NCBI GenBank assembly: GCA_004322045.1
Contig: SCRN01000014.1
Coordinates: 1 to 64,000 of the forward strand
Source of the DNA: Paraburkholderia sp.
Lineage (GTDB): Bacteria; Pseudomonadota; Gammaproteobacteria; Burkholderiales; Burkholderiaceae
DNA length: 64,000 nucleotides
Direction: 5' to 3'
Made by a program: the position numbers and the translations under genes. The notes beneath the pieces are model-generated. The model did no database searches, was not told where the DNA came from, and worked only from the letters and a program-made list of their open reading frames with translations. Below are positions 1 to 64,000 of the stretch, in pieces. Position 1 is the first letter of the stretch. Each line of letters begins with the position of its first letter.

Positions 1-1
1 C

Positions 2-241
2 GGTCATGATTCGGTTCTCGCTTTCTTACTTCTTGTTCTTGAAGAAGTTGACAACCAGCGGTTCGAAGCGCTCACCGCGGATGCCCGCCAACTTGCCTTG
101 CGGATCGGATTGCCCTTCGATGAGATCGATATCGACGCGCTGCGGCAGCAGCAGATCCTCGAGTTGCTCGGCATGCTCGCGCCGCTCGCCGAACTTCAAG
201 CGGATGGCGCGCTTCCTTTGAGACGGCAGTGGGCCGAATGA
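2..241 (+). CDS. C-terminal fragment of an unrecognised protein, cut by the left edge
   Basis: The frame is open from the window edge to TGA at 239-241 and gives 79 residues with no start inside. The visible part is acidic and leucine-rich, with the segments DEIDIDALRQQQ and ELLGMLAPLAEL, as in a helical C-terminal tail. An 80-residue frame on the opposite strand covers the same bases, but its basic, arginine-rich composition looks like a shadow. I do not recognise a family. The sequence left of the window would decide it. Confidence 0.35.
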   Translation, partial: GHDSVLAFLLLVLEEVDNQRFEALTADARQLALRIGLPFDEIDIDALRQQQILELLGMLAPLAELQADGALPLRRQWAE

Positions 242-430
242 CGCGCGCGGGAGGCAGGGGTAGTTCACGACGTGCTCACTCGCTCAAAGTACAAGCGGGT
301 GATTGAACACGTACTCACCGCGAACGGGCGGAAAGCGAAAGATTTTCAGACGAACTCACGCGTCAACGACCCACTCAGCATGAGTGAGCAGCCTGACAGG
401 TGGACATCGATGCTTCTTTCCAAGAGAAAA

Positions 431-517
431 TTAGTACTCCTGATAAACCTCACCTTTCAGCATCACGCACCTAATCACCGCATGCATCTTAGTTAGTACT
501 CCTGAATAATCTCACCT
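431..517. repeat. Pair of 25-bp imperfect direct repeats
   Basis: Copies at 431-455 and 493-517 both begin TTAGTACTCCTGA and end CTCACCT or CCTCACCT, 62 bp apart. Each contains the self-complementary AGTACT. They match at about 21 of 25 positions. They could be operator copies or remains of a mobile element end. No function is shown by the sequence alone. Confidence 0.6.
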
Positions 518-521
518 AAAC

Positions 522-548
522 AAAAACGGCGCCCCATCGGGCGCCGCC
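522..548 (-). terminator. Rho-independent terminator of the RlpA-like gene
   Basis: A perfect 8-bp stem (527-534 with 539-546) has a 4-base loop. Read on the minus strand it is followed by a run of five T (522-526). It lies about 50 bases after the stop of the minus-strand RlpA-like gene. Confidence 0.85.
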
Positions 549-596
549 TTCCAAACAACAAGAGAGCGATGGAACAGCCGAACCGGCACCCTTCGC

Positions 597-1184
597 TCAG
601 TTCCCTCCGTCCTTCGACACATTGCTCGCCAACACTTCGGCCCGCTCAGCACGCGCTTCTTCCTGCGACAAACCTTCGATCTTCACGCGCCCCGTGCCCA
701 CATGCTGCAAGCCCAACATCTTCGCCGCCGCGTAGGACAAATCGATGATGCGCCCACGAACGTACGGCCCGCGATCGTTGATCTTCACGACGACGGACTT
801 ATGATTCGACGTATTCGTCACCCGCACATACGCAGCGAGCGGCAGTGTCTTGTGCGCAGCCGTCATCGCGTTCATGTCGTAGCGCTCGCCGCTGGCCGTC
901 TTCCGGCCCACGAAGTGCCCGCCATACCACGACGCGCGACCCACCTGCTTGAAATCGGATACGTCGGGTGCGTTCTCGTCGATAGGCTGCGCATCCGCAA
1001 GCGACTTGTCGTGCGCAGCCGGCACCGCCGATGCGCCCCCAAATGCAACGGGGGCGTTGGCCGCCTGAGCCACGGCAGGAACAGCGCTTGCGCGACTGGT
1101 TTGCGTCGTGGGCTGCACCGCGCAGCCCGTAAAGGCGCTGGCGACAAAAAGCATCCCCAGCGATCGACGAAATCGATGTTTCAT
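597..1184 (-). CDS. rlpA: RlpA-family septal ring lytic transglycosylase-like lipoprotein
   Basis: The predicted protein has 195 residues. It starts with a lipoprotein signal ending in the lipobox F-T-G-C (Cys21), so it should be anchored to the outer membrane. The second half is a double-psi beta-barrel: ASWYG, the TAAHKTLP segment and NDRGPY with the Asp and His positions of RlpA. RlpA proteins cleave peptidoglycan strands that lack stem peptides, mainly at the division septum. No SPOR domain is present, so this is a short member. The ATG at 1184 is preferred over a GTG at 1232 because it puts the signal peptide at the N terminus. A strong terminator follows the gene. Confidence 0.85.
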   Translation of the reverse strand: MKHRFRRSLGMLFVASAFTGCAVQPTTQTSRASAVPAVAQAANAPVAFGGASAVPAAHDKSLADAQPIDENAPDVSDFKQVGRASWYGGHFVGRKTASGERYDMNAMTAAHKTLPLAAYVRVTNTSNHKSVVVKINDRGPYVRGRIIDLSYAAAKMLGLQHVGTGRVKIEGLSQEEARAERAEVLASNVSKDGGN

Positions 1185-1823
1185 ATGACGTTTTAGCCAA
1201 TCTGTCGAGCCGACGCGCGCGCAATGTTTCACATCGCGGAACGGCTCGGGCGATCAAGCACGACACAGCGCCCACGCTTCGAACGTGTGCAGCAGCATGG
1301 CACTTGGCTGCGGTCGCTTTCGACCGCATACAGCCCGGTTGGTGTTCACGTCTGGTACAGCTGTCCCCGTCAGCTTGACCAGACCCCACACGCCGCCATC
1401 GAACATGGCTACCACGTTCTTGCGCGCCCGAAAGCACGAGGAACGGCGGCGTAGGCCTACCCAGCGGAACGGCCGATGGCCGCATCAGGCGCGCGGCGCC
1501 TGGCTGAGTAAGACGTGTGCGTCGAACTACATCGACACAGAAACGAAGCCGCTAAACCGCGACTTCGGACTTCAATTGACAGCGACCGGCATGAGCTAGT
1601 TCAACAAGAGCCGGTATCGCTCGTAGAGCAGCGCAGGACTCTCCCTGCGCGAAGTGCTGACGCATTATAGCAGGAAATCGAGGCAATCCTGGGCGCTGGG
1701 CATCGCCGGTCATTGATTCTCCCTATGGGCGCAATAATGCACATTGGGAATCGGCCAAGCGGCTAGGCGCACGCCCCCAAGCCGGCTGGTACCATCATTG
1801 TTTTGCTGCCTGCGCTAATTCAG
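1185..1823. other. Long intergenic region with a possible minus-strand promoter and hairpin
   Basis: No convincing gene is visible. Reading frames here are arginine-rich shadows. On the minus strand a TATAAT hexamer (1664-1669) is followed by a hairpin with a perfect 7-bp stem (1631-1637 with 1644-1650). A transcript from there would run about 470 bases into the RlpA-like gene, giving a long leader or a small RNA. No good -35 element is seen. Confidence 0.4.
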
Positions 1824-2468
1824 ATGAAGGTCTTCGTCATCCCTGTCACACCTTTCCAACAGAACTGCTCGCTCCTTGTCTGCGAAGCCACGCAGCGGGC
1901 CGCCATCGTCGACCCGGGGGGCGATCTCGAGCTGATCGAGCGCGCCGTCACCGAGAACGGCGTCACCGTCGAGAAGATTCTCCTCACGCACGGTCACGTC
2001 GATCACTGCGCCGGCGCCAAGGCCCTGGCCAGTCACTACGGCGTGCCCATCGAAGGCCCGCATCCCGACGAGCGGTTTTGGATCGAGCAGTTGCCCCAGC
2101 AAAGCGCGCGTTTTGGCTTTCCAGCGGCGCAGGCCTTCGAGCCCGATCGCTGGCTAGCCGATGGCGACACCGTGAAGTTCGGCGAAGAAACGCTCGACGT
2201 CTATCACTGTCCGGGGCATACCCCCGGGCACGTCGTGTTCGTGAGCGAAAAACATCGCGTGGCGCTCGTCGGCGATGTGCTCTTCGCCGGTTCTATCGGT
2301 CGAACGGATTTTCCGCGCGGCAACCATGCAGATCTCATTCATTCGATCCGGACCAAGCTCTGGCCGCTCGGCGACGACATCACGTTCGTTCCCGGCCACG
2401 GCCCTACGTCCACGTTCGGCGCCGAGCGGCGAACGAATCCCTATGTCGCGGACGGAGTAAGCGCGTGA
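1824..2468 (+). CDS. MBL-fold metallo-hydrolase, glyoxalase II-like
   Basis: The protein has 214 residues. It carries the metallo-beta-lactamase zinc motif T-H-G-H-V-D-H near residue 60, the later His in [10 protein letters not shown], the Asp in GDVLF and a C-terminal PGHGPTST. This pattern fits the YcbL/GloB-like short hydrolases, which act on thioesters such as S-lactoylglutathione. The exact substrate is not shown. The ATG at 1824 gives the usual family N terminus ([15 protein letters not shown]). A TTG seven codons upstream is less likely. The stop overlaps the GTG start of the exonuclease gene, so the two are probably translated together. Confidence 0.88.
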
Positions 2469-3118
2469 CCGAAGAAATCTATGTCAGCACCGACATCGAG
2501 GCCGATGGCCCGATTCCCGGCCCGCATTCGATGCTCAGCTTCGCATCGGCGGCGTATACGGCCGATAAGCAATTAGTCGGCACGTTCTCGGCCAACCTCG
2601 AAACGCTGCCCGGCGCGAAACCGCACCCGGTGCAGGAAGCGTGGTGGAAAACACAGCCCCAAGCGTGGGCCGCCTGCCGCTCCGACCTGCGCAGCCCCGA
2701 GCAAGCCTTGCTCGCCTACGTGGAATGGGTGGAAGCGTTGCCCGGCAAGCCCGTGTTCGTCGGTATGCCGGCCGGCTTCGATTTCACCTTCATGTTTTGG
2801 TACATGATGCGCTTTACCGGGCGTTGCCCGTTCTCGTGGTCGGCGCTCGATATCAAGACACTTGCGTTCGCGATGACAGGCCTGCCCTATCGCAAATGCA
2901 TCAAGCCGCGCATGCCGAAACATTGGTTCGACGATCATCCGCACACGCACGTGGCGCTCGACGACGCCATCGAACAAGGCGCGCTGTTCTGCAACATGCT
3001 CAAGGACTTGCGCGGTTGGCAGATGGCGTCGGCCGCCGCCGCGGAGGCGCAAGCGCGCAGCGCGGAGGCCGATAAGACGGGCATAGAACAAAACGACGCG
3101 GAGAGCCCGCCGAATTAG
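2465..3118 (+). CDS. DEDDh-family 3'-5' exonuclease-like protein
   Basis: The protein has 217 residues from a GTG start that overlaps the stop of the upstream hydrolase (GTGA). It shows the exonuclease motifs in order: D-I-E (residues 10-12), a central F-D-F-T and a C-terminal H-x-A-L-D-D. That is the DEDDh layout of RNase T and DNA polymerase III epsilon-like enzymes. It is a stand-alone domain, and whether it acts on RNA or DNA cannot be told. The last 40 residues are Ala- and Glu-rich and look like a flexible tail. Confidence 0.75.
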
Positions 3119-3209
3119 GGAAAATCCCTCGCACTAACGCCGTTCGATTGCCTTTTATTTCGTCCGCCACTAATATCAAGCGAAATGGCTGTCGGAAAGG
3201 GAGGCGCGG

Positions 3210-3668
3210 ATGACACTCGATACGTTTTCGCAGAAAATCCTGCGCCTATTGCAGCTCGACGCCCGGCGTTCCGTGCAGGAAATATCGGAGCAAGTCGGGT
3301 TGTCGAGCACGCCGTGCTGGCGGCGCATCAAGGACATGGAGCAATCGGGCGTGATCCAGCGCTATACGGCGCTGCTCGATCGCGAAAAACTCGGGCTGCA
3401 TGTTTGCGCCCTGGCGCATATCCATCTCACGCGCCATACCGAGGGCGGTGTCGAGCAATTCGAGCGTGAAATCTCCACCTGCCCGGAAGTGACCGAATGC
3501 TATAGCACCACGGGTGAGGCCGATTACATCCTCAAGATCGTCGCGCCCGACATCAAAGCCTACGACGCGTTCTTGCATGAACGCATCTTCAAAATCCCTG
3601 CCGTTGCTCAAGTCCGCACGAGCGTGGTGCTACGCGAAATCAAATTCGATACGCAGTTGCCGCTTTGA
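3210..3668 (+). CDS. Lrp/AsnC-family transcriptional regulator
   Basis: The protein has 152 residues. The N-terminal winged helix-turn-helix contains ISEQVGLSSTPCWRRIKDME, a typical Lrp recognition helix. A C-terminal RAM (ligand-binding, oligomerising) domain follows, with the segment TGEADYILKIVAPD. These proteins form dimers to octamers, bind an amino acid and control nearby or global amino-acid genes. A ribosome site (GGGAGG) lies eight bases before the ATG. The next gene is convergent, so no target is obvious. Confidence 0.92.
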   Translation: MTLDTFSQKILRLLQLDARRSVQEISEQVGLSSTPCWRRIKDMEQSGVIQRYTALLDREKLGLHVCALAHIHLTRHTEGGVEQFEREISTCPEVTECYSTTGEADYILKIVAPDIKAYDAFLHERIFKIPAVAQVRTSVVLREIKFDTQLPL

Positions 3669-3704
3669 GCCTGCGGTACCGGCTAGTCGCCCCTCATTGC
3701 GCGC

Positions 3705-4892
3705 CTAGGCGTGCCCGGAAGCCCGCGCGGTAGCCGGTGCGAGCTGCCGCTGCACCGTCACGTTGCGCGCTCCCAGCCGTGATTTGATGTGCGCGAGATC
3801 GATGCGTCCGATCAGCTCGGCATCGTGCTCGCGGTCGGCCATGGCGTCGGCCGGCAAGGTGATGTCGACGTCGAGCCCAGTGCTCAGATAATGCACATTT
3901 AGGCTCGCGGCACGCAGCCCGTGTTTTGCGAGTTCGGCATCGACGAGCGCCGCAACGGCCACCCGCGTCGGCAGGCGCGCGGGGGGACGCGCAAGTGCGT
4001 CGTTCTCCGGGTCGACGTGGATCAACGCATCGAGCACGCGCTTGTCGGTCATGACGCGCGTGCGCGCCGATTCGGCGATGTAGTGGCCCTCGGACACGGA
4101 GATCAGCGGGTCGACCAAGATATGCGCGTCGACGAGCGCGAGATCGCCCATCTTGCGCGTGCGCAGCTCGTGCACGTCGCGCACGCCGGCGGTGGTCATC
4201 AGCAACTTGCGGATATCGTCCGTCGCGGTCTCGTCGAGCGCTCGGTCGGATAGATCCTGCAGGGCATCCCACCCGAATACCCAGCCCATGCGCGCGACCA
4301 GGAAACCGACGATCGCAGCCGCGATCGGATCGAGCAGCCGCACGCCGAACAGGCTGCCGACGATGCCGAGCGCCACGACAAGGGAAGAGGCCGCATCGGA
4401 GCGCGCGTGCCAGGCGTTCGCGATCAACATGGCCGAGCGCACGCGCTCGGCTTGACGCAGCATGTACCGAAAGAGACCCTCCTTCGATACGAGGACGAGG
4501 ACGGCCACGACCAGCGCACTGACATGCACAGCCGGGATGTTGTCCATGCTCGCCAAACGCGTGCCGGCGCGCCAGAGCATGCCGACACCCACGGTGACGA
4601 GCAGCGCCCCAAGAAAGAGCGAGGCCACGGTCTCGTAGCGGCGATGTCCGTAGTTGTGATCGGCATCGGGCTTCTCGGCGCTGGCTCGGTTCGCGATGAG
4701 GACGATGAAATCGGAAATCAGATCGGCGAGCGAATGGACACCGTCGGCGATCAACGCCTGAGAATGGGCGAAAACGCCGATCGCGACCTGCAAGGTCATC
4801 AGCACAAGGTTCAGCGCCACGCTGACAAACGTGCTTTTGCGCGCGACAGCGTGCTTCTCAACAGATTCGAATTCGGCAGTATGGGGATGCAT
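3705..4892 (-). CDS. Cation diffusion facilitator (CDF) metal exporter
   Basis: The protein has 395 residues. Transmembrane helices fill roughly residues 20-220, and a cytoplasmic domain follows. The metal-site motifs H-S-L-A-D-L-I-S-D in the second helix and H-A-R-S-D-A in the fifth are the HxxxD pair of CDF transporters, which expel Zn, Fe, Mn or Co in exchange for protons. The cytoplasmic part is longer than in E. coli FieF and looks like two ferredoxin-like modules. Metal choice cannot be read from the sequence with confidence. Confidence 0.9.
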   Translation of the reverse strand: MHPHTAEFESVEKHAVARKSTFVSVALNLVLMTLQVAIGVFAHSQALIADGVHSLADLISDFIVLIANRASAEKPDADHNYGHRRYETVASLFLGALLVTVGVGMLWRAGTRLASMDNIPAVHVSALVVAVLVLVSKEGLFRYMLRQAERVRSAMLIANAWHARSDAASSLVVALGIVGSLFGVRLLDPIAAAIVGFLVARMGWVFGWDALQDLSDRALDETATDDIRKLLMTTAGVRDVHELRTRKMGDLALVDAHILVDPLISVSEGHYIAESARTRVMTDKRVLDALIHVDPENDALARPPARLPTRVAVAALVDAELAKHGLRAASLNVHYLSTGLDVDITLPADAMADREHDAELIGRIDLAHIKSRLGARNVTVQRQLAPATARASGHA

Positions 4893-5211
4893 CGGAAGAG
4901 GATGGCAAAAACGCGTGGCTTACCGCGATTCTACCAAGCGCCGGCCGCCCACGCCGTGAGAGGTGACGCCTTTTTTCTTTGAAATCAGGATGTTATGAGA
5001 ACGCGACCCATTCTTATTCCAACTCGCATGCGCAGCGGACGGCCGCCGCAAAGCGGATAGGTACGTATTCTCGAAAATCGATCCGTTAGACGAATAAAAC
5101 CGCGAACCCGAAGGGTTACGCGGTTCTTTTTGAGCTGCACCACCAATCGCGCCGGCGCATAGACGCCGACTTCAATCCGAACAGCCTATCCGAACAGTTT
5201 ATTTCCGATAG
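4893..5211. other. Intergenic region with a bidirectional terminator
   Basis: No gene is seen. The only clear element is the terminator hairpin at 5094-5131, between the H-NS-like gene and the CDF gene, both on the minus strand. Confidence 0.6.
5094..5131 (-). terminator. Terminator of the H-NS-like gene, possibly bidirectional
   Basis: The arms AACCGCG (5098-5104) and CGCGGTT (5119-5125) pair perfectly. A second inner pairing AACCC/GGGTT sits around a GAA loop. The minus strand continues into TTTTATT and the plus strand into CTTTTT, so it could work both ways. Confidence 0.8.
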
Positions 5212-5508
5212 TTACTTAATCAGAAACTGCTCGCGATCCTGGCCGGCAATCCACCGGGGCGGCTTGCCGCGGCCCGACCACGTGCTGCCGCTGGCGGGAT
5301 CGCGATACTTGGGCGCCACACCGGCGCGGGCACGACCAGCCTTGCCGAACTTGCCACGGCCACCGCCGAGTTCGGCGAGCGTAATGCCATAGTCACCCAT
5401 TTTTTGTTTGATCTCGTTCAGCACTTCGGCGTATTCCTTCGCCTTGGCCTCTTCGATCTGCTTCTCCAGCTTCTCTCGTTGAGCGAGAAGTTCCTTGTAA
5501 GAAGACAT
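5212..5508 (-). CDS. H-NS family nucleoid-associated protein
   Basis: The protein has 98 residues. The N-terminal half is a coiled coil (LAQREKLEKQIEEAKAKE) used for dimer formation. The C-terminal half has the AT-hook-like H-NS DNA-binding loop: YRDPASGSTWSGRGKPPRW. This is the short BprA/MvaT-like layout common in Burkholderia, where several paralogues silence AT-rich genes. The start at 5508 has a good ribosome site (AAGGGAA), and longer in-frame starts upstream lack one. The upstream DNA is AT-rich for this genome, as is common for self-regulated H-NS genes. Confidence 0.9.
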   Translation of the reverse strand: MSSYKELLAQREKLEKQIEEAKAKEYAEVLNEIKQKMGDYGITLAELGGGRGKFGKAGRARAGVAPKYRDPASGSTWSGRGKPPRWIAGQDREQFLIK

Positions 5509-5909
5509 ACGTTCCCTTGTGGTTTCGATAAATGGCGCCGATCTCCTGCCGGGTATTGCCATCTGAATGCATGGTGCCTCGGATATTTCGGGAGCGAGAT
5601 TAGCACAAAAGACGAGCAAACGAAAAGCCCGAAAAGACCATCATTCAAAAAAAGGTTCTCATTGATTTGTTTCGCTCATTGGCCATCGCTCAGCCACATC
5701 TCGATTTTCCCAATGTGCGTGTCATCTCATATTTTAGTCGGGGACAACCATTGCGGATGCCATCTTTCAATTGGTGAAACGGCTATCGCATAAATCGCGA
5801 GAAGTTTTCATGAAATGAAAGGATGCTGCACCAGGCCGGGCGCAGGCGCGCATGAGGCCGGCCGGCACAGCGGATGTCGTCGTTTTCCCTATCAGGAAAA
5901 ACCGGGCAG
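5509..5909. other. AT-rich upstream region of the H-NS-like gene
   Basis: The 400 bases between the H-NS-like gene and the HugZ-like gene have no credible reading frame. They are clearly richer in A and T than their surroundings, including an A7 run near 5647-5653. They probably hold the promoter of the H-NS-like gene. I could not fix its hexamers. Confidence 0.5.
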
Positions 5910-6572
5910 CTATTTGGCGTGATCGGCCACGCACTTTGCTAGCGCTTGCTCCAGTTCAGCCATATCGGTTTTCGCACCATCGAACGCGTAGCGCAGACGT
6001 TCACCATCCACCTTTAAATCGGCGCCGTATCGGTCCACGCCTGCCACTCGGACCAACCTTGCGCGACTAATGCGCCGCTCGACGTATTCGATCAGCGTGG
6101 TTTCGTCTTCGTCGTCCAACGGCGCTAACGGGTCCAGTTCTTCCGCATTGAGCCAACCCATCGCGCCGAATCCGCCGATGTATCGCATTCGCTCGATTTC
6201 GAGCACGCGAAACGAAAAGTCCCCTAGCGCGAGATAGCGTTCCGCATCGGGGTGATAGCGTAGGTACCGCCGCACGAGCGAGGGCTCGAGGCCGCACGCC
6301 TCGAATTGACCCAGCAACGTTAACCGCTCGCCGTTGAGCACGTCGTCGTCCGGCGCGTCGACGACGAGAAAGCCCGCCCGCAAGTCGGCCTCCAAGTTGC
6401 GCGCATGCTCGGCCAAGCGGCTCACCAGCACCATCGGACGGTGCTGCGCATCGGGTGCAAAAGGCAGCGCCGTCGGATACGGGTAGCCGAGCGGATCACG
6501 CGAATGCGTGGCCAAAGCGCCCGTGGACTTGCGGTGCAATAAATGTAGCGGCGCGTGCGCAGAAATATGCAT
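5910..6572 (-). CDS. HugZ-like pyridoxamine-oxidase-fold protein with DUF2470 tail
   Basis: The protein has 220 residues. The N-terminal part is a split-barrel (PNPOx-like) domain with SRLAEHARNL and RAGFLV segments. The last 75 residues (EYVERR to VADHAK) fit the DUF2470 domain. This architecture is that of HugZ/HutZ haem-binding and haem-degrading proteins and of related general-stress FMN proteins. Haem or flavin use is not proven here. The ATG at 6572 gives the usual family start (MHISAHAPLHLLHRKSTG), and a 42-residue upstream extension is probably not translated. It is divergent from the MFS gene. Confidence 0.78.
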   Translation of the reverse strand: MHISAHAPLHLLHRKSTGALATHSRDPLGYPYPTALPFAPDAQHRPMVLVSRLAEHARNLEADLRAGFLVVDAPDDDVLNGERLTLLGQFEACGLEPSLVRRYLRYHPDAERYLALGDFSFRVLEIERMRYIGGFGAMGWLNAEELDPLAPLDDEDETTLIEYVERRISRARLVRVAGVDRYGADLKVDGERLRYAFDGAKTDMAELEQALAKCVADHAK

Positions 6573-6744
6573 GATGCGGGTCCCATTTGGTCTCTGTGCG
6601 TGTGGCCTGGCAGCGAGGCGCCAGGGCGTCCGATAGAATCGGATCCTTGCAAGCATCTTAGCGTTCGCGGGCGTCGTCTGCTTCACCGGACCGCGCACGT
6701 TCTCGCCCTTTTTAGATCAACATTTAGACCAACGCTCTCCGTCC

Positions 6745-7935
6745 GTGTCGCAAACCATTTCGTCGCAATCGCGCCCTCTCTCCGCCGCTCACCGCCAGCG
6801 TGCGCGCTACGCGACGATGGCGCTGTTTTTTATCGCCGGCATGGCCTTCGCGTCGTGGGGCGTGCATGTCCCCACCGTGCGAGACAAGTTCCGCCTCGAT
6901 CCCGCGGCGCTTTCGCTCGCCTTGTTCGTTCTCACCGGGGGCTCGATCGCGGCCACCCTCACCAATGCGAAATGGATTGCACGCGTCGGTACTCGCCGGG
7001 CGTGTCTCGTCGGCGGCCTCGTCATGTCCGCCAGTATGGCGTTGATTCTGGTCGTACCCACGTATTCGATTCTCCTGCCCGTGCTCGCCGCGTTCGGCGC
7101 CGGCATGGCGACCATGGATGTGGCGATGAACGCAGAGGCCGGCGCCGTCGAGCAGGCACTGGGGCGGCCCATCATGTCCTCGCTGCATGGCATGTTCAGC
7201 ATCGGCGGCATGATCGGCGCCGGGGCCGGCGGCCTGGCCCTGGCGCACGGCATGGCAAGCGCGTTGCACATGCTGCTCGCCGCGCTGGTCAGCGTTGCCG
7301 TGCTCGCGATCGCCTGTCCGGCCGTGCTGCCGCATGTTCCCCCTGCCGAAAGCCATCACGGCAATGCGCGCTCGAGCCGCTGGCGCTCGCCCGTGCTTTG
7401 GGCACTCGGGGCCGTGGCGCTCATCGCGCTGATCGCAGAAGGCGCCATGTACGACTGGGCGGCCGTCTATATGCGCGACGTCGTCCGATCGACGCCAGCT
7501 TTTGCCAGCGCCGGGTATGCGGCGTTCACGGGCGCGATGGCTGCCGGGCGATTCGCAGGCGATGCCGTGCGCGCACGCGTGGGCGCCGTGCAGCTCGTGC
7601 TGGCGAGCGCCTCGCTCGCTTGTGCCGGCATGGTCGGCGCCCTCGTTTTGCCGTTTTCGGTCACCGCCCTGATCGGCTTCGCGATGATGGGCCTCGGGCT
7701 CGCGAACATGATGCCGGTGCTGTTCGCCGCCGCCATGCGCATCAAAGGCATTCATGCGGCGGAAGGGCTCGCGCACGTGGCGAGCATCGCCTATGTCGGC
7801 TTGTTGTTCGGGCCGGTCGTGATTGGCGGCGTCGCTCAGGCCACCAATCTCTCCATCGGGCTCTCGGTCGTGGCGCTGTGCGCCGCCCTCGTCGCCCTCA
7901 TCGGGCCACGCGTCCTCAAACGGCTTGGCGTTTGA
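6745..7935 (+). CDS. MFS transporter, YbjJ-like
   Basis: The protein has 396 residues and about 12 hydrophobic helices, with the first starting near residue 22 (YATMALFFIAGMAFASWG). The early segment SWGVHVPTVRDKF is typical of the YbjJ branch of the major facilitator superfamily. These are inner-membrane proton-coupled transporters of largely unknown substrate, proposed to export small molecules. The start is GTG at 6745, the only start that keeps the whole first helix. A bidirectional terminator follows at about 8012-8055. Confidence 0.85.
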   Translation: MSQTISSQSRPLSAAHRQRARYATMALFFIAGMAFASWGVHVPTVRDKFRLDPAALSLALFVLTGGSIAATLTNAKWIARVGTRRACLVGGLVMSASMALILVVPTYSILLPVLAAFGAGMATMDVAMNAEAGAVEQALGRPIMSSLHGMFSIGGMIGAGAGGLALAHGMASALHMLLAALVSVAVLAIACPAVLPHVPPAESHHGNARSSRWRSPVLWALGAVALIALIAEGAMYDWAAVYMRDVVRSTPAFASAGYAAFTGAMAAGRFAGDAVRARVGAVQLVLASASLACAGMVGALVLPFSVTALIGFAMMGLGLANMMPVLFAAAMRIKGIHAAEGLAHVASIAYVGLLFGPVVIGGVAQATNLSIGLSVVALCAALVALIGPRVLKRLGV

Positions 7936-8011
7936 GCGCCGCCAGGCTTTTGCAGCGAGGCGGCACGTCGTGGCCTGGCGATACGGGGTGCGCCCAACTC
8001 AAGAAAAACAC

Positions 8012-8055
8012 CAAAAAGAAAGGCGCGTCCGCCACCGCGTACGCGCCCTTCTTTT
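8012..8055. terminator. Bidirectional terminator between convergent genes
   Basis: The arms at 8019-8028 and 8041-8050 form a 10-bp stem with one wobble pair. T-rich runs lie on both sides: CTTTTCC on the plus strand and TTTCTTTTTGG on the minus strand. It separates the MFS gene (plus) from the binding-protein gene (minus). Confidence 0.85.
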
Positions 8056-8121
8056 CCTGCCGAGGAAAGCCGGCCGCCACGCGGCCCGCCATCCTCGAAG
8101 GGTCCGGCCGGAGCCGGTCGA

Positions 8122-9270
8122 TTACATCGCCACTTCGTTCAGCAGCGTCTTCTTGCCGTCCTTGTAGTGGTACAGCGAGATCACGCCGTGCTTCAAGTCG
8201 CCGTGCGCGTCGAACGTCGTCTCGCCGATCACGCCCTTGTAGTCCGTCGAAGGCATGGCAGCCAGGATCTTCGCCGGATCCGTCGATTGCGCACGCTTCA
8301 TCGCGTCGACGATGATGTACACGGCGTCATACGTGAACGGCGCGTAGATCTGGATCGGCACGCCGAAACGAGCCTTGAACTTGGCCTGGAACTCTTCGCC
8401 GGCCTTGCCCATCTTCTCGAGCGAGCGGCCCGCTTCCGAGCACACGACGTTGTCGGTCGCGTCGCCGGCAAGCGTCGCCAACTGGTCGGTACAGACACCG
8501 TCGCCCGCCAGGATCCTGGCCTTGATGCCGAGCTGGCGCGCTTGCTTCGCGAACGGGCCGCCCGTGGCGTCCATGCCGCCGTACATGATCGCGTCGGGGT
8601 TTTCACCCTTGATCTTCGTCAGAATCGCGCGGAAGTCGGTAGCCTTGTCGTTCGTCGCGTCATGCGAAAGCACCGTCATGCCGAGCGCCTTCGCCTTCTT
8701 TTCGAATTCGTTCGCCAAGCCTTGACCGTAAGCGGTCGCGTCGTCGACGACAGCAACCCGCTTCAGCTTGAGCTGGTCGGCTGCGTAGTTTGCGAGAGCC
8801 GGGCCTTGCTGCGCATCGGTCGCCACGACGCGGAACGTCGTCTTGAAGCCTTGCAGCGTGTATTGCGGGTTCGTTGCCGAGGGCGAGATCTGCACGATGC
8901 CGGCATCGCTGTAGATCTTCGAAGCCGGGATCGACGTACCGGAGTTCAAGTGGCCAACCACGGCGACGACCTTGTCGTCGACGAGCTTCTGCGCAACTTG
9001 CGTAGCCTGGCGCGGGTCGGCCGCGTCGTCTTGCGCGTCCAGTTCCAGCGTGATCTTCTGGCCGCCGATCGTCAGGCCCTTCTTATTGATTTCTTCTACG
9101 GCCAAACGTGCGCCGTTTTCGTTGTCCTTGCCGAGGTGAGCGATTTGGCCTGTCAGCGGCGCGACGTGACCGATCTTGACGACTTGGTCTGCCACGGCGC
9201 TCGTTGCCATCGTCGCGAACAACATTGCAGCCGCGCTGATCGGCAACAGCTTTTGCATCTTGATATTCAT
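8122..9270 (-). CDS. Branched-chain amino acid ABC transporter periplasmic binding protein
   Basis: The protein has 382 residues. A Sec signal peptide (MNIKMQKLLPISAAAMLF..., cut near SAVA-DQ) precedes a type I periplasmic-binding fold: KIGHVAPLTGQIAHLGKDNENG, then VVGHLNSGTSIPASKIY and PSATNP. This matches LivJ/LivK, which capture Leu, Ile, Val and related amino acids for the LivHMGF permease. No permease or ATPase gene lies next to it, so it is an orphan or works with a distant Liv system. The start at 9270 has a ribosome site (GGAGA) seven bases upstream. Confidence 0.93.
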   Translation of the reverse strand: MNIKMQKLLPISAAAMLFATMATSAVADQVVKIGHVAPLTGQIAHLGKDNENGARLAVEEINKKGLTIGGQKITLELDAQDDAADPRQATQVAQKLVDDKVVAVVGHLNSGTSIPASKIYSDAGIVQISPSATNPQYTLQGFKTTFRVVATDAQQGPALANYAADQLKLKRVAVVDDATAYGQGLANEFEKKAKALGMTVLSHDATNDKATDFRAILTKIKGENPDAIMYGGMDATGGPFAKQARQLGIKARILAGDGVCTDQLATLAGDATDNVVCSEAGRSLEKMGKAGEEFQAKFKARFGVPIQIYAPFTYDAVYIIVDAMKRAQSTDPAKILAAMPSTDYKGVIGETTFDAHGDLKHGVISLYHYKDGKKTLLNEVAM

Positions 9271-9850
9271 GTAAGTCTCCGGTTTCGGTCCCAAAAACGA
9301 CGTGATCGCCCTATTCCCCGCCTTCCTCTTGTCAGTGTCGAAGGGAGGCAATTACGCCGGATGCATCGTCATGCACTTGGTCTGACACGCGAGCCGACCT
9401 GTTTGTGACAAGCCGCGCCTTCGTGCTGCGCGCAAGTGTAGGGCAACAAATTAAAGTTGGGGACTTTTTTGAGAAAGTGGGAAGAGTACTAATAGCGCCC
9501 ATCGCAAAAAAGGCCCGGTGAAAGCGAAGTCGCCGCCCCGAAACGCAACGTGCATGCGGGTTTTCGAGAGGGAGGCAAGCTTGCGCAGTGTACCGCGAGC
9601 GGCTTGGCAATACGGGCGAAATCGTTCCAAGCTATTGATTGGGATCAAAAATAACGTCTGGCTCGACATAGAAACGTCATTGACCGTGGTCGCTGGATAG
9701 ACTGTTTATTCCACTGCGGGCGCCTGAGAAACTTGCCCTAATGCGGCGCACCGTGGCGCGGCTTGCGGGGGCGATCGGCGAGCCGTCCAGCGAACGAACC
9801 GATTCGGTGCCAAACTGGCGAGCCCAACGACTACGAGATTGAGGTTGCCA
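9271..9850. other. Divergent intergenic region
   Basis: About 580 bases separate the Liv-type gene (minus) from the dienelactone hydrolase gene (plus). I see no credible gene or strong hairpin. The 9-mer GAGTACTAA at 9484-9492 is the complement of TTAGTACTC, which also occurs in the repeats near 431 and 493. Confidence 0.45.
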
Positions 9851-10552
9851 ATGAGCGTGAGTACTCGATGGATCGAAATCGACGCCGGCGGCGGCGAACG
9901 CTACGACGGCTATTTGGCGTTGCCAAGGGCCGGCAAGGGCCCCGGCGTCATCATCGTGCAAGAGATTTTCGGCGTGAATGCGCATATCCGGTCCGTCGCG
10001 GAACAATACGCGATGGCAGGCTATGTGGCGCTCGCGCCCGACCTCTTTTGGCGCGAAGAGCGGCGCGTGGAACTGGGCTATGAAGGCGCGGACCGCGACA
10101 AGGCGTTGGCTCTGCTCAAGCGCATCGACGCCGATCGGAGCGCCGAGGACCTCGGAGCCGCCGCGGCCACACTGCGCGCGCTACCCGAAACCAGCGGCAA
10201 GATCGCAGCGGTTGGATTCTGCTTCGGCGGACAATTGGCGTACTTGATGGCCGCGCGCGGCAGCGTCGACGCGGCCGTCGCCTATTACGGCGGAGGCATT
10301 CAAAACAAGCTGGACCAAGCCGATCACATTCGCGTGCCGATGCTGTTTCACTACGCGGAGCACGATCCGTCGATTCCGCAAACCGCGGTGGCTCAAGTCA
10401 AAGCACGCTTGGCGAGCCACGCGGGCGTGCAGTTCTTCGACTATCCGGGCGTCGGCCACGGTTTCAACTGCTCGGATCGCGCTGCCTACGATCAGCCTGC
10501 CTCGGCGCTCGCGCACGGGCGCACGCTCTCGTTTCTTTCGTCGGTGCTGTGA
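9851..10552 (+). CDS. Dienelactone hydrolase family protein
   Basis: The protein has 233 residues with an alpha/beta hydrolase fold. The nucleophile is Cys in G-F-C-F-G-G near residue 121. The acid is the Asp in YAEHDPS, the His lies in PGVGHGFN, and the conserved Glu is in VQEIFGVN. This is the Cys-His-Asp triad of dienelactone hydrolase (carboxymethylenebutenolidase). The true substrate may differ because no chlorocatechol genes are nearby. The ATG at 9851 is four codons after a TTG and follows GAGG. Confidence 0.9.
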   Translation: MSVSTRWIEIDAGGGERYDGYLALPRAGKGPGVIIVQEIFGVNAHIRSVAEQYAMAGYVALAPDLFWREERRVELGYEGADRDKALALLKRIDADRSAEDLGAAAATLRALPETSGKIAAVGFCFGGQLAYLMAARGSVDAAVAYYGGGIQNKLDQADHIRVPMLFHYAEHDPSIPQTAVAQVKARLASHAGVQFFDYPGVGHGFNCSDRAAYDQPASALAHGRTLSFLSSVL

Positions 10553-10659
10553 GGGAATCGAAGCGTTGGGAATTGAAGCGTTCGAAAGGCGCGGCGGTTG
10601 TTAGAGGGGCTCGAGCCGCGCCATGTCGTTTCGGAAGCTTTGGACGTTTTGGACGCGAA

Positions 10660-10977
10660 TTACGCCTTCTTCGAATAGGCGTTGCACCAGCCCTTGCCGG
10701 CCACTTGCTTGCCGCCGAACATCGGGCACGGCGCAAATGCGTCGGTGGGTTTGCCTTGGAAGAATTGGCAGTTGCTGCATTCCTGCCCTGCCGCGTACTT
10801 CGAGAATTTCGCCTTGTCTACCTTGGTGGCATCCATCTTGTAGCCGAGCGCTTTGGCGGTGGCGTCGTCTTCGGAAACCTTCGGCGTATCGGCTGCCAAT
10901 GCCTGGCGCGAACCGAGCGCCAGTGCGGAAGCGGCGCCCAGGGACGTGATCAGAAACGTGCGGCGGGACGATTTCAT
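10660..10977 (-). CDS. High-potential iron-sulfur protein (HiPIP)
   Basis: The protein has 105 residues. It begins with a twin-arginine signal (S-R-R-T-F-L) and a cleavage site near ALA-AD. Four Cys residues lie in C-x2-C, then PCPMF and KGWC, which is the [4Fe-4S] pattern of HiPIPs. Such proteins carry electrons in the periplasm between the bc1 complex and terminal oxidases or other acceptors. The ribosome site is AGGAGA just before the ATG. It is a single gene convergent with the dienelactone hydrolase gene. Confidence 0.93.
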   Translation of the reverse strand: MKSSRRTFLITSLGAASALALGSRQALAADTPKVSEDDATAKALGYKMDATKVDKAKFSKYAAGQECSNCQFFQGKPTDAFAPCPMFGGKQVAGKGWCNAYSKKA

Positions 10978-11220
10978 GGGGACTCTCCTATTTGTGGGGC
11001 GGGCTCATCGCTGCTCTGCGGCAGCAGAGGGCAAGCATAGCAACGAAGTGCGCTCTGCGCACCCCTCGTTCGTCCTATGTCGAGGATAATTGCGTCAGCT
11101 TGCCGCATTCGCGCTATCGTCGCCGCGCCCGTCTCGGCGTTTCAACGATGGCTCACTATTTTCCCGCCGGCCTCATCTCGTTCTCTGCTTCGCTTCTTCT
11201 CTTCTTTTGCGCGCAGGCGC

Positions 11221-12327
11221 TCACGCGCGGCCTACGAGTTCGCATACTCGCTGTGCGATGGCCAACGACGCCGTCAAACCCGGCGATTCGATGCCGAACA
11301 AGTTGACGAGCCCGCGCACGCCATGGGCAGCAGGGCCCTGAATCACAAAATCGGCAGCCGGCTCGCCCGGCCCCGACAGCTTCGGACGAATTCCGGCATA
11401 GGCGGGCTGCAACGCATCGTCGGGCAACGCGGGCCAGTACTCGCGGATGGCCGAGTAGAAGGCGTCGGCGCGACGCGGATCGACGTCGTAGTTGATCGTA
11501 TCGACCCATTCGACATCGGGGCCGAAGCGCGCCTGTCCGCCCAGGTCGAGCGTCAGGTGGACGCCCAGCCCGGCTTCGTTCGGCATCGGATAAATGAGCC
11601 GAGAGAATGGCGCGCGCCCCGAGATGCTGAAATAGCTGCCGCGCGCCAGGTAAAGCGGAGGCACATGCCGGGCATCGAGGCCGAGAATCTTGCGCGCCAA
11701 CGCGTTCGCGTGCAGCCCCGCGCTATTGATCACACAAGCGGCAGAGAGCGTGGCGGGGGATTGACCGCCCACCGTCACGATGAAGCGGCCGGCTCGCGCT
11801 TGAACCGATTCGACCGGCGAATGGAAAGCGCAGACGCCGCCGCTGCGCTCGGCGTCGCCTTGCAAGGCTAGCAGCAGTTGATGGCTGTCGACGATGCCCG
11901 TTTGCGGAGAAAACACGGCGGCCTCGCACTGCAAGGCCGGTTCGAGCTCCTGGGCGTCAGCGCCGCTCAAGCGCATCAGATCGAGCACGCCGTTTTCCTT
12001 GCCGCGCGCTTCGATCGCCGCGAGCTGCGGCAATTGATTGCGGGCCGTCGCAACGAGCAGCTTGCCGCAGCGCTGGTGCGGCACGCCGCGCGCCGCGCAA
12101 TAGTCATAGAGCATTTCGCGGCCGCGCACGCACAGCGTCGCCTTCAGCGAGCCGCGCGGGTAATAGAGCCCCGCGTGTATGACCTCGCTGTTACGCGAAC
12201 TCGTGCCGGTGCCGATCGCTTCGGTCGCTTCGAGCACGATCACCTCGCGCCCGCGCTCGGCCAGGGCACGCGCCACCGCGAGACCGACCACGCCAGCGCC
12301 GATCACCACACATTCGATCTCATCCAT
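11221..12327 (-). CDS. FAD-dependent oxidoreductase, L-2-hydroxyglutarate oxidase-like
   Basis: The protein has 368 residues. The N terminus is a Rossmann FAD-binding motif ([13 protein letters not shown]) followed by the Glu that binds ribose (VLEA). The segments [15 protein letters not shown] and [16 protein letters not shown] are typical of the LhgO branch of the DAO family. LhgO oxidises L-2-hydroxyglutarate and feeds electrons to the quinone pool. No csiD or gab genes are adjacent, so the assignment rests on sequence alone. The gene appears to be monocistronic. Confidence 0.83.
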
Positions 12328-12545
12328 GTTTGTCGTCGCGGCCCGTTCGGGCGCGCTTCTCCATGCGCGTGCTACTTCGGTGGGACTTCGTCGCGAGCGC
12401 GCTCATGACGCCTGGACCGCCCAGTCTCGCATCGCGCGGCGCGCAGCAAGCAGCGCGGCGCGGACACCTGAGGCCAATTGTACGACGCAGCGCGCAAGCG
12501 AGCCGATTGTCCGGCCCGATCCGCGCACTAGCGGCCGCAGCGTCG

Positions 12546-13523
12546 TCAAAAACCGATGGGGCGGCGGCGCGCGCCGCGTTCCGGGCGGATGTCGTCGGCG
12601 CGCACGGCGTCGCGGCCATCGACACGCGCCGTGCCGAACGCGTGCAAGATCGCGCGGCGCATGTCGCGCGGCGAGGCGCGCGAGAGCGCCTCGAGGGCAT
12701 CCTCGCCGAGTTCGGCCGGAAAACGCTGCCCCCAGTTGTGCGCCCCGCGCACTTCCTCGTAGATCGTCTGTGCGATGCGGCGCGCGCCGTCGCGATCGGG
12801 CGGAGCGATCTCGTAGATGCTCATCCGGCTGAGAATAGGCGCGGGGATGGTGCGCTCGTCGTTGGCCGTCGCGATCCAGATAACCTGGCCCGCGTTGATC
12901 GGCACTTCGGCGAATTCGTCGATGAAGGTCTGCGCGGTCTCGTGCTCGAGCAGCGCGTAGAGCGCGCCGAGCGGATCGTATTGGGAATCGCCGCTCGCCT
13001 TGTCGATTTCGTCGACGACGATGACAGGGTTCGCATAGCTGCCGTTGACGAGCGTTTCGAAGACTTTGCCGGGTTTGGCGTTCTTCCATTGCGAGGAAGC
13101 GCCCGACAGAATCCAGCCCGCAGTCAGCGAGCTCATCGCGACGTACTGGTGCGACGTGCCGAGCAGACGGGCGAGCGCCTTGGCAAAGTGCGTCTTGCCG
13201 ATGCCCGGATCGCCGAGCAAGAGGATCGGCATCAGTTCGAGCCTGTCCTCCGTTTCGACGCACAGCGCGACCTGGCGGCGCACGTCTTCCAAGGGATCGG
13301 CGAAATTGGGCAGCGCATCGACCAACGCATCGATCGCGGGCATTCGGTTCGGCTTCACGCAAAAGCGCAAGTTGCCGATTTTGAGCATTTTCTCGTAGGT
13401 CGCGCGCAGCGCCTCGCTCGCACCTTCGCCCAAGTCGCTCAGCGCAGCCTCGACCCTGTCCAGATCGTAGACTTTGCTGAACGACGCCACTGCAATTTCC
13501 TGCTTCACCATGGCCGTCGTCAT
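12546..13523 (-). CDS. AAA+ ATPase with Lon-like ATPase domain
   Basis: The protein has 325 residues. Walker A is G-D-P-G-I-G-K-T near residue 104, Walker B is V-V-V-D-E-I-D, and sensor 1 is A-T-A-N-D, all in the order of an AAA+ module. A helical N-terminal part of about 80 residues precedes it. The ATPase core resembles that of Lon, but there is no protease domain, so it probably remodels proteins without cutting them. The target is unknown. A GAGGTGAG ribosome site supports the ATG at 13523. The gene is divergent from a small exported-protein gene. Confidence 0.75.
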   Translation of the reverse strand: MTTAMVKQEIAVASFSKVYDLDRVEAALSDLGEGASEALRATYEKMLKIGNLRFCVKPNRMPAIDALVDALPNFADPLEDVRRQVALCVETEDRLELMPILLLGDPGIGKTHFAKALARLLGTSHQYVAMSSLTAGWILSGASSQWKNAKPGKVFETLVNGSYANPVIVVDEIDKASGDSQYDPLGALYALLEHETAQTFIDEFAEVPINAGQVIWIATANDERTIPAPILSRMSIYEIAPPDRDGARRIAQTIYEEVRGAHNWGQRFPAELGEDALEALSRASPRDMRRAILHAFGTARVDGRDAVRADDIRPERGARRRPIGF

Positions 13524-13824
13524 CGCTCACCTCATATGCTGCCGCCGAGCGCGCCCCGCCGATTGCTGGTGTCCTGCCTGCGTCCGGCCTTGGGGCGGCG
13601 CATCGTTCGCTTCATCGTCGTTTCAGTGTACTCAGGCAAATTCCATGCGAAAAGCCAGCAGCGCCGCTCGCGTGCTGCTAACACGCGCAAAGTGGGTTCG
13701 CCATGCCGCGCAAAGGGCGATGCGCGAGCCCGCTACCCGCGTGGGCCGAGCGCCTCGTTAGGCGTAAGATGGGCGCTTGTCGTCCCGCACCGCGTCATTG
13801 GTCTGCGGTAAGGAGAGAAGTTCG
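13524..13824. other. Divergent intergenic region, nothing distinct
   Basis: About 300 bases separate the AAA+ gene (minus) and the exported-protein gene (plus). Only the ribosome site AGGAGA at 13811-13816 is clear. Promoters for both sides should lie here, but I could not define them. Confidence 0.4.
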
Positions 13825-14424
13825 ATGAGACGTGTCACCCGCATTGCGACCTGCTTCGGCGGTGCAACGGCCGGTGTCGTCGCCGTTGTTGCGGCGCTCG
13901 CGCTAATCGGTGCCCTTTCCACGAACGGCGCGATGGCTGCGGGCGATGCGGTTCCTTCTCCGGGCGCCACCGGGGCATCGGGCGGCGCGGCGACGGGCGA
14001 TGACAATCCGCCCATCGTGCAGTGGCGGCTCGAAGTTGTGCGCGACGGGCAAACGATCGATACGTTCGAGTCGGCCACCACGCTCGGTCAGGGCTTTAGC
14101 GCCACCCATCACCACGAAGTCACGCACCGCGTCGGCTGCAAGGAGAACCCCGCCGGCGGCATTGATCTTGCACGAACGATCTCCATCTCTCCGATTGCGG
14201 CCGATGTGAACGGCGTCACGCTCTCGATCGAGGCGAACGAGACGATCGAAGACGATACGGCCCCGTCGACGCCCGAAGGCTGCGCCCTACCGCCCCAGCC
14301 CCGGCGCGTGAGCGCGAGCCATCCCGGCTTGCTGATCCCCATGGGCGAGTGGGCGGCTTGGACGCTGATCGACAAGAATCCGACGCTCGTCTACCGCGTG
14401 CGTGCGAGCGTCGAGTCTCATTAA
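13825..14424 (+). CDS. Exported protein of unknown function
   Basis: The protein has 199 residues. The N terminus is a signal peptide or single membrane anchor (residues 12-38, GATAGVVAVVAALALIGAL then AMAA). The mature part begins with an Ala/Gly/Pro-rich linker and continues as a beta-rich domain with two Cys residues likely to form a disulfide (GCKEN and GCALP). I do not recognise a named family. The ribosome site AGGAGA is well placed for the ATG at 13825. The next gene starts about 30 bases downstream on the same strand, so the two may share a transcript. Confidence 0.7.
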   Translation: MRRVTRIATCFGGATAGVVAVVAALALIGALSTNGAMAAGDAVPSPGATGASGGAATGDDNPPIVQWRLEVVRDGQTIDTFESATTLGQGFSATHHHEVTHRVGCKENPAGGIDLARTISISPIAADVNGVTLSIEANETIEDDTAPSTPEGCALPPQPRRVSASHPGLLIPMGEWAAWTLIDKNPTLVYRVRASVESH

Positions 14425-14452
14425 CGGTTGGAACAAGCGGAAGCAATGCGGC

Positions 14453-15262
14453 ATGCGAAACCCGGAAGAACTCATGCACATAGGTGAGGCAGCCCCACAG
14501 AAGAAGGAGCTCGTCGCTGTCAGTTGGAATCTGCACAAGGGCCGCTCGCCGCTTGGCTTCACCGCGTGGAAGGCGATGCAGCGCTGGGTCGAATCGACGC
14601 AGGCGGACGTCTACTTCCTGCAAGAGGCGATGGCTCGGCGCATGCCCGGCCCCGTGCTCGCGACAAGCTTCGGCGCGCCCGTGCATGAGCCGCTCGCCGA
14701 CGTCTGGGAGTGCCAAGCGACTGAAATCGCGCATGCGCTCGACCTCGAGATCGCCCTCGGGCCGAACGTGTTCAAGCCCTCATGGCGCCACGGCAATGCC
14801 ATCCTCTCGCCGCATCCGCTCGATCTCGGCGGGCGTTGGGACATCTCCGCGCACCGGTTCGAGAAGCGGGGGCTGCTCGTCGCCCGCGCGGCCTTCGCGG
14901 GCCAAACGGTGACGCTGCTATGCGCGCATCTCGCGCTCACGCGCTCGGCACGGCTACGGCAAATGCATTGGATTGCTCATTGGATCGCCCGCGAGGCGCC
15001 CACCGGGCCGCTCGTGCTTGCAGGGGACTTCAACGACTGGCGCAACGATTCCGTTCCGCTGTTCGGCGAGCATGGCCTCGTTGAGGTCGCGACGCTGCTG
15101 GGCCAGCCGGCGCGCACGTTCCCTGCATTCTCGCCGGCGCTCGCGCTCGACAAAATGTTCGTGCGTGGCCTGCGTCCCGTCGCGTGCGTGCAACCTACTC
15201 AGGATACGGCATGGCTGTCGGACCATTTGCCCTATATCGCGCGGCTGGAACTGAGCCATTGA
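14453..15262 (+). CDS. Endonuclease/exonuclease/phosphatase (EEP) family protein
   Basis: The protein has 269 residues. It shows EEP signatures in order: S-W-N-L-H-K-G, the metal-binding Glu in FLQEAM, G-D-F-N-D-W and the C-terminal S-D-H-L-P. These are Mg-dependent phosphodiesterases that act on DNA, sugar-nucleotides or lipids. No signal peptide is visible, so the site is cytoplasmic, and the substrate is open. Two ATG starts, 14453 and 14474, are possible. GGAAG sites precede both, and the choice does not affect the domain. Confidence 0.82.
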   Translation: MRNPEELMHIGEAAPQKKELVAVSWNLHKGRSPLGFTAWKAMQRWVESTQADVYFLQEAMARRMPGPVLATSFGAPVHEPLADVWECQATEIAHALDLEIALGPNVFKPSWRHGNAILSPHPLDLGGRWDISAHRFEKRGLLVARAAFAGQTVTLLCAHLALTRSARLRQMHWIAHWIAREAPTGPLVLAGDFNDWRNDSVPLFGEHGLVEVATLLGQPARTFPAFSPALALDKMFVRGLRPVACVQPTQDTAWLSDHLPYIARLELSH

Positions 15263-15679
15263 GACAAAGTAAAGGCCATCTCGTCTATTTCGGACTGAAG
15301 CTGCTGCGCTCGAGCGCACGCAGCGCGGCTATCGCAAGCTGCGGCGGCCGATTGACGCACTGTGCGGCGCCGCGCTCGTCGGACTCGGCGCGAAACTCGT
15401 CGCAGAACGGTGATTCGCCCTGCGCGGGCAAGCGCCAAGCGGCGCTGCGCGTGCGGTTGCGGGGCGATGTCGTGCCCAAGCACCCCCTTGCCGCGGTTAT
15501 ATGGGCATGCCGAATCGACATAGAACCCTCCCCCACGAGCGTGCGGCAGGCGCGTTAAAATAGCGACCTTTCACGTCTTGCGACGCATCGCGACAGCCCT
15601 TCGCGCGCCCCGCCCGATGGCCGGAGCGCTCGTGCGCCGAGCGCTTTGGTGCCCACCTCTTCGCATTTTCACTGTAGCC
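15263..15679. other. Intergenic region before the ferredoxin reductase gene
   Basis: About 415 bases with no convincing reading frame. A TTAAAATAG segment near 15554-15562 could be the -10 region for the reductase gene, but no clear -35 element is found. I see no strong hairpin. Confidence 0.4.
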
Positions 15680-16450
15680 ATGAGCAATCTGAACCCGCAA
15701 ACCGTCCTTTCCGTCCACCACTGGACCGATACGCTCTTTAGCTTCACCTGCACGCGCGATTCGTCGTTTCGATTCGAAAACGGCCAATTCACGATGGTGG
15801 GACTGGAAGTCGACGGCAAGCCGCTGATCCGCGCCTACAGCATGGCAAGCGCCAATTACGAGGAAAACCTCGAATTCCTGAGCATCAAGGTGCCCGACGG
15901 CCCGCTCACCTCGCGCCTGCAACACCTGAAGGTCGGCGACCAAGTGCTGATCGGCAAGAAGCCGACGGGCACGCTGATGGCCGACAACCTGCTGCCGGGC
16001 AAGACGCTCTGGCTGCTGTCGACCGGCACCGGCCTCGCGCCGTTCATGTCGATCATCAAGGATCCGGGCGTCTACGACCGCTACGAAAAAGTCGTGTTGA
16101 CGCACACCTGCCGCTTCGTCGATGAACTGGCTTACAAGGATTACATCACCGAACACCTGCCGGCCCACGAGGACATCGGCGAAATCGTGCGCGAAAAGCT
16201 CGTCTACTATCCGACCGTCACGCGCGAGACGTTCCAAAACCGCGGGCGGATCACCGAACTCATCGATACGAAGAAGCTGTTCGAAGATCTAGACGTGCCG
16301 CCGTTCTCGGTCGAGAACGATCGCGTCATGCTTTGCGGCAGCCCCCACATGCTGCGCGACACGCGCGAACTGCTCGACGGCCTCGGCTTCAAGGAAGGCA
16401 GCAATAACGAGCCGGGGCACTACGTCGTCGAAAAAGCGTTCGTCGGCTAA
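15680..16450 (+). CDS. fpr: Ferredoxin/flavodoxin-NADP(+) reductase
   Basis: The protein has 256 residues, the usual length of the bacterial subclass I enzymes. FAD is bound by R-A-Y-S-M-A-S (residues 50-56) and NADP by S-T-G-T-G-L-A-P-F and V-M-L-C-G-S-P. The C terminus ends in V-V-E-K-A-F-V-G, typical of this group. The enzyme passes electrons between NADPH and ferredoxin or flavodoxin and is often linked to oxidative stress. The ATG at 15680 gives the family N terminus. A strong terminator follows. Confidence 0.95.
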   Translation: MSNLNPQTVLSVHHWTDTLFSFTCTRDSSFRFENGQFTMVGLEVDGKPLIRAYSMASANYEENLEFLSIKVPDGPLTSRLQHLKVGDQVLIGKKPTGTLMADNLLPGKTLWLLSTGTGLAPFMSIIKDPGVYDRYEKVVLTHTCRFVDELAYKDYITEHLPAHEDIGEIVREKLVYYPTVTRETFQNRGRITELIDTKKLFEDLDVPPFSVENDRVMLCGSPHMLRDTRELLDGLGFKEGSNNEPGHYVVEKAFVG

Positions 16451-16553
16451 CGGCCCCGAGAGGGGTTGCACGTCGCGTAGCGCGTACGGGCGGCGCCGTC
16501 ACTTGCGGAGGGGCGAACGCCTTCCTCGTTTTCGACAAGTGTCACTAGACAAG

Positions 16554-16580
16554 AACCGGAGCTTGCGCTCCGGTTTTTTT
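16554..16580 (+). terminator. Rho-independent terminator after fpr
   Basis: A perfect 9-bp stem (16554-16562 with 16567-16575) has a TTGC loop and runs into seven T residues (16574-16580). It ends the fpr transcript about 105 bases after its stop. Confidence 0.95.
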
Positions 16581-16881
16581 ATTTGTGCGATCGACCGACC
16601 CAAGGGTGCTTGTTACAAGTCGATGCGCATCGCCTCCATTTCCTCGTAGGAAATTTTCCTACAAGATCAAAACCACCAGGCTGTCAATCAGGGCTTTTTG
16701 ACGCATGAAAACGGTTGCCGTGTCTGTATTTTTCCTAATTTTGCGATATTATCCGCCCCAATGAAGGGTCGAATGAAAACGTTCTTTCTCCGCCCCGCCT
16801 GTTACTAGATGTAAATTGCGTTACCTGGCGCGTCCCGTTTTCCGACGCGATGACGTGAAAATTCGAGACGGTCTCTTCGCG
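16581..16881 (+). promoter_or_regulatory. Upstream region of the two-component genes with a 17-bp palindrome
   Basis: A perfect inverted repeat GTAGGAAA-T-TTTCCTAC lies at 16646-16662. A half-site TTTTCCTA lies near 16731-16737. The half-site TTTCCTA resembles the heptads bound by BvgA and other NarL-type regulators, and such a regulator is encoded immediately downstream. A TATTAT near 16747 could be a -10 element. Autoregulation is inferred. Confidence 0.5.
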
Positions 16882-17808
16882 ATGAATCAACGTCTGGCCC
16901 CTGCCGTTGCGCAACACGACACCTTGGACCTATCGCGCTTTGTCGCGCCGGCCCCGGAAGCGGGTGCGAGCGGCGGCGACCCGCGTTTGCGCGAACTCGC
17001 CGCCGAGCTGGCGCAGACGCGCGAATCCATCAAGCGCCATCTCGCGCGCGAGATCCATGACGGGCTTGGCGCGGAGCTGACCGCGGCCCGTTTCGCGCTC
17101 GCCAACGTCGAGCACGCGCTGACGGCGGCACAGGACGTCGCCGCGGCCGCCGCCGCGCTGGCCCTGGCGCGACGCTCGATCGAGGCCGCCTGTGAAGCGG
17201 GGCGTCGCTTAGTGCATGATCTGCACGCGCCCGGCGTCGAGGGCGGCATCGTCGCAGCGCTCGCTCAATGGACGCACGAGTTCGCCGAGCGCACGGGACT
17301 CGCCACGAGTTTCGTCTGCGCCGCGGATGTGCGCCTCACCCAACTGCCGCCGGACGCAGCCCTCGCCGTGATGCGTGTGGCTCAAGAAGCATTGAACAAC
17401 GTCGCGAAGCACGCGAAAGCGTCGCGCGCGGACGTGCGCATCCAAACGGACGCGAAACGCTTGACGCTGATCGTCGAGGACGACGGCCGCGGCATGCCGC
17501 CGCGCGCGCGTCGCGCCGGCGCACCGAGCTCCGCCACCGCGCGCGGCTTCGGCTTGCCCGGCATGCGCGCGCGCTGCGAGGCGTTCGGCGGGGTGCTGCG
17601 CATCGCCTCGCGGCTGCGCGACGAGTCGCCGGCGGCCCCATGGCATGGCGCTTGGCCCGCGACGGATCCGGCGGGCGCGGCTCAGCCGGGCACCACCGTC
17701 CGCGCACATTTCCTTTGGGCGGCGATGGTCCACGACGTGGTCCACGACGCCAACGACGACGCCGGCCACCGCTCGAACCGCGTCGCGCGCGCGAGGCAGC
17801 GCCGATGA
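16882..17808 (+). CDS. Sensor histidine kinase of the NarX/UhpB type
   Basis: The predicted protein has 308 residues. The HisKA_3 motif A-R-E-I-H-D-G-L-G-A-E-L holds the phospho-accepting His59. The ATPase domain follows with N-N-V-A-K-H-A, V-E-D-D-G-R-G-M and G-F-G-L-P-G-M-R. There is no membrane helix or clear sensor domain, so the kinase is soluble and its signal is unknown. The C-terminal 50 residues are unusual and rich in His, Asp and Arg. A TTG (16816) or GTG (16855) start would lengthen the N terminus. The ATG at 16882 is the first ATG. The stop overlaps the regulator start (ATGA). Confidence 0.85.
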   Translation: MNQRLAPAVAQHDTLDLSRFVAPAPEAGASGGDPRLRELAAELAQTRESIKRHLAREIHDGLGAELTAARFALANVEHALTAAQDVAAAAAALALARRSIEAACEAGRRLVHDLHAPGVEGGIVAALAQWTHEFAERTGLATSFVCAADVRLTQLPPDAALAVMRVAQEALNNVAKHAKASRADVRIQTDAKRLTLIVEDDGRGMPPRARRAGAPSSATARGFGLPGMRARCEAFGGVLRIASRLRDESPAAPWHGAWPATDPAGAAQPGTTVRAHFLWAAMVHDVVHDANDDAGHRSNRVARARQRR

Positions 17809-18461
17809 CGCTCAGGATGCTGCTCGTCGACGACCATGCGATCGTCCGCCAGGGCGTTCGCCAGTTGTTGCTCAATCACGGCGTGGTTCGCGAGGTCGTG
17901 GAAGCGGAAAGCGGGGCGCAAGCGCTTGCGAGCTTGGACTGCGAGCCGTTCGACATCGTCCTGCTCGACATCTCCCTGCCCGATATGAATGGCATCGAAC
18001 TGCTCAAGCGCGTCAAGCGCCGCGCACCGAGCGCGCCCGTCATGATGTTTTCGATGTACCGAGAGGACCAGTACGCCGTGCGCTCGCTCAAAGCCGGCGC
18101 GGCGGGGTACCTATCCAAGACGGTCACGGCCACGCAAATGATCGAGGCGATTCGCCAAGTGGCCGGTGGACGAAAGTACGTCAGCCCGGCGCTGGCCGAA
18201 GCGCTGGCCGATTACGTTTCGTTCGACAGCGACCAGTTGCCGCACGAAAAACTGTCCGACCGCGAATATCAGACGTTGTGCATGCTGGCCTCGGGCAAAC
18301 GGCTGACCGACATTGCGCATGCCCTCTCGCTTTCGGTGAAAACCGTCAGCGTCTACCGCGCCCGCTTGCTCGAGAAGATGAAGCTGCGGAACAACGCGGA
18401 GCTCACGTTCTATGTGATGAGCAACCGTCTCGTCGACCTGAACCCGGCGATGACCGGCTAA
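17805..18461 (+). CDS. NarL/FixJ-family response regulator
   Basis: The protein has 218 residues. The receiver domain has the acidic pocket DD (9-10), the phospho-acceptor Asp55 (V-L-L-D-I-S-L-P-D) and the Lys in YLSKTV. The C-terminal LuxR-type helix-turn-helix spans about residues 145-200, with LSDREYQTLCMLASGK and SVKTVSVYRARLLEKM. It is translationally coupled to the kinase by a 4-base overlap. The palindrome upstream of the operon is a plausible target. Its closest known relatives are UvrY/GacA- and BvgA-like regulators. The exact role is unknown. Confidence 0.92.
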   Translation: MTLRMLLVDDHAIVRQGVRQLLLNHGVVREVVEAESGAQALASLDCEPFDIVLLDISLPDMNGIELLKRVKRRAPSAPVMMFSMYREDQYAVRSLKAGAAGYLSKTVTATQMIEAIRQVAGGRKYVSPALAEALADYVSFDSDQLPHEKLSDREYQTLCMLASGKRLTDIAHALSLSVKTVSVYRARLLEKMKLRNNAELTFYVMSNRLVDLNPAMTG

Positions 18462-18639
18462 GTTGCATGCGTTGTTCCTTGCCCATCGCAACGAGGGGTA
18501 GGCGTCGCGCTGGGCCGCTAAGACATTTCTGATTCCTTACACCACAGCGGGCTTCAAAGGCCGTATCGGCTAGAATCTAGGGTTTTTCCGTACGCAAAAT
18601 CGCACCAGTTCGGTGCGGTCGCCACGAGACCCTCGCCCC

Positions 18640-20037
18640 ATGTCCCTATTTCGCAAGAAAAACGTCGAGCAGATGATCGCCAGTGCCGAGCGCACGGGCC
18701 TGAAAAAAGCGCTCGGCGCCCTCGATCTCACCTTTCTTGGCATCGGCGCCATCATCGGCACCGGGATTTTCGTTCTGACCGGCACAGGGGCCGTGCAGGC
18801 AGGCCCCGCGTTGATGATCGCATTCGTGATCGCAGCCGTGGCATGCGCGCTGGCGGGCCTCGCCTATGCGGAGTTCGCCTCGACGATTCCGGTCGCCGGC
18901 TCCATCTACACCTACTCGTACGCAACGCTCGGCGAGATGGCGGCCTGGATCATCGGCTGGGATTTGATGCTCGAGTACGGGCTGGCCACCTCGGCTGTCG
19001 CGGTGGGCTGGTCCGGCTATCTTCAATCGTTGCTCGCGGGCATGGGGCTGAAGCTGCCGATGGCGCTGACGGCGGCACCCGGCGCAGTCGCGGGGGCCAC
19101 GACGCTGTTCAACTTGCCGGCTTTCCTCGTGGTAATGGCCATCACGACGCTGCTGTCGGTGGGCGTGCGCGAGTCCACGCGCGTCAATAACGCCATGGTC
19201 GCCATCAAGGTCGCGGTCGTGCTCGCCGTGATCGCGGTCGGTGTGTTCCACGTCAAGCCGGTCAACTGGCATCCGTTCATGCCGAACGGCTGGCACGGCG
19301 TGTTCGGCGCCGCTGCCGTGATGTTCTTCGCGTTCATCGGCTTCGATTCGGTTTCGTCGGCTGCCGAGGAGGTCAAAGATCCGAAGCGCGATCTGCCGAT
19401 CGGCATCATTGCCTCGCTGGCCGTCTGCGCCGTGCTCTACGTGGCGGTGGCCGCAGTCGTGACGGGCATCGTGCCCTCACCCCGTTTCGCGGACATTTCC
19501 CATCCGGTGTCCTATGCGTTGCAAGTCGCCGGGCAAAACTGGGTGGCCGGTTTCATCGACCTGGGCGCCGTGCTCGGCATGCTCACCGTCATTCTCGTCA
19601 TGAGCTACGGCCAAACGCGGATCATCTTCGCCATGTCGCGCGACGGGTTGCTGCCCCAAGCGCTCTCGCGCGTGCATCCGCGTTTCGCCACGCCCTTTAC
19701 GACCACCTGGATCGTCGGCATCTTTTTCGGGCTCATCGGCGCGCTCGTGCCGCTGAACGTACTGGCCGAACTGATCAACATCGGCACACTCGCCGCCTTC
19801 TCGATGGTGTCGATCGCCGTGCTCGTCCTGCGCCGCACCCACCCCGACCTGCCGCGCGCGTTCCGCTGCCCCGGCGTGCCCGTCGTGCCGTTCGCCGCTG
19901 TGGCCGCCTGCGTTTTCCTCATGGCGAACCTGCAGTGGATCACGTGGGCCGCATTCCTCGCTTGGCTCGCCATCGGGCTCGTCGTCTACTTCGGCTACTC
20001 GCGCCGGCATTCAGTGCTCGCCCACAGCAAGCACTGA
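18640..20037 (+). CDS. APC-family amino acid permease
   Basis: The protein has 465 residues and about 12 membrane helices. The first helix carries the substrate-site motif I-G-A-I-I-G-T-G-I-F typical of the cationic amino acid transporter-like branch (YfnA/CtrA). Such inner-membrane permeases import amino acids with protons. The ATG at 18640 is preferred over an upstream in-frame start at 18613 because it gives the common N terminus MSLFRKKNVEQ. A strong terminator follows at about 20104-20142. Confidence 0.92.
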   Translation: MSLFRKKNVEQMIASAERTGLKKALGALDLTFLGIGAIIGTGIFVLTGTGAVQAGPALMIAFVIAAVACALAGLAYAEFASTIPVAGSIYTYSYATLGEMAAWIIGWDLMLEYGLATSAVAVGWSGYLQSLLAGMGLKLPMALTAAPGAVAGATTLFNLPAFLVVMAITTLLSVGVRESTRVNNAMVAIKVAVVLAVIAVGVFHVKPVNWHPFMPNGWHGVFGAAAVMFFAFIGFDSVSSAAEEVKDPKRDLPIGIIASLAVCAVLYVAVAAVVTGIVPSPRFADISHPVSYALQVAGQNWVAGFIDLGAVLGMLTVILVMSYGQTRIIFAMSRDGLLPQALSRVHPRFATPFTTTWIVGIFFGLIGALVPLNVLAELINIGTLAAFSMVSIAVLVLRRTHPDLPRAFRCPGVPVVPFAAVAACVFLMANLQWITWAAFLAWLAIGLVVYFGYSRRHSVLAHSKH

Positions 20038-20103
20038 CACCGCTGAAACTGCGCACGGCTACGCCTTGGACGACGGGGCGTATCGGCGCTGAGCTGCATC
20101 CCC

Positions 20104-20142
20104 AACGGCATCGCAGGCTTCGGCCGCGATGCCGTTTTTCTT
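20104..20142 (+). terminator. Rho-independent terminator after the APC permease gene
   Basis: The perfect 10-bp arms ACGGCATCGC (20105-20114) and GCGATGCCGT (20126-20135) are followed by five T residues (20135-20139). A short inner pairing closes the loop. Confidence 0.9.
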
Positions 20143-20323
20143 TGCACCCCCTTGCTAGCGCCTGTTCACGCTTATTCGAGGCTCGCGGCCGGGCCCAAGC
20201 GGCCTGTTCGACTTGAAACGAGAGGAACTCCCTGCCCCTGCAAAGTACATAATGAAAGTTCCGGTCGTCGGCGGGCGTTCCGAAGCGCGCGGGCGGCGGT
20301 CCTTCCCTCTAACAGGAGGAGCA

Positions 20324-20896
20324 ATGCGAATGGAATTGACGGAAAGCTACACGCTGCCGGTGCCGCCGCAACGGGCATGGGAAGCACTCACCGATGCCGC
20401 GATGCTGCGGGCGTCGATTCCCGGGTGCGAAGACATTCAAGCCGACGGCGAAAACGGTTTTTTCCTGGCGATGAACTTCACAGCGGAGGGGGTCGCAGCG
20501 CGCTTTAAGGGGCGCATTCGCGTGGCGGAAGTGGGCGGGCCGCAGTCGCGCACCCTGGTGTTCGAGCTCGACGCCCCGGCGGGCGCGGCCAACGGTGGCG
20601 CACCAGGCGCTCGGTTGCGGCTCGAAGCGGACGGCGACGCATCGAGCACCCTGCTTTATACGGCGCGTTCGCAAGCACTGCACGTCGACGGCAACAGTCC
20701 AGCGCATGAGGCCGTGCGCAAAGTCGCCGACGAATTCTTCAAGCGTTTCGCGGCGCAAATCACGGCCCGCGATTTGGCGCTGCCTACCGACGCGCCGCAG
20801 CCGGCGGAGCCGTCGTTGCAGCATGCAGCGGTCCTCGAATCCGCGCCTTCCGGCAAAGGGGGAAAATCGTGGAAGGCATGGACCTCGAGGTCCTGA
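20324..20896 (+). CDS. CoxG-like SRPBCC-fold protein
   Basis: The protein has 190 residues. Residues 1-150 form a START/SRPBCC hydrophobic-pocket fold with TLPVPPQRAWEAL, SIPGCEDI and RFKGRIRVAE, the hallmarks of carbon monoxide dehydrogenase subunit G (CoxG). CoxG anchors CO dehydrogenase to the membrane, but no coxMSL-type genes are nearby. It may therefore serve another molybdenum hydroxylase or be a general lipid-binding protein. A perfect AGGAGGA ribosome site ends three bases before the ATG at 20324. The tail after residue 155 is Ala/Ser/Lys-rich. Confidence 0.82.
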   Translation: MRMELTESYTLPVPPQRAWEALTDAAMLRASIPGCEDIQADGENGFFLAMNFTAEGVAARFKGRIRVAEVGGPQSRTLVFELDAPAGAANGGAPGARLRLEADGDASSTLLYTARSQALHVDGNSPAHEAVRKVADEFFKRFAAQITARDLALPTDAPQPAEPSLQHAAVLESAPSGKGGKSWKAWTSRS

Positions 20897-21014
20897 ATAC
20901 GAGCAGGCGCTGGCTGGCCGGCGGCCGCGAAACGGAGATCGAGTTCGATATGGAACAGAAGGATTCCTAGCCCCACGCTTCCCGGCACCGTTTTCAAACC
21001 TGTCGTTCTGCTCT

Positions 21015-21395
21015 TCAGGACGATAACCGGGGATAACCGGGGCTACCGGCCAGCGGCGCCTCGGTCTCGCCCGTATTCGACGAGGCCGACGCCGACACAC
21101 TTTCGCCGTCGGCCTCTTCTTCGGCCACCCCGCTCTCGAGCCGATACAGCCAAGCCAGCAGTTCGGCCACGGCCTGGTAAAGCTCCGGGGGAATGCGCGA
21201 ATCCAGATCGACCTGCATCAACAGCGACACCATTTCCGGGGCTCGATGGACGTATAGCCCCGCCTCCTGCGCGCGCTGAATGATCATTTCCGCAACCAGC
21301 CCATAGCCCTTCGCAATCACGCGCGGCGCATTGTCGCCGCCCTTCGCGTCGTATGCGAGCGCCGCCGCGCTCTTGCGTCGCTCGCGCCGGCTCAT
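21015..21395 (-). CDS. fhlB: FhlB: FlhB C-terminal-domain paralogue of the flagellar export switch
   Basis: The protein has 126 residues. It matches only the cytoplasmic C-terminal part of FlhB (A-L-A-Y-D, V-I-A-K-G-Y, PPELYQAVAELLAWLYRL). It lacks the membrane domain and lacks the self-cleaving N-P-T-H. In related bacteria such FhlB/FlhX proteins can partly replace the FlhB C-terminal fragment in substrate-class switching. It overlaps the stop of fliK2 by four bases (ATGA), so it is coupled to a FliK-type partner. GGAG seven bases before the ATG at 21395 favours it over the ATG at 21407. The full-length FlhB lies at 58.4-59.6 kb. Confidence 0.85.
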   Translation of the reverse strand: MSRRERRKSAAALAYDAKGGDNAPRVIAKGYGLVAEMIIQRAQEAGLYVHRAPEMVSLLMQVDLDSRIPPELYQAVAELLAWLYRLESGVAEEEADGESVSASASSNTGETEAPLAGSPGYPRLSS

Positions 21396-22930
21396 GACCC
21401 GCTCCATTCGAACGGGTCGTCGAACAAGCGATCGATCGGGGAAGCGACGGCGCCGCGCTTGGCCGCGGCATCGGCCGAGCCGCGCGCGCCCGCCCCCGGC
21501 GCGCCCTCGCGGACCTCGACATCCGAAACGTCATCCGGCGTCTCGCGCGCCTGTGCGTCCGCCGCGGCCCGCGCATAGGCCGAGGCGGCCGTCGATGCGC
21601 TGCCTGCCGCCGGTGCTGCGCCACCGATCTCGCGAATCTGCAGTCCCGCCAACTCGATCCCCGCCGCCTGCAGCCGGCGTCCAAACGCCGCCCCGCCCGA
21701 TGAAAGCCGCGCCGCCCCGCCGGGGCTTGCCTGCACCCGCACGACGAGCTGCGCGCCCGTCAGCACGAGATCTGCGTCGACTGTGCCAAGCGTCGGCAAC
21801 GCGAGCGTCACACGAGTGCGCCAGGTTTGCTGTGATTCACCGTCCGGCGCATCGCCCGAGCGGGGCTGGCGCTCGCGCTCGGACTCGATCGTCCAGTCGA
21901 GCTTCGCACCGGGCCACACCTCGCCGGTCCACCGAAACTGCTGGGTGGCAAGCAAGTCGAGCTGCTGGCGCACAAGCGGAATCGTCGCCGGGTGGAGCGC
22001 AGCCGCGATCGAAGAGCGCAGGTCGGGCGCAAGACCCGACGAGCGCGCACCGCCCAGGCTCGCATCGTCCATCCCCCCGGCGGACATGCCGCGCCAAGCA
22101 TGATCGCCCGCCGCGCCATTCGGATACGGGGCGCCGCTCGCCTGAGCCCGCGCGCCGAAAAAAGGCAACGACAACTGCGGTGGCAGAGCATGCAGCGCCC
22201 ACCCGCCAGCGCCCGGATCGCCGGAGCCAGCGCCCGCCCAAGCCGAGGCGGGCGTGGCTTGAGAATCAGCCGTCGCATCGCCCCAATCGAGCGGCAGTTG
22301 CAGCGCCTCGGCGGCTAGGCGCGTTTGCGGCTCGCGCGCCAAGGCCTCGGCGGAATAGCCGCCGCTCAGCCACTGGGCCAAGTGCGATTCGTAGAACAAG
22401 CCCGATTCGTTGACCGTGTGCTCGAGCGCCGCCGCGAGCGCGTCGACAGGCATCGCCGTCGCCGCTGCGCCAACGCCGGCCGCGCCGGAAGCGGCGCCCG
22501 GCTGACCGGAAGCGGACGAGGAAGAGGAAGAGGAGGCGAAGGCCGACGATGCCGAGGAGGCGGCGCCGGCGTTGGGCGAGGCTGCTTCGCCGCCGGCCGT
22601 GGACGGCCCTTCCTTTGTCGCGGATGTGTCGATCGCGGGCGGCGCGGGCCAGATCGGCGTCTCGCCGATGAGGGCGGGCGTGGCCTCGCCGCCGAAACGC
22701 GAAATGGCGTCCAGGGTCAGCGCGACCTCGGAGAGGATGGCCTGCGCGGACGCGGGCGGGGGCGTATCGCCGAGTCCAGCCGCCCCATCCGGCGACGCCG
22801 GCGTATCGACCGTGAGGCCCGTCGCGCCGGACTGAGCCGGACTCGCGCGCGAACCCGCGCCGACGCTATCGAGCAGGCTGTCGATGCGGCTCACGAGCAT
22901 CGAGGCGAGGGCAGAGTCGATTCCAGTCAT
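21392..22930 (-). CDS. Second FliK-like hook-length control protein
   Basis: The protein has 512 residues. The first 300 are Ala/Ser/Gly-rich and disordered, including a serine run near residue 130. The last 200 show the FliK C-terminal (Flg_hook) fold: LTLPTLGTVDADLVLTG-like strands and QLVVRVQASPGGAARL. FliK proteins measure the hook and signal FlhB to change export from hook to filament proteins. This copy sits with fliS, fliT and fhlB, while the main fliK is inside the fliF operon at 30.3 kb. It may be a modifier of the switch. AAGGA precedes the ATG. Confidence 0.78.
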   Translation of the reverse strand: MTGIDSALASMLVSRIDSLLDSVGAGSRASPAQSGATGLTVDTPASPDGAAGLGDTPPPASAQAILSEVALTLDAISRFGGEATPALIGETPIWPAPPAIDTSATKEGPSTAGGEAASPNAGAASSASSAFASSSSSSSASGQPGAASGAAGVGAAATAMPVDALAAALEHTVNESGLFYESHLAQWLSGGYSAEALAREPQTRLAAEALQLPLDWGDATADSQATPASAWAGAGSGDPGAGGWALHALPPQLSLPFFGARAQASGAPYPNGAAGDHAWRGMSAGGMDDASLGGARSSGLAPDLRSSIAAALHPATIPLVRQQLDLLATQQFRWTGEVWPGAKLDWTIESERERQPRSGDAPDGESQQTWRTRVTLALPTLGTVDADLVLTGAQLVVRVQASPGGAARLSSGGAAFGRRLQAAGIELAGLQIREIGGAAPAAGSASTAASAYARAAADAQARETPDDVSDVEVREGAPGAGARGSADAAAKRGAVASPIDRLFDDPFEWSGS

Positions 22931-23021
22931 GCCGCATCCTTGCGCCGTCGTTCGGATCTGCCTTCGTTACGCGGACGATGCGCCGCGAATCGCGAAATAG
23001 GGCGGACTTGCCCGGACGCGC

Positions 23022-23351
23022 TCAACGCGCGCCGAACAGTTCCTGGAGCACGTGGGCCGGGCGGCGCGCCGAAAAAAAAGCAGAGAGGCGCGCCACGCTC
23101 GGGTTGACGAGGTCGCGAATCGCGGCGTCGTCGGCCAGGATCTGGCGAACCAAATCGTACTTGCGCAACCGGTCGTGCTCGTCCAGTGAAATCCCCGCAT
23201 CGACCTCGAGCAGGTTGTCGACGAGCACACGGTACTCTTCCTGCAAATCCGTCAGTTCGGCCCACAGTGCACGGCGTGCAGCCGACAGCATCCGCTGCGA
23301 AACCGCCGCAATGGCTTCATAGCGGGCAAAATAATCTGCTTTCGAATTCAT
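23022..23351 (-). CDS. fliT: Flagellar protein FliT
   Basis: The protein has 109 residues, short and mostly helical. The segment WAELTDLQEEYRVLVDNLL fits FliT, the export chaperone of the filament cap FliD, which in enterics also inhibits FlhDC. FliT is poorly conserved, so the call leans on position: its ATG overlaps the fliS stop (ATGA), the usual fliST order. No fliD is in the window. The 91-base gap to fliK2 has no terminator, so the operon probably continues. Confidence 0.8.
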   Translation of the reverse strand: MNSKADYFARYEAIAAVSQRMLSAARRALWAELTDLQEEYRVLVDNLLEVDAGISLDEHDRLRKYDLVRQILADDAAIRDLVNPSVARLSAFFSARRPAHVLQELFGAR

Positions 23352-23785
23352 CGCTGCGCGCCCGCCGTCCCCTGCTGCGCCAGAAGCCGCTCTGCTTCCG
23401 GACTGATCGCGATCCAAGCTTCCTCGAGCGTCGCGAGCAAGCCGTCCACTTCAATCAACATCGCCTCGCTTTGTGCGATGTTCGCCTCCAGCAAGCGCCG
23501 CGTCATATAGCTATAAAGCGAGTCGAGCCGAAGGGCGATGTCCCCCCCGATCTCTTTATTCAGCGATGCCTGCAAGCCGCTGCCGATGATCCCGATGGCT
23601 TTACTGATGGCCTCGCCGCGCGGGCCGATGTTGCCCTGCTGCAAATGCATGCGCGCCTGTGCAATGGCTTTGCGCGCGCCTTGGTATAGCATGAGGATCA
23701 ATCGATGCGGATTTGCGCCCATCACCCCTGTCTCGACGCCGACGCGCGCATAGGCGCCCGCTCCAGCGTGTCCTTGGGAAAACAT
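23348..23785 (-). CDS. fliS: Flagellin export chaperone FliS
   Basis: The protein has 145 residues. The early Y-A-R-V-G-V-E-T and N-P-H-R-L-I-L-M-L-Y-Q-G-A segments and the amphipathic helices that follow are typical of FliS. It binds the flagellin C terminus, prevents early polymerisation and delivers it to FlhA. A ribosome site AAGGAG lies before the ATG at 23785. A sigma-28-type promoter at 23872-23899 lies 87 bases upstream, between fliE and fliS, so fliS heads a late-class operon with fliT, fliK2 and fhlB. Confidence 0.95.
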   Translation of the reverse strand: MFSQGHAGAGAYARVGVETGVMGANPHRLILMLYQGARKAIAQARMHLQQGNIGPRGEAISKAIGIIGSGLQASLNKEIGGDIALRLDSLYSYMTRRLLEANIAQSEAMLIEVDGLLATLEEAWIAISPEAERLLAQQGTAGAQR

Positions 23786-23871
23786 CGGCGCTTCTCCTTG
23801 TTGGTCGTGTCTATCCGGTACTGCGCCCGGGGTGCTCGCTCGTCGAGCACCGTGCGCGGCTCATATCGCGG

Positions 23872-23899
23872 TTATCGGTTGGGCGGGACCAAAGCTTTA
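23872..23899 (-). promoter_or_regulatory. Sigma-28 (FliA) promoter of fliS-fliT-fliK2-fhlB
   Basis: Read on the minus strand, TAAAGCTT (23892-23899) is followed after 12 bases by ACCGATAA (23872-23879). The FliA consensus is TAAAGTTT, 11 bases, GCCGATAA. Fourteen of 16 consensus bases match, with the spacer one base longer. Confidence 0.75.
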
Positions 23900-23934
23900 G
23901 CCATTCGCGGCCGGCGCCGGCGCAGTCCGCACGC

Positions 23935-24276
23935 TCAAATCGACATCTGCATGATGTCGTTATAAGCGGCGACGAGCTTATTACGGACTTGAAGGCCGAA
24001 CTGCAGCCCGATGTTCGCCTTCTGCATATCCACCATCACGTCGCTGAGCGACACGTTCGGCGAGCCCAGTTCGAAAGCCTGCGACTCTCCGACGGCTTTG
24101 TTCTGGTCGTCGCTGATCTTGTCGAGCGAACTCTTGAGCGCAGTAGCAAAGCTGCCGGCCGTGGCCGCGCCCGACTGTTCGCCGAGCGAGGCCGCCTTCG
24201 ACTCGCCGGCCGCCTCGGTGGCCATCGCCTGCATTTGTTGCAGCGCCGATGTGAGCGGATTGACTGGCACGGTCAT
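23935..24276 (-). CDS. fliE: Flagellar hook-basal body junction protein FliE
   Basis: The protein has 113 residues. The C-terminal signature is [19 protein letters not shown], then [16 protein letters not shown], exactly FliE. It joins the MS ring to the rod and sits on the export gate. GGAGAG lies five bases before the ATG at 24276. An upstream in-frame start at 24360 would add 28 basic residues and is rejected. The gene is divergent from fliF, and the 263 bases between them should carry early-class promoters for both sides. Confidence 0.95.
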
Positions 24277-24388
24277 GGTCTCTCCAAATCCAAAAAATGG
24301 GGCAAAAGGCAGGCGCCGCATGAACGTGCGACGCACCGACCCATCACGGAGAGTGAGCATAGCAGCGGGCTTCCCGCCAAACCCGTGA

Positions 24389-24415
24389 AACTAGGGGGAA
24401 AACCCGCTTCTATTC
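24389..24415 (+). promoter_or_regulatory. Candidate class II flagellar promoter element before fliF
   Basis: The block AAC..GGGGGAA..CCCGC.TCTATTC lies 125 bases before fliF. A very similar block (49114-49137) lies before flgA in the other divergent flagellar control region. The shared order of A/G-rich, CCGC and TCTATTC parts suggests a common regulator or sigma site. The identity is inferred from this pair only. Confidence 0.45.
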
Positions 24416-24539
24416 GACTGATTCAGTTGCGACCCGCCATGGATAATCCCAATCGTGAAAGTGTCCCGCCTTTGCCGACAGGGTTCGAAGCCCCCGCCGC
24501 CCCGGCCCGACACCCCCGCATCTCGGAGAACCCCGACGC

Positions 24540-26360
24540 ATGGATTCGCAGGCTAATTCTTTGATCAACCCCGACGCCCGCATGGGCCTCGCGAGCGCTC
24601 AGCCAGGCGCAGCCGCGGCCGGCGCCTTGCAAGGCGCCGGCGCGGGCGTGGCCGGCGGCGCCGAGCTAGGCGGCGGTTTCGCCCAGCGCCTGTCGTCGCT
24701 CTCGCAGATGCGCGGCAATCCGCGCGCCCCGCTCATCGTCGCCGTGGCCGTGCTGATCGCCGTGGTCACCGCCCTCGTGCTGTGGAGCCGGACGCCCGAC
24801 TATCGCGTGCTGTATAGCAATCTGTCCGATCAGGACGGCGGCGGCATTATTGCTGCACTGCAGCAAGCGAACGTGCCCTATAAATTTTCCGAAGGCGGCT
24901 CGGCCATCCTCGTGCCGTCCGACCAAGTCAACGAAACGCGGCTCAAGCTCGCCTCGCTGGGCTTACCCAAAAGCGGCTCGGTCGGCATGGAGCTGATGGA
25001 CAACGAAAAGTTCGGCATCAGCCAGTTCGCCGAACAAGTCAATTACCAACGGGCGCTCGAGGGCGAGCTCGAACGCACGATTCAATCGATCTCGGTCGTG
25101 CGCCAGGCGCGCGTGCATTTGGCCATCCCGAAGCCGTCCGTGTTCGTGCGCGAGCGGGAAGCCCCGACGGCGTCCGTCCTCGTCAATCTGTATCCGGGCC
25201 GCATGCTCGACGAAGGGCAAGTTTCGGCGATCACGCATATGGTCGCTTCCAGCGTCAGCGATCTGCCCGTCAAGAACGTGACGATCGTCGACCAGGACGG
25301 CACCCTGCTTACGCAGCCCGCATCGGGCAGCGGGCTCGACGCCACCCAGCTCAAGTACGTGCAACAAGTCGAGCGCAACACGCAGCAACGCATCGACGCG
25401 ATCCTCGCTCCGCTGTTCGGCGCCGGCAACGCGCATTCGCAAGTGAGCGCTGACATCGATTTCTCGCAAGTGGAGCAGACGGCCGAGAGCTACGGCCCGA
25501 ACGGCAACCCGCAGCAGGCGGCGATCCGCAGCCAGCAAACGAGCCAGGCGACCGACATGACGCAAGGCGGCGCCTCGGGCGTGCCCGGCGCGCTGTCCAA
25601 TTCGCCGCCGCAGCCGGCTTCGGCGCCGCTCGTCGCCGCCAGCGGTGCGAGCGTCGCGGGCCCTGCCGCGACGCCGATCAGCGAGCGCAAGGACGCGACG
25701 ACGAACTACGAGCTCGACAAGCGCGTGAGCCATGTCGCGCAAGCCAAGGGCGGGATCAAGCGCATGTCCGCGGCCGTGATCATCAACTATCAGCGCGTGG
25801 TGGACGCCAAGGGCCACGCAACGATGCAGCCGCTCACGCCGGAGAAACTCGCGCAGGTGAACCAGCTCGTGAAGGACGCGATGGGTTACGACGCGAAGCG
25901 CGGCGACTCGGTCAACATCGTCAATGCGACCTTCTCGACCGAAACCGATCCGCTCGCCAATCTGCCGTGGTGGAAGCAACCCGAGGTCATCTCGCTCGCG
26001 CTCCAAGCGGCGAAATGGATTGGCATCGCCATCGTGGCGCTGGCGCTTTATATGATGATGGTCAAGCCCGCCATGCGGCGCGCGTTCCCGCCGCGACTCG
26101 AAGGCCAAGCCGCGGCCGAGGGCGCGGGCATGTCGGGTTCGCTGGACGGTCCCGGCGAGCCAGTGTTGCTCGACGGCGGCTCGCCGACGCCGATCACGAC
26201 GGCAATGGAACACGACAGCGACATGGAACAAAACCTGCTCGCCTTCGAGAACGAGAAGCACAAGTTCGAACGGAACCTCGATTACGCGCGGACCATCGCG
26301 CGCAAGGATCCGAAGATCGTAGCGACGGTTGTCAAGAATTGGGTGTCCGATGAGCGCTGA
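24540..26360 (+). CDS. fliF: Flagellar MS-ring protein FliF
   Basis: The protein has 606 residues. The first membrane helix spans residues 64-82 and the second about 485-505. The periplasmic part between them holds the ring-building motifs, seen here as YRVLYSNLSDQDGG, QVNYQRALEGELERTI and RVHLAIP. FliF is the base of the flagellar rotor and houses the export gate. The extreme C terminus after the second helix binds FliG. The N-terminal 60 residues are Ala/Gly-rich and longer than in E. coli. The stop overlaps the fliG start by 11 bases. Confidence 0.98.
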   Translation: MDSQANSLINPDARMGLASAQPGAAAAGALQGAGAGVAGGAELGGGFAQRLSSLSQMRGNPRAPLIVAVAVLIAVVTALVLWSRTPDYRVLYSNLSDQDGGGIIAALQQANVPYKFSEGGSAILVPSDQVNETRLKLASLGLPKSGSVGMELMDNEKFGISQFAEQVNYQRALEGELERTIQSISVVRQARVHLAIPKPSVFVREREAPTASVLVNLYPGRMLDEGQVSAITHMVASSVSDLPVKNVTIVDQDGTLLTQPASGSGLDATQLKYVQQVERNTQQRIDAILAPLFGAGNAHSQVSADIDFSQVEQTAESYGPNGNPQQAAIRSQQTSQATDMTQGGASGVPGALSNSPPQPASAPLVAASGASVAGPAATPISERKDATTNYELDKRVSHVAQAKGGIKRMSAAVIINYQRVVDAKGHATMQPLTPEKLAQVNQLVKDAMGYDAKRGDSVNIVNATFSTETDPLANLPWWKQPEVISLALQAAKWIGIAIVALALYMMMVKPAMRRAFPPRLEGQAAAEGAGMSGSLDGPGEPVLLDGGSPTPITTAMEHDSDMEQNLLAFENEKHKFERNLDYARTIARKDPKIVATVVKNWVSDER

Positions 26361-27345
26361 AGGGGTCACGAAGAGCGCGCTTCTGCTGATGTCGATCGGC
26401 GAAGAAGAAGCCGCTGAAGTGTTTAAATTTCTCGCACCGCGCGAAGTGCAGAAGATCGGCGCCGCGATGGCCGCGCTCAAGAACGTCACGCGCGAGCAAG
26501 TCGAGACCGTGCTGCAGGATTTCGTCAAGGAAGCGGAGCAGCACACGGCGATGTCGCTCGATTCGAACGACTACATTCGCTCGGTGCTGACCAAGGCCCT
26601 TGGCGAAGACAAGGCCGGCGTGCTGATCGATCGCATCTTGCAAGGCGGCGATACGAGCGGCATCGAAGGGCTCAAGTGGATGGACTCGCCCGCCGTGGCC
26701 GAGCTCATCAAGAACGAGCACCCGCAGATCATCGCGACGATCCTCGTTCACTTGGACCGCGATCAGGCTTCGGAAATCGCCGCCTGCTTCACGGACCGGC
26801 TGCGCAACGACGTGCTGCTGCGTATCGCCACGCTGGACGGGATTCAGCCGGCCGCGCTGCGCGAGCTCGACGATGTACTCACGGGCTTGCTCTCGGGCAG
26901 CGACAACCTCAAGCGCAGCCCGATGGGCGGTATCAGGACGGCAGCGGAAATCCTGAACTTCATGCCGAGCATGCACGAGGAGTCGATTCTCGAAAGCGTA
27001 CGTCAGTACGACGCCGACCTTGCGCAAAAGATCATCGACCAGATGTTCGTGTTCGAGAACCTGCTCGATCTCGAAGACCGCGCGATTCAACTGCTGCTCA
27101 AGGAAGTGGAGTCCGAAGCGCTCATCATTTCGCTCAAGGGCGCGCCGCCCGCACTGCGTCAGAAGTTCCTCTCGAACATGTCGCAGCGCGCGGCCGAGTT
27201 GCTCGCCGAAGACCTCGACGCACGCGGTCCGGTGCGCGTCTCGGAAGTCGAAACGCAACAGCGCCGCATCCTGCAGATCGTGCGCAACTTGGCCGAAAGC
27301 GGTCAGATCGTCATTGGCGGAAAGGCGGAAGATGCCTATGTCTGA
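26350..27345 (+). CDS. fliG: Flagellar motor switch protein FliG
   Basis: The protein has 331 residues, the standard length. The N-terminal part (KSALLLMSIGEEEAAEVF) binds FliF. The middle has the E-H-P-Q segment (KNEHPQIIATIL) that contacts FliM. The C-terminal torque helix carries charged residues (MSQRAAELLAEDLDARGPVR) that work against the MotA stator. The ATG at 26350 lies inside the end of fliF, giving translational coupling. An upstream in-frame start at 26329 is less likely. Confidence 0.98.
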   Translation: MSAEGVTKSALLLMSIGEEEAAEVFKFLAPREVQKIGAAMAALKNVTREQVETVLQDFVKEAEQHTAMSLDSNDYIRSVLTKALGEDKAGVLIDRILQGGDTSGIEGLKWMDSPAVAELIKNEHPQIIATILVHLDRDQASEIAACFTDRLRNDVLLRIATLDGIQPAALRELDDVLTGLLSGSDNLKRSPMGGIRTAAEILNFMPSMHEESILESVRQYDADLAQKIIDQMFVFENLLDLEDRAIQLLLKEVESEALIISLKGAPPALRQKFLSNMSQRAAELLAEDLDARGPVRVSEVETQQRRILQIVRNLAESGQIVIGGKAEDAYV

Positions 27346-28006
27346 TTCGGGCCGTTCGGACAAGAAGCCTATCTCGGCGTACCAGCGCTGGGAGATGGCT
27401 TCGTTCGACCCGCCGCCTCCCCCGGATCCGGTCCGCGAGAACAGGCTCGCGCAGGAAATCCAACGCCTGCGCCAAGCGGCGCACCAGCAAGGGCTCGCGT
27501 CGGGCCACGTGGCCGGTCAGGCGATCGGTTATCAGGCCGGCTTCGATCAGGGCCATGCCCAAGGACTCGAAAAAGGCCGGCAGGAAGCGCATGCCGAAGC
27601 TGCGCGCCTGGCAAGCCTCGCCGACGAGTTCAAGGCCGCCCTCGACGGCGCGCAGACCGAAATGGCCGAGTCGCTCGTCGCCCTCGCGCTCGACATCGCG
27701 CAGCAGGTCGTGCGCCAGCACGTCGCGCACGATCCGGCCGCGCTAGTGGCGGCGGCGAGAGATATCCTCGCGGCCGAGCCGGCGCTCGCCGGCGCACCGC
27801 AATTGATCGTCAATCCGGCCGACTTGCCGATCGTGGAAGCCTATCTGAAAGACGAACTCGACACGCTCGGCTGGAACGTGCGCACCGACCCGGCGGTCGA
27901 GCGCGGCGGCTGCCGTGCGCAAGCGGCCACCGGCGAGATCGACGCCACCATCGGCACGCGCTGGCAGCGCGTGGCGGCCGCCCTCGGCAAGGTGAGCCAA
28001 TGGTGA
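27338..28006 (+). CDS. fliH: Flagellar assembly protein FliH
   Basis: The protein has 222 residues. The N terminus is Pro-rich (DPPPPPDP) and leads into a helical stretch with G-x3-G repeats ([21 protein letters not shown]), a known FliH feature. The C-terminal part resembles the V-type ATPase E subunit. FliH dimers hold and restrain the ATPase FliI and tether it to FliN. Two ATG codons, 27332 and 27338, are almost equally well placed behind AAAGG and GGAAG sites. The gene overlaps fliG by 8 bases and fliI by 7 bases. Confidence 0.95.
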
Positions 28007-29736
28007 ACGAAGTCACCGTCGAATCGCTGCGCGCGAGCGGCCTGTCGCCGCTGGAAGTCGAACTCGCGCTGGCGTCGTTCAGCCCCGAGGCGCTGCCCGA
28101 AGCGCGCCGCGCCCTGGACCCGACGGCAGGTGACGATGTCGGTGACGATCTCGCTTTGGCAGAGCGCGATATGCCGTGCGACGCATATCAAGCCGGTTCG
28201 GATGGGGCCATGCAGGCGATGGACGACGAACCGGCGTCATCCCCTGCGTCTTCGCTCGAGCATGCCGCTGGGACTCGCGGGGCACATAGGGTTCATGGCC
28301 CGCACGGCGCTCAGCCGGCGGCGAGCGCCTCGCGCGCTGCCTTTGCGCCCGACCCTGCGCTCGCGAGCAATCCCCATCTGGGCGCCTGGCGTAGCCGCCT
28401 GAACGCATTGCGCGAACGCAGCGCGCTCGCGCGGCCGCTCTCGGCCTGCGGACGCCTCACGCGCGCCGCCGGGCTTGTGCTCGAAGCGATCGGCATGCGG
28501 CTCGCCGTGGGCGCCGAGTGCTTGATCGAAATGCCGCCCGGCAGCACGCTGCCGATGGCCGAGGCCGAAGTCGTCGGCTTTGCCGGCGACCGTCTCTTCT
28601 TGATGCCCACGACCGAAGTCGCGGGCCTGTTGCCCGGCGCGCGCGTCTATCCGCGCGAAAGCGCGCCGCTCGCCGATCCGCTCGCGGGTGCGAAGCGCCT
28701 GCCGGTGGGCTGGGGCATGCTGGGACGCGTCGTCGACTCGTCAGGCCGTCCGCTCGATGGCCTCGGGCCGCTCGATACCGGCGCCGACGCGCCGCTGTCG
28801 TCGCCCTCGATCAACCCGCTGCAGCGCGAGCCGATCCACGAGGTGCTCGACGTCGGGGTGCGCGCGATCAATGCCCTGCTCACGGTGGGGCGCGGCCAGC
28901 GCATGGGCTTGTTCGCGGGCTCGGGCGTCGGTAAATCGGTGTTGCTCGGCACCATGGCGCGCTACACGAGCGCCGAAGTGATCGTGATCGGCCTCATCGG
29001 CGAACGCGGTCGCGAAGTGAAGGAATTCATCGAACAGATCCTCGGCGAAGACGGGCTGGCCCGTGCGGTCGTCGTGGCCGCCCCGGCCGACGTGTCGCCC
29101 TTGATGCGGATGCAAGGCGCGGCCTACGCGACTTCGCTCGCCGAGTACTTCCGTGATCAGGGCAAGCACGTGCTGCTGCTGATGGATTCGCTCACGCGCT
29201 ACGCAATGGCGCAGCGCGAGATCGCGCTGGCGATCGGCGAGCCGCCGGCGACCAAAGGCTATCCGCCATCGGTGTTCGCCAAGCTGCCCGCGTTGGTCGA
29301 GCGCACGGGCAACGGCCCCGAAGGCGGCGGCTCGATCACGGCCTTCTATACCGTGTTGACCGAAGGCGACGACCAGCAAGATCCCATTGCCGATTCGGCG
29401 CGCGCGATTCTCGACGGCCATATCGTGCTGTCGCGCACGCTCGCCGAAGCCGGCCACTATCCGGCGATCGACATTGAAGCCTCGATCAGCCGGGCGATGA
29501 CGGCGCTCATCGACGAGAAGCATCTGGAGCGCGTGCGGCTCTTCAAGCAGATGCTGTCGCGTTATCAGCGCAATCGCGACCTGATCAACGTCGGGGCCTA
29601 TTCGAGCGGGCGCGATGCGCTGCTCGACCGGGCGATCGCGCTGTATCCACGCATCGAAGCGTTCTTGCAGCAGGGCTTTCGCGAATGTGCGCCGTTCGCG
29701 CCCAGCCTCAATATGCTCGATGCGTTATTCGAATGA
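28000..29736 (+). CDS. fliI: Flagellum-specific ATPase FliI
   Basis: The protein has 578 residues. The catalytic domain has the P-loop G-S-G-V-G-K-S near residue 310, the Walker B region [11 protein letters not shown] and the family signature P-P-S-V-F-A-K-L-P. FliI hexamers power unfolding and release of export substrates with FliH and FliJ. The protein is about 100 residues longer than E. coli FliI. The extra part, roughly residues 25-130, is Ala-, Asp- and His-rich and looks disordered. The start overlaps the end of fliH. Confidence 0.97.
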
Positions 29737-29749
29737 GGAGTTCTAAGCG

Positions 29750-30202
29750 ATGGCCAAGCATTTTCCGATCAAAACGCTGATCGATCTCGCACAAAACGAC
29801 GTCGATGCGGCGGCCAAGCAGCTTGGCCGCGCGCAGCGCGAACGCGCGGATATCGAAGCGCAGTTGGAATCGCTGGTGCGCTATCGCGACGAGTATCACG
29901 CGAACTTCTCGGCTTCGGCCCAGTCGGGCATGCCCGCGGGCAACTGGCGCAACTTTCAGGCGTTCATCGATACGCTCGATGCGGCGATCGAGCAACAGCG
30001 CCGCTTGCTTGCCACGGCCGCCGCGCGCGTCGAAGCAGCTAAGCCCGAGTGGCAGCGTCAAAAACAGAAGCTCGGCTCGTACGAAGTCTTGCAAGCGCGC
30101 GGCGAGGCGGAGCAAGCGCGCGTCGTCGCGCGGCGCGAGCAGCGCGATGCGGACGAGCACGCCGCCAAGATGCTGCGCATGCGTCAGCAGAATTTGAATT
30201 AA
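29750..30202 (+). CDS. fliJ: Flagellar export protein FliJ
   Basis: The protein has 150 residues and is almost entirely coiled coil (DVDAAAKQLGRAQRERADIEA and later QRQKQKLGSYEVL). FliJ is the stalk-like subunit of the export ATPase, comparable to the gamma subunit of F1. It links FliI to FlhA and escorts unloaded chaperones. AGGAG lies 11 bases before the ATG, and the gap after fliI is 13 bases. Confidence 0.93.
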   Translation: MAKHFPIKTLIDLAQNDVDAAAKQLGRAQRERADIEAQLESLVRYRDEYHANFSASAQSGMPAGNWRNFQAFIDTLDAAIEQQRRLLATAAARVEAAKPEWQRQKQKLGSYEVLQARGEAEQARVVARREQRDADEHAAKMLRMRQQNLN

Positions 30203-30268
30203 CCGGAATCGCATCGGCGGGCGGCGCGCATGGCGCTGCGCCCTGTCGATGAACTTTGAGGCAAACTC

Positions 30269-31792
30269 ATGTCGCCCTTTTCTATCATCGGGTCTCCTTC
30301 AGCTGTGCCGGACACGGCGCTAGGCGCCGGACCGGCCGCGAGCGCACCGGCGGCGACGTCGTTCTCGCAGACGCTGCAGCAGACCGTCCACTCGCAAAAG
30401 CAGGCCGCGCAGCCCAGTGCGACGCGCAGCGACGCGGCTGCCGGCAACGGTTCGCAAGACGCCGGCGCCTCGCAATCGGCCTCGAACGGCGCCAATGCCG
30501 CGAGCGGCAACGGCAGCGATGCCTCGAGCGGCGCGAACGCGGCGCAGTCGGCCAGCGACGCCTCGTCCAAGCCGGCCGCGGGCGACAGTGCTTCATCGTC
30601 GCAATCGAGCTCGGGTGCGAAGCACGGCGATGCATCGTCTAGCGCCGACGCTGCGAATCAGGGCCAAAGCGCCGCCGATGCCGGCAATGCCGCAGCGCAG
30701 GCAGCCGCCGCCGCTCAAGCCGCGGCGCAGCAACAACAGCAGCAAGCGCAAGCCGCCGCGGGCAACGCGGCGATCGACGGCGCGAGCGCCTCGGGCACCG
30801 ACGCGACGAGCGGCAGCGCCGTCGCCACGGGCGCAACCGGTAAAGCGGCGGGCTCGACACCGAAAACGGTGCGCGCGGCCATCGAGGCCGCGCTGGCGGC
30901 GCAGATGGGCATGCAAGGCGCCGGCGCCGCGGCGGGCGCTTCCGGTACGCAAGTGCTCGGCAACACCGGGACGGCGACGGCATCGGGCACCGGCAACCTC
31001 GGCAACGGCATGGGTTCGTTGCCGCTCGGCTATAAGGCCGTCACTGCCTTGACGGGCGACGGCAAGAACGGGGCTGCGGCAGCCGTGAACGGTGCAGCCC
31101 AGCAGGCCGCGAAGGCGCTGCCCAATGCGGCCGCTTCCTCGGACAGTGCGGCGGCGGCAACGGCGCAAGCACTCGCGGGCGGCGGCGACGCCGGCGCGGC
31201 CATCGCCACGCTCAAGGACAACGCGGAAGCGGCGCGCGACGCCTTGGCCGCGACCCAGACGGCATCGGCGGCAAGCGTGGCGAGCGCCGCCGCGCAAGCC
31301 GCTGCGGCGGCGGGCTCGCCCAACATGGCGGCCGCCGTTGCTTCGCTGGCGCCGCCGGTGGGCACGCCCGATTGGGAAGACGCGCTGAGCCAGAAGGTCG
31401 TGTTTCTCTCCAACGCGCACCAGCAAAGCGCTGAGCTGACGTTGAACCCTCCCGATCTCGGTCCGCTGCAGGTCGTCTTGCAAGTGGCCGACAACCATGC
31501 GCATGCGTTGTTCGTCTCCCAGCATCAACAGGTGCGCGAAGCCGTGGAAGCGGCGCTGCCGAAGCTGCGGGACGCCTTGGAGGCCGGCGGGCTCGGGCTT
31601 GGCAGCGCGAGCGTGAGCGACGGCTTCGCGCGACAAGCCAACCAGCAGCAAGCGGGCAATCAAGGCGGCGGCTCGAGCCGGCGCGGCAGCGGCAGCGGCG
31701 GTGGAGCGAGCGGCGGCCAGGCCGACGATACCGTCTCCGCGGTAAAGGTGAGCACGCGGCGCACCGTCGGGATCGTCGATACGTTCGCCTGA
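30269..31792 (+). CDS. fliK: Flagellar hook-length control protein FliK
   Basis: The protein has 507 residues. Residues 1-360 are extremely rich in Ala, Ser, Gly, Gln and Asn, the disordered ruler and secretion part. The C-terminal Flg_hook domain has the core A-E-L-T-L-N-P-P-D-L-G-P-L-Q-V-V-L, which contacts FlhB to switch export specificity. The tail after residue 460 is Gly/Ser-rich. A second, different FliK-like gene is found at 21.4 kb. GAGG lies before the ATG. The gap of 257 bases before fliL may hold an extra promoter. Confidence 0.93.
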   Translation: MSPFSIIGSPSAVPDTALGAGPAASAPAATSFSQTLQQTVHSQKQAAQPSATRSDAAAGNGSQDAGASQSASNGANAASGNGSDASSGANAAQSASDASSKPAAGDSASSSQSSSGAKHGDASSSADAANQGQSAADAGNAAAQAAAAAQAAAQQQQQQAQAAAGNAAIDGASASGTDATSGSAVATGATGKAAGSTPKTVRAAIEAALAAQMGMQGAGAAAGASGTQVLGNTGTATASGTGNLGNGMGSLPLGYKAVTALTGDGKNGAAAAVNGAAQQAAKALPNAAASSDSAAAATAQALAGGGDAGAAIATLKDNAEAARDALAATQTASAASVASAAAQAAAAAGSPNMAAAVASLAPPVGTPDWEDALSQKVVFLSNAHQQSAELTLNPPDLGPLQVVLQVADNHAHALFVSQHQQVREAVEAALPKLRDALEAGGLGLGSASVSDGFARQANQQQAGNQGGGSSRRGSGSGGGASGGQADDTVSAVKVSTRRTVGIVDTFA

Positions 31793-32049
31793 TGATGGGT
31801 TGAGGCTGAGGTCACAGGAAGAATCGACGCACCGGCGAATCGAGCGCTCGCCGCTTGCGCAAGGACGCCCCATCGGCTCACGGCGCCCCCGCACGTTGGG
31901 GTCCGATTTTTGCTGCCCGCTTGCCATGCGTTCGCCGAGCCGGTGCCTTAAACGAACGAGATGGCGTCGATTGTCCCTTCTTTTCGGCTTATCGCCGATG
32001 CCCGCTTTAGCGAACAATTCAACCTAACGCATTTACGCAAAGCATTGTT

Positions 32050-32547
32050 ATGGCATCCTCGACCGCAAATCAGCAGAACGTCGACGTACCCGCGAAATCG
32101 GGCAAGCTCAAACGCATCTTGCTGATCGCTCTGATCGCGATCTTCGCTGCCGGCGCAGCCGCGGGAGGCATGTACTTCTTCTTGCTCAAGCACGGCGTGA
32201 GCAGCAAGCCGGCGCCCCCGCCCCCGCCTCCGCCGCCCGTGTTCTTCGCGCTCGATCCGATGACGGTGAACCTGCTGTCCGACGATGGTCAGCACTACCT
32301 GCGCGTCGGCCTGTCGCTCAAGCTCGGCAACGAGAAGACGCAGGAGGCGCTGCAGCAACATATGCCCGAGATTCGCAGCCGCATCTTGCTTGCGCTGTCC
32401 AATAAGCATCCCGAGGATCTGTCGACCCTCGACGGCAAGCACGCGCTCGCGGACGAGCTCAAGACGCTGATCGAGAAGCCGACGGACGGGAGCGAACCGC
32501 CCGTGCATATCGAGGCCGTGCTGTTCACGGAATTCGTGGTCCAGTAG
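32050..32547 (+). CDS. fliL: Flagellar basal body-associated protein FliL
   Basis: The protein has 165 residues. A single membrane helix (about residues 22-45) is followed by a run of eight Pro and then the periplasmic domain (FALDPMTVNLLSDDG, YLRVGLSLKL). FliL forms a ring around the stator units and helps motor torque and swarming. It starts the second half of the operon. Co-transcription with fliM is likely across the 103-base gap. Confidence 0.94.
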   Translation: MASSTANQQNVDVPAKSGKLKRILLIALIAIFAAGAAAGGMYFFLLKHGVSSKPAPPPPPPPPVFFALDPMTVNLLSDDGQHYLRVGLSLKLGNEKTQEALQQHMPEIRSRILLALSNKHPEDLSTLDGKHALADELKTLIEKPTDGSEPPVHIEAVLFTEFVVQ

Positions 32548-32650
32548 GACGCAGCGCCCGGCCCATGCCGCCCCATGCGAGCATGCCGTCGAGCGCAACG
32601 CACCCGCTAAGACGCTACTCATCAACCGCAATACAGGGACGAGCAAAGCA

Positions 32651-33652
32651 ATGGGCCACGAAGAGTTCATGTCCCAAGAGGAAGTCGATGCACTCCTCAA
32701 GGGCGTAACCGGCGAATCCGACGCCGACGCCGACCACGGCGACAAGACGGGCGTCCGCCCGTACAACATCGCGACGCAGGAGCGGATCGTTCGCGGCCGG
32801 ATGCCCGGCCTCGAAATCATCAACGAGCGCTTCGCGCGCCTGCTGCGCCTCGGCATTTTCAATTTCATGCGCCGCACCGCCGAAATCTCGGTCGGTCCGG
32901 TGAAAGTGCTCAAGTACAGCGAATTCACGCGCAATCTGCCGATTCCGACGAACCTGAACCTGGTCCACGTCAAGCCGCTGCGCGGCACCTCGTTGTTCGT
33001 GTTCGATCCGAACCTCGTGTTCTTCGTCGTCGACAACTTGTTCGGCGGCGACGGCCGGTTTCACACGCGCGTCGAAGGGCGCGATTTCACGGCCACCGAG
33101 CAACGCATTATCGGCAAGCTGCTCAACCTCGTCTTCGACCATTACACGACGGCATGGAAGAGCGTGCGGCCGCTGCAGTTCGAGTTCATGCGCTCGGAGA
33201 TGCACACCCAATTCGCGAACGTCGCGACGCCGAACGAAATCGTCATCGTCACGCAGTTCTCGATCGAATTCGGGCCGACGGGCGGCACGCTGCACATCTG
33301 CATGCCGTATTCGATGATCGAGCCGATCCGCGACGTGCTGACCTCGCCGATCCAAGGCGAAGCGCTCGAAGTCGATCGCCGCTGGGTGCGCGTGCTGTCC
33401 AAGCAGGTCCAGTTGGCCGAAGTGGAGCTCACGGCCGACCTGGCCCAGATCCCGGTCACGTTCGAGGACATCTTGAACCTGCGCGCGGGCGACGTGCTAC
33501 CGATCAACATCCCCGAAAACATCGTGGCCAAGGTCGACGGCGTGCCCGTCATGGAATGCGGCTACGGGCTCTTCAATGGTCAATATGCGTTGCGCGTGCA
33601 AAAAATGATCAGCGCAGCGGAAAACACGATTAAGGAAACGGATTATGAGTGA
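32651..33652 (+). CDS. fliM: Flagellar motor switch protein FliM
   Basis: The protein has 333 residues. The N terminus carries the CheY-binding segment (MSQEEVDALLKG). The middle domain (RMPGLEIINERFARLLR, GGxG-like FGGDGRFHTR) and a C-terminal SpoA domain follow. FliM links phospho-CheY binding to a change in rotor direction. A start at the second Met (residue 7) would also give a normal FliM N terminus. The end overlaps fliN by 8 bases. Confidence 0.97.
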   Translation: MGHEEFMSQEEVDALLKGVTGESDADADHGDKTGVRPYNIATQERIVRGRMPGLEIINERFARLLRLGIFNFMRRTAEISVGPVKVLKYSEFTRNLPIPTNLNLVHVKPLRGTSLFVFDPNLVFFVVDNLFGGDGRFHTRVEGRDFTATEQRIIGKLLNLVFDHYTTAWKSVRPLQFEFMRSEMHTQFANVATPNEIVIVTQFSIEFGPTGGTLHICMPYSMIEPIRDVLTSPIQGEALEVDRRWVRVLSKQVQLAEVELTADLAQIPVTFEDILNLRAGDVLPINIPENIVAKVDGVPVMECGYGLFNGQYALRVQKMISAAENTIKETDYE

Positions 33653-34133
33653 TCTGAACGCGATGCCCGGTGAAGGCACGGCCGATCTGGACGCGGCGCT
33701 CGCCGCCGCCGCTGCCGAAAGCGCCAAGCAGGCCGCCGGCGCGGCCGACGAGGAGGCAAGCCTGGACGATTGGGCCGCCGCCCTCGCCGAGCAAAATTCG
33801 AACGAGACTCCCGCGCCTGCCGCGGCCGGCGTGTTCCAGCCGCTGTCGAAGGTCGAACCGACGACAACGCGCAACGACATCGATATGATTCTGGACATTC
33901 CGGTCCAGATGACGGTCGAACTGGGGCGCACGAAAATTGCGATTCGAAACTTGTTGCAACTTGCGCAGGGCTCGGTCGTCGAACTCGACGGGATGGCCGG
34001 CGAGCCGATGGATGTGCTCGTGAACGGCTGTTTGATTGCCCAGGGTGAAGTGGTTGTCGTCAACGACAAGTTCGGCATCCGGCTGACCGACATCATCACG
34101 CCGGCCGAACGTATTCGAAAGCTCAATCGATAA
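33645..34133 (+). CDS. fliN: Flagellar motor switch protein FliN
   Basis: The protein has 162 residues. The first 75 residues are acidic and Ala-rich. The SpoA domain follows with DIPVQMTVELGRTKIAIRNLL and VNGCLIAQGEVVVVNDKFGIR, the standard FliN core. FliN forms the lower C ring with FliM and docks FliH/FliI. The start overlaps fliM, and fliO follows after four bases. Confidence 0.97.
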   Translation: MSDLNAMPGEGTADLDAALAAAAAESAKQAAGAADEEASLDDWAAALAEQNSNETPAPAAAGVFQPLSKVEPTTTRNDIDMILDIPVQMTVELGRTKIAIRNLLQLAQGSVVELDGMAGEPMDVLVNGCLIAQGEVVVVNDKFGIRLTDIITPAERIRKLNR

Positions 34134-34137
34134 CTTG

Positions 34138-34728
34138 ATGAAATCTCTCCTGCACCGTGCGTCGCAACCGAGGCGCGTGGCAGCAAAGCTGGCGGCATCT
34201 GTGGCATATGCGGCGTTCGCCGCGGCCGCACCGGCGGTGTTCGCACCCGTGGCGGCGGCCGCCGATATGAACGCGGTCAACAACGCCGCGAAAATCGCAT
34301 CGAGCGTGGGCGCCGGCACGGCCGTGCCAGCGATCGGCGTGGGCGCCGTGCTGCAGACGCTGGTCGGCTTGGCCATCGTCGTCGCCTTGGTGTTCGCTTG
34401 CGCCTGGCTCGCCCGCCGCTTCGGCTTGCAGCCTTCGGGGCGCGGCCAGCTCGTGCGCACCATCGGTGGCGTCTCGCTCGGTGGCAAGGAGCGCGTGGCA
34501 GTGGTGCAGATCGGCGATACCTGGCTGGTCGTGGGCGCGGCGCCCGGCAACGTGCGCCTGCTCCACACGATACCCGCACCGGCCGCGAGCGAAACCGGCG
34601 CCTCGGGCGGCGGGCAGTCAGATGCGGCACCCGGGCCGTTGCCCGGCACCTTCGGCTCGCGCTTTCGTGCGGCGCTCGGGGACGAAGCGCGCAAGCGCTT
34701 TTCTCGGCCTACGGGTGGAGGCAAGTAA
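34138..34728 (+). CDS. fliO: Flagellar biosynthetic protein FliO
   Basis: The protein has 196 residues. It has an N-terminal signal-like segment and one clear membrane helix (about residues 70-92, LVGLAIVVALVFACAWLARR). A cytoplasmic beta-rich domain follows (RTIGGVSLGGKERVAVVQIG). FliO helps assemble FliP into the export gate. The N-terminal extension before the helix is longer than in E. coli. A TTG directly upstream (34135) is in frame, but the ATG is preferred. The stop touches the fliP ATG. Confidence 0.9.
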   Translation: MKSLLHRASQPRRVAAKLAASVAYAAFAAAAPAVFAPVAAAADMNAVNNAAKIASSVGAGTAVPAIGVGAVLQTLVGLAIVVALVFACAWLARRFGLQPSGRGQLVRTIGGVSLGGKERVAVVQIGDTWLVVGAAPGNVRLLHTIPAPAASETGASGGGQSDAAPGPLPGTFGSRFRAALGDEARKRFSRPTGGGK

Positions 34729-35505
34729 ATGTCGTCCAGCTCACTCGTGCGGCTCGCGCGCGCCGCATTGCCCGCAGTTCCGCTTTTGATCTTGACGCTC
34801 CTGCCGCAACTCGTGCAGGCGCAAACGCCGGCCGGCTTGCCGGCCTTCACGACGAGCCCCGGCCCCGGCGGCGGCACGACCTACTCGCTGAGCGTGCAGA
34901 CGATGCTGCTGCTCACGATGCTGTCGTTCCTGCCGGCGATGGTGCTCATGATGACGAGCTTCACGCGCATCATCATCGTGCTCTCGCTGTTGCGCCAAGC
35001 GCTCGGCACGAGCACGACGCCGCCGAATCAAGTGCTGGTGGGGCTTGCGCTGTTCCTCACCCTGTTCGTGATGTCGCCCGTGCTGAACAAGGCTTACGAG
35101 GACGGCTACAAGCCGTTTTCGGACGGCGCCATTCCGATGGAGACGGCCGTCCAGCGCGGCTTGGCGCCGTTCAAGCAATTCATGCTGAAGCAAACGCGCG
35201 AATCCGACCTGGCGCTCTTTGCCAAGATTTCCCATTCGCCGCCGCTCCAAGGCCCCGAAGACGTCCCGCTGCCGCTGCTCGTGCCCGCATTCGTCACGAG
35301 CGAATTGAAGACCGCCTTTCAAATCGGCTTCACGATCTTCATTCCGTTTCTCATCATCGACATGGTGGTGGCGAGCGTGTTGATGTCGATGGGGATGATG
35401 ATGGTCTCGCCCGTGACGATTTCGCTGCCTTTCAAACTCATGCTGTTCGTGCTCGTGGACGGCTGGCAGTTGCTCATCGGCTCGCTCGCGCAGAGCTTCA
35501 CCTGA
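34729..35505 (+). CDS. fliP: Flagellar export gate protein FliP
   Basis: The protein has 258 residues. A cleavable signal peptide (end near VQA-QT) precedes four membrane helices. The motifs [15 protein letters not shown] and [12 protein letters not shown], and the segment before the last helix, are typical of FliP. Five FliP subunits, with FliQ and FliR, build the export channel. A GGAGG site sits within the end of fliO, and the ATG follows the fliO stop directly. Confidence 0.98.
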
Positions 35506-35530
35506 GCGTGCAACAACGAGGACCGCACTC

Positions 35531-35800
35531 ATGACGCCCGAATCCGTTCTGACGCTCGCTCACCGGGCGATGTACGTCGCGCTCTTGCTCACGGCGCCGC
35601 CGCTGATCGTCTCGCTCGTCGTCGGTCTGCTCGTGAGCTTCTTCCAAGCGGCCACGCAGATCAACGAGGCCACGCTCTCGTTCATTCCGAAGCTGATGGC
35701 CGTGACCATCACGCTCGTCATTGCCGGGCCCTGGATGCTCTCGATCATGCTCGATTACATGCGCCAAACGTTGACGGCCATTCCGTCGATGGCGGGGTAG
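35531..35800 (+). CDS. fliQ: Flagellar export gate protein FliQ
   Basis: The protein has 89 residues with two membrane helices (ALLLTAPPLIVSLVVGLLVS and AVTITLVIAGPWML), and between them FFQAATQINEATLSFIPKL, a near-invariant FliQ segment. Four copies wrap the FliP-FliR core. The gap from fliP is 25 bases and contains a GAGGA site. Confidence 0.97.
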   Translation: MTPESVLTLAHRAMYVALLLTAPPLIVSLVVGLLVSFFQAATQINEATLSFIPKLMAVTITLVIAGPWMLSIMLDYMRQTLTAIPSMAG

Positions 35801-35829
35801 CGCGCCGGCGCCCGCACTCGGACCGGCCG

Positions 35830-36615
35830 ATGTTCACTGTCACCTACGCGCAACTGAACGCCTGGCTCACGGCGTTCTTGTGGCCGTTTACGCGTATCGC
35901 CGCGCTCGTCGCGGCCGCGCCCGTGCTCGGTCATGCTTCTTTGCCCGCGCGCGTGAAGATCGGGCTGGCCGCGTTCATCACGCTCATCGTCGCGCCGACC
36001 CTCCCGTCTATGCCGCAGGTGACCGTCTTTTCGGCCGCAGGCGTTTGGGTGCTGGTGATGCAGCTTTTGATCGGCGCGGCGCTCGGGTTTGCGATGCAGC
36101 TCGTGTTCGCCGCCGTGGAAATGGCGGGCACGCTCGTCGGCTTGCAGATGGGGCTCGGCTTCGCGACGTTCTTCGATCCGAGCTCGAACGCATCGGCGCA
36201 GGTCATCTCGAGCTTTTTGAACATGATCGCGATGATCGCGTTCCTCGCGTTCAACGGGCATCTGCAGATGATCACCGCCCTGATCGGCTCGTTTCAGTCG
36301 GTGCCGATCGCGGCCGCGGTATACGGACCGCCCGGGATGCGCACGCTCGTCGAATGGGGCGGCGCGATTTTCTCGGCCGGGCTGCTGCTGTCGCTGCCCG
36401 TCGTCATCGCGCTGCTCGTCGCGAACCTCTCGCTCGGCATTTTGAACCGCGCCGCGCCGCAAATCGGCATCTTTCAAATCGGATTCTCGGTCACGCTCAT
36501 GGTCGGCATGCTGCTGCTCCTGCTGATGCTGCCGAATATGATCCCGTTCTTTGCCCGGCTGATCGATGCGGGCGTCGATGAAATGGGGCGTGTGGCCGCG
36601 GCGCTGCATGGGTAA
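35830..36615 (+). CDS. fliR: Flagellar export gate protein FliR
   Basis: The protein has 261 residues and is hydrophobic, with about six helices. The segments WPFTRIAALVAAAPVLGH, GTLVGLQMGLGFATFFDP and NLSLGILNRAAPQIGIFQIGF match FliR. One FliR caps the FliP5 ring. It is the last gene of the plus-strand block. The terminator region beyond it mainly serves flgL from the other side. Confidence 0.97.
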   Translation: MFTVTYAQLNAWLTAFLWPFTRIAALVAAAPVLGHASLPARVKIGLAAFITLIVAPTLPSMPQVTVFSAAGVWVLVMQLLIGAALGFAMQLVFAAVEMAGTLVGLQMGLGFATFFDPSSNASAQVISSFLNMIAMIAFLAFNGHLQMITALIGSFQSVPIAAAVYGPPGMRTLVEWGGAIFSAGLLLSLPVVIALLVANLSLGILNRAAPQIGIFQIGFSVTLMVGMLLLLLMLPNMIPFFARLIDAGVDEMGRVAAALHG

Positions 36616-36647
36616 TGGCTCGCTAGCGCGCCTCTCCCACCAACGCT

Positions 36648-36712
36648 AAAAAAGCGGCCGAAGCCCAATGAAGCGGCTTCGGCCTTATCGCTCGCCCTTG
36701 CGGGCGAGTGGC
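36648..36712 (-). terminator. Terminator of flgKL; second hairpin on the fliR side
   Basis: The perfect 10-bp arms GGCCGAAGCC (36656-36665) and GGCTTCGGCC (36675-36684) are followed on the minus strand by GC and six T residues (36648-36653). A second short hairpin, CTCGCCC with GGGCGAG, lies at about 36692-36711. The pair separates convergent fliR and flgL. Confidence 0.88.
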
Positions 36713-36732
36713 TTCGTCAAACGCTAATCCAA

Positions 36733-37971
36733 TCAACCGCCGATGTACTGGAACAGCGACATCCCCTGAATCTTCACGAACGATTCCTGCGCCGCCTGCA
36801 GCGCGTTCTGCGTCAGTTGGAAATTGCTGATCGCCGAGACCATGTCGACACCCGTCAAATTCGCTAGGTCGCTCTGCGTTTGCAGCGAATTCGTTTGCGT
36901 CGTCGTTTGCAGCGCCTGCAATTCCTGCTCGCGCCCGCCCACCGACGCTTGCACCACCGTCACGTTCGTCAACGAGTTTTGGAACGCCGACAAGCCCGTC
37001 GTCAATGCATTGGCGAGCGTCGCCGTCGCAGCCGGATTGTTGCTGGCAGGCTGTTGCAATGCCGCGATCACCGAATCGATCGTCGAGAACACGCTGCTGT
37101 TCTGCGGCGCCGTCGAGGGCGTGACCGAGAACGTGTCGCCCGGATTCGGCGCCCCCGTGATCGACACCTGCATGCCCGTGCCGAGCTGGATCGGCGTATT
37201 CGCACTGAATGCCGTCGCCGCCGTCGTCGTGGCGGGCACCACCGTGTTGTCCGTCACCGTGTAGGTCGGGGCCGCCGCCGGGCCGCCGAACGTGATCGTG
37301 TAACTGTCGCCGTTCGTGGCGATGGCCGGATTCGTGATCGAGGCGCGCCCGATCGTGCCGGTGCCCGTATTGGCGGCGTTGCCTGCCGAGACCGGCGACG
37401 TTCCGACCGAAGGCACCGTCATGAAAACGTTCGAGCCGCTATCGTTCGTCGCAATCTGACGCGTGTCGGCCACTTGCGCTTCGCGGATGCCGTTGTCGCC
37501 GTGATAGTTCACGCCGCCGCCCGCCGCGCTCGTAAACGGCTGCGTCGTCGCTTGGAAACCCGAGAACACATAGTTGCCCGCGCCGTCGCTCGTGTTCGCG
37601 AGCGTCATCAACTGATCGCGATAGCCTTGAATCGCCTTGGCGATTGACGCGCGGTCCGAATCGTTCATGCTGCCGTCGCCGGCGCGCACGATCTCCGAGC
37701 TGATGCTCTGCATCGTGCTCGTCACGCTCGAGAGCGTCTTGTCCTCGAGCTGCAACGATGAAAGCGCCGCGTTCTGGTTCGTCGTGTATTGCGTGTAGGT
37801 GGCCGACACCATCGTCAACTGCACGGCTTGCGCGGCGGCAAGCGGATTGTCAGCCGGCGTCGTCAGCGCGGTGCCGCTCGAGAGCTGCTGGTAGTACGTC
37901 GCCAGTTGGCTCTCCTGGTTATCCATCGTCTGGATGTTCTGGTTGTAGAACTGCGAGGTCGAGATGCGCAT
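36733..37971 (-). CDS. flgL: Hook-filament junction protein FlgL
   Basis: The protein has 412 residues. The N-terminal helix (MRISTSQFYNQNIQTMDNQ) and the C-terminal Leu/Gln heptads (SNFQLTQNALQAAQESF) form the D0-D1 core shared with flagellin. The middle is Thr/Ala/Gly-rich and longer than in Salmonella. FlgL is the second junction protein, between FlgK and the filament. An in-frame TTG three codons upstream is less likely than the ATG at 37971. It lies 12 bases after flgK. Confidence 0.96.
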   Translation of the reverse strand: MRISTSQFYNQNIQTMDNQESQLATYYQQLSSGTALTTPADNPLAAAQAVQLTMVSATYTQYTTNQNAALSSLQLEDKTLSSVTSTMQSISSEIVRAGDGSMNDSDRASIAKAIQGYRDQLMTLANTSDGAGNYVFSGFQATTQPFTSAAGGGVNYHGDNGIREAQVADTRQIATNDSGSNVFMTVPSVGTSPVSAGNAANTGTGTIGRASITNPAIATNGDSYTITFGGPAAAPTYTVTDNTVVPATTTAATAFSANTPIQLGTGMQVSITGAPNPGDTFSVTPSTAPQNSSVFSTIDSVIAALQQPASNNPAATATLANALTTGLSAFQNSLTNVTVVQASVGGREQELQALQTTTQTNSLQTQSDLANLTGVDMVSAISNFQLTQNALQAAQESFVKIQGMSLFQYIGG

Positions 37972-37983
37972 CGCTGACAAGCC

Positions 37984-39984
37984 TTATTGGAAGATGCCCA
38001 TCAGGGTCTGGAACATCGACTCGGCCGTTTGAATGACCTTGCTGTTCGCCTGATAAGCCTGCTGGTATTGCAACAAGTTCGCCGCTTCTTCGTTGAGGTT
38101 GACCCCCGAGACTGCTTGCTGCGCCGAAGTGATCTGAGCGACGAGCGCCGTCTGCGACGTATTGGCCGCCTTGAGCTGGCTCGCGGCGTTGCCGATGTTG
38201 TTCACGTAGGAGGCGTAAGCGGCCGTCAGCGTCGAGGTGCCCCCGTTCAACGACGCGTTCGACACGAGCTTGGACATCGCGAGCGCGTTGCGCCCGTCGA
38301 AGGTGCCCGTGTTCGGGGCGATCGTGAAGGTGTCGCCGTTCGCGGGCGTGCCGCTGATCGACACGGTCACGCCGTTCGTGATGCCGGCCGGCACGGGCGT
38401 CGTCGTGCTGTTGATCGTCAGCGTCGCACCTTGCGCAGCGCTGTAGGGCACGGTCGTCGCAGCCGACGTGATCGGGATCGTGGTCGCGGGCGTGCCGGCG
38501 ATCGTCACCGTCGTGCCGACTTGAAAGCCGCTCAGCGTGCCCGTGGACGCGTTGTAGGTCAGCGTCGTCGTGCCGCCGATCTGGTAGCCCGCCGTCACGG
38601 TGCCTTGCGTAATCGCGCCGGTGCCCGTGTTCGAACTGGGCGCCGAGGCAAGCACGGGCGCGGAAGCCGCGATGGCCGATGGGTTCGCCGTGGCGAGCGC
38701 GAACGTGCTCAGCGCGCCGCGCGTCGGTTGAATCGTGAACGAATCGCCGGCGTTCATCGAGCCCGAGGTGATGTTCAAGAGCAAGCCGCCGATCGGCGTC
38801 GTGCCGTTCGGCGCCGTGGCCGAGGTGCCGACGACGGAGCCCGTCGTCGAATCGGTCAGCGTGTAAGTGCCGCCCGCGAACGACAGGGTGTAGTCGTCGC
38901 TCGTCGGTTGTGCGGGGTTGGCGAAGGCGACCGACAGCGCCGCATTGCCGGTGTTGGCTTGGTTCGAGTAGACGGTCGGCGCGCCGACGGTGAACAACTT
39001 GCCGCCCACGTTGCCCGACAGGTCGAGACCCAGCGCGTTTTGCGCGTTCACCTGAGCAGCGAAGCTCGTGGCGACCGCGCCCAATTGCGACTCCGCCGGA
39101 TCGAGCGTCTGGCTGACGAATTGCAGCAGGCCGCCGACGGTGCCGCCGTTGATGGCCGACGACGGCAAATATTCGACCGGCGGCGTCGGTGTCGCGCCCT
39201 TCATGCCGTTATAGGTCACGGCCAATTCGCTCGGATCGCCTTGCGAGGTGGCGGTGCCGAGCTGGAAGTTCTGCGCGCCGACGACGAGCGGCTGCCCGTT
39301 GCCGATGAATACGCTGTAGCCGCTCGAGTTCTGCACCACCGACACGCCGGCGAGTTGCGACAAGCTGGCGACCGCCTGGTCGCGCTGGTCGAGCAACTGG
39401 TTCGGCGGTTGCCCCTGGGCCGAGGCCGCAGCGATCTGGCTGTTCAAGCTAGCGATCTGCGACGAATAAGTGTTGATCGACGCGACCGCCGTCTGCAGTT
39501 GCTGATTCACGCTCAAGCGCAGTTGATCGTACTGCTCGCCAGCGGCGTTCAGTTGCGTGGCGAGGGTCTGCGCGGCGCTCAGCGCGGTTTGACGCGTCGG
39601 GATGCTGTTCGGGCCGTTCGAGACATTCTGCAGGCCGGTGAAGTACGCCGTGATCGCCGAGGAGATGCCGGCCGTCGGGCTGCCCACGAGATTGCTCAGC
39701 TGCGAAGCCATCGCATAGTTGGCCGAGAGCGCGCTGTTCGTCGACGTGGCGTTGTTCAGCTGCGTGCTCAAATACTGGCTGTAGTTGCGGCGCACCGTCA
39801 CCGTGTCGACGCCGGAGCCCAGATAGCCCGAGCCCGTATATTGGCCGCTCGCTTCAGCGTAAACGGGGTTTTCGACGGTATAGCCGGGCGTCGAGGCGTT
39901 GCTGATGTTTTGGCTGGTCGTCTGCAGCCCCCACTGGGCGGCGCTGAGCCCGGACAACCCAATCGTGAAAATATCGTTGGACAT
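37984..39984 (-). CDS. flgK: Hook-filament junction protein FlgK
   Basis: The protein has 666 residues. The N terminus (IFTIGLSGLSAAQWGLQTTSQ, then NISNASTPGYTVEN) holds the rod-hook-family signature, and the C-terminal ANLLQYQQAYQANSKVIQTAE matches the partner core helix. The central region has Thr/Gly-rich, exposed variable domains. FlgK is the first junction protein on the hook tip. AGGAAG lies before the ATG at 39984, and an 18-residue upstream extension is rejected. A sigma-28-type promoter lies about 60 bases upstream. Confidence 0.97.
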   Translation of the reverse strand: MSNDIFTIGLSGLSAAQWGLQTTSQNISNASTPGYTVENPVYAEASGQYTGSGYLGSGVDTVTVRRNYSQYLSTQLNNATSTNSALSANYAMASQLSNLVGSPTAGISSAITAYFTGLQNVSNGPNSIPTRQTALSAAQTLATQLNAAGEQYDQLRLSVNQQLQTAVASINTYSSQIASLNSQIAAASAQGQPPNQLLDQRDQAVASLSQLAGVSVVQNSSGYSVFIGNGQPLVVGAQNFQLGTATSQGDPSELAVTYNGMKGATPTPPVEYLPSSAINGGTVGGLLQFVSQTLDPAESQLGAVATSFAAQVNAQNALGLDLSGNVGGKLFTVGAPTVYSNQANTGNAALSVAFANPAQPTSDDYTLSFAGGTYTLTDSTTGSVVGTSATAPNGTTPIGGLLLNITSGSMNAGDSFTIQPTRGALSTFALATANPSAIAASAPVLASAPSSNTGTGAITQGTVTAGYQIGGTTTLTYNASTGTLSGFQVGTTVTIAGTPATTIPITSAATTVPYSAAQGATLTINSTTTPVPAGITNGVTVSISGTPANGDTFTIAPNTGTFDGRNALAMSKLVSNASLNGGTSTLTAAYASYVNNIGNAASQLKAANTSQTALVAQITSAQQAVSGVNLNEEAANLLQYQQAYQANSKVIQTAESMFQTLMGIFQ

Positions 39985-40042
39985 GCGTCTTCCTGAAGGG
40001 CGGACGGCGCAGTGCTGTCTGCCTCGTTGAGGGAACACATGT

Positions 40043-40068
40043 ATAACGGCCGCGTGCGCGGAAATTTA
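40043..40068 (-). promoter_or_regulatory. Sigma-28 (FliA) promoter of flgKL
   Basis: On the minus strand, TAAATTTC (40061-40068) is followed after 10 bases by GCCGTTAT (40043-40050). The -10 octamer is identical to that of the flgM promoter in this window. The spacer is one base shorter than the consensus. Confidence 0.65.
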
Positions 40069-40100
40069 AGGGAGCCATATAGGTTGGCCCCCGCTTTTTT

Positions 40101-40919
40101 TTACGCTCTGACGAGCGAGCGCCGCCGCATTTCCAGTTGGGTGATGAGTCGCTGCAGCGTGTTTTCGGCAGCGCCGGGCAGCGATACGAAACGCATGCCG
40201 AGCTGGAAGCGCCGGCCGCCGTTCGGCAGTTCGGTTGCGCGCAGCGAAACCAGTTGGAGATCGAGCGAGAGCATGCCGTGGCCGTTCAAATGCACCTCGA
40301 CGTCGGGCAGCATCACGCCCATCGGCAATTGCGCCACCCGCTCGTCCGTCGTGCGCAGCCCAATGCCACCAAGCGAAAGGTCGTGCACCTCGAAGCGGAA
40401 GTCGTCTCCCTCGGGCAGGTGGCCACGGCAGAAATACGGATCGAGCACAGGCGCGTCGACGCGGAAGTACTCGCGGCGCTGCACGTAGAACAGGACTTCG
40501 GGGAAGGGCGCTTCAAAGGCGGGCAAGCCCTCGAACTTCGTTTCGATCGGCGTGGCGGTGGAGAATTCGACGCGTACGCCGTCGGGCGAAGCACGGAAGG
40601 TGCAAGTGGGCGAAGCAAGCATGCCTTTGTTCTGCTCGGGCAGCGCACCCCAGTCGAAGGAGAACGTACGCATGCGCACATCGACATCGAGGATCTTCGT
40701 GACAAGCTGCCCGTTCTTGTACTGAACGGTCAGGAAATCGCCGCGATTGGCCAAATTGCGGAGTTGAACGCCGATTTCGAGCGGATTGCGGCGGCCGAAA
40801 TCATGATGACTTTCGGCGGCATCCTCCGTCGGGCCATTCGACTGGTTGGTATCCATGGGCTCGGTATGCGTACTTGCGCGGCGCCTTTCATGCACCGACG
40901 TCAATGCTTTCAGATCCAT
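40101..40919 (-). CDS. ycgR: Flagellar brake protein YcgR (PilZ domain)
   Basis: The protein has 272 residues. The N-terminal YcgR domain (about residues 45-140) is followed by a PilZ domain with the c-di-GMP motifs R-R-E-Y-F-R and D-L-S-L-G-G. When c-di-GMP is bound, YcgR acts on the motor and slows swimming. The first 40 residues are polar and probably flexible. A housekeeping-like promoter (41077-41105) and a perfect GCCGATAA sigma-28 -10 element (41022-41029) lie upstream on the same strand. Confidence 0.92.
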   Translation of the reverse strand: MDLKALTSVHERRRASTHTEPMDTNQSNGPTEDAAESHHDFGRRNPLEIGVQLRNLANRGDFLTVQYKNGQLVTKILDVDVRMRTFSFDWGALPEQNKGMLASPTCTFRASPDGVRVEFSTATPIETKFEGLPAFEAPFPEVLFYVQRREYFRVDAPVLDPYFCRGHLPEGDDFRFEVHDLSLGGIGLRTTDERVAQLPMGVMLPDVEVHLNGHGMLSLDLQLVSLRATELPNGGRRFQLGMRFVSLPGAAENTLQRLITQLEMRRRSLVRA

Positions 40920-41244
40920 TTCAGCGGATCCGAACAGGGTCTCGTCTGATTAGCGGCATCGGACGTGCAAAGTTTAGAGGGACACCCGAAATAATTTTTT
41001 AGTTTTCGAGCCGGCGCGCGGTTATCGGCCCCTGCCGACGCTCGTCGCTATATCCCGCTTATCGATGCTGGGCGCCATTATAGTGCGTCATGCGACGCAT
41101 CGGAAATGCGGCTTGGCCGGCCGCCTCTCGACGACCGGCCTCGATGCCGTCTTCTGCTTGGCCCCGCCGCGCTTTGGTGCGCTCCCCGTAGTCCACCGGT
41201 GATGGCGGCGAGGCCGCACAATACCAGTGAAATCCCTTAGTCCC
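40920..41244. other. Control region between flgJ and ycgR
   Basis: There is no gene. It holds the presumed ycgR promoters on the minus strand. The flgJ end shows no U-run terminator, so read-through from the flgB-J operon into ycgR is possible. Confidence 0.5.
41077..41105 (-). promoter_or_regulatory. Sigma-70-type promoter candidate of ycgR
   Basis: On the minus strand, TTCCGA (41100-41105) and a perfect TATAAT (41077-41082) are 17 bases apart. They lie about 160 bases before the ycgR start. Confidence 0.4.
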
Positions 41245-42258
41245 TTAAACCATCTGCTGCATGATCGAAATCAGCTTTTTCGCGTAGTGCGGATCGGTCG
41301 CATAACCGGCTTTCTGCATGCCGTGCGCAAAGCTGGCTGCATCGTGCGACGTGGAGAGCACCGATGCATAACGCGGATTGTCGCGCAGCATATTGGCGTA
41401 ATCGGTCATCGCGTCGGCATACGAATCGTAAGCGCGGAATTTCTGCACGACCCTTTGCGCCTTGCCGTGCACGTATTCGGTCGTGACTGCGGAAACCGTC
41501 TTGCCGGTCCAATCGCTCGTCGCCTTGATACCGAACACGTTGTGACTCGGCGAGCCATCGGCATTCTTGATCTCGCCCTTGCCCCAGCCAGATTCGAGCG
41601 CGGCCTGACCGACGATGAAGCGCGCCGGAATGCCCGTCGCCGCGCTCGCGGCCTGCGCGGGCGCCGCCATCTTATTGACGAACGCATCGACCTTGCGCGA
41701 CGCGCCGCTGCCGCGCAACGGCGGCGTGAGCGCGCTTTGCGCCGAATAGCCTTTACCCGCCGCGAGCGCGCCGTTCGCATGCGCATTCGCGTAAGCGCGC
41801 GCGAGCGCGTTCATCATCGCCGCATCGCCAGGATTGCTCGCGCCGCCGCCGAGCATGCCGCCGATCGCCTGACCGCCCGGGATCGTACGAGCCCCGCCCG
41901 CGCCGCCCGCGCCCAAGTCCACGCCGGCGTTGCGCGAAAGCTGCGTGATGAGCGCGTTGGCCACGCCGACGCCCTTGGACGAGAGCTGCTGCGAGAGCTG
42001 CTGATCGAGCATCGACTGGTACTGCTTGCTGTCGTTCGAATCGAGGATGCCGTCTTGAGGCGTCGCCTCGCGCATGCTCTTGAGCATCATCTGCATGAAC
42101 ACGGCGTCGAATTGCTTCGCCGTCGATTTCAAGGCTTGTTGCGGCGACGTTCCCGCTTGCGAGCGCATCGCGTCGAAGCCTTGCACGTCGAGCGCGAAGC
42201 GCTGCGAGATGTCGCCGCCGGTGTCGACGGTGCCGCTGTACGTGGTATTCGGGTTCAT
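41245..42258 (-). CDS. flgJ: Bifunctional rod-assembly protein and muramidase FlgJ
   Basis: The protein has 337 residues. The N-terminal half is the rod-cap domain (KQFDAVFMQMMLKSMREAT and LDQQLSQQLSSKG). After a Gly-rich linker, the C-terminal half is a GH73 glucosaminidase-type domain with the catalytic Glu in A-A-L-E-S-G-W-G and YDSYADAMTDYANML. FlgJ opens the cell wall for the rod. The ATG at 42258, seven bases after AAGG, is preferred to a GTG two codons earlier. It is the last gene of the flgB-J operon. Confidence 0.96.
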   Translation of the reverse strand: MNPNTTYSGTVDTGGDISQRFALDVQGFDAMRSQAGTSPQQALKSTAKQFDAVFMQMMLKSMREATPQDGILDSNDSKQYQSMLDQQLSQQLSSKGVGVANALITQLSRNAGVDLGAGGAGGARTIPGGQAIGGMLGGGASNPGDAAMMNALARAYANAHANGALAAGKGYSAQSALTPPLRGSGASRKVDAFVNKMAAPAQAASAATGIPARFIVGQAALESGWGKGEIKNADGSPSHNVFGIKATSDWTGKTVSAVTTEYVHGKAQRVVQKFRAYDSYADAMTDYANMLRDNPRYASVLSTSHDAASFAHGMQKAGYATDPHYAKKLISIMQQMV

Positions 42259-42270
42259 CGTCACGCCTTC

Positions 42271-43461
42271 TTAGATGATCTCGAGATCCGCGCGCAACGC
42301 GCCCGCGGCCTTCATCGCTTGCAGGATCGACATCAAATCGGCCGGCGTCGCCCCGAGCGCATTGAGCGCCTTCACGACTTCGGCCAAGTTCGCGCCCGCC
42401 GTGACGAGCTTGAGCGAACCGTTGTCCTGCTTCAATTGAATCTGCGACTGCCGTGTCGCCACCGTCGTGCCGTTCGAGAACGCGCCGGGCTGGCTCACCG
42501 CCGTCTGGGTGTTGATGATGACCGACAAGTTGCCGTGTGCGACCGCGCAGCTTTGCAGCGTCACCATCTGGTTCATCACGATCGAGCCCGTGCGTGCGTT
42601 CAGGATCACCTTGGCCGCGGCCTGCGCCGGACGCACGTCGATGTTTTCGAGTTGCGCCATGAAAGCGACTTGCTGTCCGGCATCGGCGGGTGCATGCACT
42701 TGGATCGTGCGGCCATCGAGCGGCAGCGCCGTACCCGGGCCAAAAGCATTGTTCACGGCCGCCACGATGCGCTGGGTCGTGTCGTAGTCCATCTCGTTGA
42801 GCTCCATCTGCATCGTGCCGCCCGCTTGCGCGACCTGCGTCGGCACCGAACGCTCGATGATGGCGCCCGAAGCGATCCGCCCCGCTGCCAGTTGATTGAC
42901 CTGCACCTTGCTGCCGTTGGCGCTCGCCCCCGCGCCGCCGATCGCGACGTTGCCCTGGGCCAGCGCGTAGACCTGCCCGTCCGCACCTTTGAGCGGCGTA
43001 AGCAGCAACGTGCCGCCGCGCAAGCTCTTGGCGTTGCCGAGCGAGGACACCGTGACGTCGATCGCTTCGCCGGGGCGGGCGAACGGCGGCAACACCGCGG
43101 TCACCATGACAGCCGCGACGTTCTTGAGCTGCATGTTCGAAGACGAGCCGCCATTGCCGTTGTTCAGCGAGATGCCCAAGTTGGCGAGCATGTTCGTGAG
43201 CGTCTGCGTCGTGAACGGCGTTTGCGTCGTTTGGTCGCCCGTGCCGTCCAGGCCGACCACGAGGCCGTACCCGATCAGCGGGTTGTCGCGCACACCCTGG
43301 ATCTGCACGAGATCCTTCAAGCGCTCGGCGTGCGCCGTGCCGGAGAACGCCAGCATGAGGGGCAAGGCGGCGAGGACAAGGGCGAAACGTACGCAGTGGA
43401 CGTAGCGGATGTAGCCGATGTGGCGGAAGCAACGCGCCGCGCGCAGGATCGAAGCCGTCAT
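42271..43461 (-). CDS. flgI: Flagellar P-ring protein FlgI
   Basis: The protein has 396 residues. A signal peptide (cleaved near AHA-ER) is followed by [30 protein letters not shown] split over conserved FlgI segments, and by an intact C-terminal ring part. FlgI forms the periplasmic bushing around the rod with help from FlgA. The ATG at 43461 follows a GGTGAG site. It lies five bases after the flgH stop. Only one Cys outside the signal is obvious (SCAV), in contrast to the disulfide pair in Salmonella. Confidence 0.96.
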
Positions 43462-43466
43462 CGCGC

Positions 43467-44192
43467 TCACCACGGGGCTATGTTGAGGAAGAAACGCTGG
43501 AGCCATCCCATCGTTTCGGCTTCGTTGATATAGCCCTTGGCCGAATACTCGATGCGCGCGTCGGCCACTTGGGTCGACAGCACCGTGTTCTCGCCCGAGA
43601 CCGTATTCGGATTGACGACGCCCGAGAAGCGTACGAACTCGTTGCCCTGGTTGATCAGCATTTGCTTCTCGCCGCTCACGACCAGATTGCCGTTGGGCAG
43701 CACATTGGTGACCGTGACGGTGATCGTGCCGTTGAACGTGTTCGATGCGTTCGCCCCGCCCGAGCCGCTGAACGCATTCGCGCCCGAGGCCGACAGATTC
43801 ACGTGATTGAACAAGCCCTTCAGGAAGCCCGCCGTCGGCACCGACAGATTCGAACTGCCGTTGCGTCCGGCGTTGGCGCCCGACGATTTCGTCGCGTTGA
43901 TGTTTTCGGCGATGACGATCGTGAGAATGTCGCCGGTGTTGCGCGGACGCTGATCTTCGAACAGCGGATGGCCGGCATAGCCCGGGTTGTAGATCGAGCC
44001 GGGCGGTTGCAACTGCGGCGGCACGGGCGGCGCGGCCGTCATCGGCTGCTGCGTGATCGGCTGGCGGTGCTCGATCTGCGCGCAACCGGCGAAGGGGCCC
44101 ACGACCACCATGGCTAGCGCACCCGCGTAGGTGAGCGTGGCTGCCGCGCGCAACCCACGCACGCGAAAGGGAATTCGACTCGTTTGCGACAT
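43467..44192 (-). CDS. flgH: Flagellar L-ring lipoprotein FlgH
   Basis: The protein has 241 residues. The N-terminal signal ends in a lipobox-like F-A-G-C (Cys37). The mature part has [21 protein letters not shown] in overlapping conserved pieces and the strand [20 protein letters not shown]. FlgH is the outer-membrane bushing of the hook-basal body. It is followed closely by flgI. Three hairpins lie between it and flgG. Confidence 0.96.
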
Positions 44193-44239
44193 CTTCGTCT
44201 ACCGCCTGCTGTTCAAAAGCCTACTGTCCTACTCGCCTC

Positions 44240-44306
44240 AAGGAAACGCCGGGCTGTCCCAAGTTTCCTTGCCCCCTCGGGGGGGGACCTGTCGCGCAGC
44301 GACAGG
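44240..44306. repeat. Cluster of three hairpins between flgG and flgH
   Basis: Three inverted repeats follow each other. AAGGAAAC with GTTTCCTT is near 44240-44270, CCCCCTC with GGGGGG near 44272-44286, and a perfect 8-bp stem CCTGTCGC/GCGACAGG is at 44288-44306. No U-run follows. They may be a REP-type element or an RNA-stability spacer inside the operon. Confidence 0.55.
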
Positions 44307-44318
44307 CCGGGGGCGCTC

Positions 44319-45107
44319 TTAAACCGACATCTGGCTCAAGGTTTGCAACATTTGATCCGAAGTCTGGACCGCCTTGCTGTTGATCTCGTACGCGCGCTGC
44401 GTCTCGATCATGTTCACCAGCTCTTGCACGACGTTCACGTTCGACGCTTCGACATAGCCCTGGTTGAGCGTGCCGGCGCCGTTCAGGCCCGGGGTCGAGA
44501 CGTTCGGCGCACCCGACGAAGTCGTTTCCGCCAGCAGGTTCTCACCCTTCGATTCGAGACCGGCCGGGTTGATGAACGTGGCGAGCTGAATCGTGCCGAT
44601 GGTCTGGGTGTTGGTCGAGCCGGCCACGGTGATGCTCACCGTGCCATCGCTGCCGATCGTCATCGACGTCGCATTCTGGGGAATCGTGATCTGCGGCATA
44701 ACCGGATAGCCGCTCGAGGTCACGAGTTGGCCTTGCGCGTTCGTCTGGAACGAACCGTCGCGCGTGTAGGCCGTCGTGCCGTCGGGCATTTGGACTTGGA
44801 AAAACCCGTTGCCGTTGATGGCGACGTCCTTCGAGTTGCCCGTCTGCTGCAGGTTGCCCTGCGTGTACAGGCGCTCGGTGGCCACTTGCTGCACACCGGT
44901 GCCGACCTGCAAGCCCGAGGGCAGCTCGGTTTGCTGCGTCGAGTTCGCACCCGGCTGGCGCAGCGTTTGATACATGAGATCCTGGAACACCGCGCGCGAG
45001 CCTTTGAAGCCGTCCGTGCCGACGTTGGCGAGGTTGTTCGAAATCACGTCCATCTTGGACTGCTGCGCATTCATGCCGGTGGCGGCGATGTAGAGCGAGC
45101 GGTTCAT
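44319..45107 (-). CDS. flgG: Distal rod protein FlgG
   Basis: The protein has 262 residues. It has the rod-hook signature near the N terminus ([20 protein letters not shown]) and the C-terminal helix [22 protein letters not shown], which is nearly invariant in FlgG. It builds the distal rod under the hook. AGGAGA lies six bases before the ATG at 45107, and a TTG two codons earlier is less likely. Confidence 0.98.
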
Positions 45108-45167
45108 GGTCAATCTCCTGGTTATTGCGTTCCGTTCGCGGCCGCCTTCGCGGCGGCGCGCAACCGG

Positions 45168-45926
45168 TTAGGTGAACGACAGCAGTTGGTTGGCCGTCTG
45201 GTCGTTCTGGTCGGCCGTCTGCAGCAATTTCGTCTGCATCTGAAACTGCCGCGCGTTGGTGATCATCGAAACCATCGCCGCGACCGGATTCACATTGCTG
45301 CCTTCGAGCGCGCCTTGGGCCACGCTCACGGTCGGATCGGCGTCGGCCGGTTGACCGTCGGTGGTGCGGAACAAGCCGTCGTCACCGCGTGTCATCGTGC
45401 CGGGTTCCGGGTTGACGAGCTTGAGCTGGTCGAGCACGACGATCTGCGAGGGCGAATCGCCCGCGCCGAGCGCCGAAACCGTGCCGTCTTTGCCGATCGT
45501 GACGTTCGCGCCCGGCGGGATCGAGATCGGGCCGCCATTGCCGAGCACCGGCTGATTCGTCGCTGTGACGAGTTGACCGTTTTCATCGACGTGCAAGTTG
45601 CCCGCACGGGTGTAGGCCTCGTTGCCGTCCTCCGTTTGCACCGACAGCCAGCCCGGACCTTGAATCGCGACATCGAGCGGGCTGCCCGTCTGCGAGATCG
45701 GACCCGGTGCGAAGTCGGCGCCCGGCGTGGCCGTCACGACGAAGGTGCGGGTCGTGTCGTTGTTCACCGTCGTGCCGTCGCCGAAGCTCATCGGCACCTT
45801 GCGAAAATTCGCAAGCTCCGCACGAAAGCCCGTCGTCGACGTGTTCGCCAAGTTGTTGGCGACGACGGCCTGCTGCTCGAGCGCCTGCGCGGCACCCGTC
45901 ATCGCGGTGTAGATCAGTCGGTCCAT
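45168..45926 (-). CDS. flgF: Proximal rod protein FlgF
   Basis: The protein has 252 residues. The N terminus is MDRLIYTAMTGAAQALEQQ, then VVANNLANTSTTGFRAEL. The C-terminal helix (NPVAAMVSMITNARQFQMQTK) gives the FlgF pattern. It is part of the proximal rod with FlgB and FlgC. AAGG precedes the ATG. The gap to flgE is 23 bases. Confidence 0.97.
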   Translation of the reverse strand: MDRLIYTAMTGAAQALEQQAVVANNLANTSTTGFRAELANFRKVPMSFGDGTTVNNDTTRTFVVTATPGADFAPGPISQTGSPLDVAIQGPGWLSVQTEDGNEAYTRAGNLHVDENGQLVTATNQPVLGNGGPISIPPGANVTIGKDGTVSALGAGDSPSQIVVLDQLKLVNPEPGTMTRGDDGLFRTTDGQPADADPTVSVAQGALEGSNVNPVAAMVSMITNARQFQMQTKLLQTADQNDQTANQLLSFT

Positions 45927-45949
45927 GGCTAGCCTTTATGCCGCAGCGC

Positions 45950-47188
45950 TTAGAGGTTGATCAGCGCTTGATCGACCGCCTGCTGCGTCTTGATCGTCTG
46001 CGCGTTCGCCTGGTAGTTGCGCTGCGCCGTGATCAGATCGACGAGTTGGCTCGTCAAGTCGACGTTCGAGTTCTCCACCGCGCCGCCCGTGAGCGTGCCG
46101 TGGTTCGTGCTGCCCGGCGCCGAGATTTGCGGCACGCCCGACGCGGCGGTTTCGCCGAATTCGTTGTTGCCGAGGTTCTGCAAGCCGTTCGGGTTGTTGA
46201 AGTTCGCAAGCACGATCTGACCGAGCGATTGCGTGCGGCCGTTCGAGTAGGTGCCGGAGATCGTGCCGTCGGCGCCGATCGAGAAGTTCGTCAATTCGCC
46301 GCTTGCAAAGCCGTCCTGCGACAGGTTCGTCACGCCGTCCTTGCCGCCGTACTGCGTCGTGCCCGACATGTCGAGCGTCAGCGATTGGGGCGTCGCGCTG
46401 CCGTCCGTGTTCGGGATCGTGAAGGCGAGTTGTCCGGTGCTGGGGCTCGTCGCGGGGGCCGTCGCCGTCGTCGACGTCAGCGTGCCCGCCGTGCTGAAGC
46501 CGACCGAACCGACCTTGCTGATCGCGCCCGAGGCCGGCCCGGAGTAGACGTCCCACGCATTGGAGGCCGTCTTCACGAAGTACATGTTGACCTGCTGCGA
46601 GCCGCCGAGCGAATCGTAGGTCTGAATCGAGGTCGAGTAGTTGTACGTCTGCGAGTTCGTCGCCGAGAACGGCGTGACCGTCGGCACCGCGTCCTGCGCG
46701 TTCAGGTTCAGCGTCGCCGTGATGTTTTGCGTGGCGATCGGCGCGATGTTCGTCGTCGGGACTTGGATCGGCACCGTCTGCGCCGAGTTGATGACGCCGT
46801 TCGCGTTCGCCGCGTAGCCCATCAACTTCAGGCCCTCGGAGTTCGTGATGAAGCCGTTCTTATCGAGCTGGAACACACCGTTGCGCGAGTACGTCAGCGC
46901 CCCGTTGTTCGACATCTGATAAAAGCCCGTGCCGTTGATCGCGACGTTCAACGCCTGCCCCGTCGTGTTGAAGGTGCCCTGCTTGAAGTCTTGCTGAACG
47001 CCGGAGAGCTGCGTGCCGATACCGATCTGGTCGTTGACCGAGGTCGCGATCGTGTTCGCATACAGATCGGCGAATTGCGCCGTGCTCTGTTTGAAGCCGA
47101 TCGTGTTCGCGTTCGCGATGTTGTTGCCGATGACGTCCAGATCGTTCGACGATGCGGACAAGCCGCTCAAGCCTTGCTGGTAGCCCAT
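45950..47188 (-). CDS. flgE: Flagellar hook protein FlgE
   Basis: The protein has 412 residues. The N-terminal core (MGYQQGLSGLSASSNDLDVI, GNNIANANTIGFKQS) and the C-terminal core (LTSQLVDLITAQRNYQANAQT) are the D0-D1 hook elements. The middle domains (Thr/Gly-rich) face outward. FlgE polymerises to about 55 nm under FlgD, with length set by FliK. AGGAG lies before the ATG. Confidence 0.98.
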   Translation of the reverse strand: MGYQQGLSGLSASSNDLDVIGNNIANANTIGFKQSTAQFADLYANTIATSVNDQIGIGTQLSGVQQDFKQGTFNTTGQALNVAINGTGFYQMSNNGALTYSRNGVFQLDKNGFITNSEGLKLMGYAANANGVINSAQTVPIQVPTTNIAPIATQNITATLNLNAQDAVPTVTPFSATNSQTYNYSTSIQTYDSLGGSQQVNMYFVKTASNAWDVYSGPASGAISKVGSVGFSTAGTLTSTTATAPATSPSTGQLAFTIPNTDGSATPQSLTLDMSGTTQYGGKDGVTNLSQDGFASGELTNFSIGADGTISGTYSNGRTQSLGQIVLANFNNPNGLQNLGNNEFGETAASGVPQISAPGSTNHGTLTGGAVENSNVDLTSQLVDLITAQRNYQANAQTIKTQQAVDQALINL

Positions 47189-47222
47189 TTAGCGGTCTCC
47201 TTCGGATAAATTCGTTGGTTCG

Positions 47223-47930
47223 TTACAGGATGGCGACGACTTTGGTCATATCGACCGTCGTGCCGTTGTTGAGCAGAAGGCCCGTGCCGCCGCCGCTTTG
47301 CTGGACTACGCTTTGCACTTGCGCACCGCTGAGCGTCGTTTCGGCCGTCGTCGCGCCGGTGGTGCTCCGGCCCGCGGCCGAGATCGTGTAGGTGCCGTCG
47401 GCCAGCGTGTTGCCCGAGGAATCCACAGGCCTGAAGGCAACCGGAATCGTTCCGGCTTGTTGTGCGCCCAGATCGAGCGTGTTGACGATTTGACCCGACG
47501 AGTTCTTGATCGTGACGGTCAGATCCGCGACGCTCGAATCGAGCGACACGCCGAAACCGGAGGACGCGCCGCCTGCGACCGTCGTCGTCGAACCGGGCAC
47601 GAGCACGCTCTGGCCGATCAGCAGAGAGGCCTGCGCGTTTTGGCCGGCCGACAGCTGCGAGGAGAGCGAGCTGAGCGTCGTATTCAATTGGCTGATGCCC
47701 GTCACCGTGTTGATTTGGGCCAGCTGCGACGTCATTTGCGAGCTGTCCATCGGGTTGGTCGGGTCTTGGTTCTGCATCTGCGTGACGAGCAGTTTCAGAA
47801 ACGTCGTCTGCAAGTCGCTGCTCGACGAGCCCGTGCTCGAGGTGCTGCTCGAGGACGTGCCGTTGATCGTATCGAGCAGTTGCTGCGAAACCGTGCCGCC
47901 GCTCGAAATCGTGGTGTTGGATGACGTCAC
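47223..47930 (-). CDS. flgD: Hook-cap assembly protein FlgD
   Basis: The protein has 235 residues. The N-terminal signature is F-L-K-L-L-V-T-Q-M-Q-N-Q-D-P-T-N-P-M-D, followed by a Tudor/FnIII-like C-terminal part (IPVAFRPVDSSGNTLADGTY). FlgD caps the growing hook and directs FlgE insertion. The start is GTG at 47930 behind a strong GAGGAG site. The N-terminal 35 residues are Ser/Thr-rich. Confidence 0.96.
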   Translation of the reverse strand: MTSSNTTISSGGTVSQQLLDTINGTSSSSTSSTGSSSSDLQTTFLKLLVTQMQNQDPTNPMDSSQMTSQLAQINTVTGISQLNTTLSSLSSQLSAGQNAQASLLIGQSVLVPGSTTTVAGGASSGFGVSLDSSVADLTVTIKNSSGQIVNTLDLGAQQAGTIPVAFRPVDSSGNTLADGTYTISAAGRSTTGATTAETTLSGAQVQSVVQQSGGGTGLLLNNGTTVDMTKVVAIL

Positions 47931-47941
47931 AAAGTTTCTCC

Positions 47942-48364
47942 TCAGGTGCCGATCGTCAGGGTCTTCAGCATCAGGTTCTTGGCGGTGTTCAGCGTCTCGA
48001 CGTTGGCCTGGTACGAGCGCGAGGCCGAGATCATGTTCACCATTTCCTGCACCGGGTCGACGTTGGGCATCGTCACGTAGCCGTTCGCGTCCGCGGCGGG
48101 ATTGGTCGGGTCGTAGGTCGTTTTCATCGGCGTCGGATCGTCGATGACGTTCGACACTTGCACGCCGCCCACCTGTTGACCGCTCGCCGTATGCGCGCCG
48201 CCGATCGGCTTGACCGCGAACACGACCTGCTTGGCCCGGTACGGCTGCCCGTCGGGGCCGGTGGTGCTGTCGGCGTTCGCGAGATTGGACGCGGTGACGT
48301 TAAGCCGCTGCGATTCGGCCGACAGCGCCGAACCTGCAACGGTGAAGATGTTCATCAATGCCAT
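47942..48364 (-). CDS. flgC: Proximal rod protein FlgC
   Basis: The protein has 140 residues. The N terminus ([28 protein letters not shown] in conserved pieces) and the C terminus ([21 protein letters not shown]) are typical of FlgC. It forms the proximal rod with FlgB and FlgF. Met4 could also be the start. It is followed closely by flgD. Confidence 0.97.
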
Positions 48365-48443
48365 GGCGTGAGTGCCTCTTTCGATTGACGCTTAAGGATG
48401 CTCGATGCGTGATTCGTAATAAGGAGCGGCGGCGCGGATGCGC

Positions 48444-48947
48444 TTAGCCGCCCGACGTGATCGCCGCGAGCATCTGCTTGAGCTGCTGGGTCATCACGGT
48501 CATGCCCGATTCGTAATGCAAGGTGTTGTCGGCAAATTGAACGCGTTCCGCGTCGAGATCGACGGTGTTGCCGTCCAGCGCAGGTTGCGTCGGCACGCGG
48601 TAGGCGAGCGTGCCGTAGTCCTGCGACTGGCCGCCCGTCGGAATCAAGGAAGCCTTGCCGGTCATGTGACCCGCCTCGGTGGAGGCCATCGTCATGCCGC
48701 TCGTCACGCCGGCGCTCTGAGCCATCGCCAGTTGCGCCGTGCCCGAACTGGCCGTGACGCTCGTTCCCGTCGCGGCGCCGGTGCGGTTGAGCGCGCCAGC
48801 CAGCGCGGACGAGAAGTTGACGTCGCGCGCCTTGTAGCCGGGGGTGTCGGCGTTGGCGACATTCGACGAGAGCAGCTCCTGCCGATAAGCGCGCACATCG
48901 AGCGCTTGGCGGCCGAATGCGAATTCGGCATCGAGTTTGTCCAGCAT
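48444..48947 (-). CDS. flgB: Proximal rod protein FlgB
   Basis: The protein has 167 residues. It carries QELLSSNVANADTPGYKARDV near the N terminus and a C-terminal helix (SGMTVMTQQLKQMLAAI). The centre is Ala/Thr/Ser-rich and longer than in enterics. FlgB is the first rod protein on FliE. GGAGAAA lies before the ATG at 48947. It heads the flgBCDEFGHIJ operon, divergent from flgA. Confidence 0.97.
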   Translation of the reverse strand: MLDKLDAEFAFGRQALDVRAYRQELLSSNVANADTPGYKARDVNFSSALAGALNRTGAATGTSVTASSGTAQLAMAQSAGVTSGMTMASTEAGHMTGKASLIPTGGQSQDYGTLAYRVPTQPALDGNTVDLDAERVQFADNTLHYESGMTVMTQQLKQMLAAITSGG

Positions 48948-49021
48948 CGGTGTTTCTCCGTACCCAAGCGTCGGCCGCTTGTTGCCGCTTCTCGGCGTCA
49001 CCTTGGTTCGGGACAAGGCGT

Positions 49022-49065
49022 GCGCCCCAAGGGGACTTCCTTCGGGGCGCCGGGAAGGCTTTTTT
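49022..49065 (+). terminator. Terminator-like hairpins with U-run between flgB and flgA
   Basis: An 11-bp stem with one bulge (49022-49032 with 49039-49050) overlaps a shorter stem CCTTC/GAAGG (49039-49043 with 49054-49058). That shorter stem leads into six T residues (49060-49065). The two pairings exclude each other, as in attenuators. There is no plus-strand gene just upstream. Confidence 0.4.
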
Positions 49066-49113
49066 GCATGAGGTGCATCTTAGGGGCGGGAGGCAAGAGG
49101 CAATCGAACGAAT

Positions 49114-49137
49114 AACCGGGGAAGCCGCCCTCTATTC
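49114..49137 (+). promoter_or_regulatory. Candidate class II flagellar promoter element before flgA
   Basis: The block AACCGGGGAA..CCGCCC.TCTATTC-like (49114-49137) lies 71 bases before the flgA ATG. It matches the block before fliF at 24389-24415. Both are in divergent early flagellar control regions and face the plus-strand gene. Confidence 0.45.
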
Positions 49138-49207
49138 AACGTTTGCGCGCGGCGCGCGAGTCCTAGAATTCGATTCGTCGTCAGAATTGTCTCGATGGAG
49201 AAAGCCG

Positions 49208-50449
49208 ATGTCCGTGTCCGCCGCATCCGATCCCGCGCGCCACCAGGCGCTGCGCGCCCTCGGCCGGCGGCGTGCAGCCGTTTCGCGCTTGGCGCGGGCG
49301 GCGCGCTGCGCGCTCGTAGCCGCCTTGGCGCTACCGGGGGCTGCAGCCTATGCGCAAAGCGCGGCCGCGAACGGGCAGATCTATATTCCCGGCCCGGGTG
49401 AAACCCGCGGTGCTACGCCGAGCGGGATGATCTCGATCCCCGGCCCGGGCGAGACCCATGCAGCGACGGCCCACGTCAACGGGGCGGAGACGAACGCAAT
49501 GATCGTCATCCCGGGCCCCGGCGAAGCACGAGCGGGCGTACAGGCCGCAGCGCCGCAGCGCATCGGCGCGCTCCAGCACCCCACGCCAAGCACAACCAAC
49601 GCGGCCGCGGCCGCAATGCCGGCCTCCGGCCGAACCTTTCCGGTCGTCGTCACCGCGCCGCAGCGCGCCGTGCGCGCCGCCCAGCCGATCGCCGTGGAAC
49701 CGGCGGCGCACGCCGGATTGGCGGCGCCCGTCGCGGCATCGTCCGGCACGCCTCGCGTGCAAGCGGCGGCAGTTGGCGCACCCGCCCCGGCCGCAGTGGC
49801 CGCCTCGGCGGCAACCGCACCGGCCGGCCAGGAAGACGGCGAAACGATCCGCCTCGCCGCGCTCGCCTACCTCGAACAACAGACGGTCGGCCTGCCCGGC
49901 AAGGTTGCCGTCAACGTGAAGCAGGTCTTCCCGCGCGGCCTGGCCGCCTGCACGACGCTCGAGCCGTTCATGCCGACGGGTGCGCGACTCTGGGGCCGCA
50001 CCACGGTGGGCGTGCGCTGCGCCGGCGCCAAACCTTGGACGCTGTACCTGCAGGCTCAGGTCTCGATCGAAGCGACCTATTACCTGGCCGCGCACCAAAT
50101 CGAGCCGGGCGCCGTGGTGACGACCGAGGATCTGCTCGCGCGCAATGGCGATCTGTCGAATCTGCCACGCGCGATCATTACCGACCCGTCGCAGGCGGTC
50201 GGCGCCATGGCGCTGGCCCGGATCAGCGCCGGCATGCCGTTGCGTCAGGATCTGCTCAAGAGCGCGAGCGCGGTCACGATCGGACAGACGGTGCGCGTGG
50301 TGGCCCAAGGGCAGGATTTCACGATTTCCTCCGAGGGCAGCGTGATGAACAACGCTTCGCCGGGACAGCAGGTGCGGGTCAAGATGGCGGGGGGCCAGGT
50401 CATTTCCGGCATCGTCAGAGATGGGGCGACGGTGCAGGTGCAAATGTGA
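49208..50449 (+). CDS. flgA: P-ring assembly chaperone FlgA with repeat-rich extension
   Basis: The protein has 413 residues, nearly twice the usual FlgA. A signal peptide (cleaved near AYA-QS, residue 50) is followed by three copies of I-x-I-P-G-P-G-E (residues 58, 75 and 99). An Ala/Pro-rich stretch then runs to about residue 190. The FlgA core follows, with the SAF domain near HQIEPGAVVTTEDL and the C-terminal GQTVRVVAQGQDFTISSEG. FlgA guides FlgI into the P ring. GGAGAAAG precedes the ATG. The role of the repeats is unknown. Confidence 0.93.
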   Translation: MSVSAASDPARHQALRALGRRRAAVSRLARAARCALVAALALPGAAAYAQSAAANGQIYIPGPGETRGATPSGMISIPGPGETHAATAHVNGAETNAMIVIPGPGEARAGVQAAAPQRIGALQHPTPSTTNAAAAAMPASGRTFPVVVTAPQRAVRAAQPIAVEPAAHAGLAAPVAASSGTPRVQAAAVGAPAPAAVAASAATAPAGQEDGETIRLAALAYLEQQTVGLPGKVAVNVKQVFPRGLAACTTLEPFMPTGARLWGRTTVGVRCAGAKPWTLYLQAQVSIEATYYLAAHQIEPGAVVTTEDLLARNGDLSNLPRAIITDPSQAVGAMALARISAGMPLRQDLLKSASAVTIGQTVRVVAQGQDFTISSEGSVMNNASPGQQVRVKMAGGQVISGIVRDGATVQVQM

Positions 50450-50602
50450 CGGCGCTGGTTGCGAGATGTGATGGGACCCGATGAGGGTCGATCGAGTCGA
50501 AACACGCTTGAAAGACGCTTGAAAGAAATTTGAACAGGACGGCCGGTCGATACGGCCCGGGAAGCTACGGGGCCGGTCAGCGGGTGAATTTCCCGATTGC
50601 GC

Positions 50603-50629
50603 TAAAGTTTCGATGGGTGTCGCCGTTAT
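50603..50629 (+). promoter_or_regulatory. Sigma-28 (FliA) promoter of flgM
   Basis: The -35 octamer TAAAGTTT (50603-50610) is a perfect FliA match. After exactly 11 bases comes GCCGTTAT (50622-50629), close to GCCGATAA. It lies 34 bases before the flgM GTG start. Confidence 0.85.
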
Positions 50630-50662
50630 CACACTCAAATCGAAATCGTTCGGGAAGCCATC

Positions 50663-51013
50663 GTGAAAGTCGATTCAACCTCCAGTTCCAACCTGACCTC
50701 GCCCAAGGGCGCAGTGCAGAGTGCACGCCAAGGCGGTCAAGCCACGGCCAGCACGGCCTCTGCGGGCGGCAGCGCTGCGGCATCGGCCTTTGCGTCCGCC
50801 TCGGGCGGCGACGCCAGCGTCAATCTATCGGCGCTCTCGTCGCAGCTGCGTTCGCTCGCGGTTTCGGGCGAAGCCGACATCGACGTCGCGCACGTCGAGT
50901 CGATCAAGAAAGCGATTGCCGACGGTACGTTGACCATGGATGCGAGCAAGATTGCCGACGGCATCCTGTCCACGGCCCGTGAACTGTTGAAGAACCCGTC
51001 GACGGGCGGCTGA
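50663..51013 (+). CDS. flgM: Anti-sigma-28 factor FlgM
   Basis: The protein has 116 residues. The first half is Ser/Ala/Gly-rich and disordered. The second half holds the sigma-28-binding helices (LSSQLRSLA, DVAHVESIKKAIADGTLTMD, IADGILSTARELL). FlgM holds FliA inactive until the hook is complete, then is exported. The start is GTG with GGGAAG upstream. Its own sigma-28 promoter lets FliA make its own inhibitor, the known feedback loop. Confidence 0.95.
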   Translation: MKVDSTSSSNLTSPKGAVQSARQGGQATASTASAGGSAAASAFASASGGDASVNLSALSSQLRSLAVSGEADIDVAHVESIKKAIADGTLTMDASKIADGILSTARELLKNPSTGG

Positions 51014-51087
51014 CGGCGCACTGGCTGCCGCAGAAGGCTCGTCGACATCCATTGAGCGCGCCTGCGCATACGTTTTTGGCGGATGAG

Positions 51088-51528
51088 ATGAGAGACGCCC
51101 TGCTTGCCACTGTGACCGAAGAACACGCGACGCTCGAAGCGTTTGCGTCTTTGCTGATGTACGAAGAGAAAGCGCTCGCGGCCGTCTCGCCGCTCGAGAC
51201 CCTGCCCGGCATCATCGAGAAAAAGACCGAGCTCACGGAGAAACTGGCTTCGCTCGAAAAGACGCGCGACAGCCAATTGCGCCAGATGCAGTTGCCCGGC
51301 GGCTGGAAGGGCATGGAACTGGCGATTGCCGACGATGCGCGGCTTGCCAAGCAGTGGCAGTTGTTGCAAGCCGTCGTGGAACGCGCGCGCCGCGCGAACG
51401 CCACCAATGGGCTCATGATCCGTGTCCGAATGAATTACAACCAGAACGCGCTCAATATCTTGCGCGGCGCGGCCTCGCGCCATGCGGCCAGCGTATATGG
51501 GCCGGATGGGCGGATGGCGGTGGTTTGA
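51088..51528 (+). CDS. flgN: Flagellar export chaperone FlgN
   Basis: The protein has 146 residues and is all helical (EEHATLEAFASLLMYEEKAL, IIEKKTELTEKLASLEKTRD). In enterics FlgN is the chaperone of FlgK and FlgL and delivers them to FlhA. The position after flgM is standard. A TTG at 51052 would add 12 residues. Neither start has a strong ribosome site, so the start is uncertain. Confidence 0.9.
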   Translation: MRDALLATVTEEHATLEAFASLLMYEEKALAAVSPLETLPGIIEKKTELTEKLASLEKTRDSQLRQMQLPGGWKGMELAIADDARLAKQWQLLQAVVERARRANATNGLMIRVRMNYNQNALNILRGAASRHAASVYGPDGRMAVV

Positions 51529-51637
51529 GACGACTCGTTTCCTGCGGGTCTGCGGACGTGAAGCCTCGACAAGCCTGATCGGTGGGATTTCCCGATGCAA
51601 GCCGGGCGCAGGTGGCGGCGGCCGCACCGCATGCTTC

Positions 51638-51661
51638 GGTACCATTTTGTGGTACCATTTT
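51638..51661 (+). promoter_or_regulatory. Tandem GGTACCATTTT repeats before hicA
   Basis: Two perfect 11-base copies at 51638-51648 and 51651-51661 are spaced 13 bases apart and end three bases before the hicA ATG. Each contains the palindrome GGTACC. They are good candidates for the operator of the HicB antitoxin and occupy the ribosome-site region. Confidence 0.6.
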
Positions 51662-51664
51662 CAA

Positions 51665-51919
51665 ATGAAGCGAGCCAACGCCAAGACCCTCGAGTTGATC
51701 TTTGCCCGCCCCGTTTCGGCCAACGTCCGATGGAAAGACATCGAGGCGCTATTCGTCGAGCTGGGCGCCAAGATCGTGCAGCGAGAGGGTTCACGCGTGG
51801 CGGTTGTGCTGTTTGGGCAAGTGCAGGTCTATCACCGCCCACATCCGCAGCCCGTCACCGATAAAGGCGCAGTAGCCAGCATCCGCAAGTGGCTCGAGTC
51901 CAATGGGGTGAAGCCATGA
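51665..51919 (+). CDS. hicA: HicA-family toxin
   Basis: The protein has 84 residues with the double-stranded-RNA-binding-like HicA fold (TLELIFARPVSANVRWKDIE, HRPHPQPVTDKGAVASIRKWL). HicA toxins cut mRNA in the cell and are held by HicB. The usual catalytic G-S-H is here G-S-R (residues 42-44), with His residues in the later YHRPHP. That is a feature of the longer subfamily and leaves the active residue open. The stop overlaps the hicB start (ATGA). Confidence 0.8.
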   Translation: MKRANAKTLELIFARPVSANVRWKDIEALFVELGAKIVQREGSRVAVVLFGQVQVYHRPHPQPVTDKGAVASIRKWLESNGVKP

Positions 51920-52248
51920 ATCTCTTGACCATCGGCAATCAACGCGCAGTCGTGACCTACGATCCCGATACGGATATGTTGAGGGGGGAATTCATCGGTC
52001 TGAATGGCGGCGCCGATTTCTATGCAAACGACATCGCCACCCTAAAGGTGGAAGGCGCTAAGTCGTTGGCAGCGTTTCTCGAAGTTTGCGCGGAAAACGG
52101 GATCGAACCGTACCGCCATTTTTCGGGGCGCTTCAACGCACGGATCGACCCAAATCTGCATGCGCGTGCCGTGGAGGCGGCGGCAGCGGAAGGCATCAGC
52201 CTCAATCAGTTCATTGAACGCGCGATCGAACACGAAGTGGCGGCTTAG
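51916..52248 (+). CDS. hicB: HicB-family antitoxin
   Basis: The protein has 110 residues. The N-terminal half is the partial RNase H-like HicB fold (VVTYDPDTDMLRGEFIGLNGG). The C-terminal half is a ribbon-helix-helix DNA-binding segment (FNARIDPNLHARAVEAAAAE, ISLNQFIERAIE). HicB neutralises HicA and represses the operon. It overlaps the end of hicA by four bases. Confidence 0.88.
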   Translation: MNLLTIGNQRAVVTYDPDTDMLRGEFIGLNGGADFYANDIATLKVEGAKSLAAFLEVCAENGIEPYRHFSGRFNARIDPNLHARAVEAAAAEGISLNQFIERAIEHEVAA

Positions 52249-52262
52249 GCGTGAATTCGATT

Positions 52263-52282
52263 GCGCGATTGCACAATCGCGC
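52263..52282. repeat. 20-bp palindrome between convergent genes
   Basis: GCGCGATTG (52263-52271), then CA, then CAATCGCGC (52274-52282): a perfect 9-bp inverted repeat. It sits between the ends of hicB (plus) and the hydrolase gene (minus). There is no U-run. It may still stop transcription weakly on both strands. Confidence 0.5.
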
Positions 52283-52317
52283 CGCGGAAGCGCATCGAAT
52301 GATCTCCGAATCTATTC

Positions 52318-52890
52318 CTACCCGTCCAACGCCTCGATGATCTCGCTCGTGGATCTCACCGCCGCGTAATCCATCGCGATATTCGCGAGCGATATCGCAT
52401 GCACGTCCTCGGCCGGCCAAAGGCGGCCATTCAAATCTCGTTGGCCGAAAGTGAACGCAGCGTCCGCGGCGACGATCGCATCGAATCCGAGATTGCCCGC
52501 GCTTCGCGCCGTCGCTTCGACGGAGTTGTTCGTGATCACGCCCACGATGACGATTTGCTCGATGCCGCGCACGCGCAGCCACCGCTCCAACGCCGTCGCG
52601 GCAAAGGCATCGGGGACGTTCTTTTCCACCACATGCTCGTGCGCCAAAGGCGCAAACCGCGGTTGAAACTCCGCGCCGGTTTGCCCAGGCCAAAAGATCG
52701 ACTCGGGGGAACGGGATAGATGCCGCACATGAATGATGGGCCGCCGCGTCGCACGCCAAGCCGATAGCAGGATCTCGATGTTGCGCTCAGCGTCGGGATT
52801 GTTGCGCCGGCCAAGCGTCGGCCGGTTGATCCCGTTTTGCATGTCGATGAGGATAAGGGCGGCGTTGGCGGCAAGCGGTTTCATCGGCAT
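52318..52890 (-). CDS. Isochorismatase-fold hydrolase with Ser at the nucleophile position
   Basis: The protein has 190 residues. The cysteine hydrolase triad is expected as Asp, Lys and Cys. Here Asp16 (L-I-D-M-Q-N) and Lys90 (V-E-K-N-V-P-D-A-F) are present, but the nucleophile position in G-V-I-T-N-N-S-V-E reads Ser123. The fold is otherwise complete (ATARSAGNLGFDA). Substrates of the family include nicotinamide, isochorismate, ureides and biuret. The substrate here is unknown. The gene starts only 23 bases after the fliA stop on the same strand, so it may be read from the flh operon. Confidence 0.82.
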   Translation of the reverse strand: MPMKPLAANAALILIDMQNGINRPTLGRRNNPDAERNIEILLSAWRATRRPIIHVRHLSRSPESIFWPGQTGAEFQPRFAPLAHEHVVEKNVPDAFAATALERWLRVRGIEQIVIVGVITNNSVEATARSAGNLGFDAIVAADAAFTFGQRDLNGRLWPAEDVHAISLANIAMDYAAVRSTSEIIEALDG

Positions 52891-52913
52891 CGCTTATTAC
52901 GCTCCGGTCGATT

Positions 52914-53642
52914 TCACTCCACGCCTGCCCAAGCCATTTCCCGCAATTTGGAGCGCAGCCGCGCAACCGCCTGGCTATGCAGCTGGCAAACGCGCGATTC
53001 GCTCACTTCCATCACGGCGCCGATCTCGCGCAGATTCATCCCGCGCTCATAATACAGCGACATCAGCAACTTTTCGCGTTCCGGCAACTTGTCAATCGCG
53101 TCGACCAGCGCCGCACGCAAGCTCTCATCGAGCAGCGCCGAGAGCGGGTCCGTATGGTCGACGCAGTAGCGATCGAGGAACGGCTCGTCGTCGGCCGAGC
53201 GGTCGAAGTCTTCGTAATAGATCAACTGGCTGCCGTGCAGATCCTGCAGCATCGACTGATACGAGTCGAGCGGCATCTGCAGATGGTCCGCCACCTCGGT
53301 CTCGCTCGCCGAGCGGCCGAGCCGTTGCTCGACTTGATGCACGGCCGATTCCACTTCGCGCGACGTCTTGCGCAAACTGCGCGGCAACCAATCGTTGCTG
53401 CGCAACTCGTCGAGCATGGCCCCGCGGATGCGCTGACTCGCGTACGTCTCGAATTGCGCGCCCTGATCTTCCTTATAGCGACTCGCCGCATCGAGCAAGC
53501 CGATCATGCCCGCCTGAATCAGGTCGTCAAGATCGACGCTCGCCGGCATTTTCGCCACGAGTTGCAAACCAAGCCTGCGCACCAGCGGCGCGTATTGCGT
53601 CAAAACATCCGTCTGGGACATTTTCCCTTGAGCGTTGTACAT
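52914..53642 (-). CDS. fliA: RNA polymerase sigma factor FliA (sigma-28)
   Basis: The protein has 242 residues. Region 2 has D-L-I-Q-A-G-M-I-G-L-L-D-A and FETYASQRIRGAMLDELR. Region 4 has L-P-E-R-E-K-L-L-M-S-L-Y-Y and the helix-turn-helix LREIGAVMEVSESRVCQLHSQ. FliA directs late flagellar genes and is blocked by FlgM, also in this window. Met8 is an alternative start. It lies 31 bases after flhG in the flhBAFG-fliA block. Confidence 0.97.
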   Translation of the reverse strand: MYNAQGKMSQTDVLTQYAPLVRRLGLQLVAKMPASVDLDDLIQAGMIGLLDAASRYKEDQGAQFETYASQRIRGAMLDELRSNDWLPRSLRKTSREVESAVHQVEQRLGRSASETEVADHLQMPLDSYQSMLQDLHGSQLIYYEDFDRSADDEPFLDRYCVDHTDPLSALLDESLRAALVDAIDKLPEREKLLMSLYYERGMNLREIGAVMEVSESRVCQLHSQAVARLRSKLREMAWAGVE

Positions 53643-53673
53643 CGAGGGCCCCCTTTTCCTTGTCCCTAACCTT

Positions 53674-54549
53674 TCAAGCATGTTGGCGCGCGGCCGCGGT
53701 GTCGGCCAGCGCCGACGCCGGCATCGCCGTGCGCACCGAAGCCTCGGCGCGTGGCGAGCACAACGCCGGGCGCATCGGCCAATACAACATCTCTGACGCG
53801 ACGTGACGGTAATCACGTGCCGATTGCGCCGACGGATAGGCGTCGACGACGCAGCGCCTGAGCTCGAGCGATCGCTCCATCAGCGGATCGGCCGTCACGC
53901 ACCCGGCATCCTCGATCGACACCGACAAGTACCGCGCCGCAACTTCGGCGAGGTTCTCGAACGTCGTGTGCGCATCGGCCAAGCTCGATACGTGATTGAC
54001 GAGCACGCGAAACTGCGCGATCGCATGCTCGAGGTGCAAGCGCTTCATGCAGGCATACGCTTCCGTGATGGCTTGCGCTGCCACGCGCGTGACGATCATC
54101 ACGTCGTGCGCCTGCGCTGCGAGCGGCGAGAGCGCCCCTTGCCGGTCGAGCCGCACATCGACGAGCACGACGTCGGCCGGGCCGGCAAGCAACATGCCGA
54201 GCTGTGCGCCGCTATAGCCCGCGCAGTTCTCGCGCGATGCAGCCAACACCGAAAACCCCAACTCGTGGCGCGCGCACGCCTCATCGAGCGCAAGCTCGCC
54301 GTCGAGCACGGCGCGCAGCGAGCCCGCTCCACGCATGCCGCCGAGCATCGTCGACACGCTGTTTGCGCCCAGCCGCTCGTCGATCACGAGCACATCCTTG
54401 CCGAGCGCAGCCAGCGCCGCGGCCAAGTTGACCACCGTCGACGTACAGCCGACGCCCACCGGGCCGCCCGTAACCGCAACGACACGCGAACCGCTCTTAG
54501 CGAGCAGCCTGCGCAGCCCCTCTGCCTGATCGGTGACTTGTTTAACCAA
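53674..54549 (-). CDS. flhG: MinD/ParA-like flagellar number regulator FlhG, altered P-loop
   Basis: The protein has 291 residues. The position after flhF and the MinD-like fold (GCTSTVVNLAAALAALGKDV, DVVLVDVRL) identify FlhG/FleN. The usual K-G-G-V-G-K-T deviant Walker A reads P-V-G-V-G-C-T (residues 30-36), so both Lys are missing. ATP use may differ from the FlhG model. The start is TTG at 54549, inside the end of flhF (8-base overlap), and no other suitable start exists. FlhG limits flagellar number by acting on FlhF and on the master regulator. Confidence 0.88.
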   Translation of the reverse strand: MVKQVTDQAEGLRRLLAKSGSRVVAVTGGPVGVGCTSTVVNLAAALAALGKDVLVIDERLGANSVSTMLGGMRGAGSLRAVLDGELALDEACARHELGFSVLAASRENCAGYSGAQLGMLLAGPADVVLVDVRLDRQGALSPLAAQAHDVMIVTRVAAQAITEAYACMKRLHLEHAIAQFRVLVNHVSSLADAHTTFENLAEVAARYLSVSIEDAGCVTADPLMERSLELRRCVVDAYPSAQSARDYRHVASEMLYWPMRPALCSPRAEASVRTAMPASALADTAAARQHA

Positions 54550-56335
54550 AGCGAACCTCGTGCAGCTCGGCGCTCGTGCGGCTCGACAGCGCCGAGAGCA
54601 ATGCAGGAATATCGTCGTCTTGCGGCACGAACGGCGAGCCGTCGCGCGGAATGCAGAACGCGCTCTTGATCAAGAATTTCTTCGTCGCGACGTAAAGGTT
54701 CTCCGGCACTTTCTGGCCCGTCGACACGTAATGCACGGGCAGCTTGTAACGGATCACCGTATCGAGCACGCTGCCCAGATTCGTCGCTTCGTCGAGCTTG
54801 GTCAGAATGCAGCCGGCCAATTCGGGCTGACCCTTGGCGCTGCTGTACGCCTGCACCACTTCGTTGAGCGTGTCGCCGTGGCTCGTCGCATTGAGCAGCA
54901 AGAGCCGCTGCACGGGCAGCCCCGCGCCGCACAGCATGGCTATCTGGTCAGAGACCGTGCGGTCGCGCTGGCTCATGCCGATCGTGTCGATCAGCACGAT
55001 GTGTTTGTTGCGCAGCTCGGCCAGCGCCAGCTTCAGATCCGCGCCGTCCTTCACTGCATGCACCGAGACGCCGAGGATCTTGCCGAAGATGCGCAGTTGC
55101 TCATGGCCGCCGATGCGATAGCTGTCGGTGGTCAGAAGCGCCACCTTGCTCGCGCCGAAGCGCATCACGCAGCGCGCGGCGAGCTTGGCCGTCGTGGTGG
55201 TCTTGCCCACGCCCGTCGGCCCCATCAGCGCGAACACGCCGCCGCGCTCCATCAGCGCGTCTTCGTTTTCGAGCACGGGCAGGTTCGAGCCCAGCACTTG
55301 ATGCACCCACTCCATCCCGGCGTCGACGTTCTCGACTTCCGGCATGTGGTCGACCACCATGCGCACGAGCTGGGCCGAGAAGCCGGCCGAGAACAGCGCC
55401 TTCGTGACTTCGCCTTGCACGGGGCTGCGCCGCTGGCGCTCGCCCCACGTCAGTCCGGCGAATTGCTCTTCCATCATGCCGCGCATGGCCGACAGCTCGC
55501 TCATCACCGTCTGGTTGACGATTTCCTCCACGCGCGCGCGGATCGCCTCGGCCATTGCCTCCGTGTCTTGCTCGGCCGGGCCTTCGAATGTGGGCTTGGT
55601 CACGCGCGGCGCCGCGCGGCGCGCTGCCACGCGGGCAGCTTCGTGCGCCCAATCGGGCACTTGCGCCGTCTCGAGTTCCTCGGGCGAGAGCACGCGGCCC
55701 GGCGCGCCGAGGCCCTTGGCCGCCGCCGCGGACGGCGTCATGGCGTGCGCGCGCGAGCTGTGCGCGGGACGCTCGTTTTGGGTCGCGATGCGGTGCGCGT
55801 GGTCGATCAGCCACGGGTTGGATTCGCCCAGCGTGCGGGCATCGCCGCCGGCATCAGCGCTCGTCTGCGCGCCGCTCGACGTGCGGCCGGCTGTCGACGC
55901 GCCCGATGCGCCGGAGCGCTCGTTCGTATGCGGTGCGGCGATCGCAGCGGCATCGGTTGCAGCCGGACGGCTCGTTTCGTTGCCGTTCGCGCCCACCTCA
56001 GGGCTCGCGCCGAACACGGCCGAGAACACATCGGGCATCCCGTTCGCGTACGGATTGGACGGCATCGCGCGCGGCTGAGCGGCCGGGCTTGCCGAGCCGC
56101 TCGCATAGGGATTGGCGGTCGACGTGAAGCCGAGGGGGTGCGTTGCGCTTTGCGTCGTTGCTTCGCCCGCGTCGGGCGCAATGTGCGCGAAATCGGTGTC
56201 GGCCAGCGCGACGATTTCGACGCTGCCGTCCTCATTGGTCCGGTTCGACAACACGACGGCGTCGGCACCGAGGGCTTCGCGCACCAGGCGCAGTGCGTCG
56301 CGGCTCGTGGCGCCGATGAATTTACGAATGTTCAA
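54542..56335 (-). CDS. flhF: Flagellar SRP-type GTPase FlhF
   Basis: The protein has 597 residues. The N-terminal basic domain (MNIRKFIGATSRDALRLV) is followed by a long Ala/Ser-rich linker (about residues 55-220). Then come the N domain and the GTPase domain: P-loop G-P-T-G-V-G-K-T-T near residue 370, T-T-D-S-Y-R-I-G, and T-K-L-D-E. FlhF sets the polar site of flagellar assembly. The start is TTG at 56335, overlapping the flhA stop (TTGA) behind a GGGGGT site. The linker is long for the family. Confidence 0.96.
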   Translation of the reverse strand: MNIRKFIGATSRDALRLVREALGADAVVLSNRTNEDGSVEIVALADTDFAHIAPDAGEATTQSATHPLGFTSTANPYASGSASPAAQPRAMPSNPYANGMPDVFSAVFGASPEVGANGNETSRPAATDAAAIAAPHTNERSGASGASTAGRTSSGAQTSADAGGDARTLGESNPWLIDHAHRIATQNERPAHSSRAHAMTPSAAAAKGLGAPGRVLSPEELETAQVPDWAHEAARVAARRAAPRVTKPTFEGPAEQDTEAMAEAIRARVEEIVNQTVMSELSAMRGMMEEQFAGLTWGERQRRSPVQGEVTKALFSAGFSAQLVRMVVDHMPEVENVDAGMEWVHQVLGSNLPVLENEDALMERGGVFALMGPTGVGKTTTTAKLAARCVMRFGASKVALLTTDSYRIGGHEQLRIFGKILGVSVHAVKDGADLKLALAELRNKHIVLIDTIGMSQRDRTVSDQIAMLCGAGLPVQRLLLLNATSHGDTLNEVVQAYSSAKGQPELAGCILTKLDEATNLGSVLDTVIRYKLPVHYVSTGQKVPENLYVATKKFLIKSAFCIPRDGSPFVPQDDDIPALLSALSSRTSAELHEVRFG

Positions 56336-58434
56336 GCGTGACCCCCAATGAGGTTAACGACTTTGATCGTGCGTGTTTCGGGCACTTCGGCATACGAGAG
56401 CACTTTCAATTGCGGCAGGCTGCGGCGCAGGAACCGCGCGAGCATCGCGCGAAGCGCGTGCTGCACGAGCAGCACCGGAGGCAGCCCGGCGTTTTGTTGG
56501 CGGGTGATCGCCCTTTGCGTCGCAGTCAGGAGCGTGTGCGCGAGGCCCGGCTCGAGGCCAGGGTTCGCACCCGTCGAGAGCGCTTGCGAAAGCACGCGCT
56601 CGAGATTCGAATCGAGACCCATCACCTGCATTTCGGTGGCTCCCGGATACCACTGCTGCGTGATTGCGCGGCCCAGGGCCAGGCGCACGCTTGCGGTCAG
56701 GTCGTACGCGTCGGTCTGCTTGCCGGCGTGCTCGGAGAGCGCTTCGAGGATCGTGCGCATATCGCGGATCGGCACCCCTTCCTCGAGCAGGTTTTGCAAC
56801 ACCTTTTGCAGCGTTGTGAGCGAAAGCGTCTTGGGCACCAGATCTTCGATGAGCGAAGGTGCGTCCTTGCCGGTGCGCGTGATCAGCGCTTGCACTTCCT
56901 GGCGGCCGAGCAATTCCGCGGCATGCTGCACGACCAGATGGTTCAAGTGCGTCGCCACGACGGTGCTGGCGTCCACGACGGTGTAGCCGTACACTTGCGC
57001 TTGCTCGCGCAAGTTCGTGTCGATCCAGATGGCGGGCAGGCCGAAGGCCGGGTCTTGCGTCGGCTGGCCCGGCAGCGCGGCCGTGACCTGCCCCGGATTG
57101 ATCGCGAGCCACTGGCCCGGGTAGGCTTCGCCCACGCCCACTTCGACACCCTTGAGCGCGATCCGGTAACCGTTCGGGCGCAGCTCCAAGTTGTCGCGAA
57201 TGTGGATGACGGGGGGCAGAAAGCCGATTTCCTGCGCGAACTTCTTGCGGATGCTTTTGATGCGCTTGAGCAGTTCGCCGTCGCTGTTCTTGTCGACGAG
57301 CGGGATCAAGCGGTAGCCCACTTCGAGGCCCAGCGTGTCGATGAGCGTGACGTCGTCCCAGCTCGCTTCGTTGTTCTCCGCGGGGGCCGCGATGGCCGGC
57401 GCCATATCGACGAGCGACACGCCTGCCTTGGCCGCTTCGCTGCGCTTTTTCATGATGCGCCCGAGTTGGAGCGCGCCGCCGCCGAGCAGCAAGAACGCAA
57501 AGTGCGGCATGTTCGGGATCAGACCGAGCAGGACGATGATCGAGCCCGTGATCATCAACACGCGCGGGTTCGTGAAGAGCTGGCCCGTGAGTTGGGTGCC
57601 GATGTCTTCGTCGGTGGCGACGCGCGAGACGATCACGCCCGCCGCCGTCGAGATGACGAGCGAAGGAATTTGGGCGACGAGGCCGTCACCGATCGTGAGC
57701 AGCGTATAGGTCTTGCCGGCCGCGGCGAAGTCCATCCCGTGCTGCACGACGCCGACGATCAGGCCGCCCAGCACGTTGACGACCATGATGATGAGGCCCG
57801 CGATCGCGTCGCCGCGCACGAACTTCGATGCACCGTCCATCGCGCCGTAGAACTCGGCTTCTTGCGACACCGACTGGCGACGCTTGCGCGCACCGTCTTC
57901 GTTGATGAGGCCGGCGTTCAAATCGGCGTCGATCGCCATCTGCTTGCCCGGCATCGCATCGAGCGTGAAGCGGGCGGCCACTTCGGCGATACGCCCTGCG
58001 CCCTTGGTGATCACCATGAAGTTGATGACCATCAGGATGGCGAACACGACGATACCGACCGCGAAGTTGCCGCCGACGAGGAAGTGGCCGAACGATTCGA
58101 TCACTTGGCCGGCGGCGCCCGGGCCCGTGTGGCCTTCGAGCAGCACGACGCGCGTGGAGGCGACGTTCAGCGACAGGCGCAGCAGCGTCGAGAACAGCAG
58201 CACCGCCGGGAAGGCCGCGAAATCGAGCGGCTTTTGCGTGTACATGCTGACGAGCAGCACCATCACCGACAGCGCGATATTGAACGTGAAGAGCAGATCG
58301 AGCAGGAACGGCGGCAACGGCAAAATCATCATGCCGAGGATCATGCAGATCAGGATCGGACCTGCGAGCGCGCGCAGGTTCGCGCCGCTCAGCATTTGGC
58401 TCTTGCCGAACAGGGCGCCGACGCGGGCGTTCAT
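56332..58434 (-). CDS. flhA: Flagellar export gate protein FlhA
   Basis: The protein has 700 residues. Eight membrane helices fill residues 20-330. The FHIPEP-region signature is seen as GRIAEVAARFTLDAMPGKQMAIDADLNAG in conserved pieces. The C-terminal half is the cytoplasmic ring that receives chaperone-substrate pairs. FlhA is the proton-driven export engine. The ATG overlaps the flhB stop (ATGA). The end overlaps flhF. Confidence 0.98.
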   Translation of the reverse strand: MNARVGALFGKSQMLSGANLRALAGPILICMILGMMILPLPPFLLDLLFTFNIALSVMVLLVSMYTQKPLDFAAFPAVLLFSTLLRLSLNVASTRVVLLEGHTGPGAAGQVIESFGHFLVGGNFAVGIVVFAILMVINFMVITKGAGRIAEVAARFTLDAMPGKQMAIDADLNAGLINEDGARKRRQSVSQEAEFYGAMDGASKFVRGDAIAGLIIMVVNVLGGLIVGVVQHGMDFAAAGKTYTLLTIGDGLVAQIPSLVISTAAGVIVSRVATDEDIGTQLTGQLFTNPRVLMITGSIIVLLGLIPNMPHFAFLLLGGGALQLGRIMKKRSEAAKAGVSLVDMAPAIAAPAENNEASWDDVTLIDTLGLEVGYRLIPLVDKNSDGELLKRIKSIRKKFAQEIGFLPPVIHIRDNLELRPNGYRIALKGVEVGVGEAYPGQWLAINPGQVTAALPGQPTQDPAFGLPAIWIDTNLREQAQVYGYTVVDASTVVATHLNHLVVQHAAELLGRQEVQALITRTGKDAPSLIEDLVPKTLSLTTLQKVLQNLLEEGVPIRDMRTILEALSEHAGKQTDAYDLTASVRLALGRAITQQWYPGATEMQVMGLDSNLERVLSQALSTGANPGLEPGLAHTLLTATQRAITRQQNAGLPPVLLVQHALRAMLARFLRRSLPQLKVLSYAEVPETRTIKVVNLIGGHA

Positions 58435-59636
58435 GCCGATGCTCCTTCGTTGGGCTCGCCGAGCGCTTCGTCGGCTTCTTCACGTTCGTCGGACTCGGAA
58501 ATCGGGTCCTTTTTGTCCAGTTCGGCGGGCACGTCGAGTTCGGTCGGTGCGGCCGGAACGTCTCCGCCTTCCTCGCGGAACTTGCGCAGTTGATAAACCC
58601 AGGCCAACACTTCGGCCACGGCGTTGTAGAGCACGCCCGGGATTTCGCGATTCAATTCGACGTTGTGATACAGCGCGCGCGCGAGCGGCGGCGCTTCGAG
58701 CATGGCGACGTTGTTTTCGGCTGCGATTTCGCGAATGCGGGCGGCGACGAGGTTCACGCCCTTGGCGACGACCTTCGGCGCGCGCATTTCGCCGTCTGCG
58801 TACTTGAGCGCGACCGCGTAATGCGTCGGGTTCGTCACCACCACGTCGGCCGTGGGCACGGCGGCCATCATGCGGCGGCGGGCGATTGCGCGTTGCTGCT
58901 GGCGGATCTTGCCCTTGACGTGCGGGTCGCCTTCGTTTTCACGGTGTTCCCGCTTCACTTCTTCCTTCGTCATGCGCAGCTTCTTGTGGTACTGCCAGAG
59001 TTGATAGGGAACGTCGGCCGCGGCGATCACGAACATGCCGGCGACGGTCGTCGCGCAGCATGCGGCGACGATCGACAGCCCATGGCCGAGCGCCTTATGC
59101 ACCGGCTCGCCGGCCAGCGCGAGGATTTCCGCTTTGCGATGCCAAATGGCCATGGCGCCGATGATGCCGACGACGAGCGTCTTGGCGAGCGACATGCCGA
59201 GTTGGATGACGCCGTTGATCGAGAAGATGCGGCCCATGCCCGCGATGGGGTCGACGCGCTCGAACTTGAACTCGAACACCTTCGGCGAGAGCAGCCAGCC
59301 GCCGAGCGCCATCGGTGCGGCAATCGCCGCCAAGCCCGTGAGCGCGAGAATCGGCGTGACGGCGAGGAACGCTTCACGTCCGGCGTTGCCCGCGCCGATC
59401 AGCATGCGGTTGGTGTCGGTCAGGCTCGCGTGGTTGAACGTGAATGCGCCGCGCAGCATGGCTTGCAGATGCAGGCCGATCGGACCCGACAGGCCCCACA
59501 CGCCGAAGAAGCCGGCGCCCAAGAGCGCGAACGTCGCCAATTCCCGCGAGCGCGCAACCTGCCCCTCCGAGCGCGCCTTTTCTAGGCGCCGGGGGGTTGC
59601 CGCTTCGGTTTTGTCGAGGTCGCTGTCCTCTGCCAC
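58431..59636 (-). CDS. flhB: Flagellar export switch protein FlhB
   Basis: The protein has 401 residues. The N terminus (DKTEAATPRRLEKARSEGQV) leads into four membrane helices. The cytoplasmic domain has the self-cleavage site N-P-T-H (VVTNPTHYAVALKY). Cleavage there allows the switch from hook to filament export after the FliK signal. The tail after residue 350 is acidic and longer than in E. coli. The start is GTG behind GGAGAA. It is the first gene of the flhBAFG-fliA block. Confidence 0.98.
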   Translation of the reverse strand: MAEDSDLDKTEAATPRRLEKARSEGQVARSRELATFALLGAGFFGVWGLSGPIGLHLQAMLRGAFTFNHASLTDTNRMLIGAGNAGREAFLAVTPILALTGLAAIAAPMALGGWLLSPKVFEFKFERVDPIAGMGRIFSINGVIQLGMSLAKTLVVGIIGAMAIWHRKAEILALAGEPVHKALGHGLSIVAACCATTVAGMFVIAAADVPYQLWQYHKKLRMTKEEVKREHRENEGDPHVKGKIRQQQRAIARRRMMAAVPTADVVVTNPTHYAVALKYADGEMRAPKVVAKGVNLVAARIREIAAENNVAMLEAPPLARALYHNVELNREIPGVLYNAVAEVLAWVYQLRKFREEGGDVPAAPTELDVPAELDKKDPISESDEREEADEALGEPNEGASA

Positions 59637-59903
59637 GGGGAATTTCTCCGAAAGAATCGCGGCAACATGCCGTTATCCAGTGAGAGCGATTATTCCCGCA
59701 CCGGTCAATGGACGATCGGCGGATAAGGCGGGGGAAACGGGTGCATTTCGAGTGATCGGCGCGGCGGCCGGGCGCGCGCCGCAGTGGGGGCGCGAGGGCG
59801 CAACACTCGAGCGCAGCGTCCGCCGCGCTCGAGTGTCGCAAGAAAGGTTATCGAAAGAAACGGCTCCGTCGAGGCGGGGGCCGTGAACTACCCGTGAACC
59901 ACC

Positions 59904-61151
59904 TTAGAACGCGACGAACGGGCTCGCGCCGCCCGAGGCCGTTTGGTCCATGCCGTAGTAGACCGTCTTGCCGTAGAAAAACGGCATGCCTAGATCGACG
60001 AAGCTGAGACTGCTACCGAGGCTGCCGGCAAGGTTGTTCAGTGCGTAATTGCCGTTCGCGAGCAGCGCGCTCGCGTTGCCCACCGACATCGACAGCGCGC
60101 TGCCATTCGGCGCGCCCGGCGAACCGCCGTTGTAGTTTGCAACCGTCACCGTCCGCGTGACCGTCGAGCTCGGGCAATAGAACGAAGACGCGTTGCCCGA
60201 GCAGTTAGGCAGCGTATTGTCGGTGAAAAAGTACGCATTCGACCCCGAATCGAAGAACGCCGGGAGCGCGTTGCCGTTGAAGGTGGCGTTCACGTCGCCG
60301 GATCCGTTCGTCGCGAGCTTTAGCACCGTGCTCGGCAGCCCATTGTTCGATTGCGTGTTGATGCCGAACGTGAGCATGCCGCTGACTGTGCTCTGCCCGG
60401 TCGGGCCAATGCTCGGCATCGATAAGATCACGCCGTTGTTGTCGGGCGCGAACTTGACCACGGGATTGGTCACTTGCTGCGCTTCTGCCACGGCCGTCTG
60501 TGCGCAGTTCGCTCCATTGGGGCACGCGTAATAGCCCGCCGACGCAGGCGCGCAGCTCTTGCCGCAATCGGTGGGCGCGACGCCCACGCCCAGGATGCCG
60601 TTCGCGCCGAGATCGGCGGGCGTCAGTTCGAGCGTGCCCGTCGAACAGCTGTTCCCTGTGAGCGCAGCGCTTTGTGGCATATCGCCGACGATCTGAATCG
60701 GCAGGCTGCTGGCCGTTTCTTTGCCGATGGTCACGTCGGCCGTGCGGATCGAGCCCCAGGTGAAGCCATCGGCGAACCCCGTGCATTCGGCCAGTTGGGC
60801 TCCGGCGACCGTCTCCTTCGGCAATGCGCTCAGCACTTGGCTCGCCGCCGAGCTGGCAAGCCGAAGCCCGAACGATTCCGTATCAACTTGAATGTTGTCG
60901 ACGGTTTGGCACGTGGACGAACCCGGCGCGCAGATCGTCACGCTGACTGTTGGGATATTCGCGACGCCCTCGACGCCCCGAGCCACCGTCACCACGGCTT
61001 GGTTCGCAGCCGGTTGCACCCCGCCCGCGCTGCCGCCGCCGCTTCCACCGCTATCGCCGCCGCCACCGCCGCACCCTGCGACCACGGCGGCGAGGGTTGC
61101 CACACCGAGCGCCCTGGCCGCCCGAAAGAGTTTGCTGTGAGTGCGCAACAT
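59904..61151 (-). CDS. DUF3443 lipoprotein, copy A; pepsin-like fold proposed
   Basis: The protein has 415 residues. The N-terminal lipobox V-A-G-C (Cys27) and a Gly/Ser linker suggest surface anchoring. The segment order resembles a pepsin-type aspartic protease. It has V-D-T-E-S (Asp90), F-A-D-G (residue 126) before V-T-I-G-K, N-G-I-L-G-V-G (184-190), F-D-S-G-S (Asp301) and a C-terminal L-G-M-P-F-F-Y-G-K-T-V-Y. The first active-site motif has Glu in place of the needed Gly, so this copy may be inactive. Many Cys shared with copy B suggest disulfides. The ribosome site is AGGGAGA. It lies 51 bases after its DUF2844 partner. Known function: none. Confidence 0.85.
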   Translation of the reverse strand: MLRTHSKLFRAARALGVATLAAVVAGCGGGGGDSGGSGGGSAGGVQPAANQAVVTVARGVEGVANIPTVSVTICAPGSSTCQTVDNIQVDTESFGLRLASSAASQVLSALPKETVAGAQLAECTGFADGFTWGSIRTADVTIGKETASSLPIQIVGDMPQSAALTGNSCSTGTLELTPADLGANGILGVGVAPTDCGKSCAPASAGYYACPNGANCAQTAVAEAQQVTNPVVKFAPDNNGVILSMPSIGPTGQSTVSGMLTFGINTQSNNGLPSTVLKLATNGSGDVNATFNGNALPAFFDSGSNAYFFTDNTLPNCSGNASSFYCPSSTVTRTVTVANYNGGSPGAPNGSALSMSVGNASALLANGNYALNNLAGSLGSSLSFVDLGMPFFYGKTVYYGMDQTASGGASPFVAF

Positions 61152-61202
61152 AGTTCTCCCTGGTTCTTTCGCTGGCTTAGGAGTTCGTCTGGTTCAGCCG
61201 GC

Positions 61203-61718
61203 TTATTTGATGTCGGCGCCCGTCATGCCTGCGGGCAGCGCGCTCGGCAGCCAGGCTTGGCCGAAGAACGATCCCATGTGACCGCCCGAATGCACGACGA
61301 GATCGGATTGCTCGACGGCAACTGGCCCCCGTGCGTGACGGGCGGCGCGCTGCGCTTTGACCCCGCTTGCGTACTGCGGGAAATAATTACCGAGCAACGT
61401 CTGTAAATCGGGCATGCGCGGCCCGTTCCAGGCGATCCCGAACACGGTGCCGCCCGCGCCGATGTATTCGCGCACTTGAGTGCCGGTCGAGAACGTCGTG
61501 GAACGGACGGAATAAGGCGAGGAGGCGGTGGCTCCGGACGAGGTTCCCCCCGTTGCCGCGGAAGCTACGCGGGCCGCGGTGACCACGCTGTTGGTCGCGT
61601 CGTTTGGGGTGGCCATGGGTGCGCCGCCGAGGACGGCCCAAGCAAAGGAAGGCACGGCAGCTAACGCGCCGACAGTGAGAGTCGCGCGAACAACGGCGCG
61701 TAAAGGACGATTCAACAT
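61203..61718 (-). CDS. DUF2844 secreted protein, copy A
   Basis: The protein has 171 residues with a signal peptide ending near AWA-VL. The core is V-R-E-Y-I, T-V-F-G-I-A-W-N-G-P-R-M-P-D and L-L-G-N-Y-F-P-Q-Y. The C terminus is S-G-G-H-M-G-S-F-F-G-Q-A-W-L-P. All are shared with copy B at the right edge. No enzyme motif is seen, and mature Cys is absent. A perfect AGGAGG lies before the ATG at 61718. It is always followed here by a DUF3443 gene, so the two products probably work together, for example as substrate, inhibitor or partner. Confidence 0.82.
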   Translation of the reverse strand: MLNRPLRAVVRATLTVGALAAVPSFAWAVLGGAPMATPNDATNSVVTAARVASAATGGTSSGATASSPYSVRSTTFSTGTQVREYIGAGGTVFGIAWNGPRMPDLQTLLGNYFPQYASGVKAQRAARHARGPVAVEQSDLVVHSGGHMGSFFGQAWLPSALPAGMTGADIK

Positions 61719-62109
61719 CGGATCGGGTCCTCCTGGTTGGAATCCGTGAACGCACGTGGCTGTCACGTCGGCACCATCGACGCCGACGATCCAATGTTGT
61801 TCTTCTTAAGAATCTAGTACATCTCGCCGCAGACAGCTAATCGCAAGCATGCAGCAAAATCGATGCCCGGAAGTCAATCTCGGAGCTCGCCTGACGAATC
61901 AGCAGGCACTGAATCTGCCGCGGCGTAGGAAATGCGCAACGGGGCAGCGGAGAGGGAATCGAGGGGGAGATTTGCCTGCAGCGTCAAACGAAGGGCTGCA
62001 CGCTGCAGGCGACAGTTGAACAGATCGAAGCTACGCGCCGCCGATCATCCGCGAGCGGCGTCGTGGCCGCACGCGGATGATCGGCAGTAATGGATAAGAG
62101 GCAGTCGCC
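61719..62109. other. Intergenic region between the two DUF2844-DUF3443 modules
   Basis: No gene is seen. It contains a large inverted repeat just after the copy B DUF3443 stop (62040-62085) and about 300 bases that should hold the promoter of module A. No clear -35/-10 pair could be fixed. Confidence 0.5.
62040..62085. repeat. 14-bp perfect inverted repeat after DUF3443 copy B
   Basis: GCCGATCATCCGCG (62040-62053) and CGCGGATGATCGGC (62072-62085) are perfect complements with an 18-base loop. The structure begins about 25 bases after the gene's stop on the minus strand. It lacks a U-run, so it may be a protective 3' hairpin, a weak terminator or an operator. Confidence 0.7.
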
Positions 62110-63489
62110 TCAGAAGGCGACGTAAGCCGCCGTCCCCACGTTGAGCGCGCCGCTGCTTGCCGTGTCGTAATTGAAATAGACCTTGCGACCGTAGAAGAAT
62201 GGCATACCGAAATCAACCGCCAACAACCCGCCGTTGCCGCCCAGGTTCGAGAACGCAAAGCCGCCGCCGTTGCGCAGGTCCAACCAATTCCCAATGCTGA
62301 TCGGGATCGTCGCGGTCGCGCTATTGAATCCGGTTACCGAAGGCTGCAACGATACGGCGGACGCCGGGCAAAAGAAGCCGCTCAGATCGGAGCAGGCAAG
62401 AATACCGGGCGTATCGGGGAAGAAGAGCCCGTTCGATCCGGTGTCGAAAAATGCCGCGCGCTGAGTCGACGACGTGTCGTTATAGGTCGCACCACCCAGC
62501 GAAGCACTTTGGACGTCGCCATAGTGATCGGTCGTGAACTCTTGGATGCCTGAGGACGGCACCGCATTGTTTGCTTGCGTACCGAGCCCGAAGGTCAAAT
62601 AGCCGGAAGCGCTCGTCGCGCCAGTGGCCCCGACAGGCGGCATATCCAAAATCACGCCATTGGTGTTGCCGCTCGCGAAAAACTGAACCGGGTTGGCCAC
62701 TTGCTGGGTGTTCGGCACCGCCAAGTTGGTGCAGTTGCTCATCGTGCCACCGCTCAACGTGCATCCGTAATAGAGATCGTTGTTGGTCGTGACCTGGCAA
62801 CCCGTGCCGCAGTCATATTTCGCCGTCCCGATACCGAGAATGCCGTTGGCGGCGAGAGAGGACGGCGTGTCGTGAAGCGTCGTTGGGCTTGCGCACGCGT
62901 TGTTGCTGCCACCGGCCGCCGATTGCGCGATGTCGCCAAGAATCTGGATAGGCATACCCGAGGTCGCCGTCGCAGTCTCGCCACCGATCTGCACGTCCGC
63001 CACGCGCACCGATCCCCATGACGAACCGTCGGCGAAGCCCATGCATTCGGCCACGGCTTGTCCCGACACCGTCTCGACCGGCAACGCATTGAGCATGGTA
63101 CTGTTCAGTGCACTGGAGGTCAGCCGCAATCCGTACGATCCCGTGTCGAGTTGGATGTTGTTGATGGTCTGGCAGACGCTCGTGCCGTGCTGGCAAACGG
63201 TTACGCTCACCATCGGGATGTTTGCCGCCCCCATCGCGGAAGACACCAGGACCGCCACCTGATTGGTGGCCAACGAAGCCGGCGTGCTCGAGACAGGGCC
63301 GCTCGCGACGACGCTCGAGTTGCCGCTGGTGTTACCGGACGGGGTTCCGCCCGTGCTGCCGCTACTAGACGTCGTGCTTGCAGTGCTGCTCGAGCCTCCT
63401 CCGCCGCCGCAACCCGCGACAAGACCGACGATTGCCGCCAACCCGAACGCACTCAGCGTGCGGGCCAATGCTTTATTGATCTGCAACAT
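62110..63489 (-). CDS. DUF3443 lipoprotein, copy B; pepsin-like fold with both active-site motifs
   Basis: The protein has 459 residues. The lipobox L-V-A-G-C (Cys27) is followed by a Ser/Thr/Gly linker to about residue 75. Both active-site motifs of pepsin-type proteases appear intact: L-D-T-G-S (Asp115) and F-D-T-G-S (Asp349). Between them lie F-A-D-G-S-S-W-G-S (152-160), like the pepsin flap, D-V-Q-I-G-G, and N-G-I-L-G-I-G (215-221). The end has V-D-F-G-M-P-F-F-Y-G-R-K-V-Y-F. The Asp spacing of 234 is somewhat more than in pepsin. The start at 63489 puts the signal at the N terminus. It follows its DUF2844 partner by 22 bases. Protease activity is inferred, not known. Confidence 0.85.
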   Translation of the reverse strand: MLQINKALARTLSAFGLAAIVGLVAGCGGGGGSSSTASTTSSSGSTGGTPSGNTSGNSSVVASGPVSSTPASLATNQVAVLVSSAMGAANIPMVSVTVCQHGTSVCQTINNIQLDTGSYGLRLTSSALNSTMLNALPVETVSGQAVAECMGFADGSSWGSVRVADVQIGGETATATSGMPIQILGDIAQSAAGGSNNACASPTTLHDTPSSLAANGILGIGTAKYDCGTGCQVTTNNDLYYGCTLSGGTMSNCTNLAVPNTQQVANPVQFFASGNTNGVILDMPPVGATGATSASGYLTFGLGTQANNAVPSSGIQEFTTDHYGDVQSASLGGATYNDTSSTQRAAFFDTGSNGLFFPDTPGILACSDLSGFFCPASAVSLQPSVTGFNSATATIPISIGNWLDLRNGGGFAFSNLGGNGGLLAVDFGMPFFYGRKVYFNYDTASSGALNVGTAAYVAF

Positions 63490-63511
63490 GGTTCTGCTTG
63501 CCCTCGATCGT

Positions 63512-64000
63512 TTATTGGATATCGGAAGCACTGAGGCCGACCGGCAAAGCCGAGGGCAAATAGGCTTGTCCGCCGAACGCGCCCATGTGGCCGCCCGAGC
63601 GCACCACAAGACCAGGCAGTTCGATCACGAGAGGGCCGCGGCCTGGATGCGCCGCGCGCAGCGCGTTACGCGCGCTATCGAATTGAGGGAAGTAATTGCC
63701 GAGCAGCACCGCCAAGTTGGGCATCGCAGGGCCGCCCCACGCAATACCGAATACGGTGCCGGCTGTCGAGGTGTACTCGCGCACGATCGTGCCGCTGCCG
63801 AAAGTCGTTTGCGTCACCGTATAGGAAGCGGTGCTCGCGCTCGCAGCGCTCGCCGCACCCGATGCGGCATGAACGACAGAAGAGACAGAAGAGACGGGAG
63901 ACACTGAAACCGACGTCGCGCCGGCAGGCGGCGGCGTGGGGGTGCCGCCGAGCGCGGCGAGCGCGGGCGCGGCCACGCCCATTACCCCGCAGGTCAGCGC
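63512..64000 (-). CDS. DUF2844 secreted protein, copy B, cut by the right edge
   Basis: The frame is open to the window edge, and the visible 162 residues begin within a signal peptide (VMGVAAPALA-ALGG). The Met at 63982 is therefore probably internal. The core V-R-E-Y-T, T-V-F-G-I-A-W-G-G-P-A-M-P-N, L-L-G-N-Y-F-P-Q-F and the end S-G-G-H-M-G-A-F-G-G-Q-A-Y-L-P match copy A. The linker before the core is Ser/Ala/Val-rich. It heads the second module with DUF3443 copy B. Confidence 0.82.
   Translation of the reverse strand, partial: ALTCGVMGVAAPALAALGGTPTPPPAGATSVSVSPVSSVSSVVHAASGAASAASASTASYTVTQTTFGSGTIVREYTSTAGTVFGIAWGGPAMPNLAVLLGNYFPQFDSARNALRAAHPGRGPLVIELPGLVVRSGGHMGAFGGQAYLPSALPVGLSASDIQ

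Follow-up and report, generated by a model that had tools for sequence, protein, structure and literature searches.

DUF3443 is a family of putative lipoproteins with a predicted pepsin fold that departs from the strict pattern of peptidase family A1. In our judgment, its member copy B in the window (the whole 64,000-nucleotide stretch of Paraburkholderia DNA that was analysed) is fairly probably an envelope-anchored acid protease that would use Asp115 and Asp349, with DUF2844 as a dedicated partner. The features concerned are:

59904..61151, minus strand: DUF3443 copy A, 415 aa, with D-T-E-S at site 1 and D-S-G-S at site 2
60873..60884, minus strand: altered site 1 of copy A, Asp90-Thr-Glu-Ser93
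61203..61718, minus strand: DUF2844 partner of copy A, ATG at 61718
62110..63489, minus strand: DUF3443 copy B (459 aa), predicted to be a lipoprotein and, over the modelled residues 70–459, to form a bilobed pepsin-like domain
62173..62214, minus strand: C-lobe psi-loop and closing segment, D426-F-G-M-P-F-F-Y-G-R-K-V-Y-F439, with Asp at the expected first hydrophobic residue of hydrophobic-hydrophobic-Gly (hhG)
62434..62445, minus strand: site 2, Asp349-Thr-Gly-Ser352, equivalent to pepsin Asp215 (Asp 92/92, Gly351 92/92)
62833..62847, minus strand: N-lobe psi-loop motif N-G-I-L-G, residues 215–219
63013..63036, minus strand: flap-like segment F152-A-D-G-S-S-W-G159, whose Phe152 is matched with the flap Tyr of bacterial pepsin homologues by a single profile alignment
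63136..63147, minus strand: site 1, Asp115-Thr-Gly-Ser118, equivalent to pepsin Asp32 (Asp 92/92, Ser118 92/92, Gly117 70/92)
63409..63423, minus strand: lipobox L-V-A-G-Cys27, with Gly at +2, then a G/S/T-rich linker to about residue 73
63512..64000, minus strand: DUF2844 partner of copy B, upstream of it and 22 bases away; its frame reaches 64036 in the contig, past the window

The coordinates first given for the copy B gene are correct, and the gene lies on the minus strand. Pfam assigns copy B (E 2.9e-107, 359.2 bits) and copy A (E 3.3e-124, 415 bits) to DUF3443 (PF11925), both above the curated cut-off of 25. The query protein P0001 matched DUF3443 alone in Pfam and gave no match in NCBIfam, and the nearest named relative found is Trinickia sp. 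Y13 (90% identity). Copies A and B are 51.2% identical over 406 aligned residues, each has a DUF2844 gene upstream of it in the same orientation, and the two DUF2844 proteins are 52.0% identical to each other. These values indicate that the DUF2844-DUF3443 pair was probably duplicated as a unit. A third DUF3443 copy is present on another contig of the same genome (C17 of G000).

The translation of copy B contains two D-T-G-S motifs in one chain (residues 115–118 and 349–352), together with F-A-D-G-S (152–156), V-Q-I-G-G (166–170) and N-G-I-L-G-I-G (215–221), and all of the named motifs follow one another in the order given by the original prediction. The closing segment is also present (F-G-M-P-F-F-Y-G-R-K-V-Y-F, residues 427–439), but its proposed likeness to I-L-G-D-x-F is weaker than that of its G-[ML]-P-F-F motif to L-G-L-P-L-[LM] of the bacterial A1 proteins L093, L097 and L098. 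Shuffled versions of copy B contained two D[ST]G[ST] motifs in 114 of 20,000 cases and two DTGS motifs in 5 of 20,000, so the motif pair on its own is modest evidence. Conservation in homologues is much stronger sequence evidence. It was assessed on 101 homologous frames, from which nine shorter than 330 aa were dropped to leave 92 rows; row and locus counts include the three copies of the window genome, the overlapping loci L002 and L003 and the identical pair L044 and L091, and the L042 row was kept although its end looks frameshifted. Asp115, Ser118, Gly120, Arg122, Gly219, Asp349, Gly351 and Gly428 are each invariant (92/92). At position 116, 90 rows have Thr and two have Ser; at position 350, Ser occurs in 74 rows and Thr in the other 18; and the second-site motif D-[ST]-G-[ST] is found in every row. 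Residue 117 varies (Gly 70, Ala 13, Glu 7, Met 2), with D-[ST]-G-S at site 1 kept in copy B and 69 other rows; on a quick tree with a midpoint root, its state changes at least nine times, with Gly on the early branches. The catalytic role proposed for Asp115 and Asp349 is based on their invariance across the family. Both residues are likewise unchanged in the 22 rows that lack Gly117.

Family A1 is described in PMC2761423 by hydrophobic-hydrophobic-Asp-[ST]-Gly-[ST] motifs, the flap Tyr75 and two hhG psi-loops. In copy B, F-F-D-T-G-S fits the first pattern, and Q-L-D-T-G-S has Gln at the first hydrophobic place. The N-lobe hhG is intact (I217-L218-G219), residue 217 being I/L/V, residue 218 L/I/V and residue 219 Gly in all 92 rows. 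The flap place, located by a weak profile alignment at residue 152, is Phe in 91 rows and Tyr in one. In the C-lobe, where the loop was placed by motif rather than by structure, Asp426-h-Gly428 stands instead of hhG (Asp426 88/92, Gly428 92/92). According to PMC2761423, no natural Phe75 homologue had been shown to be active and two homologues without the hhG motifs were held to be probably inactive, and a Tyr75 to Phe change in a fungal pepsin left some activity.

Structure prediction and a fold search yielded a two-lobed pepsin-like model of copy B, in agreement with the fold originally proposed. The pepsin fold is predicted with high confidence over the full length, and structural alignments span both lobes in one chain, with Foldseek TM-scores of only about 0.5. 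Asp115 and Asp349 are located at, or adjacent to, the ends of predicted strands. As a prediction, the pepsin fold of copy B is close to certain. The bilobed architecture over the whole length of the model is common to family A1 (pepsin, Pfam PF00026 Asp; endothiapepsin, 1wkr and rhizopuspepsin), as are the two D-[ST]-G motifs, the N-lobe hhG, the flap-like hairpin and the motif order. DUF3443 differs from A1 in its flap Phe, its Asp-h-Gly second psi-loop, its lipobox and the lack of a recognisable propeptide, and chymosin has a Trp (in d-t-g-s-s-d-l-w-v) where DUF3443 has the invariant Arg122. Retropepsin-like proteins (Asp_protease_2 and gag-asp_proteas), which are single-lobed and dimerise, were rejected since the model has two lobes in one chain and the family matches are sub-threshold (gag-asp_proteas in 9 and Asp_protease_2 in 8 of 78 members).

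These 78 rows, used for modelling, derive from related loci and the window (76 of 83 frames kept, seven dropped, plus two window proteins). None of the 78 matched Pfam Asp (PF00026) at E ≤ 1, and this result, together with the missing flap Tyr and second hhG, leaves plain membership in family A1 unsupported. A profile of the 78 rows gave no hits against the PDB up to E 10. A phmmer search of the PDB with copy B returned one row, an NAD-dependent dehydrogenase (E 0.063), and no A1 match.

The sequence link between DUF3443 and A1 appears to be indirect and to run through a 992-aa autotransporter (L125:938-3916, minus strand, genome G582). Against Pfam Asp it reaches 20.9 bits (cut-off 19.9). Its score against the DUF3443 alignment is 32.6 bits, the better of two matches, both in G582, that were obtained from 199 genomes of its order. 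The N-terminal part of the autotransporter scores 29.9 bits against DUF3443, and none of 5,000 shuffles exceeded 8.8. The two links are confined to the N-lobe, Pfam's own DUF3443 model gave no listing on this protein at E ≤ 1, and the protein, unlike DUF3443, carries an autotransporter beta-domain. Its passenger starts with a pepsin-like N-lobe and later contains a D-S-G-A motif, so it is possibly a surface-displayed bacterial pepsin homologue. A 371-aa frame near it (L127, G582:C1:1337092-1337304) has a weaker match to the DUF3443 profile (17.9 bits). Another DUF3443 match, below the cut-off at 19.9 bits (L088, G137:C33:30355-30594), lies within a 4118-aa open frame, perhaps as a pepsin-like N-lobe in a giant protein.

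For profile-profile comparison, 14 bacterial A1 proteins were taken from 16 distinct candidate frames. DUF3443 compared with a 10-member A1 group gave P 0.0035 and a probability of 9% in the expected register, with DTG on DTG, Phe152 on the flap Tyr and GILG on GILG. All 14 gave P 0.023 in a wrong register, and a four-member shewasin-like group gave P 0.2; column-reversed controls gave 0.44–0.6. The positive control, a comparison of the two A1 groups with each other, gave no better than 0.017, which shows how little power the test has. The similarity to one of three bacterial A1 sets is weak, if suggestive. When four bacterial A1 proteins were scored against the DUF3443 profile, matches were weak, two ranking above their 2,000 shuffles each and two not. 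A global alignment was discarded, its register being meaningless.

Bacterial lipoproteins carry a lipobox, with a Cys after a hydrophobic signal. The predicted anchoring of copy B agrees with its N-terminus, where a hydrophobic signal is followed by L-V-A-G-Cys27 and a 46-residue G/S/T-rich stretch, with the Pfam domain starting at residue 74. Cys occupies the column of Cys27 in 86 of 92 rows. Upstream of site 1, a lipobox-type pattern matches in 86 of the 92 stop-to-stop frames, and some of these matches may be spurious. By the +2 rule for lipoproteins, the Gly after the lipobox Cys suggests that copy B is sorted to the outer membrane. The G/S/T-rich stretch seems unlike a pepsin propeptide. 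Besides Cys27, copy B has ten cysteines, of which Cys99, Cys106 and Cys149 are invariant (92/92) and the rest are found in 51 to 85 rows. Cys199 occurs in 51 of 92 rows and is invariant in the 78-row alignment, so the cysteine counts depend on the alignment. That copy B is disulfide-rich, as originally proposed, is plausible from its sequence.

A DUF2844 frame accompanies DUF3443 in 89 of 91 loci; the two loci without it (L065 and L078) start at contig ends, and the DUF3443 gene of L078 is also split into two frames. DUF2844 is thus a near-constant partner of DUF3443. The protein begins with a signal-like segment, and its model (pLDDT 80.2) had no clear match among solved folds; the DUF2844 alignment comprised 74 of 78 references (four left out) and the two window proteins. 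In the window genome, the pairs lie within a chemotaxis-flagellar cluster: on the same strand, cheZ is found a short way upstream of them in the contig, and flhB and flhA come downstream, at 56332–59636 of the window. CheZ, FlhB and/or FlhA are neighbours in 46 of the 91 loci, and none was detected at E 1e-8 in the other 45, where flanks were about 3 kb or less and some ended at contig ends. The third copy of the window genome is near MFS, OmpW-type and DUF2957 genes (L103:10176-12368), DUF2957 being another family of unknown function; OmpW-like genes also occur within the flanks of the distant DUF3443 loci L068 and L070–L073. On a Paraburkholderia aromaticivorans plasmid, the DUF2844-DUF3443 pair stands alone, adjoining an integrase gene. 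DUF3443 genes look broken or frameshifted in L042, L074, L076 and L078, which are records of Candidatus Burkholderia humilis and Caballeronia (two contigs of an Acor symbiont MAG and one of strain BR6202001591004); both decay in symbionts and assembly errors are possible.

In the reading of copy B as a protease, Cys27 and the flexible G/S/T linker would hold the pepsin-like domain at the envelope. Asp115 and Asp349 would meet in the cleft and activate a water molecule for peptide-bond cleavage, most likely under acidic conditions, and Phe152 would replace Tyr75 on the flap. As no pepsin-type propeptide is recognisable in copy B, DUF2844 would most likely be a folding partner, an inhibitor or the first substrate of the enzyme. 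A bolder version, which we regard as tentative, treats DUF2844-DUF3443 as a cassette of two genes that can be transferred and that encodes an acid protease anchored at the envelope: exported DUF2844 would be a detached pro-domain, inhibitor or founding substrate, providing zymogen control in trans, and tandem copies with Glu or Ala at the site-1 Gly would be inactive regulators or decoys.

Phe at the flap place (91/92), the Asp-h-Gly motif of the C-lobe and a residue 117 other than Gly in 22 of 92 rows stand against a protease. They favour a pepsin-fold binding protein without protease activity, comparable to the pregnancy-associated glycoproteins and plant xylanase inhibitors, whose cleft would bind a peptide, a glycan or DUF2844 and whose aspartates would be structural or ligand-binding. 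The repeated changes at residue 117 point the same way, and both Asp are invariant also in the 22 substituted rows, as would fit a site kept for structure or binding rather than for catalysis. We assign this rival a limited though appreciable probability. Pseudopeptidases, however, tend to lose an Asp, whereas here Asp115, Asp349, Ser118 and Gly351 never vary and copy B is among the 70 rows with D-[ST]-G-S at site 1.

The setting of the pairs between cheZ and flhB, with such neighbours in 46 loci, would also agree with a motility-linked envelope component whose targets, cleaved or not, would be flagellar or chemoreceptor proteins. This is improbable given the 45 loci in which these genes were not found in the short flanks, the different surroundings of the third and plasmid copies, and DUF2844 as the near-constant neighbour. 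Finally, the motifs may have arisen by chance in an unrelated lipoprotein, the likeness to pepsin being an artefact of reading. The shuffles with two DTGS motifs mean that the motifs alone leave room for chance, but the confident full-length pepsin fold contradicts this explanation at the level of the predicted fold and the Asp are invariant, which renders it very improbable.

Copy A is probably a paralogue with the fold preserved and catalysis weakened or lost. Its site 1 is probably altered in function, because in pregnancy-associated glycoprotein 1 a Gly to Ala replacement at the same place is regarded as inactivating (PMC3335542). This glycoprotein shares with copy A and 21 other rows a pepsin fold with the site-1 Gly replaced; it is mammalian, and its replacement residue is Ala rather than the Glu of copy A.

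Among bacterial A1 proteins, shewasins A and D resemble DUF3443 in being pepsin-like and without a prosegment (PMC4814920). The shewasins also lack a signal peptide, and shewasin D is mainly cytosolic with proven pepstatin-sensitive activity, whereas DUF3443 has an export signal and its protease activity is only predicted. PecA and the PE_PGRS aspartic proteases of mycobacteria are bacterial surface-associated proteins with a DTG/DSG aspartic-protease domain and were likened to DUF3443 by description rather than by alignment; unlike DUF3443, they are type VII secretion substrates with proven activity (PMC6819658).

The open literature searched made no mention of DUF3443 or DUF2844. Five plasmid records gave a match; in four of them the annotation says no more than DUF3443 protein, and in the fifth no gene is listed at that place. 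In a sample of 398 Pseudomonadota genomes, DUF3443 exceeded the cut-off in ten (one being the window's own) and Pfam Asp in six, with none having both; counting DUF3443 would more than double the carriers of a pepsin fold in such a sample. If the protease reading is true, naturally occurring substitutions of the site-1 Gly and of the flap Tyr would serve for probing what a pepsin active site needs, and two DUF families would at once gain a hypothesis of function, placed at the envelope.
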